Part shown: positions 1 through 64,000 of the stretch, one piece after another
Layout of the letters: each line of letters starts with the position of its first letter
Numbering within the stretch: position 1 is the stretch's first letter
Assembly: GCA_902826685.1 (NCBI GenBank)
Contig: CADEFT010000003.1
Location: 280,696-344,695 of the forward strand
Direction of reading: 5' to 3'
Source of the DNA: an uncultured Acidobacteriota bacterium
GTDB lineage: Bacteria; Acidobacteriota; Terriglobia; Bryobacterales; Bryobacteraceae
DNA: 64,000 bases
Notes under the pieces: generated by a model
Databases searched by the model: none
What the model was told of the DNA's origin: nothing
Seen by the model: only the letters and a program-made list of their open reading frames with translations
Made by a program: the position numbers and the translations under genes

Positions 1-908
1 GGCTCACTTACGGCCTCGGCACCGAAAACCAAAATCTTCCCGGCTTCGTCGTCCTCTGCCCGGGCGTGCCCGTCGTCGGGCCGCCACTGTGGAACTCGGC
101 CTTCCTTCCCGCCGCCCATCAAGGCACACACATCCGCAACGACGAAACCGACCCCGCCAAGCTGATTCCCAACATCGTCCATCACCGTCCCGCCGCCGAG
201 CAGCGCCGCCAGCTCGATCTGCTCGCGCGCATGAATCGCCTGCATGCTCAGGCCCGGCAGGGCGATCAGGAATTGGAGGCCAACATTCACGCCATGGAAG
301 TCGCCTTCCGCATGCAGACCGAAGCGCTCGACGTGTTCGACGTTTCCAGGGAATCCGCCGCGACGCGCGAAACTTACGGCGATGGCGACTTCGCGCGCGG
401 CTGCCTGCTCGCCCGCCGCCTCGCCGAGCGTGGCGTGCGCATGGTGCAGATCTACTATGGCAACGGCCAGCCCTGGGACAACCACGACGACATTCTGATT
501 CACCGCCGCCTCGCCCGCCAGACCGACAAACCCATCGCCGCCCTGGTGCGCGATCTCAAACAGCGCGGCCTGTTTGACGATACTCTACTCATCGTTTCGA
601 GCGAGTTCGGCCGCACTCCCTCGGTCGAAAACTCGGCCGCCGTCAAAGTCCAGAACGGCCGCGATCATAATCCTTATGGCTTCACCACGCTGCTGGCGGG
701 CGGCGGAATCCGCGGTGGCATCGCCTATGGCGCCACCGACGATTTCGGATTCCGCGCCGTCGAAAAGCCCGTTCACGTGCACGACTTGCACGCCACCGCC
801 TTGCACCTGATGGGTCTCGATCACACACGCCTCACTTACCGTTACAGCGGCCGCGATTTCCGCCTCACCGATGTGGCGGGCTCGGTGATTCACCCGATCC
901 TCGCTTAA
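1..908 (+). CDS. DUF1501 domain protein, C-terminal part (5' end outside window)
   Basis: The frame is open from base 3 with no start needed, so the gene begins upstream of the window; 301 residues are visible. It reads like the second half of the DUF1501 protein at 37613-38977: LTYGLGTENQNLPGF near the left edge matches TYALGSENKNLPGY there, followed by the SSEFGRTP motif, GRDHNPYG, GGGIRGGIAYGATDDFG and VHVHDLHATALHLMGLDH. DUF1501 proteins are sulfatase/alkaline-phosphatase-fold secreted proteins, usually Tat-exported and paired with a DUF1549/DUF1553 cytochrome-type protein; the function is unproven. The partner gene probably lies just upstream, outside the window. The call is firm; the activity is unknown. 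Confidence 0.9.
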   Translation, partial: LTYGLGTENQNLPGFVVLCPGVPVVGPPLWNSAFLPAAHQGTHIRNDETDPAKLIPNIVHHRPAAEQRRQLDLLARMNRLHAQARQGDQELEANIHAMEVAFRMQTEALDVFDVSRESAATRETYGDGDFARGCLLARRLAERGVRMVQIYYGNGQPWDNHDDILIHRRLARQTDKPIAALVRDLKQRGLFDDTLLIVSSEFGRTPSVENSAAVKVQNGRDHNPYGFTTLLAGGGIRGGIAYGATDDFGFRAVEKPVHVHDLHATALHLMGLDHTRLTYRYSGRDFRLTDVAGSVIHPILA

Positions 909-932
909 GGCGTTCCCGCCGATAACCCGAAG

Positions 933-2411
933 GTGAGTGTCTCCGCCGGGCGCATCGCCGTCCTCATCGCGATCGCCGCCGCCTGCCTGCTGCACTTCGC
1001 CGCCGGCAATCTCTATATCGATCACCTGGACGAAGGCATCTATCTCGAAGGGGCGGCGCGCATCGCTTCGGGCGACGTAATCTATCGCGACTTCTTCGCC
1101 CTCACAGGACCAGGCACCTATTGGATCGTCAGCGCGCTCTTCCAACTGCTGGGCACCACTCTCGCCGCGGCGCGCTGGGCGCCGTTCGCCGCGCTTGGCG
1201 TTCTCACCGGCGCCGTCTATTACCTCACCGCCCGCCTCACCGGCCGCGTCTTCGCCGCCCTGGTCACGTTCGCCTACTTCGGCTTCATGATCGCCAACAC
1301 GGACATGATGGTGGTCAATCATCGCCTCGATAGCGCCTCCCTGAGCGCACTCGCCATCGCCTGCTCGATCGCCGGATGGCCCGCCGCCGCCGGATTCGCC
1401 GCCGCCGCCGCCGCGTGGACCACGCCGCCAATGCTCGCCCTTTGCCTGGCGATGCTGGTCTGGCACTGGCGCGGCGCATCTCTGAAGCCTTTCGCCGCCG
1501 GCATCGCCGCCTGCTCCCTCCCCGCCGCGCTCTGGCTCGCCTCGCAAAGCGCGCTGGTTCCGATGATCGACCATCTGCTGTGGTCGTCGTCCAACTACTC
1601 CGGCGCCAACCGCGCCTTCTATGGATTCCTCGTCGGCGGTTGGGCGGCTCTATTCACGGACGCAAGCGGCGCCGAACTTCTGATCCGCGCCGTCTTCATC
1701 GGCTACTGTCTGATGCTGCCCGCCGCTTTGCCCGTCGCCGCGCTTGCGGCCTCGGCCCTGCGCCTGTGGCGAAGCCGCGAGGAATGGTTCCTGGCGCTCT
1801 GCGGAGCGGCCCTCATCGCCTCCACCTATCCGCGCCCCGGTGTGACCAATCTCCGTTATCTCTCGGCGATCTTCGTCGTCCTCGCGGCATCGCTCGTCTA
1901 CCGCGCCGGCCGGTGGCGCAAACCGCTGCTCGCCGCGCCCCTCGTCCTCTCGTTCATGCTGCTGTGGACCGCCGTGCAAACCCTGCGCTCCGGTACCGTC
2001 GTCGAGACGGCCCGCGGGTCCATCCGCGTATCGCCCAAAGAAGCGCCCGCGCTGCGCGCCTGGCTGCGCACTGTGCCTTCGGGCGCGCCTTCCTTCGCGT
2101 TCCCGTATCAGCCCATCGCCATGTTCCTCGCCGCCTCGCGCAATCCATCCCGCTACAACTACCTGCAGCCCGGCATGATGACCGCCTCCGATGAAGCCGC
2201 CGTACTCGCTGCCTTCGAAAAGAATCCGCCCGAATGGGTCCTCCATGCCAGCGTTCCACCGAGCGCCTATCTGCGTATCTGGCCCGCGAGCGACCCCGCC
2301 CGTCTCCACATGCCGCGCCTCGAAGCCTTCCTCGCCCGGCGCTATCAAACCAGCCAGACCATCGAGGAGCAGGGTATGCCCGTGCGCATCCTGCGTCTCA
2401 CCGCTCAGTGA
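933..2411 (+). CDS. GT-C / GT39-like integral membrane glycosyltransferase
   Basis: 492 residues, mostly hydrophobic, with about ten membrane spans starting near residue 8. The first periplasmic loop carries an acidic pair (LDEGIYLEG, D33-E34) of the type used by GT-C enzymes that transfer sugars from polyprenyl-phosphate carriers. The start is GTG 933, preceded by GAAG. The stop overlaps the next gene as GTGA (2408-2411), so translation is probably coupled. It is the first gene of a seven-gene operon for glycan or lipid-linked sugar assembly. Substrate and acceptor cannot be read from the sequence; the family call rests on topology and the acidic pair. Confidence 0.7.
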   Translation: MSVSAGRIAVLIAIAAACLLHFAAGNLYIDHLDEGIYLEGAARIASGDVIYRDFFALTGPGTYWIVSALFQLLGTTLAAARWAPFAALGVLTGAVYYLTARLTGRVFAALVTFAYFGFMIANTDMMVVNHRLDSASLSALAIACSIAGWPAAAGFAAAAAAWTTPPMLALCLAMLVWHWRGASLKPFAAGIAACSLPAALWLASQSALVPMIDHLLWSSSNYSGANRAFYGFLVGGWAALFTDASGAELLIRAVFIGYCLMLPAALPVAALAASALRLWRSREEWFLALCGAALIASTYPRPGVTNLRYLSAIFVVLAASLVYRAGRWRKPLLAAPLVLSFMLLWTAVQTLRSGTVVETARGSIRVSPKEAPALRAWLRTVPSGAPSFAFPYQPIAMFLAASRNPSRYNYLQPGMMTASDEAAVLAAFEKNPPEWVLHASVPPSAYLRIWPASDPARLHMPRLEAFLARRYQTSQTIEEQGMPVRILRLTAQ

Positions 2412-4003
2412 TTCCCCCGATCCGCCAATCCGCGAAAACCACCGATCCACCCATCGTGCCCGTTCTTCTCCGCCTGGCCGCGGCGCTCTTCCTTTGCCTG
2501 CTGCTGGCCGCTTATGCCGTCGCCTGGCGGGCCCCGGCCACCGGCACCTATCACGACGACGGCATCTACCTGGTCACCGCCAAATCGCTTGCCGAGGGCC
2601 ACGGATATCGCATTCTCAGCCTGCCCGGCGAACCGGTGCAGACGAAATATCCGGCGCTGTTTCCCGCCCTGCTCGCCGCCGTCTGGAAGCTCCATCCCGA
2701 TTTTCCGGCCAATCTTCCCTTTCTCCGCCTGATCCCCATGGCGGCCGCCGCCCTGTGGCTGTGGCTCAGCTATAAGCTCTTCCGCGAACTCGGGGAAACG
2801 GCTCACGCCGCCGCCTCCATTACGGCGCTGGCCGCCGCCTCCCCCTGGATCGTCTACTTCAACACGGCGCTGCTTTCCGAATCCCTGTTCGCCGCCTTCA
2901 TGACCGCCTGCCTGCTCTGTGTGTGCCAGTTGGAGCGCGGCTCGACGGCACGATGGCTGCCATGGACCATCGGCCTATTCGCCGCCGCCGCCTTCCATAC
3001 ACGCACCGCCGGAATCGCACTTGCCATCGCCGCTCCGCTTTGGCTCTGGATCCGCGGACGCCGCCGCGACGCACTCACCGCCGCCGCCTCCGCCGCCGTG
3101 CTGTGCCTGCCGTGGATGCTCTGGTGCGCCGCCCATCCCCCACCCGACGGCGTCCTCTACGCCTACTACACCAAGGCCAACTACACCGGCTGGAACCTGC
3201 TGTTCAACTTCACACCCGCGCAGAAGCTCGACATCCTGCTCACCAATCTTCTCTGGTCCGCCGCCAGCCCCGCCATCCTCGCCGGACTGCCTCCCGCCAC
3301 GATCCCGGTGCTCACGCTCGCGCTCGGCAGCGTCATCGTCTGGCCCACCCTACGCCAGCGATGGAGCGTCATCGCGATCTTCCTGGCGATCTACAGCGCC
3401 ATGGTGCTGCTGTGGGCTTTTCCCCCAGCACGCTTCTCTGCGCCGCTACTGCCGCTGCTCTATTACTTCGCCTGGACCGCTTTCCGCCATCGCGCCGTCG
3501 CCGCCGTGGCCTTCACCGCCGCCGCCATTCTGCTGGTGATTCAGATCCGCCAGACCGTCGAATACGGCGACGCCATGCCCACCACCACGCAGGGCGAAAA
3601 TTGGCGATCGGTCACCGCCACCAATGACTGGCTGCGCCGCAACACTCCCGCCAACGCAGTGCTCGCCGCCAACCTCGATCCCCTGTATTACCTCTATACC
3701 GGTCGTAAGGCGATTCGCGGATTCGAAGCCGATCCCTATACCCTCGTCTACGAGCCAGGCCCGTTTCCACTCGGCCAGCCCAACGCGGTTCTCGGCCAGT
3801 TCCATTCGCTGCCGGTGTCGCACTGGATCGTCACGCCGTGCGCGCCGTTCGCCGAATGCCGCCCGTTGACCGAGCTTTCCAAAGCCACCGCCGCCACCGG
3901 CGAACTGGAACCGCTCGAGACCGGCCTCCCCTCCGGCGTGCACGTGTATCGCATCCGGAATCGGACGGTGGGCTCTGTCGCGAAGGGCGCGCCGGGACGA
4001 TAG
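2408..4003 (+). CDS. GT39-like membrane glycosyltransferase
   Basis: About 531 residues from GTG 2408, which overlaps the stop of the preceding gene. GTG 2456 is an alternative start that begins directly at the hydrophobic segment PVLLRLAAALFLCLLLAAYA. Multiple membrane spans alternate with short loops. The first loop contains YHDDGIYL, the acidic motif typical of PMT/ArnT-like GT-C enzymes. The C-terminal soluble part (DPLYYLYTGRKAIRGF) also resembles this group. It likely transfers a sugar from a polyprenyl-phosphate donor on the periplasmic face. It is a paralogue-like neighbour of the 933-2411 gene, suggesting sequential sugar additions. Longer upstream starts would run deep into the previous gene and were not accepted. 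Confidence 0.7.
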   Translation: MIPPIRQSAKTTDPPIVPVLLRLAAALFLCLLLAAYAVAWRAPATGTYHDDGIYLVTAKSLAEGHGYRILSLPGEPVQTKYPALFPALLAAVWKLHPDFPANLPFLRLIPMAAAALWLWLSYKLFRELGETAHAAASITALAAASPWIVYFNTALLSESLFAAFMTACLLCVCQLERGSTARWLPWTIGLFAAAAFHTRTAGIALAIAAPLWLWIRGRRRDALTAAASAAVLCLPWMLWCAAHPPPDGVLYAYYTKANYTGWNLLFNFTPAQKLDILLTNLLWSAASPAILAGLPPATIPVLTLALGSVIVWPTLRQRWSVIAIFLAIYSAMVLLWAFPPARFSAPLLPLLYYFAWTAFRHRAVAAVAFTAAAILLVIQIRQTVEYGDAMPTTTQGENWRSVTATNDWLRRNTPANAVLAANLDPLYYLYTGRKAIRGFEADPYTLVYEPGPFPLGQPNAVLGQFHSLPVSHWIVTPCAPFAECRPLTELSKATAATGELEPLETGLPSGVHVYRIRNRTVGSVAKGAPGR

Positions 4004-4012
4004 ACCGGCTAG

Positions 4013-4936
4013 GTGAACGATCTCTTCACACAGGTGGCCTGTCCGCTGTGCAATGGCGCCGCGTATGACGTGCTGGCCCGCGCCACCTACCCGCCTGGCA
4101 TCACCGCCGCCGAACTGGCCGCGGCCTACCGCGCCTCCAGCGACCATCTGCTGCTCGATCAGTTGGTAAGGTGTTCTGCCTGCGGCCTCGTATATGTCAA
4201 TCCGCGTCCGAACGACGACATCATCGTCAACTCCTATCGGGACGCCGTGGACCCTGCCTTCGTGGCGCAGAATCCCGAACGCATCCAAACCTTCTCGCGG
4301 TCGCTGCGCAAAGCGATCCGCGATCTCGGCATCGAGCCCGAGGGCAAGCGTCTGCTCGACGTGGGCTGTGCCGGCGGCGCCTTCCCGAAAGCCGCCCACG
4401 ATTTGGGCTTCACCGTCACCGGAATCGAACCCAGCCGCTGGCTCGCCGAATATGGCCGCGCGCAGTATGGGCTCGATATCCGCCAGGGTCTTCTCCGGCC
4501 CGGCCTGTTCGAGCGCCACAGCTTCGATGTCGTGACGCTGTGGGATGTCATCGAACACGTTCCCTGCCCCGAACAACTGCTCACCACCATTCATAAGATC
4601 CTTAAGCCCGGCGGCCACCTGCTGGTCAACTATCCCGATATCGGCAGCCTCGCCGCCCGCGCGCTCGGCCGCAAGTGGCCGTTTCTGTTGAGCGTGCATC
4701 TCACCTACTACACGCGCGAGTCGATGGACCGCCAACTGCGCCAGGCGGGCTTCACCGGACTCGAAATGAGCATGCACTGGCAGGCGCTCCGGCTCGGATA
4801 CATCGCCCAGCGAATGGTCCCTTATATCGGCGCCGCGCGGCATCTGAAAGCGCTCGCCGAAAGCGTGGGCCTGGCGGGTGTGCCGGTGACCTACAACATG
4901 GGTCAAACCATGGTCACCGCGAGGAAACCCTCATGA
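4013..4936 (+). CDS. Zinc-ribbon class I SAM methyltransferase
   Basis: 307 residues from GTG 4013. The N-terminus carries two Cys pairs (CPLCNG at residues 10-13 and CSACGLVYVNPRP near 60), typical of a zinc-binding module in sugar or small-molecule methyltransferases. The SAM site follows: LLDVGCAGGAFPKA (motif I), then VVTLWDVIEHV and LKPGGHLLVNYP. The stop overlaps the next start as ATGA at 4933-4936. Position inside the glycosyltransferase operon suggests methylation of a sugar or of a nucleotide-sugar intermediate, but the substrate is not shown by sequence. Confidence 0.85.
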   Translation: MNDLFTQVACPLCNGAAYDVLARATYPPGITAAELAAAYRASSDHLLLDQLVRCSACGLVYVNPRPNDDIIVNSYRDAVDPAFVAQNPERIQTFSRSLRKAIRDLGIEPEGKRLLDVGCAGGAFPKAAHDLGFTVTGIEPSRWLAEYGRAQYGLDIRQGLLRPGLFERHSFDVVTLWDVIEHVPCPEQLLTTIHKILKPGGHLLVNYPDIGSLAARALGRKWPFLLSVHLTYYTRESMDRQLRQAGFTGLEMSMHWQALRLGYIAQRMVPYIGAARHLKALAESVGLAGVPVTYNMGQTMVTARKPS

Positions 4937-5574
4937 TCCTCGCCGGCGTCCGCGCCGTCGTCTTCGACCTCGATGGCGTACTCATGCTGTCCACCGGGAT
5001 CCATGATGCCGCCTTCCGCGCCGTGCTCGAGCCGCTCGGAATCCATGACTTCGTCTATCAACCCTTCGCGGGTATGCGCACGAAAGATACGCTGCAGGCC
5101 GTGTTTGAAGCGCGCGGCGTTCAAGGCGCCGATGTCAACGCTCTCGCCCTGCGCAAAACGCAGCTGGCCCATGAACGCATCCGCGCCGAGAACCCCATCG
5201 CCCCCGGCTGCCTGGAAACGCTTACCGCGCTGCACCGGCGCTTCCCGCTCGCTCTCGCCAGTTCCGCCTCACCCGAAAACGTGGCCGCGTTTCTCGAAAC
5301 CAACGCCTGCCGCCAACTGTTCGCTGTTGTGCTCGACGGAACAAGCGTGCGCCACGCCAAGCCGTCGCCCGAAATTTACCAGGCCGCCTTCCGCCAGCTT
5401 GGCTTCGATCCCGGCGATTGCCTGGTGGTGGAGGATGCGGTGGCCGGCATCCAGGCCGCCCATCAAGCGGGCGCCCGGATTTGCGGCATCGGCCCGCCGG
5501 CCGAAGCGCAAAGACTGCTCGATGCGGGCGCGGCAATCGTAATCTCACAGCTCGAGGAGTTGCTGACCCGATGA
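4933..5574 (+). CDS. HAD-superfamily phosphatase / phosphomutase-like (beta-PGM type)
   Basis: 213 residues. HAD motif I is FDLDGVLM near the N-terminus with the nucleophile and acid Asp pair. Motif II is ASSASPEN, motif III is AKPSPEIY with the Lys, and motif IV is VVEDAVAGI. A helical cap between motifs I and II (IHDFVYQPFAGM) fits subfamily IA, shared by beta-phosphoglucomutase and phosphoglycolate-phosphatase-like enzymes. ATG 4933 overlaps the methyltransferase stop, and its own stop overlaps the nucleotidyltransferase start (ATGA at 5571). The pairing with a nucleotidyltransferase suggests it prepares or trims a sugar phosphate before activation; this is inference. Confidence 0.85.
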   Translation: MILAGVRAVVFDLDGVLMLSTGIHDAAFRAVLEPLGIHDFVYQPFAGMRTKDTLQAVFEARGVQGADVNALALRKTQLAHERIRAENPIAPGCLETLTALHRRFPLALASSASPENVAAFLETNACRQLFAVVLDGTSVRHAKPSPEIYQAAFRQLGFDPGDCLVVEDAVAGIQAAHQAGARICGIGPPAEAQRLLDAGAAIVISQLEELLTR

Positions 5575-6347
5575 CCGCGTCGCTCTGGACCGCCATCGTC
5601 CCCGCCGCCGGCCGCGGCTCCCGCCTCGGCTATGACCAGCCGAAGATCCTGTACCCGGTGGCAGGGCGCACCGTGCTCGAACACCTCACCGCGGCTCTCG
5701 ATCCTCTGTGCGAGCGGATGGTCTTCGTCGTCTCCCCTTCCGGCCAGACGGCCATCGAACGGGCGCTCGAGACGCACCTGCCCGGCAAGTGGGAGACCGC
5801 CATTCAACCGGAACCCATCGGCATGGCCGATGCCGTGGCGCGAGGCGTCGAACTGGTAAATACGCCGCATACGATCGTCGTCTGGGGCGATCAGGCGGGC
5901 CTTCGTGCCGAAGCCGCCGCCCTGTGCGCGCACGTGCATGAGACGGCCGGTAAGGCCGCCACCATCCCCACCGTCCTGCGCGCGGATCCCTACGTCCACT
6001 TCGAACGCAATGCCGCCGGCCGCCTCACACGCATCCTGCAGGCCCGCGAAGGCGATCCCATGCCGGCGCAGGGCGAAAGCGACACCGGTCTGTTCTGCTT
6101 CAAAACCGAAGCCCTGCGCCACGCCCTGGAAGCACTCGAAGACGGCTGGGCCATTGGAGCCCGCACCGGCGAGCGCAACTTCCTGCCCGCTTTCGCCTGG
6201 ATGGACCGTGAGCTCGGCGGGGTCCTCTGCCCCGGCGGCATCATGCACACCGGCGACACCATCGGCTTGAATTCGAGCGCCGATCTGCTCCTGCTCGAAC
6301 GCTGGCTCGCCGATGCGCAGCCCGAAAGGGTGAAGGCTACGCCATGA
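5571..6347 (+). CDS. NTP-transferase-fold nucleotidyltransferase
   Basis: 258 residues. The N-terminus has the nucleotide-binding signature IVPAAGRGSRLGYDQPKIL, close to GlmU and other sugar-phosphate nucleotidyltransferases, followed by VWGDQAGL where the family has the metal-binding Asp. It lacks the left-handed helix acyltransferase domain of GlmU, so it is a stand-alone uridylyl/guanylyl/cytidylyl-type enzyme. ATGA overlaps at both ends couple it to the HAD phosphatase and to the CofD-GT2 fusion. It most likely makes an NDP-sugar used by the downstream transferases; the nucleotide and sugar are not determinable here. Confidence 0.85.
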   Translation: MTASLWTAIVPAAGRGSRLGYDQPKILYPVAGRTVLEHLTAALDPLCERMVFVVSPSGQTAIERALETHLPGKWETAIQPEPIGMADAVARGVELVNTPHTIVVWGDQAGLRAEAAALCAHVHETAGKAATIPTVLRADPYVHFERNAAGRLTRILQAREGDPMPAQGESDTGLFCFKTEALRHALEALEDGWAIGARTGERNFLPAFAWMDRELGGVLCPGGIMHTGDTIGLNSSADLLLLERWLADAQPERVKATP

Positions 6348-8389
6348 CGATCGCGCCGCTGCTCGATGCCGTTCGCGCCGCCGGCGCTCCGCCAACGCCC
6401 GCTACGCCCGGCCCGAAAACCAGGCTGAACATCGTCCTGTTCTCCGGCGGCACCGGCACCCACAGCATCACCGCCGCCCTCGCCCGCCATCCGCAAGTCG
6501 CGCTCACCATTCTCATCAACGCCTACGACGACGGCCATTCCACCGGCCGCCTGCGAAAGTTCATCCCCGGCATGCTGGGCCCCTCCGACGTTCGCAAGAA
6601 CATCGGCCGCCTCATGAAAACCGGCGACGATTGCCATCGCGCCCTGGCGGAATTCTCCGATCATCGTCTGCCCGTAGGCATCGACTTCGCTCCGGCCATG
6701 GCCCTGGTACGCGCCATCGCCCGTCACGACCGGCTCAACATGGAGCCCAAGGTATGGGCGCTGTTCGAACGCCTCACGGTGAAGCAGGCCGCCTGGGCCG
6801 GCCGCTTCTGCCATCTCTTCGAGGAATACACTTGGAAGCGCCTCAAGGAGGGCGTGCGCTTCGATTTCACCGACTGCGCGCTGGGCAACCTGCTGTTTGC
6901 CGGCTGCTATCTCGAAAACGCCAAAGACTTCAACCGCACCGTGCAGGCGTTCGGCGAATGCTATGAAATCGGCGCCACGCTACTTAACGTCACTCACGGC
7001 GAGAATCTATTTCTTGTCGCCGTCAAGGAAGACGGCACCGTGTTGCCGAGTGAAGCCGATATCGTATCGGCCGCCAACACACGATCGAAAATCGCCGAGA
7101 TCCTGCTGATCGGCGAAGACGTCTATCGCGCCGAGATCGAAGCCAACCCCGCCCTCACGCCCGGCCGCCTCAAGGAGATCTCCCGCCAACAGTCCGCGCC
7201 GGAGCTGAACCCCGAAGCCCGCGACCGCATCCGTTCCGCCGACATCATCGTCTACGGACCCGGCACCCAGCACTCGTCTCTGTTCCCGTCCTATCTCACG
7301 CGCGGCGTCTCGGAGGCGATTCTCGACAATCGCGGCGCCGACAAGGTTTTCATCGCCAACATCCGCCGCGATCACGATATCCAGCAGGACGACGCCAACG
7401 ATCTGGCCCGCAAATTCCTGGGCGCCTTGAGCCGTGGCGGCCATGCGCCGGCGGAATGGAAAGACGTCGTGACGCACTTCTTTTTTCAGAAGCTCGAAGG
7501 CGATTCGGGTGGCGCCTACATTCCCTTCAACGAATCCACGTTTCCGTTTCCCATGGATACCGTCCATCTGCGCGACTGGGAATTTCAGGAGGGCAAGCAC
7601 GCCGGCGGGTACGTTTTCCAGCAGCTCGAACAGATCGTGCAGTCGCGCATGGCCATCGCGCTCGAGCCGCACCACGACCTGGTTTCGATCGTCGTTCCCG
7701 TGCTCAATGAAGAACGCACCGTCGAAGCCGTGCTTCAGGAACTCACCGCCCTCGACTTCCAGAACTTCGGACTCAGCAAGGAAATCCTGCTGGTCGACGG
7801 CGGCTCCACCGACCGCACCTTGGAACTGGCCCGCTCGGTGCGCGGCGTGAAGATCCTGCAACTGAACGGAGTCTCCGGCCGTGGCGCCGCACTGCGCAGG
7901 GGCCTTGAACAGGCCCGTGGCGATCTGATTCTGTTCTACCCCGCTGACGGGGAATACCGCGCCACCGATCTTTACAACGTAGCGGGCTCCATCCTGGGCC
8001 ACCGCTACCCGGTCGTCTTCGGCACGCGCGCCATCAAGACCAGTCTCGAAGACCGGCTGCGGCAGGTCTATGGCGGCGGCGTCGCTTACACGCTCAGCAA
8101 GTACGGCGGCATGCTGCTCAGCATGCTCACGCTGCTTCTCTACAACCGTTATCTTTCCGATACGCTCACCGGCGTAAAAGGCTTCGACGCCAAGGCGCTG
8201 CGCGATCTCGATCTGAAAGGTACCGGGCCCGACCTCGACCTCGAACTGGTCGCCAAGCTGAGCCGCGCCAATCGCTACATTCTCGAAATTCCGGTCGATT
8301 TCAAACCGCGCACGCGCGCCGAAGGCAAGAAGACCACCATCGCCGACGGCTTTCGCGCCGTGTGGGCTCTGCTGCGCTATCGCTTCTAA
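6344..8389 (+). CDS. CofD/YvcK-like domain fused to GT2 glycosyltransferase
   Basis: 681 residues with two clear parts. Residues about 25-430 match the CofD/YvcK family (2-phospho-L-lactate transferase / gluconeogenesis factor fold): [54 protein letters not shown] and [16 protein letters not shown]. From about 455 there is a GT2 glycosyltransferase: [39 protein letters not shown] and [12 protein letters not shown], like polyprenyl-phosphate sugar synthases. YvcK-type proteins bind UDP-sugars and CofD moves a phospho-acyl group from a nucleotide carrier, so the first part may handle the nucleotide-linked product of the preceding gene. The fusion is unusual; see findings. Confidence 0.85.
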
Positions 8390-8396
8390 ACGTCGC

Positions 8397-10628
8397 ATGC
8401 GGCTGCTTTCCATCGTCATCCCGGCCTACAACGAAGAAGCGTTCCTCGGCACTCTGCTCGAACGCATTCTCGCGGTCGACACCGAAAGCGTCGGGTTCCG
8501 CAAAGAGATCATCGTCGTCAACGACGGTTCGAAAGATCGAACCGAAGAGATCGCCCGCGGCTTTGCGGGCGTCACCTGTCTGACCCAGGTGCCGAATCAA
8601 GGCAAAGGCGCCGCCGTGCGCCGCGGCATCGCCGAATCGCACGGCGACCTGGTGCTCATTCAGGATGCAGACCTAGAATACGACCCCGCCGACTATCCCG
8701 ATCTCCTACGCGCCCTGGGACCCGGCCGCGATGCGATCTACGGCAGCCGCACCCTCGGCCAGATCCGCGAGCATGGCTGGACTTTGTTTCCCGGCAGGCA
8801 TCCGCGGCAGGGCTTCGGGCCATGGCTGGCCGGCGTGCTGCTCACGCTCTGGACTTTTCTGCTGTATCGCAAGTGGATCACCGACACACTCACGGCCTAT
8901 AAGCTCTACCCCGGCCCGCTCATCCGCGCGATGACTCTCGAGACCAGCGGCTTTGAGACCGATCACGAGATCACCGCCAAACTCATTCGCACAGGTGCGG
9001 GCATCGCCGAAGCGCCCATCCGCTACATGCCGCGTTCGGCCGAAGAAGGAAAAAAAATCAAGCCCATCGACGGCCTCATCGCCGTCTGGACGCTGCTGCG
9101 ATTTTCGAGTACTCGCGTCCGCGCGGCGGGCTTCTTCCTTCTCGCCCTCGCGCTGCGCCTCGCCCTTCTGCCTCTCTATCCGATCCCCGAACCCGCCTAT
9201 CACGACGAGTTCAGCTACCTCCTGGGAGCCGATACGTTCGCCTCGGGCCGGATCGCCAATCCGCCGCACCCGCTCGGCCTGTTTTTTGAAACCTTCCACG
9301 TTCTGACCACGCCGACCTACGCCTCGAAGTATCAGCCGGGCCAGGCGCTGTTTCTCGCTTTCGGCCAGGCCGTGTTTGGCCATCCGTTCGCGGGCGTGTT
9401 GCTTGGAACCGCGCTGTTCATCGCCGCCGTCTGCTGGATGCTCGAAGCCTGGGTGGCGCTGCCCTACGCGCTGCTGGGCGCTTTGACCGCGCTGCTGTCG
9501 TTCGCCGCCGGCCACTATTGGTCCGACTCCTACTGGGGCGGCTCGGTGGCCGCATTGGGCAGTGCGCTACTGCTCGGCTCCTGGCGCCGCATCACGGCGC
9601 AACACCGCACGGGCCTCGCGTGGCTGTACGGACTCTCGGTCTGGCTACTCGCCTGGACCCGCCCCTTCGAAGGAGGCGCACTCGCGGCATTGACCACCAT
9701 CGCCTTGGGCGCATGGCTTACACGCCATCGCACACATGGCAAAGCTGTGCTGATTCCTCTGGTCACAACGGCGGCTGTCTTCCTCTCAGCCCAGGCTTTC
9801 TACAACTCCACCGTCACCGGCAACGCGGCCACCCTGCCGTATCTCGCCCACAGCCGCCAGTATCTGGGTGAGCCCAACCTCTGGCTCTTCGCCAAAGACG
9901 AACCCGCCAGGACATACAACTATCCGGAAATTCGAGCCGTATTCACCACCGGCGAAGGCCGCGCGCTGCGCGCACAGGGATTGGCAACCGCATTCCTCGA
10001 ATGCCTGCGCCGCACCTTCTCCCTACTCGCTCCCACGCTGGGACCCTGGCCGTTCATAGCCCTGCTGCTCGCCTTCCTCCATCGGAACGTTCGACTCCTG
10101 GCCGTCGCCACGGTGGTCCTCATCGCCGCCGCATCCCTCGTCGGCATTGGCTTTCAACACTACTTGGCCCCGCTGTGGGTTGCCTGCCATGCTCTGTTGA
10201 TCGCCGGCATCGCCCGCGCCAAGCAGCGACGCCTTCTCGCCGGCTTGCTCATCGCCTGGTCGGCGGGACGCATGGCCGTCGCCGTCATCGAACATCGGCC
10301 CGATCCATTGCAGCCCTTCGCCCAGGCACGCGCGCGCGTCATCAGGGACCTCGAAAGCCGCGGCGGCCGCCACGTCGTCATCGTGCGCTACTCCCCGCAA
10401 CACTATCCGCACACCGATTGGGTTTTCAACCGCGCCGATATCGACCGCTCCCCCATTGTCTGGGCACGCGACCGCGGAAGCGAAAATCACCGCCTCGCCG
10501 AATACTACCCGGATCGCACCGTCTGGCTGCTCGAACCGGACGCCGCTAACGCTTTAGCCAGCGCTCGAAAAATCCTTGCCACGCCCGGTCGATCGCGGGC
10601 CCCGTCGCATGATGCCCGTCGGCGGTAA
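8397..10628 (+). CDS. GT2 polyprenyl-phosphate sugar synthase fused to GT-C membrane domain
   Basis: 743 residues. Residues 1 to about 235 form a GT2 domain like dolichyl-phosphate mannose synthase: [40 protein letters not shown] and the DxD-type QDADLEYD. From about 240 the protein is a multi-span membrane domain whose first loop has [16 protein letters not shown], the GT-C acidic pair. One chain may therefore both load a polyprenyl phosphate in the cytoplasm and use it across the membrane. It starts 7 bp after the previous stop. The last 27 codons ([15 protein letters not shown] onward) are antisense to the end of the convergent esterase gene; see findings. Confidence 0.8.
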
Positions 10629-12195
10629 GCGCGAACTCGAGGCGATCCTCCACACCCAGCAGCCGGTACACCTCGCGCGCCCGGTTCACATAACCCCAAC
10701 TCTGCAAATCGTCCGAGTCGCCGGCATTGTCTTCTTTCTGCGACCCTCCAATCAGCAGGAACGGACGCGGCGCGGCGAGCGCCAACAGCTCATGATGGTC
10801 GTGCTCGAAGCCCGGCGTCTTCGGATCCGTATCGAGCAGGTTCAGGGCCGAAACGCCATCGAACTTCCGCGTCCAGTCGAGATACCACGGCGCATAGTAG
10901 TTCGTCGACCCGTTGATGGCGATGTGCGGATCCACCGCCACCGTCGCCGCAATCTCCGGCGCGAACGCCCCCACATAAACCGCCGTCTTACCGCTCAAGG
11001 AGAACCCGATAAAGCCGACGCGCTTCGAATCCACGTCGCGCCGCGCCTTAAGAAACTCGACCTCACGCTTCACGTCGTGCACCATCTTGCCCATCGCCAT
11101 CCAGTGCCCGAAGCGCTCGTATACCTTATCCTGCGCCCCCTTGCCGTAGTTGGAACCATCGCGATAGTTGCGAATGAAGCTCCACCCGGTCAGCACCACA
11201 TAGCCGCGCGACGCCAGCCACGCGCCCCACCATTTCTCGGGCTCCTGGTAGTCGGGCGTCGTTGACGTCCACGCGATCACGGCCGGAAACGGACCCTTGC
11301 CCTGACCCTTGGGCACCAGCAGCAGATGCGGCTGGAAGAAATCGGTCTCCATGGGCAGTTCGAGTTTGATGCGCGTATACTTCTCGTTCTCCGTGGTTTC
11401 GAGCACGCGCGCCTTCGTGATATCGCCGAACCACTTTGCATCCTTCGCCGCCGGAGTCACGCGCCCCAGAATCCGCAGCCAGTGATCTTCGATTTCCGCG
11501 CGCCGCTTCGGCCAATCGGCCTTCGACTTCAATCCTTCCACCAGCGATGTCAGCGGCTGGTCTTCGGCTCCCGCCGACTGTGCCGGACTCTTCGTGCTGG
11601 TCACGCGATGCCGGTTCACCCGCCGCAGGTCGCGATGCACGCGCGCCACGTCCCACATGTAATGGTTCCCCGGATACTTCTCCGCCGCCTCCCGAATATG
11701 ACGAAACGAACCCAGGGCGTCGCCCGCGGCTTCGAGATAAAGCCCAACGTAAAGATGCGCGTAGAACGCCGAATTGGCGTCCTTGCCGAGCGCCAGCACC
11801 TTCTCCGGCGCCGATTGCCCGCGGAACATCGCGTGCACTTCCATCATCGGAATCCGGTCGTCGGCGCGGATGGGAATCAATCCTTTCCGCGCCTGCGCCG
11901 CGCCCGAAATCTTCGCCACGCACAGGTAATGCCAGACGGCGTTTTCGACATCCTCCGGATTCACCGTGCGGTGCAGCTCAAACTGCTTGCGGCAATCGTC
12001 GTAGCGTCCCGCGTAGTAAAGCGAGATGCCGCGCTGCCAATGCTGCGGCGCCGCTTCCGGCCGCATCGCGATCACGCGGTCGAAGGCCGCCACCGAAGCG
12101 ATCGCGTTGCCCGCGCGAAACTCGTCTTCCCCCAGACGCTGCCACTCGCCTACGCTCTGCGCGGCCAGCGGCAGCCACAGCAGCAGCCCGATCAT
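10546..12195 (-). CDS. Secreted TPR-alpha/beta hydrolase (acetyl-xylan / CE15-like esterase)
   Basis: 549 residues. A short signal-like N-terminus ([14 protein letters not shown]) leads into helical TPR-like repeats to about residue 170, including [20 protein letters not shown]. The second half is an alpha/beta hydrolase. The nucleophile elbow is [14 protein letters not shown] (Ser in G-F-S-L-S-G-K), resembling the G-x-S-x-x-GK elbow of glucuronoyl and acetyl-xylan esterases. The catalytic His is probably in [10 protein letters not shown] near the end. ATGA overlap with the sialidase-like gene (12192-12195) indicates co-translation. The role is probably hydrolysis of esterified polysaccharide outside the cytoplasm. 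Confidence 0.8.
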
Positions 12196-13157
12196 TTGGG
12201 CACCTTGATCTTGGCCAGATAGATCGCCGTCTTCTCCTCATGCGAGGAATAGTAAAGCGTCCATAGCAGCCCTTTGTGCCATACGAATCCGGGATAGCTG
12301 CTATCGCCTCCGCTTGGCAGCGTGAGCTGAGGCGTGTACGACTTCAGATCGAGACGCGCCACCGTCGTCTTATTGCCGGCGGCCTCATACAACCGGCCGC
12401 CCGCCCACATCGCCCCATCGGGCAGTTCGATGAAATTCGGACCGCCGATGCGATGGCCGCCATCGGCCCACTCCCATTGCGTATACGGAGGTTTGGCGTG
12501 TCCGATATGCACGTTCCGGCTGCCCACTTCATTGCGGCCGAGCGCGATCATCGTGCCATCGGGCCGGAACCGCACGGTCGTTTCATCGATGCCGGGAACG
12601 CGGAACTCGGTGACCTGTTCCCAATTCACGCCGTCGCGGCTCTTCACCAGCACGGCATAGCGCTTATCGGTCTCGCCGGTTTTGGAAACACCATAGGCCA
12701 CGCCCTTGAACCACGTCACCCGCCACAGCCAGTGGTCTTCCTGCCAGACCGCTCGAGGCGCGGTCCATTGCGAGCCATCGCGCGAAAACGCCACCCGCGG
12801 ACGCCGGCCCTTAAACACGCCTTCGCGATAGATCGACCCGCCCGCCACGATCATCAGCCGCCCGTCGCCGGTCACCGAAAGATGCGGATCGCGGAGATCG
12901 ACGCCCGCTTCCTCGAGCAGCGCGGCCGGCTTCCAGTTGCCGCCATCCCGGGAAACGATCACCCGCAGTTTTCCGTCGTCCGGATGCAGCTCGCGCGACG
13001 CCACGTGTTTCTTGCCTTCGCGAAACACCGCGTACCAGCGGTCCTGAAACCGGATCAGGTCGCCGAACGCGCTATGCGGCGTCTCACCCCAGATGCGCTT
13101 GACCGAGACCAATTCCGGTTGGGCCGCCATCGCGGCGCAAAGAAGCCAGGAAATCAT
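12192..13157 (-). CDS. Exo-alpha-sialidase-like BNR/Asp-box protein, secreted
   Basis: 321 residues with a short hydrophobic leader (MISWLLCAAMAAQP). Three Asp-box motifs of the S-x-D-x-G-x-x-W type are spaced along the chain: SRDGGNW, SRDGSQW and SRDGVNW. This is the signature of six-bladed BNR propellers of sialidases and related glycosidases. Known sialidases use an Arg triad, a Tyr and an Asp; these were not assigned with confidence, so it may be a related glycan-binding or hydrolytic protein. It is the upstream partner of the TPR-esterase, with overlapping start and stop. Confidence 0.75.
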   Translation of the reverse strand: MISWLLCAAMAAQPELVSVKRIWGETPHSAFGDLIRFQDRWYAVFREGKKHVASRELHPDDGKLRVIVSRDGGNWKPAALLEEAGVDLRDPHLSVTGDGRLMIVAGGSIYREGVFKGRRPRVAFSRDGSQWTAPRAVWQEDHWLWRVTWFKGVAYGVSKTGETDKRYAVLVKSRDGVNWEQVTEFRVPGIDETTVRFRPDGTMIALGRNEVGSRNVHIGHAKPPYTQWEWADGGHRIGGPNFIELPDGAMWAGGRLYEAAGNKTTVARLDLKSYTPQLTLPSGGDSSYPGFVWHKGLLWTLYYSSHEEKTAIYLAKIKVPK

Positions 13158-13174
13158 CTGTTGAACGTATCACG

Positions 13175-14776
13175 TCAGGCGGCGACGGGACCATCGCCGC
13201 GCCCTAGCGCGGCCAGAATCGTCTCCTTGTTCGAACGGGCCGTCTCGATGGCGCGTTCCATCGACGCGGCATAGAACGCCGCCGCCGTCACCGCCGTGGC
13301 GCCCAGAATGCCGTAGAACACCAGTTCCGATTCCCATACCCAGCGCGCCCAATAGGCGATGACGAAGGGAACCAGCAGCAGCGGATAGACCAGCAGCAGC
13401 ACCGCCTGCAGACGGCTGCCCGCGCCGCGCTTCCACGTCTGATTCGGATTCACCGGCCGCGGCGCATAAAGCGAACTCATGTTGCCCACCGCCATCAGGA
13501 ACACCATCAGGATCAGACAGGTGAGAAACGCCTCCCACACCGCCACCGGCGAAACCTTCAACCTCAACGCCAGGCACACCAGCGTGATCGCCATCATCTC
13601 CAGCAAGATAAACAACGCCGTGGCGATATTCTTCGCCGCCAGAACCTGCCATGCCCGTACCGGAGCGAGCCAATACAACTGCGCCGCCGAGCGGTCGAAC
13701 CCCAGCACGTTCCAGATCGCCACCTCGCTCAGCAGCATCAGCGAATAGCAGAACAGAATCGCCAGATAGTTCACGTTCAGCCATCCCGTGTCGTGTCCGA
13801 ATACCGCCGGGAACCAGATGAGCAGCCCGAACGAGAATCCCATCAGGAACGACATGCGAAACCGCGGCGATCGCGTCATCGCGCGCAGTTCCTTTTCCAC
13901 CAGCGCCGCCAGCGGATCGGGCAGCAGCGTGGCGGGCAGCCGGAACACAGATTCCACCCAGCCCGTGCCGCGCCGTGTCTCGCCTTCGGCCCGCGCCGCT
14001 TCGGCGTCGAATCGCAGCGTGGTTTGAAACTGCCACCGGCCGAACAGGTAGGCCGCACCGGTCCAGGCCGCCATCACAGCCCAGCCGGTAAGCTGCCAGC
14101 GTCCCACCACCAGGTCCGCGGTAACGGCCCACGGCCAGTGAAACTTAGGTATCAGGCGCGCCAGATCCGGCAGACCGCCCGCGCCCGTCTGCCTCAGAAT
14201 CAGTTGCGGAGTGGCCGCCAGCAGCACCAGCGCGAACAAGGCGATTTCCCTCAAACTGCGGCGATTGAGCAGCCGTGTCAGCAGGTCCCGCAGTCCGGCC
14301 GAAAGGAACAGGTTCATGGCCACAAACGGTACGAACGCGATGGCGTGCCCGGCGCGCAGATTGGGATTCAGCGCGATCCCTGCACACGCTCCGGCGAGCA
14401 GCAGCAGCACTTCCGCCGCCGTCGTCAGCCGCAGCAGCACTTCCATGGCGAAGAGATCGCCCGGCGGAATCGGATACACACGCAGCCGCCGCATCTCGAG
14501 CGAAGCGCCCGAGTTCACCATCACCACGGGAATGATCTGCCAGTACAGCAGCGCCAGAAACAAGCCCGGCGCCAGGAACTGCGCCGCCTTGGCCTCGCCC
14601 CCGGCGCGAGCCATCTCATCGGCCACCGCCACGGCGGCAATCAGCCACAGCCCGTACCACATCAGGTCCGCCAGCGCGCCGATCATGCGGCCGGCGCGGG
14701 CCGCGCGCGGATAGCGATTGCGGGACGCGCGCCACTGTGCCCATGCGATCGCCGCCGCACGGCCCTTCATAGCCAT
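13175..14776 (-). CDS. ABC transporter permease
   Basis: 533 residues, with hydrophobic spans in two groups (about residues 35-200 and 290-500) separated by a soluble stretch with LRFDAEAARAEGET. It has no ATPase motifs. Its start overlaps the end of the ATP-binding subunit gene by 10 bp, which fits a two-component ABC-2-like exporter. The final residues (KETILAALGRGDGPVAA) are cytoplasmic. The cargo cannot be read from sequence, and the neighbouring esterase and sialidase genes do not by themselves define it. Confidence 0.75.
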   Translation of the reverse strand: MAMKGRAAAIAWAQWRASRNRYPRAARAGRMIGALADLMWYGLWLIAAVAVADEMARAGGEAKAAQFLAPGLFLALLYWQIIPVVMVNSGASLEMRRLRVYPIPPGDLFAMEVLLRLTTAAEVLLLLAGACAGIALNPNLRAGHAIAFVPFVAMNLFLSAGLRDLLTRLLNRRSLREIALFALVLLAATPQLILRQTGAGGLPDLARLIPKFHWPWAVTADLVVGRWQLTGWAVMAAWTGAAYLFGRWQFQTTLRFDAEAARAEGETRRGTGWVESVFRLPATLLPDPLAALVEKELRAMTRSPRFRMSFLMGFSFGLLIWFPAVFGHDTGWLNVNYLAILFCYSLMLLSEVAIWNVLGFDRSAAQLYWLAPVRAWQVLAAKNIATALFILLEMMAITLVCLALRLKVSPVAVWEAFLTCLILMVFLMAVGNMSSLYAPRPVNPNQTWKRGAGSRLQAVLLLVYPLLLVPFVIAYWARWVWESELVFYGILGATAVTAAAFYAASMERAIETARSNKETILAALGRGDGPVAA

Positions 14777-15525
14777 TCAAGCGACTCCGTCAGCCGGCCC
14801 GCGCCTACCACGCGCACGAAGATGTCCTCGAGCGTTTCGCTGCCGGATCGCAGCGCTTCAATCTCACCTTCCACCACCAGCCGGCCGTTGTGAATGATGG
14901 CCACGCGCTGGCAAAGCCGCTCCACTACTTCGAGCACGTGCGACGTCAGAAACACCGTCGCGCCGCGGCGGATCTGTTCGAGCAGAATATCTTTCATCAG
15001 CCGCGCGCCCACCGCGTCCACGCCTTCAAACGGCTCATCCATCAGAAACAGCTCCGGCCGGTGAATCAGCGATGCCGCCATCGCCACGCGCTTCCGCATG
15101 CCTTTGGAGTATTCATTGATCAGACGGCGCGAGGCGTCCTGAAGCTGGAACAGCTCCATCAGTTCGGCGGCTCGCTCCCGCGCCACCTTGCCCTCGATCC
15201 CGTACATCCGGCCCACGAATTCGAGAAACTCAGGGCCGGTCAGTTGATCGAACAGCAGCGTCTCATCGGGCACCAGACCGATGCGCGCCTTGATCTCCAG
15301 TTCCCCATCGGGCATCGGCCGCCCCAGCATTTCGATCGAACCCGAAGTCGGCTCGGCCAGCCCCATCAGCATCTTGATAGTGGTCGTTTTGCCCGCGCCG
15401 TTGGGCCCGAGAAAGCCATAGAAGCATCCGCCCGGCACGGTCAGATTCAACCCATCCACCGCCGCGCGGTCGCCATAGACCTTGCGAAGGTCGGTCAGGC
15501 GAATGGCCGGACTACCGCCGGTCAC
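14767..15525 (-). CDS. ABC transporter ATP-binding protein
   Basis: 252 residues, full length for a DrrA/CcmA-type ATPase. Walker A is GPNGAGKTTTIKML, the signature loop is NEYSKGMRKRVAMA, and Walker B is ELFLMDEPFEGVD followed by the switch His in LTSHVLEVVERL. It couples to the permease at 13175-14776 by overlapping reading frames, so the two probably form one exporter. The signature loop is KGMRKR rather than the classic SGGQ, a variant common in this exporter group. Confidence 0.93.
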   Translation of the reverse strand: MTGGSPAIRLTDLRKVYGDRAAVDGLNLTVPGGCFYGFLGPNGAGKTTTIKMLMGLAEPTSGSIEMLGRPMPDGELEIKARIGLVPDETLLFDQLTGPEFLEFVGRMYGIEGKVARERAAELMELFQLQDASRRLINEYSKGMRKRVAMAASLIHRPELFLMDEPFEGVDAVGARLMKDILLEQIRRGATVFLTSHVLEVVERLCQRVAIIHNGRLVVEGEIEALRSGSETLEDIFVRVVGAGRLTESLEWL

Positions 15526-16671
15526 CTACGCTCCCAGGTGCCTGGCGAGAAATGGGATCCCCTTGGCGCCGTGCCATTGGTGATCGGCGTCGAAGATCTC
15601 ATGATCGACTCTATCGGCCGCCCCGAAGGTTTCATATACCTTCTTCACCCGCGAGAAGCTCTCCTTAAACGCGCCGATGGGAAAGATATCGTCCTTCGTG
15701 CCCGATTCGGCGAAGAAAGGCCGCGGCGCGATCAAACCCGCCACGTCATACATCTCCGCCCATTCGAGAATCCGCGGAACGTAGTTGTCGATGCAGTGCG
15801 CCAGGCTAAACACGCTGTCGCGAAACGTGCAGAGATAGCCGCTTGAGAACGCCGCCTTGATCCGCTCATCGAGCGCGGCCGAAAACACCGTGATCGTGCC
15901 GCCGCCCGAGATGCCCGTGACGCCCACGCGCGAAGCATCCAGGTCCTTGCGCGTGCCGATCAGGTCGATGGTGCGCATCACGTCATACACGCGCCATCCC
16001 ACCATCGTCTCCCCCAGCAGCAGCGCCGCGCCCGCCGTGGGCTGGCAAGCCGACCGTCCGAGGCCGCCCTTTTTCGTCCTCGCATCGCGGCGGCAGCCAA
16101 ACGCCATCGGCTCAATGGCCAGCGCCGCCACACCATGCCCGGCCACCTGAATGGCGAAGTCGTGCTGATAGCCCGATTTATCCGTGCGGTCGCGCCCCTT
16201 GTCGTCGATGCCAACGATATCGTCGACGCCGCGGCCATGCCCTGGCACGCACACCACCGTGGGATAAGGCGCCTTGCCCTTCGCCGGAATCAACAGATAA
16301 GCCAATACCCACAAGCCCGGCCGGCTTTCAAACACGAATTTCTCGCGCTTGTACGAACCGAAGTCGCGAGTCTCCAGCATCGTCGCCGATATCGGACCGC
16401 GCGCCGGCATGCGCCCCACCAGCTCCGCGATCTTCGGCCGAAGCTTCTTTTGCCAGTTCTCGGCCTGCTTCCGCGTCTGGGCTTCAAACGTCAGCTTCAA
16501 CGGAGCCGACCGGTAGCGTTCGAGCGTCCACGCCACCGGGTCGAAGCCCTTCAGGTCGACCTTGTCTTCGAAGCCGTCCAGCGCGCCAGTGTAAACGGCG
16601 GGAGCCCCCGCCGCACCCTGCGCGGCAAAAGCGAGAGCGGCCATCTGGCGGCGAGTCAATTTGGCAGGCAT
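15526..16671 (-). CDS. Alpha/beta hydrolase, acetyl-xylan esterase / dienelactone hydrolase-like, exported
   Basis: 381 residues. The N-terminus MPAKLTRRQMAALAFAAQGAAG has an RR followed by a hydrophobic stretch, consistent with Tat export. The nucleophile elbow is VGVTGISGGGTITVF, the acid is probably in GTKDDIFPIGAF, and the catalytic His is in FDADHQWHGAKG. It lies immediately upstream of the ABC ATPase gene with no spacer, so it is probably the first gene of that transcription unit. It is probably an esterase on plant or microbial polysaccharide; the exact substrate is unknown. Confidence 0.8.
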   Translation of the reverse strand: MPAKLTRRQMAALAFAAQGAAGAPAVYTGALDGFEDKVDLKGFDPVAWTLERYRSAPLKLTFEAQTRKQAENWQKKLRPKIAELVGRMPARGPISATMLETRDFGSYKREKFVFESRPGLWVLAYLLIPAKGKAPYPTVVCVPGHGRGVDDIVGIDDKGRDRTDKSGYQHDFAIQVAGHGVAALAIEPMAFGCRRDARTKKGGLGRSACQPTAGAALLLGETMVGWRVYDVMRTIDLIGTRKDLDASRVGVTGISGGGTITVFSAALDERIKAAFSSGYLCTFRDSVFSLAHCIDNYVPRILEWAEMYDVAGLIAPRPFFAESGTKDDIFPIGAFKESFSRVKKVYETFGAADRVDHEIFDADHQWHGAKGIPFLARHLGA

Positions 16672-16673
16672 GG

Positions 16674-18014
16674 TCAGGAGTTCACTTCCACCACTTCATC
16701 GAAAAGGCCCGGCGGCATCTTGATGCCGTAAATCTGCAGCTTCTCCATGATCTTCGGGGTATAGCCGGTCCAGCGGAACTTGCCCTGCACCTTGCCCGCA
16801 TCGCTGACGCCGGTGCGCTCGAACATGAAAATGTCGCGCGTATCCACACGCTCATCGGACACGCCCACGACTTCGGAAATGCTGATGATTTTGCGCGTAC
16901 CGTCTGAGAGGCGCGTCACCTGCACCACCAATTTGATGGCGCTGGCAAGCTGCTGCACGATGACGCGATTGGGAATCTGCAGGTCGGCCATCAGAATCAT
17001 GGCTTCCAGCCGCGAGAACGCGTCCTTCGGATTGTTGGCGTGGATGGTGGTCATCGATCCTTCGACGCCCGTGTTCATCGCCTGCAGCATGTCCAGCGCC
17101 TCGGCGCCGCGGCACTCACCCACGATGATGCGGTCCGGACGCATGCGCAGCGCGGTGCGCAACAATTGCCGCTGGTTCACGCCGCCCGATTTGCTCACGC
17201 TCTGCGGCCGCGTCTCGAACTTCACCACATGCCGCTGCTGCAATTGCAGTTCGGCCGTGTCTTCAATGGTGATGATGCGCTCGTCTTCGGGAATGAACCG
17301 CGACATCGCATTCAGCGTGGTGGTCTTACCCGAACCGGTTCCACCCGAAATCAGAATGGTCGTCTTGGCCTGCACGCACGCCGCCAGAAACCGCAGCATC
17401 ATCGGTGTGATGGTCTTATACCCGACCATTTCATCGGAAGTGATCACATGGCGGCCGAACCGGCGGATGGAGAGCGACGGCCCGTCCAGCGCCAGCGGCG
17501 GAATGATGGCGTTCACGCGCGACCCGTCGAGCAGCCGCGCATCGACGATCGGCTGCGCTTCATCAATACGCCGGCCCACCTGCGACACGATCTTTTCAAT
17601 AATGTGCATCAGGTGCGCGTTGTCCTTGAACCGCACGGGCGAAAGGCTCAGCTTGCCGCCGCGTTCGATGTAGACCCGGTTGTAACTGTTGACCAGAATA
17701 TCGGAGATCGACGGCTCTTTCAGCAGAGGCTCGAGCGGGCCGAGGCCCAACACCTCGTCGAGAACTTCCTCCACCATTTTGTTGGTCTCGGCCGTCGTCA
17801 TGGGCACGCGCTCGTCTTCGAGCAGCTTTTCCACCACGCGCCCGATTTCGGCCCGCACGCGATCCTTCGGCAGGGAGGTGACCTTTTCCAGGTTCAGCAC
17901 GCCCAGAAGTTTCTTGTGGATCTCGGATTTCAGCTCGAAGTAGCGGTCGGCGGTTCGCACGGGACCCGTAGGACCGCCCGGACGCGGAGGAAGAGGACGA
18001 AACGAGCTACCCAT
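16674..18014 (-). CDS. cpaF: CpaF/TadA-family secretion ATPase
   Basis: 446 residues from ATG 18014, chosen because GAGG lies 6-9 nt before it; a TTG 12 nt further up would place the GAGG inside the gene. Walker A is ISGGTGSGKTTTLNAM; the Asp box and Walker B region include TIEDTAELQL and PDRIIVGECRGAEALDML, with HANNPKDAFSRLEAMI after them. It has the extended N-terminal domain of CpaF proteins. It would power assembly of a Flp/Tad-type pilus or related secretion system, but no other tad/cpa gene is visible here, so its partners must be encoded elsewhere. Confidence 0.93.
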   Translation of the reverse strand: MGSSFRPLPPRPGGPTGPVRTADRYFELKSEIHKKLLGVLNLEKVTSLPKDRVRAEIGRVVEKLLEDERVPMTTAETNKMVEEVLDEVLGLGPLEPLLKEPSISDILVNSYNRVYIERGGKLSLSPVRFKDNAHLMHIIEKIVSQVGRRIDEAQPIVDARLLDGSRVNAIIPPLALDGPSLSIRRFGRHVITSDEMVGYKTITPMMLRFLAACVQAKTTILISGGTGSGKTTTLNAMSRFIPEDERIITIEDTAELQLQQRHVVKFETRPQSVSKSGGVNQRQLLRTALRMRPDRIIVGECRGAEALDMLQAMNTGVEGSMTTIHANNPKDAFSRLEAMILMADLQIPNRVIVQQLASAIKLVVQVTRLSDGTRKIISISEVVGVSDERVDTRDIFMFERTGVSDAGKVQGKFRWTGYTPKIMEKLQIYGIKMPPGLFDEVVEVNS

Positions 18015-18025
18015 GTTTAGCCTCA

Positions 18026-18031
18026 ATTATA
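18026..18031 (-). promoter_or_regulatory. Perfect -10-like box TATAAT before cpaF
   Basis: On the minus strand TATAAT lies 11 nt before ATG 18014. No convincing -35 is seen 17 nt further up. If this is the -10, transcription would start about 4-6 nt before the ATG, giving a near-leaderless mRNA; otherwise it is a chance match in a GC-rich background. Confidence 0.4.
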
Positions 18032-18065
18032 GCCGCGCGCCCGGAAACCCGCCTAAACCCTGGGT

Positions 18066-18115
18066 ATTGCCCTGGTCGAGTGACATCCGCGACCGCTGAG
18101 GGCAATCCGCGATTG
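18066..18115. repeat. Inverted repeats upstream of cpaF
   Basis: The 255-bp gap between cpaF and the methyltransferase gene (18015-18269) holds ATTGCCC (18066-18072) matched by GGGCAAT (18100-18106), and a short palindrome CAATC-CGC-GATTG (18103-18115) that shares bases with it. It could be an operator or an mRNA hairpin for cpaF. No gene or tRNA is seen in the rest of the gap. Confidence 0.35.
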
Positions 18116-18269
18116 GCGTGCAACCCATACGCGATAGGCGCTCATTCTGCCTGAGGGGCTATGCTTATCGGCTGGACAACGACGTGAGTAGCGGCGGCAT
18201 GCAGCTTCCCATGACCGGGCCTCCGGAACAACAGCGATTCTGGACCAGAAATTTCGAAGCCCGTAACAT

Positions 18270-18920
18270 TCACGAAACCGGCGCAATCGCCGAAAGCCGC
18301 TGCCACAGCCGGTGCCGCCGGATGCGCACGGCGCCGAATCCCGCCCGGTCCATCAGCGAGGCGAATTCCGCCGGCGTGAAGCCGGCCTGCACCGACGCCA
18401 TGCCGTCATGCACTGTAAGGGGAAGCCAGCCAAAAATCCGCCGGGTCATTGGCAGAAAGTAATAGGCAAACCAGTTGCGCCGCAGGTCGATGGCGATCAC
18501 AAAATGCCGTGCGACGCGCCGCATTTCCTGCAGCATCCGCACCGCTTCTTCTTCGGAGAAATGATGCAGGAACAGGCTGCACCACACCACGTCGAACGTC
18601 CCGTCGGCAAATGGAAGTGCCAGCGCGTCGGCGGCGACTTTGGGATGCGGCGCCCCGTTCAGGTTGCGAACCTGACGGTCGGCGCAAACCACCCGGGCGT
18701 TTACGGCCGCCTGCGCCATGTCGCCGCTCGCCGCCCCCACATCGAGCGCGGTAAACGGCCTTTTCCCGAACGATTGCCGGAGCAACCCGCGCAGAATGGC
18801 ATGCCCGCCAAACCATCGATTGATCCGCACCAGGTCGGCCAGATTGCCCGCCGCCTCCTCCGGAGAGGCTAGATCCAGCAGTTCCCGGCCCAGTACGCGT
18901 TGGCGGCGATAGTTCATCAT
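18270..18920 (-). CDS. Class I SAM-dependent methyltransferase
   Basis: 216 residues. The SAM-binding motif is ALDVGAASGDMAQAA, followed by an acidic loop, ADALALPFADGTFDVVWCSLFLHHF (read as two adjacent motifs), and MRRVARHFVIAIDL. It resembles UbiE-like small-molecule methyltransferases; the substrate is unknown. It is divergent from thymidine kinase with only 12 bp between the likely starts, so the two promoters must overlap. A -10-like TAACAT sits 4 nt before the first of two adjacent ATG codons. No Shine-Dalgarno is obvious. Confidence 0.8.
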   Translation of the reverse strand: MMNYRRQRVLGRELLDLASPEEAAGNLADLVRINRWFGGHAILRGLLRQSFGKRPFTALDVGAASGDMAQAAVNARVVCADRQVRNLNGAPHPKVAADALALPFADGTFDVVWCSLFLHHFSEEEAVRMLQEMRRVARHFVIAIDLRRNWFAYYFLPMTRRIFGWLPLTVHDGMASVQAGFTPAEFASLMDRAGFGAVRIRRHRLWQRLSAIAPVS

Positions 18921-18932
18921 CGCTATGTTAGG

Positions 18933-19562
18933 ATGCGGGAAGTGGATATCGTTACAGGGAACATCGGATGGATAGAAGTCATCTGCGGCCCGATGTTTTC
19001 CGGCAAGAGCGAAGAGCTAATCCGCCGTCTCCGCCGCGCCACCATCGCCCGCAAGCGGGTGCAGGTTTTCAAGCCCATCCTCGACGACCGCTACTCGCCC
19101 GATGAGATCGTCTCGCACGGCGAACAGCGCATGAAATCGGAAGTGGTTTCCACGGCCAGGGAAGTGCTGCTGAAACTCGATTGGCGCACTCAGGTCGTGG
19201 GCCTCGACGAATCGAATTTCTTCGGTGAGGATCTGATCGAGGTCGCCAATCAACTGGCCGATAGCGGCAAGCAGGTCATCGTCGCCGGCCTCGATACCGA
19301 CTACATGGGCCGCCCGTTCCATCCCATGCCCGAGTTGCTCGCCCTCGCCGAGTCGATCACCAAGACCCTCGCCATCTGTATGCGCTGCGGCAATCCCGCC
19401 AAGCACACCCAGCGCCTGGTCGAAAGCAAAGAGCTCATCGTCGTGGGAGCGGCCGGCATGTACGAAGCGCGCTGCCGCCGGTGCTTCGAGCCCGGCGTCC
19501 CCAAGCAGGACTCGTTCGAATTCGCGCGTCCGCCGGTGCTGGCGCGTTCGGCCGGCGCATAG
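18933..19562 (+). CDS. tdk: Thymidine kinase
   Basis: About 209 residues, close to the bacterial TK1-type length. The P-loop is CGPMFSGKSEELIRRLRRA; LDESNFFGEDL holds the Walker B-like Asp and the catalytic Glu area; GLDTDYMGRPF is the lasso region; zinc ligands are CMRCG and CRRC near the C-terminus. It phosphorylates thymidine to dTMP for nucleotide salvage. ATG 18933 is used here; GTG 18942 is an equally good start with AGGA before it. Starts further upstream would overlap the divergent methyltransferase gene. Confidence 0.95.
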   Translation: MREVDIVTGNIGWIEVICGPMFSGKSEELIRRLRRATIARKRVQVFKPILDDRYSPDEIVSHGEQRMKSEVVSTAREVLLKLDWRTQVVGLDESNFFGEDLIEVANQLADSGKQVIVAGLDTDYMGRPFHPMPELLALAESITKTLAICMRCGNPAKHTQRLVESKELIVVGAAGMYEARCRRCFEPGVPKQDSFEFARPPVLARSAGA

Positions 19563-19565
19563 CCT

Positions 19566-20153
19566 TCACTTCACCGCTCGAACGTGGAACGCGGCGGTCA
19601 TCTCGTCCCTGGTTCCCACCGCCCCCAGGGCGGCGCTTGGCGGCTTTAGCGAGTAACTGGTCATCTTGAACACGCTGGTGCCGTCGATATCGAGGGTAAC
19701 GGGGTCAAACGTTACATCGAGCGTCACGGGCTTGCCGATGCCGCGAATCGTCAACGTGCCCTCTACCCGATAACGGTTGCCGCCTCCCGGCTCGACGCGA
19801 GTCGAAGCAAACCGCATCTCCGGGTGCCGCGAAACGGCCAGCATGTTGTTCAACGCTTCGTCGCGCACTTTCTTCTGGTCTTTCTCGCTCAGCCACGTAT
19901 CGCGAACCTGGGCGGCGCGGCTGTCGATCGCCAACTCCACCTTCGAGTTCCCGGGCGCCGCCCGATCGAACGAAAGCGTGCCGGAATATTTGGGGAAAGC
20001 GATCAGGTGCTTCTTGCCGCGCAACAGGCCCGTCTTCTCCACTTCGAGCAGGATCTCTTTGCCGGCCGCGGGCTCGATGCGATACGCCACCGCCTCGGCC
20101 CCTACGGCGGGAGTCGCCAACAGCAATATCAGAGACGCGATCATCGCCTTCAT
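19566..20153 (-). CDS. YceI-like periplasmic lipid-binding domain protein
   Basis: 195 residues from ATG 20153. A signal peptide is clear (MIASLILLLATPAVGAEA). The rest fits the YceI lipocalin-like barrel: AYRIEPA, FPKYSGTLSFD, SKVELAIDSRAAQV, HPEMRFAST and YRVEGTLTIRGIGKPVTLDVTFD. The family binds isoprenoid or amide lipids in the periplasm and is often linked to respiration or stress; the ligand here is unknown. Starts further upstream lie over the divergent endonuclease gene and lack signal-peptide logic. Confidence 0.85.
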   Translation of the reverse strand: MKAMIASLILLLATPAVGAEAVAYRIEPAAGKEILLEVEKTGLLRGKKHLIAFPKYSGTLSFDRAAPGNSKVELAIDSRAAQVRDTWLSEKDQKKVRDEALNNMLAVSRHPEMRFASTRVEPGGGNRYRVEGTLTIRGIGKPVTLDVTFDPVTLDIDGTSVFKMTSYSLKPPSAALGAVGTRDEMTAAFHVRAVK

Positions 20154-20177
20154 TATGACTCGTGCCATCCTGAATGG

Positions 20178-21032
20178 TTGCGCATCAGGATCGGCCTGCA
20201 TCTTTCCATCGCGGATTCGCTGGCGTCGGCGGCCGGGCGGGCGCGCGATCTCGCCATCGATACATTTCAAATCTTCACCGCCAGCCCGCGCATGTGGCGC
20301 GCCACGCGGCCCGGCCCTCTCGACGTCGCCCGCCTGTGCAAGCTGCGGCTCGAACATCGCCTCACGCCCCTGGTCGTCCATGACAACTACCTGATCAACC
20401 TGCCCGCCGCCGATCCGGAGATTCGCGCCAAATCGATCGCCGCCTTTCGCGGTGAAGTGGAGCGCGCCGCCGCCGTCGGCGCCGAATACCTGGTGGCCCA
20501 TCCCGGCAGTTACAAGGATCAGACGATCGAAACGGCCATCCGGTGTTTTGCGGATTCGCTGGCCGAAGCCACCGCGAATTTGGATTGCAGCCGCGTGACG
20601 CTGCTGCTCGAATGCACGGCCGGTCAAGGGTCGTCGCTCGGCAGCCGCCTGGAGGAACTCGCCGTCCTCAAGATCCTCTCCGAAGGACGTACGCCGATCC
20701 GCATCGGCTTCTGTCTGGATACCTGCCATCTGCTGGCGGCCGGTTACGATATCGCCAGCCGCGATGGCCTCGAACGCACGCTCGAACTGGCCGATGAACT
20801 GCTCGGGCTCGACCATATCCCCGTCATCCACACCAACGATTCCAAACACGGGTTGGGGTCGCATCTCGACCGGCATGAACACATCGGCAAGGGCAGGATC
20901 GGAATCGAGGGCTTCTCCCGCATCCTCACTCACCCGGCTCTGGAAGGCAAGGCCTTCATACTCGAAACGCCGGTGGAGGAAGACGGCGACGAAGTCCGGA
21001 ATCTGAACGCGCTGCGGAAGCTGGCTTCGTAA
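20178..21032 (+). CDS. nfo: Endonuclease IV family AP endonuclease (Nfo-like)
   Basis: 284 residues from TTG 20178 (MRIRIGLHLSIAD), the length expected for Nfo. TIM-barrel metal motifs are visible: GLHLSIADSL, LVVHDNYLINLP, LVAHPGSYKD, LLLECTAGQG, CLDTCHLLAAGYD, VIHTNDSKHGLGSHLDRHEHIGKG (read as NDSK and DRHEHIGKG signatures) and FILETP. It cleaves at abasic sites in base-excision repair. The TTG is inferred because no ATG or GTG allows the conserved N-terminus without overlapping the YceI start. It abuts the convergent helicase gene with no gap. Confidence 0.9.
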   Translation: MRIRIGLHLSIADSLASAAGRARDLAIDTFQIFTASPRMWRATRPGPLDVARLCKLRLEHRLTPLVVHDNYLINLPAADPEIRAKSIAAFRGEVERAAAVGAEYLVAHPGSYKDQTIETAIRCFADSLAEATANLDCSRVTLLLECTAGQGSSLGSRLEELAVLKILSEGRTPIRIGFCLDTCHLLAAGYDIASRDGLERTLELADELLGLDHIPVIHTNDSKHGLGSHLDRHEHIGKGRIGIEGFSRILTHPALEGKAFILETPVEEDGDEVRNLNALRKLAS

Positions 21033-24000
21033 TCACGAAAGCAGCATTTCGAGTTCGTTGCGGCCCAGATCGCGAATCAGGCTGTTGTCTTCGTTGATGA
21101 TGGCATCGGCCAGATCGCGCTTGGTGCTTTGCAGCGCCAGTACCTTTTCTTCCACCGTGTCTTTGGCGATCAGCCGGTAGGCGAACACCTGGCGCGACTG
21201 GCCGATGCGATGCGTACGGTCGATCGCCTGCGCTTCCACCGCCGGGTTCCACCACGGGTCGAGCAGGAAGACGTAGTCCGCCGCCGTCAGATTCAACCCC
21301 ACGCCGCCCGCCTTCAGGCTGATCAGAAACAGCTTGCAATCGGGATCGTTCTGGAACCGCTCCACGCGTTCCTGGCGGTCTCGCGTCTTGCCATCCAGAT
21401 ATTCATACGTGACGCCGTCTTCGTCCAGACGCGTCCGCACGATATCGAGGAAGCTCACGAACTGCGAGAACACCAGAACCTTGTGTCCTTCGTCGACCAC
21501 CTCTTCGATCTGAGGCAACAGCATGTCGAGCTTTGCGCTCGCTTCCCCGGTACGCTTGGGATCGACCAGGCCCGGATGGCACGCCGCCTGGCGCAGCCTC
21601 AGCAGCGCTTCCAGAACGTACATCTTCGACCTCGCCAGACCATTCTTTTCAATTCGGCCCAGCAGCGAAGAGCGGTAATGCGCACGCAGTTCATCGTAGA
21701 GCTTGCGCTGCGGCGCTTCGAGTTCGCAATAGAGCGTCTGCTCGGTCTTGGGTGGCAGTTCCGAAGCCACCTGCTGCTTGGTGCGGCGGAGAATGAATGG
21801 ACGCAGCGCGCGCGCCAGCACACGCCGCACTTCTTCATCGGCGTTGCGCATCAGGCCGGCAGCGCCGCGGAACACCGACGCCGAGCCGAGCATACCTGGA
21901 TTCAGGAATTCAAACAGGCTCCAAAGCTCGCCCAGGTGATTCTCGACAGGCGTGCCCGACAGCGCCAGCCGGTTGCCGGCTTCGAGCAGCCGCGCCGCCT
22001 TGGCCGATTCCGAAGACGCGTTCTTGATCGCCTGCGCTTCGTCGAGAATCACATAGTCGAACTTCATGTTGCGCAGCCCCACCACGTCCCGCCGCAGCGT
22101 GCCGTAGGTGGTCAGAATCAGGTCGCTCTGTTCGAGCTTGCTCGCGTCGCGGCCCAGGCCCGTGTAGTCGAGCACGCGCAGCTTCGGCGTGAACCGCGCC
22201 GCTTCCTGCCGCCAGTTGAACACCAGCGATTTCGGCACCACGGCGAGCGACGGCCCGGCCTTGCCTTGTTCCCGCAGTTCGCGCCGCGTTTCGAGCAGCG
22301 CCAGCACCTGCGCCGTCTTGCCCACGCCCATGTCATCGGCCAGGCAGCCGCCGAAGCCGAACGTGCGCAAAAACTCCATCCACCCCAACCCCTCGCGCTG
22401 ATAGACGCGCAGCGATCCGGTGAAGCCCTCGGGCTGCGGAGCCGCCTTGACACCCTGGAACTGGCTCAGTTGCGTGCGGATGCGCTCGAACCCTTCGTCC
22501 CAATCGACATCCTCGCGATCGGCCAGCAGCACATCGAGCACGCCCGCCTGATTCTTGCCGAACCGCACATGGTCGCCATCCAATTGCCCCATGCCCACCA
22601 GGGGGCGGATCTCGGCCAGCCACTCCTCCGGCAGCATGCCGAGACTGCCGTCGTCAAGCAGCACCATCTTGTCGCCGCGCTGCAGCGCCTTCAAAAGCTC
22701 CGGCAGCCGCGCGCTGGCTCCCTCGAAATCGGCCGTGCCGCGCAGCTCAAACCAGTCGATGCCGGAGCTGACATCCAGCTTGAATTTCCCGGCGCGGCGG
22801 AACACCTTGCCTTCGGCTTCGATGCGCCAGTTGTCTTTGACCAGTTCGCGCACCACGGCCGGAAGCTTGGCCTCGCTCAATAGCAGATACCGCTCATACG
22901 GCGGATAGGGCGAACTTTCCTCGCGCAACCCGGCTTCGAGAAGCCGCTGCCGCGCCTTGCGTTCGAACTCCAGATCGCGAAGCATCAGCTTCCGGCTGTC
23001 GGCATCGTAAACGCCACGGCCCGGACTTCCGCCGGCGATGCGGCTGTCACCGTACTGAAACGTCAGCGCGGCCTTCAGACGCACACGGTCCCACGCCTTC
23101 GATAATTCCAGGCATGGGGCGGGAGCGAGAATCACTTCCTCCACTTCCGTTCCCCGCGGAAGCACCAGCCGCGGCAGACCGGGAGTCGAGGCAAACGTAT
23201 TCACCAGATCGTCAAAATGATCCTTCAGCGCTTCGAGGGGCGGCTGGCCGCGCATCTGCGCCACGGCCGCGAACGATTCCCCGTGATCGAGCCGCGCCAC
23301 CCGGTCGCCCAGCACCACGAATCCGCCATGGCAGACGGCGCGGGCGGCGGAGATGGGCAGCCGCTCGCCTTCCCTCGCCAGCGATCCGGTGATCCGCCAC
23401 ACGCGGCCCGCATCCGCCAGGTCGAGCTCGAACACCCACGCCGCTCCTTCGTCCCACCGCAGCCGGGTCCAATCCTCGTAGTTATGGGTCTGAAGATAAA
23501 GCCTGCCCGTCGCGCAAAGCTTCGGCAACAGAAGTTCGGCACGCGGACCGCTCAGCCGCACCACGTCGCTGATGTGGCCGTGGCGATCGTCGTAATCGGT
23601 GGAATAGACGCCCGGCGAGCCCGCCATCAGCGACAACAGCTCCCTGTCTTCGGTGCGCGTCAACCGCGCCGCCGCCGCGCGGCTGATCTGCAGCGGACGC
23701 GGCTTGCCCAGGCCCCCGCGCTTCATCTGCTCGCGAATCATCAGCTCCACAAAGAAATCGCGTTTGCCTTCCGACCGCTTGGCGTTGAGCACATACGAGA
23801 TCTCGCGGCCCGTTGGCCAGTCGGCCGAGACGTGGGCCCAATCCTGGTGGGCCTGCGCCAGCCGCATGACCTGCTCTTTCCAGCGCGGCGCCGGAGGAGG
23901 CGGCGGCGCCTTGGGCTCTTCCACGATCCGGCCGCGTGGATGGGGGATGTAGTCTTCGATCTCCTCGTCGTCGTCGTCTTCGTCGATCTCTTCCTCGCCG

Positions 24001-24377
24001 TCGTCGGGAGGCACCAGGCGCAGCGACGGACGCCCGTGCCGCTTCAACACTTCAAGCTTCCCTTTTGCATCGGCCGCCAGCACCATCGCCCAAAGGTGTT
24101 TGCAGGGCTCGCGATTATCGGAAAAATAGGGACACTCGCAGTGTGCCTCCAGCACTCCCTCGCCCGGAAAGAACTCGAGCGACACGAAGTAGTTGTAGGT
24201 ACCCGCGACAAATCCATTGATTTCCGACCCGGAGGCATGGGACACGCTGACCGCGCCAGAACGGTAGACACTCGCTCCCCGGGATCGCACTTCCGCACCG
24301 AAGTGACGCTGTATTAGCGCCGCCAGACTCAGACGCACCAACTTCCCAACGTAGCAGATAGCACCCTCGCCGGGCAT
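21033..24377 (-). CDS. SNF2-family helicase with N-terminal SWIM zinc finger
   Basis: 1114 residues. The SWIM finger is near residues 75-95 (CECPYFSDNREPCKH, C-x-C-x8-C-x-H). A long middle region ends in the helicase core: DDMGVGKTAQVLALLE (Walker A variant), VVPKSLVFNWRQEA, ILDEAQAIKNASS (DEAQ), LSGTPVENHLGELWSLFEF, then the second lobe LVFSQFVSFLDIV, SLKAGGVGLNLTAA and QAIDRTHRIGQ. This is a RapA/HepA-like ATP-dependent DNA translocase, probably acting on protein-DNA complexes. ATG 24377 lies 19 bp from the divergent his leader, so the two promoters share the same few bases. Confidence 0.9.
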   Translation of the reverse strand: MPGEGAICYVGKLVRLSLAALIQRHFGAEVRSRGASVYRSGAVSVSHASGSEINGFVAGTYNYFVSLEFFPGEGVLEAHCECPYFSDNREPCKHLWAMVLAADAKGKLEVLKRHGRPSLRLVPPDDGEEEIDEDDDDEEIEDYIPHPRGRIVEEPKAPPPPPAPRWKEQVMRLAQAHQDWAHVSADWPTGREISYVLNAKRSEGKRDFFVELMIREQMKRGGLGKPRPLQISRAAAARLTRTEDRELLSLMAGSPGVYSTDYDDRHGHISDVVRLSGPRAELLLPKLCATGRLYLQTHNYEDWTRLRWDEGAAWVFELDLADAGRVWRITGSLAREGERLPISAARAVCHGGFVVLGDRVARLDHGESFAAVAQMRGQPPLEALKDHFDDLVNTFASTPGLPRLVLPRGTEVEEVILAPAPCLELSKAWDRVRLKAALTFQYGDSRIAGGSPGRGVYDADSRKLMLRDLEFERKARQRLLEAGLREESSPYPPYERYLLLSEAKLPAVVRELVKDNWRIEAEGKVFRRAGKFKLDVSSGIDWFELRGTADFEGASARLPELLKALQRGDKMVLLDDGSLGMLPEEWLAEIRPLVGMGQLDGDHVRFGKNQAGVLDVLLADREDVDWDEGFERIRTQLSQFQGVKAAPQPEGFTGSLRVYQREGLGWMEFLRTFGFGGCLADDMGVGKTAQVLALLETRRELREQGKAGPSLAVVPKSLVFNWRQEAARFTPKLRVLDYTGLGRDASKLEQSDLILTTYGTLRRDVVGLRNMKFDYVILDEAQAIKNASSESAKAARLLEAGNRLALSGTPVENHLGELWSLFEFLNPGMLGSASVFRGAAGLMRNADEEVRRVLARALRPFILRRTKQQVASELPPKTEQTLYCELEAPQRKLYDELRAHYRSSLLGRIEKNGLARSKMYVLEALLRLRQAACHPGLVDPKRTGEASAKLDMLLPQIEEVVDEGHKVLVFSQFVSFLDIVRTRLDEDGVTYEYLDGKTRDRQERVERFQNDPDCKLFLISLKAGGVGLNLTAADYVFLLDPWWNPAVEAQAIDRTHRIGQSRQVFAYRLIAKDTVEEKVLALQSTKRDLADAIINEDNSLIRDLGRNELEMLLS

Positions 24378-24381
24378 CTGA

Positions 24382-24387
24382 TATACT
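24382..24387 (+). promoter_or_regulatory. -10-like box TATACT for the his operon
   Basis: TATACT lies 9 nt before the leader-peptide ATG at 24397 in a GC-rich background. No good -35 is seen. Transcription would start at about 24393-24396, making the leader peptide nearly leaderless. It lies just before the first codon of the divergent helicase gene. Confidence 0.45.
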
Positions 24388-24396
24388 CAGAAATTC

Positions 24397-24474
24397 ATGC
24401 TTTCTGCAGCCTTCCGGCCTCATCATCACCATATACAGGACTGCGGTGTGGTGCCGCGACGGGCAGGGTTCTGA
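24397..24474 (+). CDS. hisL: Histidine operon leader peptide with four consecutive His codons
   Basis: 25 codons, ATG to TGA: MLSAAFRP, then CAT CAT CAC CAT (24421-24432), then IQDCGVVPRRAGF. Four His codons in a row 77 bp before hisI, followed by an antiterminator and a terminator, is the classical arrangement of histidine attenuation. Low charged tRNA-His would stall the ribosome at 24421-24432, leaving the downstream strand free to form the antiterminator; translation to the TGA would cover it and let the terminator form. It is too short to be found by usual gene callers. Expression is not proven, but the combination of features makes chance unlikely. Confidence 0.88.
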   Translation: MLSAAFRPHHHHIQDCGVVPRRAGF

Positions 24475-24516
24475 AACAGCGAACCCGATTGATTCAAGCG
24501 AATTAAGCCCGTCCGC
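24456..24516 (+). promoter_or_regulatory. Antiterminator of the his attenuator
   Basis: GACGGGC (24458-24464) is exactly complementary to GCCCGTC (24507-24513), and GC at 24456-24457 pairs with GC at 24515-24516 around one bulge. A second stem, GGGTTC (24466-24471) with GAACCC (24481-24486), nests inside. This pairing uses the left arm of the terminator, so the two structures exclude each other. The left strand overlaps the last codons of the leader peptide, as attenuation requires. Confidence 0.8.
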
Positions 24517-24531
24517 GGTTGCGGCGGGCTT
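24505..24531 (+). terminator. Attenuator terminator before hisI
   Basis: AAGCCCG (24505-24511) pairs with CGGGCTT (24525-24531), continued by CCGC/GCGG around a GGTT loop with one bulged T (24512). A modest T-rich tail (TTTCGCATTATT) follows. The stem is strong, the U-tract only moderate. It ends about 20 bp before hisI ATG 24551. Confidence 0.8.
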
Positions 24532-24550
24532 TCGCATTATTAGGGACGAA

Positions 24551-24925
24551 ATGGAACTCGACTTTGAAAAACTGGACGGTCTGGTGCCGGCCGTCATTCA
24601 GGATGAGGCGAGCGGCCGTGTGTTGATGGTGGGGTTCATGAATGACGAGTCCTTCCGCCAGACGGTAGAAACCGGATACGCCGTTTTCTACAGCCGTTCG
24701 CGCAAGAAACTGTGGCTGAAGGGGGAAAGCTCCGGCCACCGGCTGGTGGTGAAGGAAATCGCCACCGATTGCGACCGCGATTCGGTGGTCGTCAAGGTAC
24801 AGGCCCAGGGCCCCGGCGTCTGCCACAACGGGTACGAAAGCTGCTTTTACCGCAAGCTCGATAACGGCGCCTGGACCGTAACCGACCCTCAGACCTTCGA
24901 CCCCGCCAAGGTATACGGCGCATGA
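24551..24925 (+). CDS. hisI: Phosphoribosyl-AMP cyclohydrolase
   Basis: 124 residues, cyclohydrolase only (no fused HisE part). It opens the purine ring of phosphoribosyl-AMP in the third step of histidine synthesis. Metal and active-site motifs are visible: [20 protein letters not shown] and ESCFYRKL with the conserved Cys residues, plus [11 protein letters not shown] and [15 protein letters not shown] 24551 is preceded by AGGGA at a good distance. It is the first structural gene after the attenuator; its stop overlaps hisG (ATGA at 24922-24925). The preceding enzyme activity, HisE, is not encoded in the window. Confidence 0.96.
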
Positions 24926-25800
24926 GCGGGAACACGCTAAAGCTGGGTATCCCCAAGGGCAGTCTGGAAAACGCCACGGTCGAGTTGTTCCGCAAAGCCG
25001 GGTTCAACATCACCGTTTCGAGCCGCTCGTATTTCCCCGCCATCGACGATCCGGAAATCGAGTGTATGCTCATCCGCGCCCAGGAAATGGCCCGCTACGT
25101 CGAGGATGGCGTGCTCGACGCCGGGCTTACCGGCAAAGACTGGGTGGAGGAAAACGACGCCGATGTGGTCACCATCGCCGACCTCATCTACGCCAAGCAA
25201 AGCTTCGGCAAAGTGCGCTGGGTGCTGGCCGCGCCCGAAGGCTCGTCCTTCCATACCGTCAAGGATCTGCAAGGCAAAGTTATCGCCACCGAACTGGTCG
25301 GCGCCACGAAAAAGTACCTCGCGCGGCACGGGGTGACGGCGAAAGTCGAATTCAGTTGGGGCGCCACCGAAGTGAAACCGCCCGTCCTCGCCGACGCCAT
25401 CGTGGAAGTGACCGAAACCGGATCGTCGCTTCGCGCCAACAAGCTGCGCATTCTCGATACCGTCCTTGAATCGAATACGCAACTGGTGGCCAACAAAACG
25501 TCGCTCACCGACGATTGGAAGCGCCGCAAGCTCGACGATCTCAAGATGCTGCTCGAAAGCGCCATCAACGCGCTCGGGAAAGTGGGCTTGATCTTAAACG
25601 TTCACTCCAAGGACCTGAACGCGGTGCTCGAGGCGCTGCCCGCGCTCAAAAAACCAACCATCTCTCGATTGAGCGACGAGGAGTGGCTCGCCGTTCATAC
25701 GATTCTCGATGAGAACACCGTACGTTCCATCATCCCCAAACTCAAACAGGCGGGCGCGCAAGGCATCGTCGAATACCCGCTGAACAAGATCGTGATGTGA
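24922..25800 (+). CDS. hisG: ATP phosphoribosyltransferase, long form
   Basis: 292 residues, the long form with the C-terminal ACT-like regulatory domain ([19 protein letters not shown] onward) that gives feedback inhibition by histidine and needs no HisZ. It catalyses the first committed step, joining ATP and PRPP. Motifs: [33 protein letters not shown], and the PRPP loop region [16 protein letters not shown]. It is translated from an ATGA overlap with hisI. Its place directly after the attenuator fits control of the committed step. Confidence 0.97.
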
Positions 25801-25813
25801 GTGCATTGAACCT

Positions 25814-27058
25814 ATGATTCGGACCCTGGATGCCAATCAGGCAGATAAAATTCTTCTGCGGCGGCGGGCGCGCCTGGAGGAAGCCGAAGCGGAAATCAAA
25901 CCGATTCTCGATGGCGTGCGCAAGCGCGGCGACAAGGCGTTGATCGAATACGCCAAGAAATTCGACGGACTCGAAAGGCCGTCGGTGAAGGTTCCGCCGG
26001 TGGAATTGCTGAAAGCCTCCGAAGAGCTGGCGCCCGATTTCGTTTCCGCCGTCAGGATCGCCACCGAAAACATTAAAGCCTACGCCCGCCTGCAGGTGCC
26101 GAAGCCTTTCCGCAAAGCCCTTTCGCCCGGCGTGCGTCTTGGCCAGATCATCCGCCCGCTCGATTGCGTGGCCGCCTATATTCCCTCCGGCCGCTATCCG
26201 CTCCCCAGCACGTTACTGATGACCGCGGTGCCCGCCCAGATCGCCGGCGTCCGCAATATCGTCGTGGCCTCGCCGCGGCCCAATCGCGAGATTTACGGCA
26301 TCGCTTCCATGCTCGACGTGGCACAGGTGTTTCAGATGGGCGGCGCCCACGCCATCGCGGCTTTCGCCTTCGGAACCAAAGTCGTCCCCAAGGCCGACCG
26401 CATCGTGGGACCCGGCAACATCTATGTGGCCGCCGCCAAGAAACTGCTGGCCGGCGAGGTGGGCATCGACTTCATCGCCGGTCCCACCGAAATCGTCATC
26501 GTGGCCGCCGAAGGCGACCCGCGGTGGATCGCCGCCGACATGCTGGCCCAGGCCGAACACGACGTCGACGCCGCCGCCATTCTGCTCACTCCGTCGCGCC
26601 GCCTGGCAGGCGCGGTCGCGCTTGAAGTGGAGCGCCAGTTGAGCGAACTGCCCACGGCCAAGGTCGCCCGCAAGGCGATCGAGAAAAACAGCGTCATCAT
26701 CGTCGTCAATTCGCTCGAACAGGCGGTCGAACTCGCCAACGATTTCGCGCCCGAGCATCTGAGCATTCCCGAAACCCGGCTGCTCGATCTGGTCAAGCAC
26801 GCGGGCACCGTCTTCGTCGGTCCCAATTCGCCCGAAGCCGCCGGCGACTACGCCTCCGGACCGAGCCATGTCCTGCCCACCAGCGGAGTGGCGCGTGTGC
26901 GCGGCGGCCTCTCCGCTGCCGACTTTGTCAAGGTCATTTCGGTGCAGGAGTTGAACGGCGAGGCCCTGCGCCGCCTGGCCCCCGCCATCACCACGCTCGC
27001 CCGTTCGGAAGGTCTGGAGGCGCACGCGCGCTCGGTCGAGGTGCGGCTTGCCCGTTGA
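25814..27058 (+). CDS. hisD: Histidinol dehydrogenase
   Basis: 414 residues, usual length about 430. It oxidises L-histidinol to L-histidine in two NAD-dependent steps. Conserved blocks: IPSGRYPLPSTLLMTAVPAQ, GPGNIYVAAAKKLLAGEVGID, FIAGPTEIVIVA, AQAEHDVDAAAILLTPS, the zinc/base region FAPEHLSIPE and HVLPTSGVARVRGGLSAADF. It starts 13 bp after hisG and ends inside the first codons of hisC (11-bp overlap). Confidence 0.97.
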   Translation: MIRTLDANQADKILLRRRARLEEAEAEIKPILDGVRKRGDKALIEYAKKFDGLERPSVKVPPVELLKASEELAPDFVSAVRIATENIKAYARLQVPKPFRKALSPGVRLGQIIRPLDCVAAYIPSGRYPLPSTLLMTAVPAQIAGVRNIVVASPRPNREIYGIASMLDVAQVFQMGGAHAIAAFAFGTKVVPKADRIVGPGNIYVAAAKKLLAGEVGIDFIAGPTEIVIVAAEGDPRWIAADMLAQAEHDVDAAAILLTPSRRLAGAVALEVERQLSELPTAKVARKAIEKNSVIIVVNSLEQAVELANDFAPEHLSIPETRLLDLVKHAGTVFVGPNSPEAAGDYASGPSHVLPTSGVARVRGGLSAADFVKVISVQELNGEALRRLAPAITTLARSEGLEAHARSVEVRLAR

Positions 27059-28115
27059 GACGGCCGCCACACTTCCTCCCCGCCAGGCCATTCTCAAAAT
27101 GGCGCCCTATAAGCCGCCCGCCGAAGGGCGCGCCGGCAAGCTGCGGCTCGATTTCAATGAGAACACGGTGGGCTGCTCCTCGAAGGTGCTGGCTTATCTG
27201 AAAGCTCACCTGGAGCGCGAAACGCTGGCCGTCTATCCCGAATATTCGGCCACCCGCGCCGCTCTCGCGAAGTTCTTCGACCTCGACGAATCGCAGTTGG
27301 TCGTCACCAACGGCACCGATGAAGCGATTCAGGTTTTGGTGAACACCTACGTAGACGACGGCGACGACGTGATCGTCCTGCATCCTTCCTACGCCATGTA
27401 TCGCTTCTATTCGGAAGTGGCGGGCGCTTCGGTGCGCGAGCTTTCCTACCGCCCGGACGATCTGGCGTTCCCGCTCGAAGAACTGCTCGATGCCATCCGG
27501 CCCGGAACCAGGGCCATCTTCCTGGCCAACCCCAACAACCCCACCGGCACCGGCGCCGATGTCGATTCGCTGCGCCGCATCATTGAGCGCGCGCCCTCAG
27601 CGGCCGTCCTCATCGACGAGGCTTACTACGAGTTTTCCGGCGTCACCGCCATCGACACGATCCGCGAATATCCGAACGTCTTCATCAGCCGCACGTTTTC
27701 GAAAGTGTATGGCATGGCCGCCATGCGCATCGGCTGTCTATTGACGCGCGCCGGAAACGCGGCCTATCTGCGCAAAGGCCAGTCGCCTTACAGCGTGAAT
27801 CTGCTGGGCGCCATCGCCGTCCGCGCCGCCATCGAAGATTCGCACTACGTCATGAGCTACGTCGCCGAAGTCATGCTCGCCCGCGACCTGGTGTACGACG
27901 GCCTGCGCCGGCTGGGCATTCCCTTTTACCCCTCCATGGCCAATTTCGTGCTGTTCCGCGCCGGCGATCGCGCCATCGAAATCCGCGACAAGCTGCGCGA
28001 CGAAGGCATCCTGGTGCGCGACCGAAGCTATGAGCTTCCCGGCTGTGTGCGCGTCACCATCGGCCGCCAGGACCAGATGCGCCAGTTCCTCGAGGCGCTG
28101 GGGCGGATCTGGTAA
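27048..28115 (+). CDS. hisC: Histidinol-phosphate aminotransferase
   Basis: 355 residues from TTG 27048. This start keeps RQAILKMAPYKPP, the usual N-terminal segment of the family; ATG 27099 would remove part of it. It is a PLP enzyme converting imidazole-acetol phosphate to histidinol phosphate. Motifs: LDFNENTVG, NGTDEAIQVLVNTY, LANPNNPTGTGAD, LIDEAYYEF and the PLP Lys in SRTFSKVYGMAAMRIG. It overlaps hisD by 11 bp and shares one base with the HAD gene (TAATG at 28113-28117). Confidence 0.95.
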   Translation: MPVETAATLPPRQAILKMAPYKPPAEGRAGKLRLDFNENTVGCSSKVLAYLKAHLERETLAVYPEYSATRAALAKFFDLDESQLVVTNGTDEAIQVLVNTYVDDGDDVIVLHPSYAMYRFYSEVAGASVRELSYRPDDLAFPLEELLDAIRPGTRAIFLANPNNPTGTGADVDSLRRIIERAPSAAVLIDEAYYEFSGVTAIDTIREYPNVFISRTFSKVYGMAAMRIGCLLTRAGNAAYLRKGQSPYSVNLLGAIAVRAAIEDSHYVMSYVAEVMLARDLVYDGLRRLGIPFYPSMANFVLFRAGDRAIEIRDKLRDEGILVRDRSYELPGCVRVTIGRQDQMRQFLEALGRIW

Positions 28116-28801
28116 TGGCGCGGCCTCTCATCGTCTTCGACATGGATGGCGTGCTGGTGGAAGTCACCGCCTCCTATCGCGAGGCTATCCGCCAGACCGT
28201 GCTCCATTTCACCGGCCACGACATTACCTACGAGCGCATTCAGCAGTATAAGAACTCGGGCGGCTGGAACAACGACTGGGCGCTGTCTCAGAAAATCGCC
28301 GCCGACCTTGGCACTGAAGCCGATTACGCCACGGTCGTCGAAGAATTTCAAAAGCTGTTTCTCGGCCACAACGGCCGGCCGGGTCTGATTGAGCGGGAGC
28401 GTTGGATCGCGCGGCCCGGCGTGCTCGAATCGCTCACCGCCCGCTACGACCTTGGCATCTATACAGGCCGCCCGCGTCCGGAAGCCCAGCTCACTGTCGA
28501 CCGTTTCTCGGGCGCCGTCGACTTCTTCCCCATCCTCACGGCGGACGATGTGGAGCGCGGCAAGCCTAATCCGGAGGGACTCGAAAAGATTCGCGCGCAG
28601 CGGCCCGGCCAGCCGCTCTGGTACGTCGGCGATACCGTCGATGACGCGCGCTGCGCCCGCGCGGCCGGCGTCCCCTTTATCGGCGTCGCGTCGCAGGCCG
28701 CCAACCGGCGCCAGGAACTGCTCGATCTGTTCGCCTCCGAACAAGCGGCGGGCGTGCTCGACGATATCAACACTCTGGAGACGTTCCTTGCGAACCGCTA
28801 A
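28115..28801 (+). CDS. HAD hydrolase, candidate histidinol-phosphatase
   Basis: 228 residues, HAD subfamily IA. Motif I is [11 protein letters not shown], motif II region [13 protein letters not shown] (T in the Ser/Thr place), motif [14 protein letters not shown] and motif [18 protein letters not shown]. It lies between hisC and hisB with overlaps at both ends, so it is co-translated with the pathway. HisB here is the 195-residue dehydratase without a phosphatase domain, and no PHP-type phosphatase is in the operon, so this protein is the natural candidate for the histidinol-phosphate phosphatase step. That assignment is inference from position and fold. Confidence 0.85.
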
Positions 28802-29375
28802 GCTCACGCGCGACACCAAAGAGACCCAAATCTCCGGACGCCTCGCCATCGAAGGCAAAGGCCGCTATGAAATCTCCACCGGCGTGCGCTTCCTCGATCA
28901 CATGCTGGAACTGTTCACCAAGCACGGCGGGTTCGACCTGGCGCTCAAAGCCCAGGGCGATCTCGACGTCGATCAGCACCACACGGTCGAAGATTGCGGC
29001 ATCGTGCTGGGGCAGCTTTTCTCGCAGGCCCTCGGTGACCGCAAGGGCATCAATCGCGCCGGCTACTTCGTGCTGCCCATGGATGAAACGCTGGCCGTGG
29101 TGGCCGTGGACCTGGGCGGCCGTCCATCGCTTGTGTACAAAGACCAGGTGCGTGTGCGGCTGGTGGGCGATCTGCAGGTGGAGCTCGTGCACGATTTCCT
29201 CGAAGGTTTCGTGAATCACTGCGGCGCCAACCTGCACGGGAAAATTCTCTACGGGCGCTCCTCTCACCACAAGATCGAAGCGATCTTCAAATGTTTTGCG
29301 CGCGCCATGAAGTACGCGTGCTCCAAGGATTCGCGGTTGAAGGATCAACTGCCATCCACCAAGGGCCTGCTGTGA
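28788..29375 (+). CDS. hisB: Imidazoleglycerol-phosphate dehydratase
   Basis: 195 residues from TTG 28788, chosen because GGAG lies 7 nt before it and gives the standard N-terminus ([11 protein letters not shown]). It is monofunctional [36 protein letters not shown] (metal-binding HHxxED), [22 protein letters not shown] and [18 protein letters not shown] with the second His pair. It dehydrates imidazoleglycerol phosphate with manganese. It overlaps the HAD gene by 14 bp and hisH by 4 (GTGA). Confidence 0.97.
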
Positions 29376-29968
29376 TTTCCATCATCGACTATGGCGCCGG
29401 CAATCTGCGCAGCGTGCAAAACACGCTCGAAGAAGTGGGCGCCGAATTCCGCCTGGCGCACACGGCCGCCGATCTGGCCGCGGCTTCGAAGATTATCCTG
29501 CCCGGCGTCGGCCATTTCGGCCAGCTGATCCGCTCTCTCGACAGCATGGGACTGCGCGCTTCCATCCGCGAGCGTATCGGCGCCGGCGTTCCCTTCCTCG
29601 GCATCTGCCTTGGACTGCAGGCGCTGTTTGAACGCTCCGAAGAGGCGCCGGAACTCGAGGGGCTCGGCCTGCTGCCGGGCGTCGTGCGGCGCTTCTCCCA
29701 CGACCTGCGCGTGCCGCATATGGGCTGGAACGGGATCGAGACACGGCCCCGGTCCAGGCTGCTCGGCGGACTCGACCCGCACCCCTATTTCTATTTCGCC
29801 AATAGCTACTACTGCCCGGTGAATGAATCGACCGCCGCCACCTGCACCTATGGCGTTCCCTTCACCGCCGTGCTCGAGCGGGCCAACCTGTTCGCGGTGC
29901 AGTTCCACCCCGAAAAGTCGGGCCCCCTGGGACTGCGCATTGTGAAGAATTTCGTCGATCTGACCTGA
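29372..29968 (+). CDS. hisH: Imidazole glycerol-phosphate synthase, glutamine amidotransferase subunit
   Basis: 198 residues from GTG 29372 ([15 protein letters not shown]). It is a class I amidotransferase: the nucleophile is in [11 protein letters not shown], the His and Glu are in [12 protein letters not shown], with the oxyanion region LPGVGHF. It supplies ammonia to HisF. HisF follows 5 bp downstream, as is usual for the complex partner. The GTG overlaps the hisB stop. Confidence 0.97.
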
Positions 29969-29973
29969 CGCCG

Positions 29974-30735
29974 ATGCTAGCCAAGCGAATCATTCCCTGC
30001 CTCGATGTCACCGCCGGACGCGTGGTGAAAGGCGTCAATTTCGTCAACCTGCGCGATGCCGGCGATCCGGTGGAACTGGCCGGACGCTATAACGCGCAAT
30101 GCGCCGACGAGCTTGTCTTTCTCGATATCACCGCCACCCATGAACATCGCGAGACGATGATCGAAGTGGTGAAGCGCACCGCGCGCCAGGTTTTTATTCC
30201 TCTCACCGTTGGCGGCGGCATCCGCTCGGTGGCCGACGGCCGGTCGATCCTGCTCGCGGGCGCCGATAAGGTCGGCGTCAACAGCGCCGCCGTCAAGCGT
30301 CCGGAGTTGATCGCCGAGCTGAGCGCGGAATTCGGAGCGCAGGCGGTGGTGCTCGCCATCGACGCCCGGCGCCGCCCCTCCGGCGGATGGAGCGTCTTTA
30401 CCCGCGGCGGCCGCGACGACGCCGGGATCGATGCCATCGAATGGGGCGCGCGCGGCGAGCAGCTGGGCGCGGGCGAGATTCTACTTACGTCCATGGATGC
30501 CGACGGCGTTCAGACTGGCTTCGACTGCGAGTTGACCCGCGCCGTTTCCCGCGCCACCCGCATCCCGGTAATCGCTTCCGGCGGCGCAGGCACCCTCGAA
30601 CATTTTCTCGAAGTGTTGACCGAAGGCGAAGCCGACGCGGCCCTGGCGGCGTCCATCTTCCACTACGGCACCTACACGGTGGACGGCCTGAAGCAATACC
30701 TGGAACGGCACGGCGTGCCTGTGAGGAAAGCTTGA
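29974..30735 (+). CDS. hisF: Imidazole glycerol-phosphate synthase, cyclase subunit
   Basis: 253 residues, full-length TIM barrel. Catalytic acids are in [17 protein letters not shown] and [14 protein letters not shown]; phosphate-binding loops are [24 protein letters not shown] and [15 protein letters not shown]. With HisH it makes imidazole glycerol phosphate and AICAR. The stop overlaps the hisA start as TTGA (30732-30735). Confidence 0.97.
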
Positions 30736-31430
30736 TCATTCCCTGCATCGATCTGATGGATGGCAAAGTCGTCCAACTCGTACAAGGCCGCGATAAGGCG
30801 CTCGAAGGCGGCACACCCGAGGAAATGCTTCAGCGTTTCTCGGCCTTCCCGCAGATTCAGGTCATCGACCTCGATGCCGCGATCGGACGCGGGGAGAACG
30901 ATGCGCTCGTGGAATTCCTTACCGCCCGTGCGTGGTGCCGCGTCGGCGGCGGCGTCCGGTCGCCCGAACGCGCCGTCAAACTGGCGGCTCAAGGCGCGCG
31001 CAGGATCATCGTCGGCACCGCGGCGTTTCATTCCGACGGCATCAACCGCCCCCTGCTCGATTCCATCGCCGCCGCCGTTGGGCCGGAACGGATTCTCATC
31101 GCGCTCGACAGTAAAGACGGCCGCATCGTCGTCAAAGGCTGGCGCGAAGCCACCAGTCTGACCGCCGAACAGGTCATCCGCGATCTGGAGCCCTACTGCG
31201 GCGGATTCCTCTGCACCTACGTAGACAAGGAAGGCATGATGCAGGGCACCGACCTGGACTGGTTCCGCCGCCTGCGCGCCGCCACCCGCCACGACATCAC
31301 CGCCGCGGGCGGCATCACCACCGTGGAAGAAATCGCCGAGCTTGAGAAGTTGCGGATCGACTCGGCACTGGGCATGGCGATCTACACCGGCCGGCTCAAC
31401 CTGGAGGAATTGGCGCGGATCGGCGCCTGA
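30732..31430 (+). CDS. hisA: ProFAR isomerase HisA
   Basis: 232 residues from TTG 30732, with GAGG 6 nt before it. The N-terminus [20 protein letters not shown] holds the first catalytic Asp, and [16 protein letters not shown] holds the second region; other barrel motifs are [18 protein letters not shown] and [18 protein letters not shown]. It isomerises ProFAR to PRFAR, the substrate of HisF. It is the last gene of the operon; the convergent membrane-protein gene ends 4 bp later, and no U-rich terminator is visible between them. Confidence 0.94.
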
Positions 31431-31433
31431 GCG

Positions 31434-33080
31434 TCAATCCGCCACGCTCTTGCCGAGGGTGTGCTTCAGATCCACCTGAACCATGCCGTCGCCCTGCCGG
31501 CGCGGAAGGCGATAGATATCCACGCTGCCGACGGTGGCCAACCTCTTCCAGCCATGACCGTAGCGGTCCACCATCTCCTTCACCATCGCGTGATGGGGCA
31601 GGGCCGGTCCCTCGCCGCGATCCACCACCAGGAGTTCCACGCCCTTTTCCGTCAAATGGCGCATCGCCGAATCCGCATCGTGCAGCAGCTTGTAGTCCTG
31701 CTTCATCCAGGAAGCCGAAGCGAACGTCTTGCTTGCCCGCAGCACCGCCCGGCCGGGCTTCGGTTCGCGCATCGCCATCTCGGCCACCAGCATGCCTTCG
31801 CCCGTCGTTTCGGCCGAAACCAGCACGCGCCGCGCCGATTCATCCTGAATGTGAGCCGCCACTTGCGTGTAGCCGTGATACGTTTTCCGTGGATCCCAAT
31901 CCCTCGGCGTGCCAAGGTGGATCAGAGGCAGCAAGGCCAGCGCCGCGCCCGCCACCGCCGCGTTTGGAATGCGAGCGCTCACCAGGGCGGCGAGACAGGC
32001 AATGCCCTTCAACGCGAACGCCACCAGCGCCGGAACCGCCTGCGAGAGATACCGCTCGTCATAGCCGATATAGAAAAAATTGTGGAACAGCAGCACGGCC
32101 GCTATCTGCGCCGCCGGCGCCGCCCAGCGAACGTCGCGGTAGCGGTTCCGCCACCAGTCCGCGATGCCCAGAATCGCTGTGAGAAGCAGCAATCCCTTCA
32201 GAACGGTGGTGAGACCTACGGCGTGGCGCCAAAGCGAGTAGGGAATGTCGCCGAAGCCGGGAACGGGCTGGGCGGCATACCAGACCAGGTGGTTCATTTT
32301 CACGTACCAGGGACCCGCCAGCACCACCACGATCCCCGCCGGCAGCCAGAAGGCCCCGCGCTTCAACAGCCTGTAGTTGCCGGTAAAAACCACGCTCAAC
32401 AGCGGCACGAAGGCCAGCGCCAGGGCATTGTACTTGGTCAGGATCGCCGCCGCCGCCAGCAATCCGAACAACGCCGCGTCGCGGGTCCGCTCCCGTTCGA
32501 GATAGCGCGCGAAACAGAAAACGGCGGCGCAACTGAGCAGCGCCACCATCGTGTCCATCATGACCTTGGTCGATAGCTTCTGCACGGCGGGCAGCGTGAG
32601 AAAGATCAGGCCGCCAATAATACCGGCGCCTTCGCCGGTCTCAGTCGCGAGGAACCGGGTGATCAGAAACGCCGTGCACGCCGACAGTAGCGCCATCAAC
32701 ATCAGAATGGACGCGCGATCGCCGGAAAACGCCAGCATCCACGCACCGCTCGCCAGGTGATACAAGGGCGGCCATGCCCCGAAAGCGACTTTCGGATAAT
32801 GGACGTAATAGCGTTCGGCATACCGGTAAGGATTCTCCGGCATTCCGTCCAGAACATATTGGCGCACCATCAGACCCGTAACATAGTGCGCCGCCTCATC
32901 CCCCTCGGACCCGAATTCCGCCAGGTAGGCCTGATTTTGCCACTGGAACAGAAAAGTCACCAACAGGAAGAGGCCAACGATGGCTACGTTGCCAAGGCTA
33001 GAGCCGAGAAAGTGCGCAGGCGTCCTGATATGCGCCATAAATGTTGTTGGTCTTTGGGGCTCTACCGTACCGCCAACCAT
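31434..33080 (-). CDS. GT39-like membrane protein
   Basis: 548 residues from ATG 33080, which has GGAGGA just before it and a TAAACT -10-like box 23 nt up; ATG 33038 is an alternative. About ten to twelve membrane spans begin at VAIVGLFLLVTFLFQW. The first loop has GSEGDEAAHYV, the acidic pair of GT-C glycosyltransferases, followed by WPPLYHLASGAWM. The C-terminal 120 residues are soluble. It is probably a polyprenyl-phosphate-sugar transferase of unknown specificity, separate from the 933-10628 cluster. Confidence 0.7.
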   Translation of the reverse strand: MVGGTVEPQRPTTFMAHIRTPAHFLGSSLGNVAIVGLFLLVTFLFQWQNQAYLAEFGSEGDEAAHYVTGLMVRQYVLDGMPENPYRYAERYYVHYPKVAFGAWPPLYHLASGAWMLAFSGDRASILMLMALLSACTAFLITRFLATETGEGAGIIGGLIFLTLPAVQKLSTKVMMDTMVALLSCAAVFCFARYLERERTRDAALFGLLAAAAILTKYNALALAFVPLLSVVFTGNYRLLKRGAFWLPAGIVVVLAGPWYVKMNHLVWYAAQPVPGFGDIPYSLWRHAVGLTTVLKGLLLLTAILGIADWWRNRYRDVRWAAPAAQIAAVLLFHNFFYIGYDERYLSQAVPALVAFALKGIACLAALVSARIPNAAVAGAALALLPLIHLGTPRDWDPRKTYHGYTQVAAHIQDESARRVLVSAETTGEGMLVAEMAMREPKPGRAVLRASKTFASASWMKQDYKLLHDADSAMRHLTEKGVELLVVDRGEGPALPHHAMVKEMVDRYGHGWKRLATVGSVDIYRLPRRQGDGMVQVDLKHTLGKSVAD

Positions 33081-33221
33081 TCCTCCGAGTAGGCGGTTTC
33101 ACAAGTTTACAGCAATCGATACAGACATCAAACACTTTTTACATTACAAATTCAACGTATGTGCTGTAACGGTACTTCTCTGGTACTGCTGGGACCAATT
33201 CCCCAAAAACCGCCCTCGCGT

Positions 33222-33227
33222 TAAAAT
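33222..33227 (+). promoter_or_regulatory. -10-like box TAAAAT before the sugar isomerase-like gene
   Basis: TAAAAT lies 7 nt before ATG 33235, with no Shine-Dalgarno between (CAACGGG). No -35 match is seen. It sits in an AT-rich 154-bp gap (33081-33234) that otherwise shows no gene. A leaderless start is possible. Confidence 0.4.
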
Positions 33228-33234
33228 CAACGGG

Positions 33235-34305
33235 ATGCGGCGCCGTCATTTCATCGCCTCCTTCAGTTCCGGACTTCTCGCCGCCGATACCGGCCGGATC
33301 CGGCTCGGCTTCGATACCTACTCGCTGCGGGCGTGGAAGTGGAAAGATCTCGAATTCCTCGACTACGCGGCGCGCCTGAAGCTCGATTCGGTGCAGATTT
33401 CGAGCCTGAACGACTACTCGAGCCTCGAACCGGCCCACCTTGCCAAGGTCCGCGCCAGGGCGGCGGAGTTGGGCGTCTCCATCGACGGCGGCACCGGCTG
33501 CATCTGCCCGACCACCAGGTCGTGGAGCGCGGCCAACGGGACCCCGCCGGAGTATCTGCTGAAAGGTTTACGCGTGGCCAAACAGGTGGGCGCTTCGTCG
33601 ATGCGCTGTTTCATCGGCTCCCCCACCGATCGCGAGGCGATGCCCGCCACGCCCATCGAGAAACACATCGAAAGCACCCTGAACGTCCTGAAAGCCGTGC
33701 GCAGCCAGGCCGAGGACCTGAACGTCCGCATCGCCATCGAAAATCACGGCGACCTGACGGCGCGCGAGCTCCGCCAATTGATCGAAGCCGCCGGAACGAA
33801 CTTCACCGGCTGCTGCCTCGATACCGGAAACCCGGTGCTGCTTTGCGAGGATCCGCTTCTCTCGCTCGAAGTGCTGGCGCCCTACACGGTCACCACGCAT
33901 ATCCGGGATTCGGTGATCTTCGAGCATCCCAAAGGTGCCGCCGTGCAGTGGGTCGCTCTGGGTGACGGCTCGCTCGACTGGCAGAAGCTCGCCGCCAGCT
34001 ACCGCAAGCTCTGTCCTCAGGCGGCCATGCAACTGGAAATCATCACCGGCCGCGCCCCGGAAGTGAAGCCCTACTTCGATCCTTCGTTCTGGCGGATGTT
34101 CCCCAAGCTACCCGCCGCCGATTTCACGCGCTTTGTCGAGTTGGCGCGCCAGGGCCATCCCTTCTATGGGCAGATGGTCATCGGCGACCGGCGCGGGCAG
34201 ACGCCGCCTCCGGAGTTGGCCGAAGCGCTGCGCTATCAACAGCGAGCCGACCTTGAGCGGAGCTTCCAATTCGCCCGTCTCCAACTGGGCGCAGGCAGGG
34301 TATGA
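33235..34305 (+). CDS. Sugar phosphate isomerase/epimerase-like TIM-barrel protein
   Basis: 356 residues from ATG 33235 (MRRRHFIASFSSGLLAADTG, a Tat-like RRR followed by a weak hydrophobic stretch). The xylose-isomerase-like (AP_endonuc_2) fold is indicated by IRLGFDTYSLRAW, LDSVQISSLNDYS, RIAIENHGDLTARELRQLI, CLDTGNPVL, VTTHIRDSVI and LGDGSLDWQKL. The acidic and His metal ligands are mostly in these blocks. The true substrate is unknown; such exported forms are frequent in Acidobacteriota and Planctomycetota. The DUF362 gene follows 7 bp later. Confidence 0.75.
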   Translation: MRRRHFIASFSSGLLAADTGRIRLGFDTYSLRAWKWKDLEFLDYAARLKLDSVQISSLNDYSSLEPAHLAKVRARAAELGVSIDGGTGCICPTTRSWSAANGTPPEYLLKGLRVAKQVGASSMRCFIGSPTDREAMPATPIEKHIESTLNVLKAVRSQAEDLNVRIAIENHGDLTARELRQLIEAAGTNFTGCCLDTGNPVLLCEDPLLSLEVLAPYTVTTHIRDSVIFEHPKGAAVQWVALGDGSLDWQKLAASYRKLCPQAAMQLEIITGRAPEVKPYFDPSFWRMFPKLPAADFTRFVELARQGHPFYGQMVIGDRRGQTPPPELAEALRYQQRADLERSFQFARLQLGAGRV

Positions 34306-34306
34306 T
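34301..34306 (+). promoter_or_regulatory. -10-like box TATGAT before the DUF362 gene
   Basis: TATGAT lies 6 nt before ATG 34313 and overlaps the stop of the preceding gene; no Shine-Dalgarno lies between. It could be an internal, leaderless promoter, or the gene may simply be read through from upstream. Confidence 0.3.
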
Positions 34307-34312
34307 TGCTTC

Positions 34313-35425
34313 ATGAGCCTAACCCGCCGTGAAGTCCTGCAGGGCGTCGCCGCTTCGGCCTTCCTGCGTCAACTCGCCTTCAGCGCCCAGGTTTCGTCGC
34401 CGTCGGAACGTACCAAGCTCAGCATGCCCGGCCCGTTCCCGGGCAAGGTCGTTGGCGTCGAACATTCCGGCTCCATCGCCGGCAACAAGTATCAGGCGCC
34501 GGTCATCGAGACCATGATGCACAAAGGCATGAAGGAGCTCACCGGATCCGATTGGGCCGATTCGTGGAAGATGTTCGTCAAGCCGGGCGAGCGCGTGGGC
34601 ATCAAGGTCAATCCCGTCGGTTCGCCGCACGTCATCTCCGCCCCCGAGGTTCTGCACCAGATCATCGACGGCCTGCGGGCGGCGGGGATCAGGGCCGAAG
34701 ACATCGTCGTCTATGACCGCTATCGGGCGCAGTTCCACAAGGCCGGTTTTCATACCTGGCTGCCCCAGGGAGTGCGCAAGTCGAGCGCCGTCGAGGAATA
34801 CGAAACCGTGCAGTTGGGCATCGAAGGCTACGACAAAGAGCACTACATGGATATGCCCCTCACCCTGCCCGGCTACGACGTGTCGAACGAGACGGCCCGC
34901 CGCTCCTACGCCGCCAACTTCATCACCAAAGAAGTGGATAAGCTCATCAATCTTTGTCTGCTCAAGGATCACCAGTCGGCGGGCGTCACGCTGGCGCTCA
35001 AGAATCTATCGCATGGGCTGGTGAACAACGTGTGCCGGTCCCACGCCACCACCACGCTCAACTTCTGCAATGCCTTCATTCCGGCCGTGGTGCAGATGCC
35101 GGTCATCCGCAACAAGGCGGTGCTGCATATCCTCGATGGCGTGAAGGCGCTCTATCACGGCGGACCCGGCGCCCGTCCGCAGTTTGTTTGGGAGCACAAG
35201 GCGATGTACTTCGCCACCGATCCGGTGGCCCTCGATCACGTCGGCTGGCGCAAGATCGACGAGCAGCGCGTGGCCGTGGGAAAGCCCAAACTCGTAGACG
35301 ACAAGCCCGACAAGTTCAGCACCTATACGCACCGCCAGCCCGAGCACGTGGAAATCGCGGGCGCCATGGGACTCGGTGTCTTCGATTGGGCCAAAATCGA
35401 CTACAAGCATCATAAGCTCGGCTGA
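34313..35425 (+). CDS. DUF362 domain protein, Tat-type signal
   Basis: 370 residues. The N-terminus MSLTRREVLQGVAASAFLRQL has the twin-arginine and hydrophobic stretch of a Tat signal. The body has DUF362 features: GERVGIKVNPVGSPH, LHQIIDGLRAAGIRAEDIVVYDR, LINLCLLKDHQSAGVTLALKNL and NFCNAFIPAVVQMPVI. DUF362 proteins are of unknown function, often with iron-sulfur-binding relatives; no Cys cluster is visible here. It probably forms a two-gene unit with the TIM-barrel protein upstream. Confidence 0.8.
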   Translation: MSLTRREVLQGVAASAFLRQLAFSAQVSSPSERTKLSMPGPFPGKVVGVEHSGSIAGNKYQAPVIETMMHKGMKELTGSDWADSWKMFVKPGERVGIKVNPVGSPHVISAPEVLHQIIDGLRAAGIRAEDIVVYDRYRAQFHKAGFHTWLPQGVRKSSAVEEYETVQLGIEGYDKEHYMDMPLTLPGYDVSNETARRSYAANFITKEVDKLINLCLLKDHQSAGVTLALKNLSHGLVNNVCRSHATTTLNFCNAFIPAVVQMPVIRNKAVLHILDGVKALYHGGPGARPQFVWEHKAMYFATDPVALDHVGWRKIDEQRVAVGKPKLVDDKPDKFSTYTHRQPEHVEIAGAMGLGVFDWAKIDYKHHKLG

Positions 35426-35452
35426 TTGCCGCGTGTTAGAGTCAACATAGGA

Positions 35453-35950
35453 ATGCCAGCAACTGCCAGTGGAAATTCTCTGCGTGAGCGTGGCGTGCGC
35501 ATTACGCGCCAGCGCCAGATCCTGCTGGAGCTGATCGATGGATCCGGCAAGCATCTGGACGCCGAAGAACTGTACCGGCTCGCCAAAGAGAAAGACCCGA
35601 AGCTGAACCGGGTCACCGTCTACCGCACGCTGAAAATGCTCAAAAAGGGCGGCTTGGTGGATGAGCTCGACCTGATGCACTACGGCGGCGATCAACACTA
35701 TTACGAGACTCGCCTCAAGCAGGAGCATGCACACATCATCTGCCTGCGCTGCGGCAAGGTGGAAGAGTTTTTCGGCGATCCCCTGCAGAAATTGCGCCGC
35801 CAGGTGGAAGAGCATTTTGGATTTCACATTCTGCTGACGCGCACCGAGATCGGCGGCTACTGTTCGCATTGCCAGGCCCTTCGCGAACGCGAATTGGAGC
35901 AGGCCGTCGAGCAGGACGCACCGGCTGAGCGTCCGCGAAAGCGGGGATGA
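35453..35950 (+). CDS. Fur-family metal-responsive repressor
   Basis: 165 residues from ATG 35453. The winged helix is GVRITRQRQILLELIDGSGKH and NRVTVYRTLKMLKKGGLVDE. The metal site follows: EHAHIICLRCGKVEEF (HxHxxCxxC) and GYCSHCQALRE (CxxC), the structural zinc ligands of Fur/PerR/Zur proteins. Which metal or oxidant it senses is not decidable here. The stop overlaps the FHA-phosphatase start (ATGA), so the two are co-translated. Confidence 0.92.
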   Translation: MPATASGNSLRERGVRITRQRQILLELIDGSGKHLDAEELYRLAKEKDPKLNRVTVYRTLKMLKKGGLVDELDLMHYGGDQHYYETRLKQEHAHIICLRCGKVEEFFGDPLQKLRRQVEEHFGFHILLTRTEIGGYCSHCQALRERELEQAVEQDAPAERPRKRG

Positions 35951-37566
35951 GCGCGGCGCCGGCCTCCCCTCCTTTCGAGGAACCGGGTCTCGTTGTCATC
36001 AATCCCAGCGGCAACCGGTCTCGGCTCAAGCTGGCGCCGCTTCCGTTCACCATCGGCAGGCAGGCCGGCAATCATCTGGTGCTGCGCGACAATCGCGCCT
36101 CGCGCAACCACGCCCGCATCCTCGTCGAAAACGGGACCTATTTCGTCGAAGACCTCAAGAGCCGCAACGGCGTCACCGTCAATGGCGATCGGGTGGATGG
36201 CCGCCGCGCCCTCGCAAACGGCGATCAGATCGAATTCGGCGAGGATTCCTACCGCCTGATCTTCACGCTCGAAGAATCGGAGCTGCTCAAGCTCGTCGGC
36301 CAGCTGCAGTCGTCCGGCAGTGGACCGTCCTCGGGCCTCAGTAAGCTGCGCGCGCTTGTCGAAGTCGCGCGCACCGTGCAAAGCGCTCTCTCGGCCGACT
36401 ACGTGCTTTCCGCCGTCGTCGATGCCGCCCTCACCGTCACCGGCGCCGAACGCGGATTTCTACTGCTCAACCGCGGTGCCGATCTGGAAGTCAAGGTCGC
36501 GCGCGACCACGCAGGCGTCACGCTCGACCCGGCCGCCCACCGCATTCCCACGGCATTGGTCCGCCAGACGCTCGACCGCCGCGGCGAAGTCATTGTCCTT
36601 CCTCAGGGCGGGCGCAGTGTGATGTGCGTCCCGCTGATTCAGGTGCGCTCGCATTCCACCGAAGACACCGTGGCATTCTCGCGCCTGCAGACCACCACCG
36701 GGGTCATCTATCTGGAATCGGGACAAGGCGCCGGACTGCTGGCCGCCGGCGACCGCGAGTTGCTTGAAACGCTGGCGCTTGAAGCTTCCACCATTCTCGA
36801 AAACGCGCGCCTGCTTGAACAGGAGCGTCTCAACCGGCGCATGGAAGAGGAACTCGCCATCGCCCGCCAGATTCAACAAAGCCTGATGCCGCGCGTATTG
36901 CCGTCGTCGGGCTGGTTTCGCGCCGCCACCGCCAACGTCCCCACCCATCAGGTGGGCGGCGATTACTGCGACGTCGCCCGCATCGCCGGCGAGGCCTGGG
37001 GCTTCATCATCGCCGACGTCTCGGGCAAGGGTGTGAGTTCGGCCCTGCTCGCCGCCTTGCTGCAAGGCGCTTTCTTTGCCGGCGGCCACACCGCCGCCCG
37101 CATGGATGAGCTGATGAGCCAGTTGAACCGCTTCCTCACCGAGCGCACGCAGGGCGAAAAATACGCGACGCTGTTCGCCGCCGTCGCTTTCCGCGATGGC
37201 ACGCTGCGCTGGACCAACGCCGCCCACTGCCCCGCCCTGCTGATGCGGCGCGCCGGAACGCTCGAACGCCTGGAACCGACCAGCATGCCGCTCGGCATGC
37301 TGCCCGAAGCCGAGTTTGAGGTGCGTGAAACGCGGCTGTCGCCGGGCGACAAGATTCTCGCTTATACCGATGGCGTCACCGACGCCCACGGCCGCGACAA
37401 AATCCCTTTTGGCGTCCAACGTGTCGAGCAACTCGCCGTGCGCAACGCCGCCATGCCCTGCGACCGCCTGATCGCTTCTTTGCTCGCCGCCGTCGATTCC
37501 TTTAACAAGGGCACCGAGCAGGAAGACGACATCACCGCCCTCGCCGTCGAATACGCCGAAGCCTGA
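35947..37566 (+). CDS. FHA-GAF-SpoIIE (PP2C-type) phosphatase
   Basis: 539 residues. An FHA domain at about 20-105 has FTIGRQAGNHLVLRDNRASR, ARILVENGTYFVEDLKSRNG and ALANGDQIEFGED. A GAF-type sensor follows (about 130-310). The C-terminal 230 residues are a SpoIIE/RsbU phosphatase with VGGDYCDVARIAG, FIIADVSGKGVSSALLAALL, LRWTNAAHCPALL, KILAYTDGVTDAHG and the closing DDITALAVE. It is likely a signalling phosphatase coupled to phosphothreonine recognition. It is co-translated with the Fur gene; whether it acts with an anti-sigma system is unknown. Confidence 0.9.
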   Translation: MSAAPASPPFEEPGLVVINPSGNRSRLKLAPLPFTIGRQAGNHLVLRDNRASRNHARILVENGTYFVEDLKSRNGVTVNGDRVDGRRALANGDQIEFGEDSYRLIFTLEESELLKLVGQLQSSGSGPSSGLSKLRALVEVARTVQSALSADYVLSAVVDAALTVTGAERGFLLLNRGADLEVKVARDHAGVTLDPAAHRIPTALVRQTLDRRGEVIVLPQGGRSVMCVPLIQVRSHSTEDTVAFSRLQTTTGVIYLESGQGAGLLAAGDRELLETLALEASTILENARLLEQERLNRRMEEELAIARQIQQSLMPRVLPSSGWFRAATANVPTHQVGGDYCDVARIAGEAWGFIIADVSGKGVSSALLAALLQGAFFAGGHTAARMDELMSQLNRFLTERTQGEKYATLFAAVAFRDGTLRWTNAAHCPALLMRRAGTLERLEPTSMPLGMLPEAEFEVRETRLSPGDKILAYTDGVTDAHGRDKIPFGVQRVEQLAVRNAAMPCDRLIASLLAAVDSFNKGTEQEDDITALAVEYAEA

Positions 37567-37612
37567 TTACGCCGGGCGCCCACGGCCGCGACACGATCCC
37601 GATTGCCCTCCG

Positions 37613-38977
37613 CTACGCCAGAATCGGGCGCACCACGTGCCCGTGCACATCGGTTAGCCGCATCTCGCGCCCGCCGAAGCGGTACGTCAGCCGTTCATGA
37701 TCGAGCCCCAGAAGATGCAGGATCGTGGCGTGCAAATCGTGTACGTCGGTCACGTTTTCCACCGAGTTCTTGCCGATCTCGTCGGTAGCGCCATACACCG
37801 TGCCGCCCTTGATCCCGGCCCCCGCCATCCAGATGGTAAACGCCGTCTCCAGATGATCGCGGCCGTCGCCGTTGCCCGTATCCGGTGTCCGCCCGAACTC
37901 GGTACCGTAAATCACCAGCGTCTCTTTCAGCAGACCGCGCTGCTTCAGATCCTTGAGCAGCGCCGTCACGGCCTGATCGGTCACGAACGCATTCCCTTCA
38001 TGGCCTTTCTTCAGATCGCCGTGCTGGTCCCAGGTTCCATTGTTCTGGCCAAACAGCACCGGTGGATTCACTTCGACGAAACGCACCCCGGCTTCGATGA
38101 GCCGCCGCGCGCGCAGACACTGCAACGCATAGTTGCGCTTGTTGTCGTCGGTGGAATCGAGGCCGTACATGCGCCTTGTCGCCTCGGTCTCCTTCGACAG
38201 ATCGAGCACGTCCGGCACCAGCGACTGCATCCGGTAGGCCATCTCGTAGTTCGATATCGCCGACTCCACGGCGTCGTCGTGGCCCGTCGCCGCGGCGAAT
38301 CCGCGATCCTGAGCCAGCAGCGCATCGAGCTTGGCCCGCTGCACCGTGCGTTCCTTATCCGCCGGCACGATGTTGTCGATGGCCGCAGCCGTCGGCCTCA
38401 CCGACATCGCCTGGTGCGTCGCCGGCAGATAGCCGTTCGAGAAATTTTCCATGCCGCCCGGAATGCTCGCGCCCGTGTGCAGCAGCACGTAGCCCGGCAG
38501 ATTCTTGTTCTCGCTTCCCAGCGCGTAAGTAATCCACGAACCCATGCTGGGATGTCCGCCAACGTTGCGGCCGGTGTGAAACAGCACATTTCCGCGCGGA
38601 TGCAGCGGAAAGCCCGACTTCATCGAACGCAGGATGGCCAGATCGTCCACGCAGGTCGAGACGTGGGGAAACAGATCGCTCACCCAGGTGCCCGATTTCC
38701 CGTATTGCTTGAACTTCCACGGCGACCCCAGCCATTTGCGATTGCCCTTCTCCGCCGGCTTTCCATCCAGTTCGCTCAGCTTCGGCTTGGGATCGAACGT
38801 ATCCATGTGCGACACGCCGCCCGGCATGTAGAGCAGCAGCACGTTCTTGGCCTTGGCCGGAAAGTGCGCCCCGGCGCGGGCGTCTTCGGCTAGCATGGCC
38901 GTAAGCGCCACAAAAGGGAACCCGTTTGAAACTTCCTTCAGAAGAGCGCGCCGTGACAGCCGCCGGCTATCGGACAT
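37613..38977 (-). CDS. DUF1501 protein, Tat-exported
   Basis: 454 residues. A twin-arginine signal, [19 protein letters not shown], starts the protein, followed by KAKNVLLLYMPGGVSHMDTFDPK, GRDHLETAFTIWMAGAGIKGG and VHDLHATILHLLGLDHERL. The fold is sulfatase-like; no catalytic function is established for the family. It overlaps the start of the partner PSD1 gene (38967-38977), so the pair forms one unit. It is a paralogue of the truncated gene at the left window edge. Confidence 0.92.
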   Translation of the reverse strand: MSDSRRLSRRALLKEVSNGFPFVALTAMLAEDARAGAHFPAKAKNVLLLYMPGGVSHMDTFDPKPKLSELDGKPAEKGNRKWLGSPWKFKQYGKSGTWVSDLFPHVSTCVDDLAILRSMKSGFPLHPRGNVLFHTGRNVGGHPSMGSWITYALGSENKNLPGYVLLHTGASIPGGMENFSNGYLPATHQAMSVRPTAAAIDNIVPADKERTVQRAKLDALLAQDRGFAAATGHDDAVESAISNYEMAYRMQSLVPDVLDLSKETEATRRMYGLDSTDDNKRNYALQCLRARRLIEAGVRFVEVNPPVLFGQNNGTWDQHGDLKKGHEGNAFVTDQAVTALLKDLKQRGLLKETLVIYGTEFGRTPDTGNGDGRDHLETAFTIWMAGAGIKGGTVYGATDEIGKNSVENVTDVHDLHATILHLLGLDHERLTYRFGGREMRLTDVHGHVVRPILA

Positions 38978-41900
38978 AGAGAAACTCCTTCAGGTTCAGA
39001 ATCGAGTGGGCGACGTCTTTCCACACTTCCCGGCTCTGCATCAGCCGCTCTCGCGGCACCTGGTGCAGGCTGGCCAGTTCCGCCGCCAATCCGCGAAACC
39101 GCTGCCGTTCTTCCTCCGCCGGGGAGCGCTGCAGGGCGCGCTCAAACATGCCGTCGATGCGAGCTTCGGGCGTGGCCGCGCCATCGGTCAGCAGCGCTTC
39201 CGCCCAGCGACCGGCCTCGCCCACCACAAACGGATCGTTCAACAGTCCCAAAGCCTGCGGCGGCACGTTGGTGACGTCGCGGGCGCCGCGCGTCTGCGCG
39301 GGCGGCGGAAAATCGAACAGCTCGAGAAATGGCGAGCCTTCCATGCGCGTCACCTTCAAATAAATGCTGCGGCGGCCGTCCCCATCGAGCGCACCGCTGA
39401 TCAGCTTGCGGTATTCCTTCGGATCGTCGCGGTGCGGATGAACGCTTGGCCCGAACAGCTTCGCATCGAGCCGTCCGGAAGCGTGCAGAATCGCGTCCCG
39501 GATCGACTCGGCTTCGAGCCGCCGCACCTGGTAATGGCTCAGCAGCCGGTTCTGCGGATCGATGGTGCCCGCGCCCGCACCCGGCGTGCTCGAACGCTGA
39601 AACGCCTCCGAGGTTACCAGCACCCGCACCAGCTTCTTCAGCGACCAGCCCTCTTTCACGAAACGGTCCGCCAGGTAATCGAGCAGTTCCGGATGCGACG
39701 GCGCATCGCCGAAGCGGCCGAAGTTATCCACCGAAGCCACGATGCCGCGCCCGAACACGTGGTGCCACACGCGGTTCACCATCACACGCGCCGTTAAAGG
39801 ATTGCGGGCGCTCGCGATCGCTCCGGCCACTTCCTCGCGTCCGCTGCCTATCGTGCGGAAGGGTTCGCCGCCGGTAACGATCTTCAGATAATGACGCGGC
39901 GTAACGTCCCCGGGCGCTTTCGGATTCCCCGATTGCAGGATCGGAACGTCGTAGCCTTCGCCGAAATCGCCCATGCCGTTCACCACGCGCGGACGCGGCA
40001 ACGTAGCCTCGATACGCCGGTACTCGGCGATCAATGCCGCCAGTTCCGGTGACGCATCGGCACGATTGCCGGCCAGCCCCAGCCTCGCGAACCAATCGAG
40101 CCAGAACGCATCGCCGTCGCCGGCCGTACCGTTGCCCCATGCCGCTGCCGCCGCCCGCAGAACGGCCGTATATCTCGCCGCGGCTTCCGCCGCCGTGGCC
40201 GGATCCGAACCTTCAAACAGCCTCAGCAGCGCGGCCATGTCATCCCGCGGCGCTTCGTCCACATCGTGCAGCACCACACGCCGCACACCGAAGAACGAGC
40301 CCGGCGAATCCAGTTGCTCCTGCTTGAAATTCTTCAGCTTGTCGGGCCGGTCCGGCAGCCGCGGATTGTCGAACTTGGTCGCCAGTTCCAGGTACACCGG
40401 CAGATTCTTTTCCTTGCTCAGCGTGGCGGACTTGAACCACCGTGGCGCGGCCGCGTCGATCGGCGTGTAGTCTTCCCCCAGCATGCAGTTGTCGACAATG
40501 GTGCGCCGCGCGCCCAGCTTCCCGCCCATCAGTTCGAGGCTTACGAACTTGCGGTCTTTCGGAAGGAACGGCGAGCGCAGCACGCCATTGAGCCTGTCCG
40601 ACAGCGCATGCGTGTAAACACCGGAAGCGAATACGCCCGTCACCGCCGCCTCGCCTTCGGCCGCCACCGCGAATTCGCCCGCCGCCGTGGCGCCGTCCTT
40701 CAGACCTGCGCCGTCGGCATGCCAGCCCGCGAAGCCGCCCGCGCGAAAATCGCCAAACGGCCGGAAGTGTTCGGCGTTATAAGCCGACCGCCGTTGATGC
40801 TCGGCGCGCACCTGGTTGCCCAATCCATTCCAATCGGCCTTCTCCCACGCATATAAGGGATCTTCGAGTTTCGCCGGCTTGTCGCGATTCACCACGCCCG
40901 CCAGTTGCTCCGGCGTGATCGAGCCCGCCGACCAGATCCGCGCCAGTTCCCGGCGAATCCGCGGCTTCAAAGCTTTCAGCCTTTCGGCGGCGCCCTGATG
41001 AACCTCCGGCAGGTCCACGCTGCGTGTCACCTGCCGCGCGCTGGTGAGCACACCATACAAAGCATAATAGTCGGCAGTGGGAATCGGATCCATTTTGTGG
41101 TCGTGACAGCGCGCGCAGGACACCGTCAGTCCCTGAAACGCCTTGGTCAGCGTGTCGATCTGGTTGTCCACCACATCGGTACGAATCTCGCGAAACTCCA
41201 CGCAATCGTCGTGGCCCATCTCGCCCATGCGGAAGAACATCGTGCCGATCATCGATTCGTTCAAGCCCAGTTCCCGGTTGAGCCGCGGCTTGGCCAGCAG
41301 GTCTCCGGCGATGTGCTCGCGAATGAGCTGATCCACCGGCACGTCCCGATTGAAAGCGCGGATCAGATAGTCGCGGTAATGCCACGCGCCCAGCGTTTCG
41401 TAGTTCCACTCATAGCCGTAGGTCTCGGCGAATCGCACCAGGTCCATCCAGTGGCGCGCCCACCGCTCGCCGAAATGCGGCGAGTTCAGCAACCGGTCCA
41501 CGGTCGCTTCGTAACTGCGCTCCGGTTCCACGGCCCGCGGCAAGCCCGTGAGAATGAAACTCAGCCGCCGAATCAACGCCTCGCGCCCGGCCGAAGGCAC
41601 GGTCTTCAATCCGGCCTTTTGCAGGGCCGCGCCCAGAAAGGCATCCACCGGATTTGCAGCACCGGCCGGTACGGCCACGGCCTTCACCGGTTCAAAAGCC
41701 CAATGCCTGGCTTCCACGGCTTGGGCCGCCGCTTCCTGCGGCCAAGCCGCTCCCTCGCGAACCCACTTCTCCACCGCCGCGATATCGGTCTCCGCCAGCT
41801 TGCCGCCCATCGGCATCTTCAATCCCTCGTGGCGCAGCGCCTTAACTATCAGGCTATCGGCGGGCCTTCCAGGCGCAATCGCCGGGCCCGTCTTGCCACC

Positions 41901-42077
41901 TTTCATCAGAAACGCACGACCGTCCACCCGCAGCCCCGCCATCTGCTGCCGGGGACCGTGGCAGCCGTAGCAATTCTTCGCCAGAACCGGCCGCACAGCA
42001 CGCTCGAAATGCTCCATGGCGTCCTGCGCGGCACTCGCCGCGGCCAACCCAAGCAACAGGCAAAAGAGGCGCGTCAT
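38967..42077 (-). CDS. PSD1 / PSCyt protein: c-type haem, DUF1549 and DUF1553 domains
   Basis: 1036 residues with signal peptide [19 protein letters not shown] haem motif [12 protein letters not shown] (CxxCH) is near residue 36, with a likely Met ligand in [12 protein letters not shown]1549 follows ([28 protein letters not shown]) and DUF1553 ends the protein ([50 protein letters not shown]). These secreted proteins, always with DUF1501 partners, are abundant in Planctomycetota and Acidobacteriota; their substrate is unknown. It is divergent from the dehydratase gene with 26 bp between starts. Confidence 0.93.
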
Positions 42078-42103
42078 TTTCGGCTGCTCCGATTCTATCG
42101 AAT

Positions 42104-44098
42104 ATGATGGAGTACGTGACTCCGTTGATCGATCTGGACACCATCCTCGACTCTGGCGTTGAGGGCTTGTTCGACGTGCGCACCCATGGCCCCGGGCCCA
42201 AGGGTCTTCTACCCGTTACGCCGGAATTCCTGATGGAGCGGCCGTCGGGCGATCTGTTCGGCTGGACGCAAAACGCCGGCATGGGCTGGGATCCTTCCAA
42301 ACTCGCCGGCAAGGAAGTGCTCATCCTCAGCACTCACGGAGGCATTCGCGCCGAAGACGGCACCCCCATCGCCCTCGGCTATCACACCGGCCACTTCGAA
42401 GTGAACCTGCTCATGCGGGCCGCCGCGGAAGAATTGAAGGCCCTCAGCGCGGTACCCTTCGCCGCCTATTGCACCGACCCTTGCGACGGCCGCACCCAGG
42501 GCACTCCCGGCATGTTCGACAGCCTGCCTTATCGCAACGATGCCTCCATGATCTTCCGCCGCCAGATCCGTTCGCTGCCTACTCGTTCGGCGGTCATCGG
42601 CGTCGCTACCTGCGATAAAGGATTGCCGGCGATGATGATGGCGTTGGCGGGTTCGCGCGATCTGCCTGGCATCCTGATACCTGGCGGCGTTACGTTGCTT
42701 GCCGAGAATGGCGAGGACGCAGGCAAAGTCCAAAGCCTGGGCGCGCGCTTTGCCCACGGCGCCGTCACCCTTGAATATGCCGCCGAAGCCGGATGCCGCG
42801 CCTGTGGATCGCCGGGTGGTGGATGCCAATTTCTCGGCACCGCGGCCACCTCGCAGGTCATTGGAGAAGCGCTCGGCATGTCGCTGCCTCATTCGGCCCT
42901 GGCGCCCAGCGGCCATCCCATCTGGCTCGATATGGCCCGCCGCTCGGCCCGCGCGGTGCTGAATCTAGAGAAGCGCGGCATCCGTATGAAGGATATCCTC
43001 ACCGAAGCTTCCCTGCACAACGCCATGGTCGTGCACGCGGCCTTCGGCGGATCCACCAATCTCATCCTGCACATTCCGGCCATCGCCCATCAGGCCGGGT
43101 TGCGGCGTCCCCAGGTCCACGACTGGGCCGATATCAACCGCAAAGTGCCGCGCATCGTCGATTCCCTGCCTAACGGTCCCAAGTATCACCCCACGATCCA
43201 AGTCTTCCTCGCCGGCGGCGTTCCGGAAGTGATGCTGCACCTGCGCGACGCCAGCATGCTCGAACTCGATGCGCTCACCGTTACCGGCGAGCCGCTGCGC
43301 AAGTCGCTCGAATGGTGGGAAAAGTCGGAGCGCCGTAAACAACTGCGCGAGGTTCTCACCGCCCGCGACCGCGTCAATCCAGGCGACGTCATCCATACGC
43401 GCGAGTCCGCCCGCAAAGCCGGGTTGACCTCCACCGTCTGTTTCCCGCTCGGAAATCTCGCCCCAGAAGGCTCGGTGATCAAGAGCACCGCCATCGATTC
43501 CTCGGTCGTCGATGCGGACGGCGTCTATCGCAAGCGCGGCCCGGCCAAAGTGTTTACCGAGGAGTCGGGCGTGATTCAGGCGATCAAGCGCGGCGGCATT
43601 CAGGCGGGCGACGTCATCGTGCTGATGTGCCGCGGCCCCAAAGGTTCCGGCATGGAGGAAACCTATCAGTTGACCTCGGCCCTCAAGCATCTGGAGTTCG
43701 GCAAGCATGTGGCGCTGCTCACCGACGCGCGTTTCAGCGGCGTCTCCACCGGCGCCTGCATCGGCCACATCTCGCCGGAAGCGCTGGCCGGCGGCCCGAT
43801 CGGCAAATTGCGCGACGGCGACCTGATCGAGATTATCGTGGACCGCGATAAGCTTGAAGGCTCGCTCAACCTGGTGGGTCACGACGCAAAAACCTATTCG
43901 CCGGAGGAAGGTGCGAAGGTGCTGGACGCCCGTCCCCCGCGCGCCGATCTGAAGGCCGACAAGCAACTGCCAGACGATTCCCGCCTCTGGGCCGCGCTGC
44001 AGGACGTTTGCGGCGGCACCTGGGGCGGCTCGGTCTACGACGTCGATCAAATCATACGAGTGCTCGAAGCCGGTAAGAGAGCCTTGACCAAAACCTGA
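42104..44098 (+). CDS. yjhG: YjhG/YagF-type D-xylonate dehydratase (IlvD/Edd family)
   Basis: 664 residues; E. coli YjhG is about 655. Iron-sulfur and catalytic Cys are in [27 protein letters not shown] and [45 protein letters not shown] and [24 protein letters not shown] (adjacent motifs) are family blocks. YjhG-type members dehydrate xylonate and related sugar acids. No other pentonate-pathway gene is nearby. Two ATG codons (42104, 42107) are both possible starts. The next gene begins 3 bp after the stop. Confidence 0.9.
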
Positions 44099-44101
44099 TC
44101 C

Positions 44102-44920
44102 ATGGATGAAATCATCCGCTACTATGAGCGGACGGCGGAGGCGGATCGGCTGTTGACCGGCTCCGGGCTGCTCGAGCGGGAACGAAATCGCGAGATCATC
44201 GGGCGCTACCTGCCGCCGGCGCCCGCTCCGGTCGCCGATATCGGCGGGGGCCCCGGCGCCTATGCCGGCTGGCTGGCCTCGCTCGGCTACCACGTCCACC
44301 TGCTCGATCCGGTGCCGAAGCATTGCGCCGCCGCCGCGAAACTGGGTCTGGCCGGCGTCACGCTCGGCGATGCGCGCGCCCTGCCCTGGGCGACAGGCTT
44401 CGCCTCTCAGGCTCTGCTGCTCGGCCCCTTGTATCACCTGGTGGAACGAACCCACCGATTGCTCGCCCTGCGCGAGGCCGCCCGCGTCGTGAGGCCCGGT
44501 GGATTCGTGGTAGCGGCCGCCATCAGCCGCTGGGCGGGCCTGCTTCACTCACTGGTCGATGGCTTCGTCGATCACGAACCGTTCTGGCCCGTGCTCGGCC
44601 GTCAGCTCGCTGCCGGTCTGCATACCAACGACACCGGCATCGACAAATACTTCACCACCGCCGTCCTTCACAAACCGTCGGAGCTGAAAGCCGAGATGGA
44701 GGAGGCCGGACTGGCCGGTGTCACGGTCGCCGGAGTCGAAGGACCGGGTTGGCTGGCCAAGGATTTCGACGCCCGCTGGGCCGGCCCGGATCGCCGCGAT
44801 CGCCTGCTACACCTGGTGCGAAGCGTCGAAAACGAACCCGAGTTGACCGCCGTCAGCCTGCATCTTCTCGGAGTGGGCAAGGTTTCCGGCTTCGCCGCCG
44901 ATAAGAACGGGAAAGTCTAA
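44102..44920 (+). CDS. SAM-dependent methyltransferase
   Basis: 272 residues. The SAM site is [20 protein letters not shown], with an acidic end of the next strand ([10 protein letters not shown]) and LGDARALPW. The C-terminal half lacks recognisable substrate motifs. It begins 3 bp after the dehydratase stop and its stop shares a base with the histidine kinase start (TAATG). Substrate unknown; it may modify a small molecule. Confidence 0.8.
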
Positions 44921-46689
44921 TGGACCGTCCGGAGCACACACCGTCGAGAGAGCCTAACGTTCAGGCGCGCGTTCGCGCCGAACTCGCCAGTCGCGGCCGG
45001 CACGGGCTGTGGGCACACACCATCGGCGCGGCCATCATCGCCTCGCTCTACTGGGATCAACCCGGCGCCTTCCTCGAGCGTTGCCCGTTCGTGGCCGTTA
45101 TCCTGATCATGACCGCGCTTCGGGCGTTGTTGGTGCTGGGCCGCCACCAAACGGCGCTGGCACCGCGCCTCTGGTTTCGGCTATACGGTCTTCTCTTGTC
45201 CATCACCGGAGCCGCCTGGGGCCTGATGCTGGCGTTTTGCCTCGTGGTCGCACCCTGGCAGCCCGAGACTACGCTGATCCTGTGCATGATCCTGGCCATC
45301 GCTCTCGGGGGACTGACAGCCGTCGCGCCGCGCGCCGACTTCCTGATCGCCTACGAGATCTTCCTGTGGACGCCTTCGATCCTGGTCAGCTTCTGGAGCG
45401 GCGGAACCATGACGCGTATGGGCATTACCCTTGTGGTCCTGCTGGCCTATATCGTCCTCCAGTCGGTTCACTACGGCCGCGACTATTGGACCGGCTTGCG
45501 CCGTGAGCTGGAACTCGAACACTCGCGCCGCGCCGCCGAAGTCGCAAGCCTCGCCAAAAGCAGCTTCGTCGCCAACATCAGCCATGAAATCCGCACTCCC
45601 ATGCACGGCGTGCTGGGCATGCTCGATCTCGCCCTCGCCGAACCGGTGCCTTCGGGCCCGCGCGGCATGATTGAGACGGCCCGCAACTCGGCTGAATCGC
45701 TGCTGGCGCTGCTCGACGATATCCTCGATTTTTCGAAGATCGAAGCCGACCGGCTCGAACTCGAACACATCCCCTTCCGCCTGGAGGAACTGGTCGGCAG
45801 CCTGACGCGGATGCTCGACCTGATGGCGCGCCGGAAAGGCGTGGAACTCACGGCCGAAATCGGAGACGGCGTTCCCCCTGTGGTCATGGGCGATCCGGTG
45901 CGGCTGCGCCAGATCCTGGTCAATCTGGTCACCAACGCCATCAAGTTCACCGCCGAGGGCTCGGTTCGAGTGAAGATCGGCCTGGAGAAGGTGGAAAACA
46001 ACCGCCGCCATGTGCGGTTCACCGTCGAGGATACCGGCATCGGCATTCCGCCCGCCAAACAGCGGTTGATCTTCGAGGCCTTCTCACAGGCCGATTCGGC
46101 CACCACGCGTAAGTTCGGCGGCAGCGGTTTGGGACTCGCCATCTCCCGGCGCCTCACTTTGCTGATGGGCGGCGATATCGCGCTCGAAAGCGAACCGCAA
46201 CTCGGCAGCCGCTTCCACTTCACCCTGCCTATGGAGCCCGGCGTGATGCCGGAAGTAGAGCCGCCGCGCGAAGCCCCCGCCGTGGCGCGTCCCCTGCGAG
46301 TCCTGGTGGCCGAAGACAATCTGGTCAATCAGTGGCTGGTACGTTCCATTCTCGAAAAAGCCGGCCACGAGGTCGAAATAGCGGCCAACGGCGCCACCGC
46401 TCTCGAACGCTGGGCGGCCTCCCGCTTCGACGTCGTCCTGATGGATCTTCAGATGCCGGAACTGGGCGGCGATGAAGCCACCGCGCGCATCCGCGCCGCC
46501 GAACCGAAGGGCAGCCGCATCCCGATCATCGGGTTGACCGCCAATGCCAATCCCGCCGACCGGCAGCGCTGTTTCGAAGCCGGCATGGACGATTACCTCA
46601 CCAAGCCCTTCCGGCCCGCCGATTTGTTGGAGTGTATGGCGCGGCTGGTCAATCCGGCGCTACCGGCCCGTCCCGCAACGCGTGTTTGA
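44920..46689 (+). CDS. Hybrid membrane sensor histidine kinase with receiver domain
   Basis: 589 residues. Five or six membrane spans occupy about 30-185 with no large periplasmic sensor domain. The kinase follows: H-box [21 protein letters not shown]-box [13 protein letters not shown]1 [12 protein letters not shown]-box FEAFSQADS and G2 [12 protein letters not shown]. The receiver domain has [13 protein letters not shown], the phospho-acceptor [21 protein letters not shown] and [11 protein letters not shown]. It may act through its own receiver or a phosphotransferase elsewhere. Its last 25 codons are the source of the repeat copies at 46608-47290. Confidence 0.93.
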
Positions 46690-47290
46690 TGCGATCTTCC
46701 ACGCCCGGCCAAGCCGCGCCGTCGCGCGGATGCAGCGTGAGGTAAAGCTCCGCCCAAACCCTGCCGGCCCACCGATCGCGCGAATGGTCAGTCCGGCTCT
46801 ACCCACAACGCGCGTTTGGTGCGATCTTCCGCGCCCGCCCAAGCCGCGCCGCCGCGGCATCGCGCACGTGCAGCGTGCGCCCCTGCCGGCCCACCGATCT
46901 GCGCGAATGCATGGCCCGGCTGGTCAATCCGGTTCTACCGGCTCGTCCCACAACGCGCGTTTGGTGCGATCTTCCGCGCCCGCCCAAGCCGCTTCGCCAA
47001 GCACGAGCCGCGCGCCATCGGCGGCCTGTGCCCTTCCGGCCCGCCGACTTGCTCGAATGCATGGCCCACCTCGTCAGTCAGGCTCTCCGATTCGTCCCGC
47101 AACGCGCGTTTGGTGCGATTCTTCCGCGCCAGCCCAAGCCGCTTCGCCGGGCACGAGCCGCGCGCCATCGGCGGCCTGTGCCCTTCCGGCCCGCCGACTT
47201 GCTCGAATGCATGGCGCGGCCGGTCAGTCCGGCTCTACCGGTTCGTCCCGCAACGCGCGTTTGACGCGATCTTCCACACCCGCCCAAGCC
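46608..47290. repeat. Imperfect tandem repeat made of the two convergent gene ends
   Basis: The 534-bp gap between the kinase stop (46689) and sua5 stop (47224) is filled with 120-153-bp units. Each unit joins a copy of the kinase 3' end (CTTCCGGCCCGCC... ECMARLVNP) with a copy of the sua5 3' end in antisense. Copies of the kinase tail begin near 46608, 46761, 46881, 47033 and 47183; the shared anchor AACGCGCGTTTG recurs near 46677, 46807, 46952, 47101 and 47252. Two units (about 46983-47065 and 47133-47215) differ at only two bases over some 75 bp. The sua5-derived parts carry small deletions. No independent gene is supported in the gap. Confidence 0.9.
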
Positions 47291-48168
47291 GCTCCCCCGG
47301 GCACCGGTTCTAAGGCGATCCAATCGAGCCGCGCGCCGTCGGCGGCATGCAGCGTGCGATAAAGCTCGCGCGCGTAGCCCGTGGGATCGGCTGGCATCTG
47401 AAGAGCGAGCGCCGCCGCGCGCGGCGTGTTCCACCAGAGATAGGCGCCGCGCCCCGAGGGCAGCCTGTCACCGGCCAGCACCAGCGGCGTTCGCGGCGCG
47501 TAATGCTTGCGATGCATGCCGGGCGAAGGATGCGCGCCTTCCACCACACCGGCCGCGCGCACCTCAAGTCCCGTAACGGCGGCGATCTGCTCCGCCGTGA
47601 TCGCCCCCGGCCGCAGCAGCACGGGCCCATCGCCCGTCAACGCCACAACGGCCGATTCGATCCCCACCTCGCACGGCCCGCCATCGAGAATCAGGTCCAC
47701 CTCGCCGCCGAGCGCGGCGCGCACGTGCTCTGCCGTCGTCGGCGAAAGCGCCGTAAAACGGTTCGCGCTCGGAGCGGCCACCGGCGTGTCCGCGCGCCGG
47801 ATCACTTCAAGCGCCACCGGATGCGAAGGCACGCGCAGCGCCACCGTATCGAGTCCGGCCGTGACGATGTCCGGCACCTTGGGATGCTTCGGCAGCACCA
47901 GCGTCAGCGGCCCCGGCCAGAACCGGCGTGCGAGCGCATCGGCTTCTACCGGCCATGCGGCGGCCAGATCGCGAGCCATTTCCAAACTGCTGGCATGGAC
48001 GATCAGCGGGCTGGTGACGGGTCTGCCCTTGACCCTGTAAATGCGCGCCACCGCAGCCGCATTTAAAGCATCCGCGCCGAGTCCGTAAACGGTTTCCGTA
48101 GGCAGCGCCACCAGCCCGCCGGAGCGGAGAATGGAGGCCGCGCGGTCCAGATCCTGCTCGCTTACCAC
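47224..48168 (-). CDS. sua5: L-threonylcarbamoyladenylate synthase, long Sua5 form
   Basis: 314 residues from GTG 48168. The YrdC/TsaC domain has GGLVALPTETVYGLGADAL, YRVKGRPVTSPLIVH (KxR), WPGPLTLVLPKH, VALRVPSHP, PVAAPSANRFTALSPTTA and LILDGGPCEVGIESAVV; the Sua5 C-terminal domain continues from HPSPGMHRKHYAPRTPL. It makes threonylcarbamoyl-AMP for the t6A37 modification of tRNAs. It lies 8 bp after prfB, so it is likely translated from the same mRNA. The final residues (VKRALRDEPVEPD) are inside the repeat region. Confidence 0.94.
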   Translation of the reverse strand: MVSEQDLDRAASILRSGGLVALPTETVYGLGADALNAAAVARIYRVKGRPVTSPLIVHASSLEMARDLAAAWPVEADALARRFWPGPLTLVLPKHPKVPDIVTAGLDTVALRVPSHPVALEVIRRADTPVAAPSANRFTALSPTTAEHVRAALGGEVDLILDGGPCEVGIESAVVALTGDGPVLLRPGAITAEQIAAVTGLEVRAAGVVEGAHPSPGMHRKHYAPRTPLVLAGDRLPSGRGAYLWWNTPRAAALALQMPADPTGYARELYRTLHAADGARLDWIALEPVPGGAAWAGVEDRVKRALRDEPVEPD

Positions 48169-48176
48169 TTTGTCTT

Positions 48177-49311
48177 TTAGTCGGGCAGCTCGTCTTTGCC
48201 GTCGCCCGCCGTCTTGCCCGTCTTGCGCCAGACAAGAAACGAATGAATCAGCTCTTCCAGATCGCCGTCGATCACGCGGTCCACGTCGCCGACCGCCAGC
48301 TTGGTGCGGTGATCCTTGATCAGCCGGTACGGCGCAAGCACGTAGCTGCGGATCTGGCTGCCGAAATTGATCTCGAGCTTCGTGTCTTCAAGCTTCTTTT
48401 CCTCGGCCCGCTTCTTGGCCATCTCATGCTCATAGAGCCGGGCCTTGAGCTGTTTGAGAGCGCTGGCACGGTTTTTGTGCTGCGAACGTTCATTCTGGCA
48501 CTGCACCACGATTCCCGTCGGCAAGTGCGTCATGCGAATGGCCGAATCGGTCCGGTTGACGTGCTGGCCGCCGGCGCCGGAAGCGCGAAACGTATCCACG
48601 CGCAGATCTTCCGGGCGAATGTCGATCTTGATCTCGTCGTCGATCTGCGGAATTACGAAGACCGAGGCAAACGACGTATGCCGCCTGGCGTTGGCGTCGA
48701 ACGGAGAGATCCGCACCAGCCGGTGTACACCCACTTCGCTTTGCAGCAGGCCGTAGAGGTTCTGGCCCGCGATCTCGACGGTGGCCGACTTGATGCCCGC
48801 GCCTTCGCCTTCCTGCCGGTCCGTCACCGCGGCTTCAAAGCCATTGCGCTCGGCCCAGCGCAGGTACATGCGCAGCAGCATTTCCGCCCAATCCTGGCTT
48901 TCGGTGCCGCCCGCGCCGGGATGAATAGTGACGATGGCGTCGTGGGCGTCGTTTTCGCCCGAAAGCAGCATCGCGGTTTCAAGCGACTGCAGCCGCGCCG
49001 AAAGCTGGCGGATCTCCTTGGCGAGTTCGCCGGTTACGTTCTCGCCTTCCTGGCCGAGCTCAAACAGCGTGTCGATATCGGAGGTGATGGCCGCGATCCG
49101 CGCGTCTTCGGCGATCGCCTCTTCCAGCCGCTTCCGCTCTTGCATGACTTTCTGGCTTTCCTCGGGCTGGTTCCAGAAATCGGGCGCGGCGATGCGCTCT
49201 TCCAACGCTTCGAAGGTTTTTCTTTTTTTGGGGGCGTCAAAGATAGCTCCGCACAGCTTCTGCTTGCTGGCGGAGCGATACGTACTCCCGCTGGAGTTCG
49301 TCGATGGTCAT
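48177..49311 (-). CDS. prfB: Peptide chain release factor 2 with programmed +1 frameshift
   Basis: The coding sequence is in two parts: ATG 49311 to CTT 49240 (24 codons, MTIDELQREYVSLRQQAEAV...) and, after skipping one base, GAC 49238 to 48177. The combined protein is 377 residues. The GGQ motif is ASGAGGQHVNRTDSAIR; the RF2-specific domain is recognisable (HPGAGGTESQDWAEMLLRMYL, FASVFVIPQID). It recognises UGA and UAA stop codons. A tract of A/C follows the shift site. Start: TATCAT lies 6 nt before ATG, with no Shine-Dalgarno. It lies 21 bp after cheR and 8 bp before sua5. Confidence 0.96.
49236..49242 (-). other. RF2 programmed frameshift site CTTTGAC
   Basis: On the minus strand the codons TAT CTT are followed by TGA C. 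Slow termination at TGA when RF2 is scarce allows a +1 slip on CTT to read GAC. A GGAG lies 4-7 nt before CTT as the internal Shine-Dalgarno stimulator. The site matches the widespread RF2 autoregulation signal. Confidence 0.95.
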
Positions 49312-49317
49312 GCTTCG

Positions 49318-49323
49318 ATGATA
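49318..49323 (-). promoter_or_regulatory. -10-like box TATCAT before prfB
   Basis: On the minus strand TATCAT ends 6 nt before prfB ATG 49311; the spacer CGAAGC has no Shine-Dalgarno. It could give a leaderless prfB transcript inside the che-prfB-sua5 array. Confidence 0.35.
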
Positions 49324-49332
49324 ACGCAGGCT

Positions 49333-50163
49333 TCAGCGCAGCCGGTAGAAAACGGCCTTGCCATGCGCGATACGCTCGAACTCAGAGGTGAGCCCGGCCG
49401 GATTCTCGGCCGCCGAAAGCAGCAGATAGCCGCCCTGCCGCATCGTCGAACGGATGCTGGCAAGGATCCGGCGGCAGGTCTCCTGATCGAAATAGATGAG
49501 CACGTTGCGGCAGAAGACCACGTCGAACGGCCCCAGGTGGCGCGTGGAGCCGCGCAGATCCTGAGCCTGGAAGGTGACCATCTTCCGGATGTCGGCGCTG
49601 ATCTGCCAATCGGCGCCGCTCGCCTCGAAATACTTCGAGAGGTAGCTCTTCGGCAGGCCGCGGTCCACTTCAATGGCCATATACTTCCCTTCCCGCGCGC
49701 GGGAGAGGATTTTTTCCGACAGATCGGTGGCCAGAATCGAACACTTCCAATCCTCGAGATTCATCTCGCGCAGCAGCATCGCCAGTGAATAGGCTTCCTG
49801 GCCGGACGAGGCCGCGGCCGACCAGAAGTTGAGCATCTTCGCGTGCTTGCGCCCCTCGAGCAGCTCCGGCAGCACGGTAGTGCGAAGCGCGTCGTACTGC
49901 ACCTGCTCGCGGAAGAACAGCGTTTCGTGGGTCGTCATCGCCTCGATGATTTCGCGCCGCACGCCCGGTACATAGCCGGTGCCGCGGATCAGGTTGCACA
50001 GATCGTTGACCGAACGGAACCGGTGCCGCTCGGCGACCGGCAGCAGCCGGGCTTCGAGCAGATAGTGCTTATCGTCGTCCACCACGATGCCCGACTCGCG
50101 GTAGATGAAATCCTTCAGCAGTTTCAGATTTTCCGGCAGGATCGGCGATGGTTTGAGCGGCAT
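49333..50163 (-). CDS. cheR: Chemotaxis protein methyltransferase CheR
   Basis: 276 residues. An N-terminal helical domain (LLKDFIYRESGIVVDDDK) precedes the SAM domain: MTTHETLFFREQVQYDAL, WSAAASSGQEAYSLAMLL, ILATDLSEKILSRAREGKY, FDVVFCRNVLIYFD and RQGGYLLLSAAENP. It methylates receptor glutamates with S-adenosylmethionine. The receptor in this operon lacks a visible CheR-binding pentapeptide tail. It lies 7 bp downstream of cheB and is the last chemosensory gene before prfB. Confidence 0.95.
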   Translation of the reverse strand: MPLKPSPILPENLKLLKDFIYRESGIVVDDDKHYLLEARLLPVAERHRFRSVNDLCNLIRGTGYVPGVRREIIEAMTTHETLFFREQVQYDALRTTVLPELLEGRKHAKMLNFWSAAASSGQEAYSLAMLLREMNLEDWKCSILATDLSEKILSRAREGKYMAIEVDRGLPKSYLSKYFEASGADWQISADIRKMVTFQAQDLRGSTRHLGPFDVVFCRNVLIYFDQETCRRILASIRSTMRQGGYLLLSAAENPAGLTSEFERIAHGKAVFYRLR

Positions 50164-50170
50164 TGACTCC

Positions 50171-51283
50171 CTATCCCAGGTGCTTCAGAATCTCCGGAAC
50201 GACCCTTGGCAGCGGCACTACGCTATCGGCCAGGCCGGCGCGAGCGATGGCTCCGGGCATGCCCCAGACCACGCTCGACGGTTCGTCCTGCGCGATGACA
50301 TAGGAGCCGATGGGCTTCAGCACTTCCACGCCCCTTAGCCCGTCCTGGCCCATGCCGGTCAGAATCGCCGACACCACCGAACCGCCATAGACGTCGGCCA
50401 CCGAACGGAACAGCACGTCCACCGCCGGCCGGCACGAATTCTCCGGCGGCCCCTGGTTGAGAGCGCAAACCACTTGCGTGCCTTTGCGGCGCACCGTCAG
50501 GTGATAGTCGCCCGGCGCGAGGTAGGCGCTCCCCGCCTCCACCGGCATCCCTTCCTGCGCTTCAAAGACCTTGATTTTCGAGATCTGCGTCAGCCGGTCC
50601 GCCAGCAGCTTAGTAAACATCGGCGGCATGTGCTGGACCATCAGGATCGGAACCCGCAAATCCTTGGGGAACAACGGAAAGATATCGGCGAGGGCGGTGG
50701 GACCGCCGGTCGAGACCCCGAGGGCAATCGCCCGCTTCGGACCCGGAATCGGTTTGAATGCCGTGGCCGCTATCTGGTTTGTGCGAGCGGCCGGAGCAGA
50801 AGCGGGCGCCGCGGCCGGGCTCACCCGCTGCGCGGCCGCCCGGTCGCCCCCGGGCCGCAGGAAAAACTGCTTGATCTTGGGCAGCAGATCGTCCCGCAAA
50901 GCTTCCATCGACCGGTCGAGCGAGCCCACGTTGGAGGCCTTGGTGACATAATCGTTGGCTCCCCGCGTCAACGCGTCCATCGTGGCCGACGCGCCGCGCT
51001 GGGTCAGCGTGCTGAACATGATCACGACCATGTTCGGATACGCCGGCCGCAGCGCCGTCAAAGTTTGCAGCCCGTCCATCACCGGCATCTCGACATCCAG
51101 AGTCAGCACGTCCGGATTGAGCTGCGGGATTCGCTGCAGCGCGATCGATCCGTTGGCCGCCGACCCGACCACCTCGATCTCCGGATCCTCGCCGAGCGCG
51201 TCTGAGACCAGGCGGCGGATGACGACGGAGTCATCCACCACCAGTACCCGGATTCGGCGTCCTTCCGCCAGCTTGATCTTCAT
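50171..51283 (-). CDS. cheB: Chemotaxis response regulator methylesterase CheB
   Basis: 370 residues. The receiver domain is intact: RVLVVDDSVVIRRLVSDAL, phospho-Asp in VLTLDVEMPVMDGL, TRGANDYVTKASNVG. After an Ala/Pro-rich linker comes the esterase: AIALGVSTGGPTALADIF (catalytic Ser), PILMVQHMPPMFTKLLADRL (His) and AILTGMGQDGLRGVEVL (Asp). It removes methyl groups from or deamidates receptors after phosphorylation by CheA. It lies between the receptor gene and cheR. Confidence 0.96.
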   Translation of the reverse strand: MKIKLAEGRRIRVLVVDDSVVIRRLVSDALGEDPEIEVVGSAANGSIALQRIPQLNPDVLTLDVEMPVMDGLQTLTALRPAYPNMVVIMFSTLTQRGASATMDALTRGANDYVTKASNVGSLDRSMEALRDDLLPKIKQFFLRPGGDRAAAQRVSPAAAPASAPAARTNQIAATAFKPIPGPKRAIALGVSTGGPTALADIFPLFPKDLRVPILMVQHMPPMFTKLLADRLTQISKIKVFEAQEGMPVEAGSAYLAPGDYHLTVRRKGTQVVCALNQGPPENSCRPAVDVLFRSVADVYGGSVVSAILTGMGQDGLRGVEVLKPIGSYVIAQDEPSSVVWGMPGAIARAGLADSVVPLPRVVPEILKHLG

Positions 51284-51306
51284 GTTGCGCCGGATAGCCC
51301 CACTCT

Positions 51307-53508
51307 CTAGACTTTGAACCGTGAAACGAGTTGCTGCAGCGTGGCGGCCATCTCGTTCAGGGCCTTGGAAGATCCCTGCGTGTCGGAAGCGCCCTGTGCG
51401 GTACTTTGCGCCGCGCTTGCCACGCCGGTGATATTGCTCGCAATCTCGGTAACGCCCTTGGAAGCCTCGGTCAAATTGCGGCCGATCTCATTGGTGGTTG
51501 CCGTTTGCTCCTCGACCGCCGAAGCGATGGTGCTCGAAATGTCGTTGATCTGGTCGATCACTTTACTGATTTCGGCAATCGCCTTCACCGCGCCCTTGGT
51601 GTCGTGTTGAATGGCCTCGATCTTCTGCCCGATCTCTTCGGTCGCCCTGGCGGTCTCTTTGGCCAGTTCCTTCACCTCGTTGGCTACCACGGCGAAGCCC
51701 TTGCCCGCCTCGCCGGCGCGCGCCGCTTCGATCGTGGCGTTGAGTGCGAGCAGATTGGTCTGCTGCGCGATCGACGTGATCACCTTGATTACCTTGCCGA
51801 TCTCCACGCTCGAATCGCCCAGCTTGGAAATGGTCTGGTTGGTCTGCTCGGCAATCCCGACGGCGCTGCGCGAGATGCGCGCCGCGTCGTTGGCGCTCTT
51901 GGAGATCTCGTTGATCGACGCCAGCATCTCTTCGCTGCCGCTGGCGACCACGCCCACGTTCTTCGATACCTGCTCACTCGCCGCCGAGGCCACGTTGGCT
52001 TGCGTGGCGGTCTCTTCGGAATTGTTCGCCATCTGCTGGCTGATCGCGCTCAACTGCTCGCTTGAAGCGCTCAGCGCCATGGCGTTGCGCGCGATGCCCG
52101 TCATGCTGCCGCGCAGCGTGGCCAGAAATTCCGTCAGGCCTTCGCCCATCTGTCCCATTACGTCCACGCCGTTGACGCCGACCTCGCGCGTCAGATCGCC
52201 CGAGGCGGCGGCGCGCACCGCTTCGAGCATCAGGTTCACTTTGCTGCTCAGTTCTTCCTGCGCCTCGCGTTCTTTCTCCACCCTTTCCTTCTCGCGCCTT
52301 TCCTGCGCCAGCCGCTCGGTGATCACATCCCAGGTCACCATCGTCCCAACGTAATTCTTGCCGTGGTCGTAGACCGGGCTCACCAGCAGCGAGAGCGTCT
52401 GGTCGCCCAGCTTGATGTTGGCATGATGCGGCAGATTCTTCGGATCGGCCAGCATACGCCGCTGGTGTTCCGGATGCTTGTGAAAAATGTCGATCGACTG
52501 GCCCAGCACCTGCTCGGCGCGAACCGGCAGCAGATGCTCGACCCCGCGCAAAGTCCGCAGCGAAGCCGGATTCACGTACCGGATCACCAGGTCCCGGTCG
52601 GCCATCAGGATGTTGATCGGCACGTTTTGCAGCATCGACTCGGCGCGCGCCGCTTCGTTTTCGAGTCTCGCCTTCTCGGTGATGATTTCCCAAGTCACCA
52701 TGGGACCGAGGTATCGGCGGTTGCTGTCGTAAATAGGGCTCACCAGCAGGTCGAGAAGTTCCGGCCCCAGTTGGATGCGCGCCCGGTGCGGCAGATTCTT
52801 CGGATCGGCCAGCATGCGGCGCTGGTGCTCGGGGTTCTTATGGAAAATGTCGATCGACTGGCCGACGACATCGTCGGCCCGGCACGGCAGCAGGTTTTCG
52901 ATCTGCTTCAGCGTGCGAAGGGAAGCCGGGTTCATGTAGCGGATCACCAGGTCGGTGCCGGCCTGCATGATGTTGCTGGGCGCGTTCTCCACAATCTGGC
53001 GGATCCGCTCCACTTCGATTTCGAGCTTCTTCCGCTCGCCGGTCTCTTCCCAGTTGACGATCACGCCCACGTAGTCGCCCGAGGCGTCGTGGACCGGGTT
53101 CACGCCGAGATCCACACTGAGCCCGGCCAGCTCGATCGCGGTCTGAACCGGAAGGTTCGCCGGATCCGACAGCAGGCGGCGAATCTCGCTTGCCCGCTCC
53201 GGCTGAAAGGCGCCGATCCCGGTGCCGATCAGTTCCTCGAAGCTCACGCCAAACTGCCCTTCGATGGTGGCCGCCAGGCCTTGCATGGTCTGGGCGGCGC
53301 GCCGGTTCATGTACACCAGCGTCAGGTCCCGATCGGCCACAAATACGTTGGTGCCCAGGTTTTCAAGCCCATAACGCATGGTCTCGAGAATCCCAGCAAG
53401 CCCCTCCGCCGCGGCAGGCGCGGTGGAACTCTTGGATACCGCCTTGGTTCCCCGCATCTTGCGCGTGTTGACCGCGCGCCCACTTTCCACTTCATCGATT
53501 ACCGTCAC
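51307..53508 (-). CDS. Soluble methyl-accepting chemotaxis protein with three PAS domains
   Basis: 733 residues from GTG 53508 (GGGGGA before it). There is no membrane span. PAS-like domains lie at about 45-165, 168-288 and 288-410; the second and third share runs such as [20 protein letters not shown] and [19 protein letters not shown]-like segment precedes the signalling coil, whose tip is [20 protein letters not shown] with [16 protein letters not shown]. Cofactor-binding residues of the PAS domains were not assigned. It is probably a cytoplasmic sensor of redox, light or small ligands feeding the adjacent CheA-CheW. Confidence 0.93.
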
Positions 53509-53532
53509 GATTTCCCCCTTCTCCCGTCTCCT

Positions 53533-54003
53533 CTAAACGTAGTCGTGCGCCTGCAGAACCCGTTCCGTATCGAGCACCAGCATCAGCTTGCCTTCCAGTT
53601 TGTAGACGCCCGTAATGGTCTCCCGCAAATCGCGGGAGGCGTTCTCCGGCGCCGGCTCATAGTCGTCGCGCCGCACCGACAGCACATCCCCGATCTCATC
53701 CACCAGCAGGCTCACGGCGCCGTCGTCGCTGCGAACCACCATGTTCATCGGCGTCTCGGCGCCTTCGCGCGGCGCCAGCTTCAGCCGCCGCCGCATGTCG
53801 ATCGCCGTCACGATCTGCCCACGCAGGTTAATGAGCCCCTCCACCAGTTGCGGCGCCAGCGGCACGCGCGTCATCTCCTGGTAGCGCAGCACCTCCTGCA
53901 CTTCCAGCACTTCGATTCCGAAAAACAGGTCCTTGACGTAAAACGTGGCGTACTGCCGCGTCGCGTTCTCGGCCGGCGAGATGCCCGAAGGTTGTTCATT
54001 CAT
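53533..54003 (-). CDS. cheW: CheW coupling protein
   Basis: 156 residues. CheW/P5 fold: ATFYVKDLFFGIEVLEVQEV, VPLAPQLVEGLINLRGQIV, TAIDMRRRLKL, VSLLVDEIGDVLSVRRDD and ITGVYKLEGKLMLVLDTERVL. It joins the receptor to the CheA kinase. AGGAAAGG lies before the start. It sits 24 bp downstream of the CheW and receiver domains of CheA and upstream of the receptor, a typical order. Confidence 0.95.
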   Translation of the reverse strand: MNEQPSGISPAENATRQYATFYVKDLFFGIEVLEVQEVLRYQEMTRVPLAPQLVEGLINLRGQIVTAIDMRRRLKLAPREGAETPMNMVVRSDDGAVSLLVDEIGDVLSVRRDDYEPAPENASRDLRETITGVYKLEGKLMLVLDTERVLQAHDYV

Positions 54004-54024
54004 GGTGCGGTTCCTTTCCTGTGC

Positions 54025-56667
54025 CTAGCGGCGCGAACCCGCCGTCTGCTGTTGCGCCACCTGGCGCTCGGCGAGCGCGCTGGCCAGCCGTTCCACGCTG
54101 CGCAGCATCGCCTCGCGGTCGAATTTTCCCTGCGCGTCGGCGAATTTCCTCGGCGAACCGGCGTCGGCCTCCTGGCCTTCCTCGGTAAGCGCGATGGCAG
54201 GCGTATCGGCCGTCGTCGGATGGCTGCGCATGCGCGACAGCAGTTCCGCGCCTCCGCCTCCCTGCAGATCGAGCGAAACGGCGGCGATGTCGATGCGGTG
54301 GCGGCTTAATTTGTCCACCGCGTCGGTCACGCTCGAAGCCTCGACCACGCGATGGCCGCCCATCTCCAGATAGTGCTTCACCAGGCCTCGCGCAAATTGC
54401 GATGTTTCGGCCAGCAGTACGGTCGAACCCGACGGCTGGCCCGCGGCCGACGAATCCTTCTGAAACCACCCGCCGCCGCCGCACTGTTCGATGACCGCGT
54501 GAAGGTCCAGGAAATCGGTGACTTTCCCGCCCACCACCGCCGACCCGAGCAGTCCGGCCGCGCTCGCCTTCTGCCGCGCCACCACCACGTCTTCCACGAT
54601 GTCCAGAATCTGATCCACCAGCAGACCGATACGCCGGTCGCCGTTGCTGAACACGATCACCTGTACCGGATCGCGCTCGGCCGCCAGGCCCGAGCCGTAG
54701 CCGCCGAGGAAGTTCTCGAGCGGCACCAGCGGCAGAATCTGTCCGCGGTACTGCACCACGTCCTGGCCGCTGGCACGTTCCACTTCCGACCGTGGAAATT
54801 CCTCAAGCCGGGCCACCAGCGACAGCGGCACCGCCAGCCGCTCGAACTTGCCCGAGCGGAACAGCAGCAGCGTCTGCCGGTCCGTATTCGAGTCGGCCAC
54901 TTTATGTTCGCCGCGATGCGATTCGCGCGATTCCGAAAGCACGCCGCTCTTCAATCCCACCCCCAGCACGTCGAGAATCAACGCCACCTTGCCATCGCCC
55001 ATGATCGTCGCGCCGGCATAGCTGGTCAGCCCCTTCAACTGCTTGCCGAGCGGCTTGACCACGATCTCCTGCGTGTCGTTGATCGAATCCACCACCAGCC
55101 CGAACTGCCGGTCCTCGGCCTGCAGCACGACGATGTTGATTACGTCGCGGCCGCCGGGGTCGAACGGCAACTGCAACGCTTCGTTGAGGTAGGCAATGGG
55201 CAGCAGGCTGCCGCGCCGCCGGTAGACCGGCGTGCCGTGGATCCGTTCGATCATCTTGCGGCCCGCTTCGCCTTCGAGGCGCACCAGTTCGAGCAGGCTC
55301 ACCTGCGGAATCACGAACCGCTCGCCGCCGCTCATCACCACAAGACCCGGAATGATGGCCAGCGTCAGCGGAATCTTGATCTTGACCGTGGTGCCCTGCC
55401 CGTTGCGGCTGGCCAGGTCCACCGTCCCGCCGATCTTTTCGATGTTGGTCTTCACCACGTCCATGCCGACGCCGCGGCCGGAAATGTTGGTCACCTGCTC
55501 GGCGGTCGAAAAGCCGGGCTGGAAGATCAGGTTGATCGCCTCGCGCTCGGTGATGCGCTCGGCCTGCTCGGGCCGCAGCAATCCCTTTTGTACGGCCTTC
55601 TTCTTAACCTTTTCCGGATTGATGCCCGCGCCATCGTCGCTGATCTCGATGTTGACCTGACCGCCTTCGTGGAAGGCGCGCAGCACCAGCCGTCCCTGCG
55701 CCGCCTTGCCCGCGCCCACCCGTACTTCGGGCCGCTCGATGCCGTGGTCGCAGCAGTTGCGCACGATATGCGTCAGCGGATCCTTGATCGCCTCGATGAT
55801 GCTCTTGTCGAGCTCGGTCTCGGCGCCGTCCATCTCCAGTTGAATCTGCTTGCCGCAACTGGTCGCCAGGTCGCGCACCACCCGCGGCAGCTTGTTCCAC
55901 ACGACCCCGATCGGCTGCATGCGCGTCTTCATGACGCCTTCCTGCAGTTGCGTGGTGATCAGGTTCAGCCGCTGCGAAGTCGCGTTGAACGCCGCGTTCT
56001 CCTGGCGCGCGGAAAACTGCAGAATCTGGTTGCGCGCCAGCACCAGTTCGCCCACCAGGTTCATCAGCTTGTCGAGCTGGCTCACGTCCACGCGGATATT
56101 GGAGTCGGCCACCGAACTGGTCTTGGCCCCGCTGCTCTCGGCTTCCGCTGGCGCCGGCGCGGCGCTTTTCTCCACCGCGCGCGGTGGCTCGGCAGCCGCG
56201 ATGGCGACGGGAACGGGCGGAGCTACCGCTACCGCGACCTCCTCCTCCACCACCGCTGCCGCCGCGGCGGGTGCCTCGGTACCGCTTTCGCCGCAGGCCG
56301 CTTCCAGCCGGTCGCGCAGCTCGCGGTGTTCGTCGGCGCTTTCGGCCCCGCTTTCCTCGATCGCCGCCAGTTCGAACTTGACGGCGTCCACCATCCGCAG
56401 AATCAGGCTCACCAGCCGCGGGTTCAGGTCTCTTTCCCCGTTGCGCACCTGGCTCAGGATATTCTCGCCAACGTGCGTGATCTTCTCGAGCTTCCCGAAT
56501 CCCAGGAAGCCGCACGTTCCTTTTATGGTGTGGATGGTGCGGAAGATGCTTGCGAGCAGGCTCGCGTCCTTCGGCCTCTGTTCCAGTTCCACCATCTCCT
56601 GATCCAGGCGGGCCAGGTTCTCGCTGCTTTCAATCAGAAATTCCTTTATGATTTCCTGATCTTCCAT
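54025..56667 (-). CDS. cheA: CheA histidine kinase with C-terminal receiver domain
   Basis: 880 residues from ATG 56667 (AGGAAG upstream); the frame is open 33 codons further up but that part is non-coding-like leader. Domains: HPt with phospho-acceptor His46 in FRTIHTIKGTCGFLG; a Pro/Ala-rich linker; dimer helix; ATPase with HIVRNCCDHGIERPEVR, EISDDGAGINPEKV and ISGRGVGMDVVKTNI; two CheW-like domains (GLVVDSINDTQEIVVKPL and GLLVDQILDIVEDVVVA); and a receiver-like end (TVLLAETSQFARGL, AAVSLDLQGGGGAEL). The receiver keeps the acceptor-site Asp but has Glu alone where two acids are usual. Confidence 0.95.
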   Translation of the reverse strand: MEDQEIIKEFLIESSENLARLDQEMVELEQRPKDASLLASIFRTIHTIKGTCGFLGFGKLEKITHVGENILSQVRNGERDLNPRLVSLILRMVDAVKFELAAIEESGAESADEHRELRDRLEAACGESGTEAPAAAAAVVEEEVAVAVAPPVPVAIAAAEPPRAVEKSAAPAPAEAESSGAKTSSVADSNIRVDVSQLDKLMNLVGELVLARNQILQFSARQENAAFNATSQRLNLITTQLQEGVMKTRMQPIGVVWNKLPRVVRDLATSCGKQIQLEMDGAETELDKSIIEAIKDPLTHIVRNCCDHGIERPEVRVGAGKAAQGRLVLRAFHEGGQVNIEISDDGAGINPEKVKKKAVQKGLLRPEQAERITEREAINLIFQPGFSTAEQVTNISGRGVGMDVVKTNIEKIGGTVDLASRNGQGTTVKIKIPLTLAIIPGLVVMSGGERFVIPQVSLLELVRLEGEAGRKMIERIHGTPVYRRRGSLLPIAYLNEALQLPFDPGGRDVINIVVLQAEDRQFGLVVDSINDTQEIVVKPLGKQLKGLTSYAGATIMGDGKVALILDVLGVGLKSGVLSESRESHRGEHKVADSNTDRQTLLLFRSGKFERLAVPLSLVARLEEFPRSEVERASGQDVVQYRGQILPLVPLENFLGGYGSGLAAERDPVQVIVFSNGDRRIGLLVDQILDIVEDVVVARQKASAAGLLGSAVVGGKVTDFLDLHAVIEQCGGGGWFQKDSSAAGQPSGSTVLLAETSQFARGLVKHYLEMGGHRVVEASSVTDAVDKLSRHRIDIAAVSLDLQGGGGAELLSRMRSHPTTADTPAIALTEEGQEADAGSPRKFADAQGKFDREAMLRSVERLASALAERQVAQQQTAGSRR

Positions 56668-56685
56668 GTGTGTGGTTCTTCCTAT

Positions 56686-56764
56686 GGCGCACGCTTGGGC
56701 GTGCCGAAACTCTTGAGGATCGCCTCCACCGGCCTTGCGGCCGTGGATACTCCGCACTAGTTTC
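56686..56764 (-). promoter_or_regulatory. Structured 5' leader of the chemosensory operon
   Basis: On the minus strand, just upstream of cheA: GAAACT and AGTTTC (56759-56764 and 56706-56711) can close a domain. Inside is TCCACGGCC-GCAA-GGCC-G-GTGGA, a stem with a GNRA tetraloop; a second hairpin GCACGC-CCAA-GCGTGC follows near 56686-56705. The GNRA loop is present only on the strand transcribed with cheA. No known riboswitch core was recognised. A -10-like TACGAT lies at 56796-56801. Confidence 0.5.
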
Positions 56765-56855
56765 AATCGGTCCGGCAGGTAAGGACTTTAGCTGAATCGT
56801 AGCGAAAACGAATAAGTTGCTCGCGTAAGTCGAGTGTATCTCAATCGCATTACAT

Positions 56856-57758
56856 TCAGCGCCGTCTCATAGTGACGATCGCCACCCCGGCCAGCACCAG
56901 CGCGCCCCCCATCACCAGCCGTGGCGTAATCCGTTCGCCAAACAAAAGCGCGCTTAGACCGATGCCGCAAACGGGCACCAGGAACGCATACATGGACACG
57001 CTTCCCGATGAGTGTTTCTTCAGCAATACCGCCCAGGCCACGAAACAGAACCCCGCCACCAGGAAACCCTGATAGGCGAGCGCCGCCACGGGCATCCAAG
57101 TCAACGGCGCCAACAGCATCGGCTCGGCCGCCAGCGCCACCGTCAGAAACATCGGCACCGATGAGCCCAGCTGCCAGACGATCGTTCGCACCGGGTCGAT
57201 CCTCTGCACCAGCCAGCGTGTGTAGATCTGGCGCAGCCCCAGCAGCACGGCCGACGCAAGCAGCAGCAGGTTCCCGGTCAACGGATCGGGGGCCAGCGCC
57301 TGGCTGGGGCGTCCATAGGCGAGCACGGTCACCCCCGCAAGCGAAAGCAGCAGACCGGCGATACGCCCGCCCGTCAGACGATCCTCATGGGCCAGAAAAT
57401 GGCCGAACAGGTTGGTGAAGATCGCGTATGAGTTGAGAATCGCTTCGCCATAGCCCGGCGACGTCAGTTGCATCGCGCGGTTCAGCAGGCCGATCTGCAC
57501 GGCAAACAACACGCCGAGCCCCAGCAGCGGCCGCCATTCCCCGGCCGCCGGACGCAGATCCGTACCCTGCGACCGCGCCCACACCGCCAGCGTCAGCGTG
57601 CCGAGCAGCATGCGCCAGAACGCGCTCCACATCGGCGGCACCGCCGTCAGACTCAGCTTGATGGAAACCAGGTTCCCACCCCAGATGAGCGAAATCAGCA
57701 AGGCGAGCAATACGCTCGGCCACGTCATCGGCAAGGGCGCGGAAGGTTGCGAAGCCAA
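56856..57758 (-). CDS. DMT-family (EamA) transporter
   Basis: 300 residues with ten membrane spans in two EamA repeats. Typical blocks: LLISLIWGGNLVSIKLSL near the start, FWRMLLGTLTLAVW, LNSYAIFTNLFGHFLAHEDRL and GIGLSALLFGERITPR in the second half. Likely exports or imports a metabolite; substrate unknown. The start is TTG 57758 with GGAGG immediately before and TACAAT further up; ATG 57728 is an alternative. It is divergent from the tail-fibre-like gene. Confidence 0.85.
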   Translation of the reverse strand: MASQPSAPLPMTWPSVLLALLISLIWGGNLVSIKLSLTAVPPMWSAFWRMLLGTLTLAVWARSQGTDLRPAAGEWRPLLGLGVLFAVQIGLLNRAMQLTSPGYGEAILNSYAIFTNLFGHFLAHEDRLTGGRIAGLLLSLAGVTVLAYGRPSQALAPDPLTGNLLLLASAVLLGLRQIYTRWLVQRIDPVRTIVWQLGSSVPMFLTVALAAEPMLLAPLTWMPVAALAYQGFLVAGFCFVAWAVLLKKHSSGSVSMYAFLVPVCGIGLSALLFGERITPRLVMGGALVLAGVAIVTMRRR

Positions 57759-57886
57759 GCCTCCATTGTAGGAGTCACACCCGTTTGCCGCCGCCGCCCC
57801 GCCGCGCTAAGTCATTCCTGCAAGGAAAGTTGTGCCCGCGCGGCGGCATCGCCAGGCGATCCGGCCGGAAAACGCCAGTGTAGCTT

Positions 57887-57951
57887 CCAGGTTGAGCGGA
57901 GGAGATATCGCAACCGCCCCTGGAGCCAATCTCCAGGCCGAATCCTGGAGG
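57887..57951 (+). promoter_or_regulatory. Leader with mutually exclusive hairpins over the Shine-Dalgarno
   Basis: CCTGGAG (57919-57925), CTCCAGG (57931-57937) and CCTGGAGG (57944-57951) are three arms; the last contains the GGAGG of the downstream gene. The middle arm can pair with the first (SD free) or with the last (SD blocked). CCAGG (57887-57891) can also pair with CCTGG (57919-57923), with GCGG/CCGC (57896-57899, 57914-57917) inside, which would release the middle arm to block the SD. A ligand or temperature could shift the balance. Confidence 0.5.
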
Positions 57952-57956
57952 TTTTC

Positions 57957-60269
57957 ATGTTTGTGCATAGCGCAAAGGGCCCGGCGCGGGCCGCCAACAT
58001 CGGAGTCGACACATGCGCCGAGCCGCGCCGAGGCTCCGTCTTGCGCCTGTTATTCAATCGCGCAAAGGGCCCGGCGCGGGCCGCCAACATCGGAGTCGAC
58101 ACATGCGCCGAGCCGCGCCAAGGCTCCGTCCTGCGCCTGTTGCTCGCCGCACTCGGTCTGGCGGCTACCCTCACGGCGCAGATCCAACTAACAACGGTCG
58201 AAGACATCATCTACCGCGCCGACGGGCAGCGGTTTGACGGCTACGCGCAGATTGAATGGCGCAGCTTCCTTGCTTCCGATCAAAGCTCGATCACCGCCTA
58301 TAGCAAGACCGTCCGCGTGGTCAACGGCGTCCTCAAAGTGAAGCTGACGCCCACCACCACCGCCTCGGCCGGCGCTTACTATCTAGTCAAGTACACCATC
58401 AACGGCCGCCTGCAGAACACCGAGTATTGGGCCGTCGGCCCCAGCACCGTCACGCTCAAGCTCAAGGACGTGCGCCTCGCCGGTCCGCCCGCCGGAGGAG
58501 CCTCGGTCGTCACAGGCACCGCCGGTCCCGTACAACTGGTGGACGTGGTGGGCCTGGCCGACGAACTGGCCGCGCGTCCCCGCAAGGGTCTTGCTTACTC
58601 GCCTTCCGGCGCCGCCGTCGTTAACTCGATTGGCGAGCTCGAAACGGCATCGGGACAGCCTTCCGACTGCGTGCGCGTCGACGGCACTTCCGGCCCCTGC
58701 GGATCGGGCGGCGGCGGCGCCACCTTCATCGACGGGGAAACACCCGCCGGCTTGATCAACGGCAGCAACGCTACGTTCACCCTCACCAACGCGCCCAACC
58801 CTGCCTCCAGCCTTCAGCTCTATCGCAACGGTGTGCTGCAGAAGTCGGGCAGCGACTTCGCCCTGGTCAACAACACCGTCACGTTCGCGGCCCCCTCCAC
58901 GCCGCAGTTGAGCGACGTGCTGGTGGCGGGCTATCGCCTCGGTTCGGGCGGTTCGGTATCGGGTCAGGCGGGCGGCGCCCTCACAGGCTTTTATCCGTCT
59001 CCTTCCATCGCACCCGGCGCGGTGGCCAATCTCCACATCTCGAACACGGCCGCCATTTCGGAAACCAAGCTGGCCCTGAACTTTCCCACTCACACCAATA
59101 CCAACGATCCTTCGGCCGCCCAGAAAGCCGCGCTCATCGGCAGCGCCGGCGTTCCCTCCAACGCCAACCGCTATGTCACCGATCAGGATCCGCGGTTGAG
59201 CGACGCACGCACGCCCGCCTCGCACGCCCTGCTCAGCGGCTCCCATTTCGATACCAATCCGGGCTCGGCCACCCGCGGCGATATCCTGGTCGGCCAGGGC
59301 GCCACGCCCACCCTCTGGTCGCGGCTGCCGCTTGGAGCCGCCAATCGCTGCCTGATCTCGAACGGATCGGACGTGGTCTGGAACGCCTGCCTGTTCACCG
59401 GGTTTCCCGCGGGCTCACTCCCCTTCGTCGATAGCAACGGAAACCTCGCTCACAACAACACCCGGCTGCTGTGGGACAACTCCGCCAGGCGCATGGGTGT
59501 CGGCACCGGCTCACCCACTTCCACGCTCACCGTCTACGATTCGGCGGCGGGCGAAGGCAAGACCCGCATCAACGTCAGGGCCGGGCAGGATCAGCAGACC
59601 ACTCCGCTGCAATCCTGGCAGGATTCAAGTGGCGCCGACCTGGCCACCCTCGATTCCGATGGCTCGCTGCAGACCAAGTCCGTCAAGGCCACCACCAGCG
59701 TCACGCAGGCGGCCTGGCAGGAAACCGGATCGCCGGCTGATCCCGCCTCAACACCCGACGGCGCCGCCTGGTACAACTCGGCCGAAAAGGCGCGCCGCAC
59801 CGCCGAAGGCAGCCAGATTCACAGCGGTCCGCAGATCGTCTGCTCCATCAATGGATCGAGCACCGATTCCACCACCCAGGCCCTGCTCGGACGATGCCGC
59901 ATTCCCGCCGCCCTGCTCCGCCCCGGCGACCGCTTTGAGGTGCTCTTCGATCTCTCGCACGAAGGCACGGTGGCCGGATTCACCTACGCCGTCAACTGGG
60001 GCTCCGCCTCGCTCGACTCCCGCACCGGCACCGCCGCCGAAACCAGAATCGCCGGCCGCGCCGAAGTGGTTCCACAGGGCACGTCGATCTTCTGGAGTCG
60101 CATGAGTTGGGGATCGGCCGCGGCCCTGCAGGCCGCCGCCTCCAGCGCCACCGTCACCGCCGGCGAGGTGCTGGTCGAAGTGCAAGGACAAATGGCGTCC
60201 GCCACCACCGAAACGGTGACGCTGCGGAGCCTCACGGTTCTGCGGTTGCCCAACCAGAGCAACCCGTAG
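57957..60269 (+). CDS. Secreted tail-fibre-like protein, function unknown
   Basis: 770 residues from ATG 57957, with GGAGG 5 nt upstream. The first 58 residues hold a duplicated 30-residue segment, then a hydrophobic signal-like stretch (VLRLLLAALGLAATLTAQ). The body is rich in Ser, Thr, Ala and Gly, with AGGALTGFYPSPSIAPGAVAN, PSNANRYVTDQDPRLSDART and MGVGTGSPTSTLTVYDSA, motifs seen in phage-tail-fibre-like and surface proteins of soil bacteria. It could be an adhesin or surface fibre. No enzyme motif is visible. Earlier in-frame starts would include the regulatory leader and were not accepted. Confidence 0.7.
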   Translation: MFVHSAKGPARAANIGVDTCAEPRRGSVLRLLFNRAKGPARAANIGVDTCAEPRQGSVLRLLLAALGLAATLTAQIQLTTVEDIIYRADGQRFDGYAQIEWRSFLASDQSSITAYSKTVRVVNGVLKVKLTPTTTASAGAYYLVKYTINGRLQNTEYWAVGPSTVTLKLKDVRLAGPPAGGASVVTGTAGPVQLVDVVGLADELAARPRKGLAYSPSGAAVVNSIGELETASGQPSDCVRVDGTSGPCGSGGGGATFIDGETPAGLINGSNATFTLTNAPNPASSLQLYRNGVLQKSGSDFALVNNTVTFAAPSTPQLSDVLVAGYRLGSGGSVSGQAGGALTGFYPSPSIAPGAVANLHISNTAAISETKLALNFPTHTNTNDPSAAQKAALIGSAGVPSNANRYVTDQDPRLSDARTPASHALLSGSHFDTNPGSATRGDILVGQGATPTLWSRLPLGAANRCLISNGSDVVWNACLFTGFPAGSLPFVDSNGNLAHNNTRLLWDNSARRMGVGTGSPTSTLTVYDSAAGEGKTRINVRAGQDQQTTPLQSWQDSSGADLATLDSDGSLQTKSVKATTSVTQAAWQETGSPADPASTPDGAAWYNSAEKARRTAEGSQIHSGPQIVCSINGSSTDSTTQALLGRCRIPAALLRPGDRFEVLFDLSHEGTVAGFTYAVNWGSASLDSRTGTAAETRIAGRAEVVPQGTSIFWSRMSWGSAAALQAAASSATVTAGEVLVEVQGQMASATTETVTLRSLTVLRLPNQSNP
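57971..58150 (+). repeat. 90-bp direct duplication at the start of the tail-fibre-like gene
   Basis: Copies 57971-58060 and 58061-58150 are aligned at a 90-bp period; the first 81 bases differ at two positions (58030 G/A and 58041 T/C), then they diverge. In frame it repeats AKGPARAANIGVDTCAEPR. Each copy contains GGCCCG-GCG-CGGGCC, and CGGAG/CTCCG arms, so the RNA can fold. Near identity suggests a recent event. Confidence 0.9.
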
Positions 60270-60279
60270 ACCCCAGGCA

Positions 60280-60316
60280 CTGAAGTGGATCGGGATCACG
60301 GCTCGATCCACTTCGG
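60280..60316. terminator. Strong hairpin without U-tract after the tail-fibre-like gene
   Basis: GAAGTGGATCG (60282-60292) pairs perfectly with CGATCCACTTC (60304-60314); the pair at 60280/60316 and a G-T wobble extend it to 13. The loop is 11 nt. It lies 12 nt after the stop codon and 33 bp before the uracil-DNA glycosylase start, with no T-run next to it. It could stop transcription with Rho, protect the 3' end, or act as an mRNA processing site. Confidence 0.5.
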
Positions 60317-60347
60317 CCTGGCGGAAAGCCGAAGATAGAGATGTCGA

Positions 60348-61022
60348 ATGACCCTGCCCCTGCCCCTGCTTCAAAAACAAATCGTCCGCTGCGAACTCTG
60401 CCCCCGCCTGCGCGATCACTGCACGGCAATCGCCCGCGTCAAACGCCGCGCCTACGTGCATTGGAATTACTGGGGCAAGCCCGTGCCGTCTTTCGGCGAT
60501 CCCGGCGCCCGCCTGCTCATCCTTGGCCTTGCGCCCGGAGCCCACGGCGCCAATCGCACCGGCCGCATGTTCACCGGCGATCGTTCCGGCGATTTTCTGT
60601 ACCGCGTCCTGCACGCCACCGGCTTCGCCACCAAGGCCACCTCCGTCTCGCGCGACGACGGGCTCGAGCTGCGCGATGCCTACATCACCGCTTCGGCCCG
60701 CTGCGCGCCGCCCGGCAACAAACCGCTGCCTGAAGAGCTCGCCAACTGCCGGCCGTATCTCGAACGGGAACTCGACCTGTTATCGAACGTCAAGGTAGTG
60801 GTGGCGCTCGGCCGCATCGCCTTCGATACTTATCTGCGCATCCAAAAGCATCGAGGCGCTATCGCCAGCCGCTCGCCTTACCCGTTCGGCCACGGCCTCG
60901 CGCATCGCCTCACGCCCGTCCTGATCGGTTCGTTTCATCCCAGCCAGCAGAACACATCCACCGGCCGGCTGACCGAAGCCATGCTGCGATCGGTATTTGA
61001 AATGGCGCGCGCGCTGCTCTGA
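60348..61022 (+). CDS. Uracil-DNA glycosylase, family 5 (UDGb type)
   Basis: 224 residues. Motif A is LILGLAPGAHGANRTGRMFT with GDRSGDFLY, the family 5 form in which the usual catalytic Asp/Asn position is Ala. Motif B is IGSFHPSQQNTSTGRL. Four Cys (VRCELCPRLRDHC and ARCAPPG) are placed to hold a 4Fe-4S cluster. It removes uracil and perhaps hypoxanthine from DNA. It is convergent with the CocE-type hydrolase gene (2 bp between the ends). Confidence 0.93.
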   Translation: MTLPLPLLQKQIVRCELCPRLRDHCTAIARVKRRAYVHWNYWGKPVPSFGDPGARLLILGLAPGAHGANRTGRMFTGDRSGDFLYRVLHATGFATKATSVSRDDGLELRDAYITASARCAPPGNKPLPEELANCRPYLERELDLLSNVKVVVALGRIAFDTYLRIQKHRGAIASRSPYPFGHGLAHRLTPVLIGSFHPSQQNTSTGRLTEAMLRSVFEMARALL

Positions 61023-61024
61023 AC

Positions 61025-62677
61025 CTACGGCACCACCGGAAGCATGATCGCCGAAGCCTGGCTGCCGCCCACATACACGGCCTGCTGGGCCGTCACCCCT
61101 CGCCGCTCCTGCCCGATGGGCCCGCCCGTATTCAGGTTCCGGTCAAACCGCGGGAAGTTGCTTGAAGAGATTTCCACGCGAATGCGATGCCCGGCGCGGA
61201 ACACATTACTGGTCACGCCGGCGTCCACCGTAATGGCATAGACCTTGCCCGGCTCAGCCAACACCGCCTTATCGAGTCCCTCGCGATAGCGCAGCCTCAG
61301 GATGCCGTCGGTCAGGTTCATCGCGCGCCCGTCCGGATAAACGTCCACCAGCTTCACCGTGAAATCGGTGTCCGTGGCCGAAGTCGAAACGAACAGGTTC
61401 GCCTTCACGGGACCTGTGACTTCCAGATCGCGCTCCAGAACGGGCGTCGAGTAAACCAGCACATCCGCCCGCTTCTCGACCTCACGCTGATCCATCGGAC
61501 CCCAGGGAAACACCTGCGGATTGCAGCACACACCGCCCCCTCGCGTCGGCACGGGCTTTGACGGATCATAGGCGAAGCGGTCCACGCGCGCTTTCTTCGG
61601 TGGGCGCCGCTCCATCTTCTCACCCAGATAGAACACCGACGGTACCGCGCGCGCCAGCGGCCACTCGCGCTCCTCGCGCCAGACATTGGCCCCCATCACG
61701 AAGATCCGCAAGGGCGCCTGCTCAGGCACGGTCTTATCCCGCAGCCACCGGTCGAACCACCGCAACTGGTACAGCCCGATCGGAGCCCGCGCATTCGGCC
61801 CGAACGGTTCCCCTTCAAACGGCATCGACATGTTGTGCGGCCAGGGCCCGATCAGCGTATACGCCTGCCGGCCCAGCTTGCGCAGCGCCGAGAAAGCTTC
61901 CAGGTCGCTTTGCACGAAGTTGTCATACCAGCCGCCCACCGAATACACCGGCACCTTCACATCCGCCAGCCGTTCCCGCGTGCTGATCGACCGCCAGAAC
62001 CCGTCATAGGCAGGATGAGCCAGCGCCGTCTGAAACATCGCCACCCGCTGTCCGGTCGCCGCCAGATCGGCGTCCACCACAGGCAGCGTATTCACGAACA
62101 GGCTGAAATCGGGTGGCTTGAATCCGCGCGCTTTCAGATTGGCGGACATCCACAACAACCGGTTCCCCAGCTTCAGCGCTCCGCCGGTCGAGCCGAAGCG
62201 GTCCAGGTAATCGTCGTAGCCCGACACCACCGGGAAAATCGCCTTCAGATACCGGTTGCCCGTCAGCGCCGCCTTCCACTGCACGATACCCAGATAGGAC
62301 CCGCCGAGCATCCCCACACGCCCGTTCGACCACGGCTGCCGCCCGATCCAGTTCAGCGTATCGTCGCCATCGGCGCCCTCCTGCCCCAGTGGTTCGAAAA
62401 CGCCGCCGGAAGCATAGCGCCCCCTCACGTCCTGGACCAGGATCAGGTAGCCCTGCTCCACGAAGTGGCGGTGGTTGGGCAGAAGGTCGCGGCCCTTGCC
62501 ATACGGAGTTCGAATCAGGAGCACGGGCCCGCGCTCTACAGCCGGCGGACGGAACAGGTTGGCGGATAGCAGGACGCCGTCGCGCATCGGCACGGAGTGT
62601 TGTTGAGCCACCACCCCGGCCGGCTGGGCCGAAGCGATCTCAACCAAAACCGCAACTATCGCCGCCAAGCGATACAT
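61025..62677 (-). CDS. CocE/NonD-family hydrolase (S15-like), exported
   Basis: 550 residues. Signal peptide MYRLAAIVAVLVEIASAQPAG. The hydrolase core has LIRTPYGKGRDLLP, MLGGSYLGIVQWKAALTGN (Ser nucleophile in GGSYLG), the acid region GGWYDNF, and His late in ALIGPWPHNMSMPF-type context (LIGPWPHNMS). A jelly-roll C-terminal domain follows (VKANLFVSTSATDTDFTVKL). Relatives cleave esters or amides, including cocaine esterase and alpha-amino-acid-ester hydrolases. It begins 4 bp after the UPF0173 gene, so they share a transcript. Confidence 0.9.
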   Translation of the reverse strand: MYRLAAIVAVLVEIASAQPAGVVAQQHSVPMRDGVLLSANLFRPPAVERGPVLLIRTPYGKGRDLLPNHRHFVEQGYLILVQDVRGRYASGGVFEPLGQEGADGDDTLNWIGRQPWSNGRVGMLGGSYLGIVQWKAALTGNRYLKAIFPVVSGYDDYLDRFGSTGGALKLGNRLLWMSANLKARGFKPPDFSLFVNTLPVVDADLAATGQRVAMFQTALAHPAYDGFWRSISTRERLADVKVPVYSVGGWYDNFVQSDLEAFSALRKLGRQAYTLIGPWPHNMSMPFEGEPFGPNARAPIGLYQLRWFDRWLRDKTVPEQAPLRIFVMGANVWREEREWPLARAVPSVFYLGEKMERRPPKKARVDRFAYDPSKPVPTRGGGVCCNPQVFPWGPMDQREVEKRADVLVYSTPVLERDLEVTGPVKANLFVSTSATDTDFTVKLVDVYPDGRAMNLTDGILRLRYREGLDKAVLAEPGKVYAITVDAGVTSNVFRAGHRIRVEISSSNFPRFDRNLNTGGPIGQERRGVTAQQAVYVGGSQASAIMLPVVP

Positions 62678-62681
62678 TTCG

Positions 62682-63371
62682 TTACCAGTTCACTGGCTTT
62701 CCAGGTTCCAGCGTCCAGATCTTCGTTCCCGGGGCTGCCGCCGCCAGATCTTCCGGCCGTCCGGCGAGCGCCGGGAACGTGCCCCAATGAATCGGAATCA
62801 CCGTCCTGGCGTTCAGAAGACGGCACGCCAATGCCGCTTCGCGCGGCCCCATCGTGTAATGATCGCCGATGGGCAACACGCAAAGCTCCGGGGCATACAG
62901 CTCCGCAATGAGCTTCATATCGCCGAAGACGGCCGTATCGCCGGCAAAGTACGCCCTGCGCCCGTCGCCGAACTCCACCACGTAGCCGGCTGCCTCGCCT
63001 CCCGGAAGGGTGGTATCGCCGTCCTGAATCGACGAGGAATGCACCGCGTGGGTCATGGTCGCTTTCAAGCCCTCCACCGCGCACGAGCCGCCCTTGTTCA
63101 TGCCGATGCAGTTTTCCACGCCCTTCGATTCGAGCCACACGGCGATCTCGTGAATCGCGAGCACCTTGGGCTGGAATCGCCTGGCCACCTCCACCACCGA
63201 CGCGATATGGTCAAAGTGCCCGTGGGTGATGAGGATAGCGTCCACACGGGACAGCTCGAAGCCGGCCGGATGCTTTGGATTGCCTGCGAGCCATGGGTCG
63301 ATCAGCACCACTTGGCCACCTTCCAGGCGAAGCTGCAAACTCGAATGTCCGAGCCAGGTGATTTCTACCAT
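62682..63371 (-). CDS. UPF0173 metallo-beta-lactamase-fold hydrolase
   Basis: 229 residues, the usual length. The zinc site is LITHGHFDHIASV (HxHxDH), with further ligands in MTHAVHSSS, YFAGDTAVFGDM and IPIHWGTFP. Functions in this family are mostly uncharacterised hydrolases. AAGGA precedes the ATG at 63371. It is the first gene of the two-gene unit with the CocE-type hydrolase and is divergent from the sigma factor gene. Confidence 0.93.
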   Translation of the reverse strand: MVEITWLGHSSLQLRLEGGQVVLIDPWLAGNPKHPAGFELSRVDAILITHGHFDHIASVVEVARRFQPKVLAIHEIAVWLESKGVENCIGMNKGGSCAVEGLKATMTHAVHSSSIQDGDTTLPGGEAAGYVVEFGDGRRAYFAGDTAVFGDMKLIAELYAPELCVLPIGDHYTMGPREAALACRLLNARTVIPIHWGTFPALAGRPEDLAAAAPGTKIWTLEPGKPVNW

Positions 63372-63443
63372 AGTCGTTTTCCTTTAAAATAATATGGAGC
63401 GGACATTGCACGCTCGATGCGGGGCGAGCGTCACACTTTGCAG

Positions 63444-64000
63444 ATGAGCCGGCTCCCGCTGGAACCTAGCACCACGATGGCCACTTCGCGCAACGAAGAT
63501 TCCGCCGTGCCGCGCCAGACCGCTGGATCTGGGACGGAAACCGACCGTCAGAATCAGTTTATCGCCGAACACCTGCGGCGCGTGTTTCTGCTGATCTACC
63601 GCATCGTGGGCAACGTCGACGATGCGCAGGATCTGAGCCAGGAAGTGTTCATCAAGGTCCTGCAGAGGCGGGAACAGCTGCGCGATCCGGAAAAGGCGGC
63701 GCACTGGCTCTCCCGCATTGCCACCAATGCCGCGATCGATTTTTTGCGCCGTCACAAGCGCATCGGCTTCACCGATATCGACGACGCCCCGCCCGTGGCG
63801 GCGCCGCTCGAAGCAAGCCCGGAGAATCAATTGCTCCGGGCCGAGAGCCAGTCGCGTCTGGAAGCCGGCTTCACTGCCCTCACCGAACGCGAACGGCTGG
63901 CCCTGGTGCTGCGCGACGTGGAGGATCTTCCGGCTGATGAGGTAGCCAAACATCTCGGCTGTTCGAAGGCGACCGTACGCAGCCACATTGCCAACGCCAG
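63444..64000 (+). CDS. ECF-type RNA polymerase sigma factor, partial (3' end outside window)
   Basis: 185 codons are visible from ATG 63444 to the right edge; the reading frame is still open. Region 2 is ILYRIVGNVDDAQDLSQEVF (read as LLIYRIVGNVDDAQDLSQE), with ATNAAIDFLRRHKR; region 4 is LTERERLALVLRDVEDLPAD and HLGCSKATVRSHI. ECF sigma factors direct polymerase to stress or envelope genes and usually have an anti-sigma partner, which would lie outside. A 17-codon frame (ATG 63394 to TGA 63447) ends across this start, a possible coupled upstream ORF. ATG 63477 is an alternative start. TAAAAT (63385-63390) may be the -10. Confidence 0.9.
   Translation, partial: MSRLPLEPSTTMATSRNEDSAVPRQTAGSGTETDRQNQFIAEHLRRVFLLIYRIVGNVDDAQDLSQEVFIKVLQRREQLRDPEKAAHWLSRIATNAAIDFLRRHKRIGFTDIDDAPPVAAPLEASPENQLLRAESQSRLEAGFTALTERERLALVLRDVEDLPADEVAKHLGCSKATVRSHIANA

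Follow-up and report, generated by a model that had tools for sequence, protein, structure and literature searches.

The window, i.e., the whole stretch of 64,000 nucleotides analysed here, belongs to an Acidobacteriota genome of 7.4 Mb in 83 contigs. On its plus strand, a short open reading frame with counterparts in relatives (24397–24474; ATG at 24397, 25 codons, TGA at 24472–24474) precedes a histidine operon and encodes the peptide MLSAAFRPHHHHIQDCGVVPRRAGF. Four consecutive His codons, CAT CAT CAC CAT, occupy positions 24421–24432, and on re-reading the window we found this leader base for base as described in an earlier note on the same DNA. The first gene of the operon, hisI (24551–24925; NF000768, 153.3 bits), is followed on the same strand by hisG, hisD, hisC, a gene for a HAD-family hydrolase, hisB, hisH, hisF, and hisA (24922–31430; NCBIfam assignments). 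The gene upstream of the leader, for an SNF2-type helicase, is divergent (21033–24377, minus strand). The HAD-family hydrolase, located between hisC and hisB (28115–28801), matches TIGR01548 with 125.8 bits, below the cut-off of 140.2. Neither hisE nor a second histidinol-phosphate phosphatase was found among the operon proteins scanned with NCBIfam, and the hydrolase may be the histidinol-phosphate phosphatase of the operon.

Two segments of the leader region (plus strand throughout) are exactly complementary: GACGGGC at 24458–24464, inside the leader frame, and GCCCGTC at 24507–24513, which is also the left arm of a GC-rich hairpin. This complementarity, claimed in the earlier note, is confirmed in the window bases. 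The two segments would form the 5′ and 3′ arms of an antiterminator enclosing two nested hairpins. The first, GGGTTC/GAACCC (24466–24471/24481–24486), had also been noticed before; it is present and spans the stop codon of the leader. The second, TTGATTC/GAATTAA (24489–24495/24500–24506, with one G–U pair), is absent from the earlier note and comes from folding. With both hairpins, the antiterminator uses nearly all of 24458–24513. The terminator hairpin (24506–24530) folds as AGCCCG-T-CCGC/GCGG-CGGGCT (24506–24516/24521–24530) with T24512 bulged, and in the window the same T24512 completes the antiterminator with an A–T pair, both in agreement with what had been proposed from the letters. An imperfect U-tract extends to about 24542. 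This tail, TTTCGCATTATT, is interrupted and poorer than in many relatives, where five or more T occur. A strict terminator scan of 24200–24700 reported none.

For the comparison with relatives, loci were taken by HisG, which has a match in 115 of 121 genomes from the window's family; the best 80 named loci, with titles mostly of Bryobacterales and other Acidobacteria, were added in the same way. The nearest of them bear titles that agree with the placement guessed in the earlier note (Bryobacterales, Acidobacteriota). One of the loci (L059) is titled Bordetella parapertussis, probably a mislabel of this metagenome bin; its HisG is 80% identical to that of the window and it has an acidobacterial-type his leader. 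Together with the window, 110 loci gave 105 with a hisI match and upstream sequence, reduced to 98 distinct upstream regions (window included). Upstream of hisI, 91 of the 98 regions have a short ORF in which three or more of five successive codons are for His. The same test gave 0/98 in reverse complements, 1–3/98 in dinucleotide shuffles, and 10/1140 in random windows from the longer loci, so that the His-run leader is not a matter of chance. With other amino acids, Arg comes next (45/98), then Ala (35/98). Among the seven regions without a His run, one has two His codons (L019), one has its His codons spaced (L035), and one has its leader past a gene start that was set wrongly (L057). In the other four (L065, L073, L091, L095), the leader is seemingly lost, as judged by eye, which counts against an attenuator. 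In L073 and L095, the leader ORF is seemingly gone while the −10 box and the terminator hairpin are still plain, as if the operon were stuck in the off state, or else the assembly had collapsed there.

The two arms match each other within each leader. In 81 of 91 leaders, the own arms pair better than synonymous recodings do on average (at or below 10 of 200 recodings in 22/91). When arms are swapped among the 91 leaders, none of 20000 permutations pairs as well as the own arms; relatedness is not removed in this test. With 42 hand-picked diverse leaders, own arms are better than swapped ones by 4.3 kcal/mol once row and column means are removed (z −8.7); for 29 representatives, one per group, where a single locus or a second tandem leader also forms a group, z is −7.1. 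This matching extends to distant families. In an alignment of 59 leaders, gCGaCGGGC in the leader stands opposite GCCCGCCGC in the terminator. The five core pairs are intact in 51 to 56 of 58–59 rows, and the terminator helix is 96.8% paired. At the position after the core pairs, there is an A–C mismatch in 26 rows, G–C in 20, and A–T in 2 including the window. The earlier note had looked to relatives for conserved His runs and for compensatory changes in the arms. The first part stands, with His runs and terminator conserved and the two arms matching; compensatory changes are not seen within this close set of 59, where the antiterminator has no covariation beyond shuffles (78.8% vs. 78.4% paired), because the terminator arm barely varies there.

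The leader is also present in other families of the phylum. In a phylum-wide sample, HisG has a match in 129 of 198 genomes, and 40 loci were hand-picked over the families. A His leader occurs in 27 of these 40, and 16 families, including that of the window, have one. Where HisG is long and similar, 17 of 20 loci have a His-run ORF no more than 0.9 kb upstream of hisG, a limit that would leave room for a hisI gene in between. Where HisG is distant, 10 of 20 have one no more than 0.41 kb upstream (of these 20, L132 and L143 end at contig ends). The same scan of stretches of 3–4 kb gave six further ORFs far from hisG, which are probably there by chance. There is no near leader in L119, L126, L127, L132–L134, L143, L144, and L146–L150, and the hairpins behind L122, L131, L136, and L138 are weak, misplaced, or not found. 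Since L135 and L142 have two each, the leaders in the 27 loci number 29. In the family of L135 (f16), 4/4 genomes with a HisG match have a tandem pair of His leaders ahead of hisG, each with its own hairpin behind it (L135/L210, L207, L208, and L209, from two genera; hairpins read by eye in three). The family of L142 (f22) has two other loci without a nearby leader.

Some leaders are found under the names of other phyla. Two loci titled Armatimonadota (L090 and L109) have a his leader, as have three titled Acidimicrobium or Ferrithrix bins, in which HisG is 74–76% identical to that of the window. In the family of one such locus (L098; 31 genomes), window-type HisG occurs in 2 genomes, HisG of 41–46% identity in 27, and no match in 2. 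In the stretch of at most 1.5 kb before hisG, leader and hairpin are present in 2/2 of the genomes with window-type HisG vs. 0/27 of the others, among which two short chance ORFs occur without a hairpin and a few loci end at contig ends. Since the leader tracks the window-type HisG, a few genomes titled actinobacteria seem to have acquired the his operon and its switch jointly, or the bins may be contaminated.

A TG-extended −10 box, TGATATACT (24379–24387), which the earlier note does not mention, is the predicted promoter of the leader and ends 9 nt before its ATG; a similar box at a similar distance is found in relatives. The best −10 match falls 7–10 nt before the leader start in 68/91 leaders (38 at 8 nt and 18 at 9 nt), from which the leader mRNA is predicted to be leaderless. 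With the usual distance between −10 box and start, the transcript would begin 0–6 nt before the AUG (24391–24397 in the window). The scores are those of a hand-written weight matrix for the −10 box. With that matrix, a score of at least 4 at 7–10 nt is found before 68/90 leader starts vs. 220/24124 other ATGs (0.9%); at a cut of 3 the numbers are 70/90 leaders and 16/98 hisI starts, and at a cut of 5, 54/90 vs. 0/98. Immediately before the leader ATG, the usual bases are T, T, and C or T, in that order.

The same attenuator could have an ordinary 5′ UTR, if transcription began at a more distant upstream site and the −10-like box near the ATG were incidental. A purine start at 24391–24393 in the window would leave a 5′ end of 4–6 nt, and among the 29 other-family leaders SD-like motifs occur in 5 (including both f22 leaders and the upstream f16 leader). 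There, a box with a score of at least 2 at 7–10 nt precedes 22/29 leaders vs. 4.8% of other ATGs, and a score of 3 or more is reached by only 8/29. This alternative is nevertheless unlikely in view of the close leaders: their excess of boxes at 7–10 nt over other ATGs is the one given above, 56 of the 68 strong boxes (score of at least 5, any position) are TG-extended, and a spacing of 7–10 nt has no room for an SD site. In the close set, an SD-like tetramer stands at the proper place in 10/91 leaders and 26/98 hisI genes.

A hairpin with a T-rich tail is called behind 91/91 leaders (median −18.8 kcal/mol); in L027, L062, L071, L090, L103, and L108 the caller's choice was a displaced or longer hairpin, and for later tests a motif defined the arms. 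A hairpin of −12 kcal/mol or lower lies within 100 nt of the leader stop in 90/91 leaders vs. 23/290 random windows. Such a hairpin might act on translation, hiding the ribosome site of hisI until a ribosome on the leader frees it, and the interrupted U-tract of the window would suit that role. It is nevertheless very improbable here: the hairpin ends at 24530 and the AGGGA before hisI (24542–24546) lies outside it, and many relatives have five or more T behind the stem. That the hairpin merely terminates the upstream gene, the His run being coincidental, is hardly credible; the conserved GCCCGCC hairpins exist, and nothing beyond this speaks for it, while the neighbor at 21033–24377 is divergent and His runs occur in 91/98 regions vs. 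about 1% of random windows.

T-boxes are common in the his operons of Firmicutes, in the account that parts of PMC9413887 give, but a T-box or another known tRNA- or metabolite-sensing leader can practically be discounted here: the window has no Rfam match at the gathering score, at E ≤ 1 the region 24300–24700 gives only a snoRNA match of 13.5 bits, an Rfam search of 16 relative loci gave just a 6S RNA, and there is no T-box in the genome at E ≤ 0.001. This 6S RNA (RF00013, 55.5 bits) lies on the opposite strand upstream of a his leader (L044:2438–2634, minus strand). Two covariance models were tried as candidates, His_leader (RF00514), without a match in the window, in 24300–24700, or in the 16 relative loci, and T-box (RF00230), without a match in the window, in 24300–24700, or in the genome.

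Folding was examined at the decision point, taken as a transcript ending at the terminator left arm with the ribosome placed on the His codons. With the ribosome so stalled, the left arm has a probability of at least 0.5 of pairing with the leader ORF in 84/91 leaders, compared with 72/91 for the means of recoded controls and 62/91 for the RNA without a ribosome; pairing is above the leader's own recoded mean in 84/91 (p = 3e-15). In the window, arm–leader pairing is 0.88 without a ribosome vs. 0.72 with a stalled one. A default-off state without translation is thus unsupported, because the window RNA without a ribosome also pairs the arm to the leader. When the full leader is folded at equilibrium with a ribosome stalled on it, the terminator is favored in 65/83 leaders, with no difference from recoded controls (p = 0.10); the window has P(term) 0.34 in this test. 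Since equilibrium favors the terminator in most stalled leaders, the switch would have to be kinetic. Known attenuators are held to depend on the order of folding.

For the window transcript up to 24516 and a stalled ribosome, the fold is the antiterminator with both nested hairpins (−33.0 kcal/mol). In the full leader, the antiterminator persists if the free RNA begins at 24436 or 24440, and from 24445 the terminator wins by 2 kcal/mol. With the ribosome at the stop codon, the RNA behind it folds as the terminator (−25.5 kcal/mol). Without a ribosome, the full-length fold has the 5′ part of the leader paired with the left arm, and the terminator forms.

The anatomy of the leader, its conservation, the matching of the arms, and the spacing between −10 box and AUG are seen directly in the sequences. 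Because His runs and terminator are conserved in relatives and the arms of leader and terminator match, we read the region as the leader of a his operon with mutually exclusive arms, controlled by ribosome-mediated transcription attenuation from a likely leaderless mRNA, with a probability of roughly 0.87. RNA polymerase would start at the leader AUG or a few bases before it, and a ribosome would load on the bare 5′ end without a Shine–Dalgarno site. A shortage of charged tRNA-His would hold the ribosome at the run of four His codons, with 24458–24464 left free; the emerging 24507–24513 would then pair with it, the two small hairpins being folded in between, so that the terminator is blocked and hisIGDC-HAD-BHFA is transcribed. 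When histidine is plentiful, the ribosome would reach the stop codon at 24472–24474 and cover the left arm, the terminator (24506–24530) would form, and transcription would end near 24531–24542. The earlier note had deduced the same geometry, a left arm free with the ribosome on the His codons and covered with the ribosome at the TGA, and the spacings fit it: 25 nt separate the last His codon from the arm at 24458–24464 and 7 nt the arm from the stop codon, for a ribosome reach of about 15 nt. Stalling, termination, leaderless initiation, and the response to histidine are what we infer from this arrangement.

Leaders of other amino acid operons were also met. Upstream of trpE, nothing recurrent was found in 26 relatives; the single candidate, a Trp-rich ORF (MGIWRWRIWC) that has a −10-like box of score 4.6, belongs to L165 and is absent from the other 25 trpE loci. 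In the window's family, ilvB is preceded by a leader ORF rich in branched-chain residues in 11/12 loci (L177–L188; a loose test, uncontrolled), and 9 of these ORFs end in GPA. Only for L177 and L182 was a hairpin behind the ilvB leader identified, by eye. The second of these loci is from the window's own genome (G000:C25); its ilvB leader is preceded by an SD-like GAAGGAG and is therefore not leaderless.

The enterobacterial his attenuator (hisL; RF00514) likewise has a short ORF with a His run, a terminator before the first his gene, and an alternative antiterminator. It differs in that the window leader has no RF00514 match, is predicted to be leaderless, and has an antiterminator arm inside the ORF. 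There are also four His codons in the window leader and seven in that of enterobacterial hisL. The logic of hisL thus appears to be retained; what would be new is the want of an Rfam match, the predicted leaderless start, and the spread over Acidobacteriota. Mycobacteria reportedly have leaderless polycysteine ORFs (Canestrari, 2020), attenuator ORFs at the 5′ end as predicted here, for another amino acid and in another phylum. In Sinorhizobium meliloti, the trpL RNA begins at its ATG, according to the portion consulted of PMC7298713; this attenuator ORF also lies at the 5′ end of its transcript, again for another amino acid and in another phylum. The his attenuators of the Bacillus cereus group, Eubacteriales, and Erysipelotrichales, as parts of PMC9413887 describe them, were also predicted by comparison and have three to five successive His codons. 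They belong to another phylum, a leaderless start is not mentioned in those parts, and the likeness is one of description only. No leaderless his attenuator was found in the literature examined, part of it in excerpt.

In 2010, by the excerpt consulted of PMC2965389, leader peptides had until then been known only in Proteobacteria and Actinobacteria, new cases from Firmicutes were added, and the attenuators predicted in phyla like Acidobacteria were almost all without an associated function. In 2022, the sections consulted of PMC9413887 placed his attenuators in Proteobacteria and a few groups of Firmicutes, the Rfam motif not being found in Firmicutes. Leader genes near structural genes were indicated for Acidobacteria generally, by distance statistics, in the part seen of PMC4833913. 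In the open-licence literature, as far as its texts were available, no his attenuator in Acidobacteria was found, and an earlier prediction in Lopatovskaya et al. 2010 (doi 10.1134/S0026893310010164) is possible. We lean, with some reserve, toward an old, phylum-wide leaderless his attenuator of Acidobacteriota, its ORF starting where the mRNA itself starts. In one family it would have undergone tandem duplication, and it would have passed between phyla along with the operon.

In annotation, three features would mark this leader: a −10 box, a His run 7–10 nt after it, and, further on, a GC-rich hairpin ahead of hisI or hisG. The reading also raises a question: with the ribosome loading on a leaderless RNA, what keeps translation synchronized with transcription? 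If it is true, translation-coupled control of a biosynthesis operon would be common in Acidobacteriota, a large group of bacteria.
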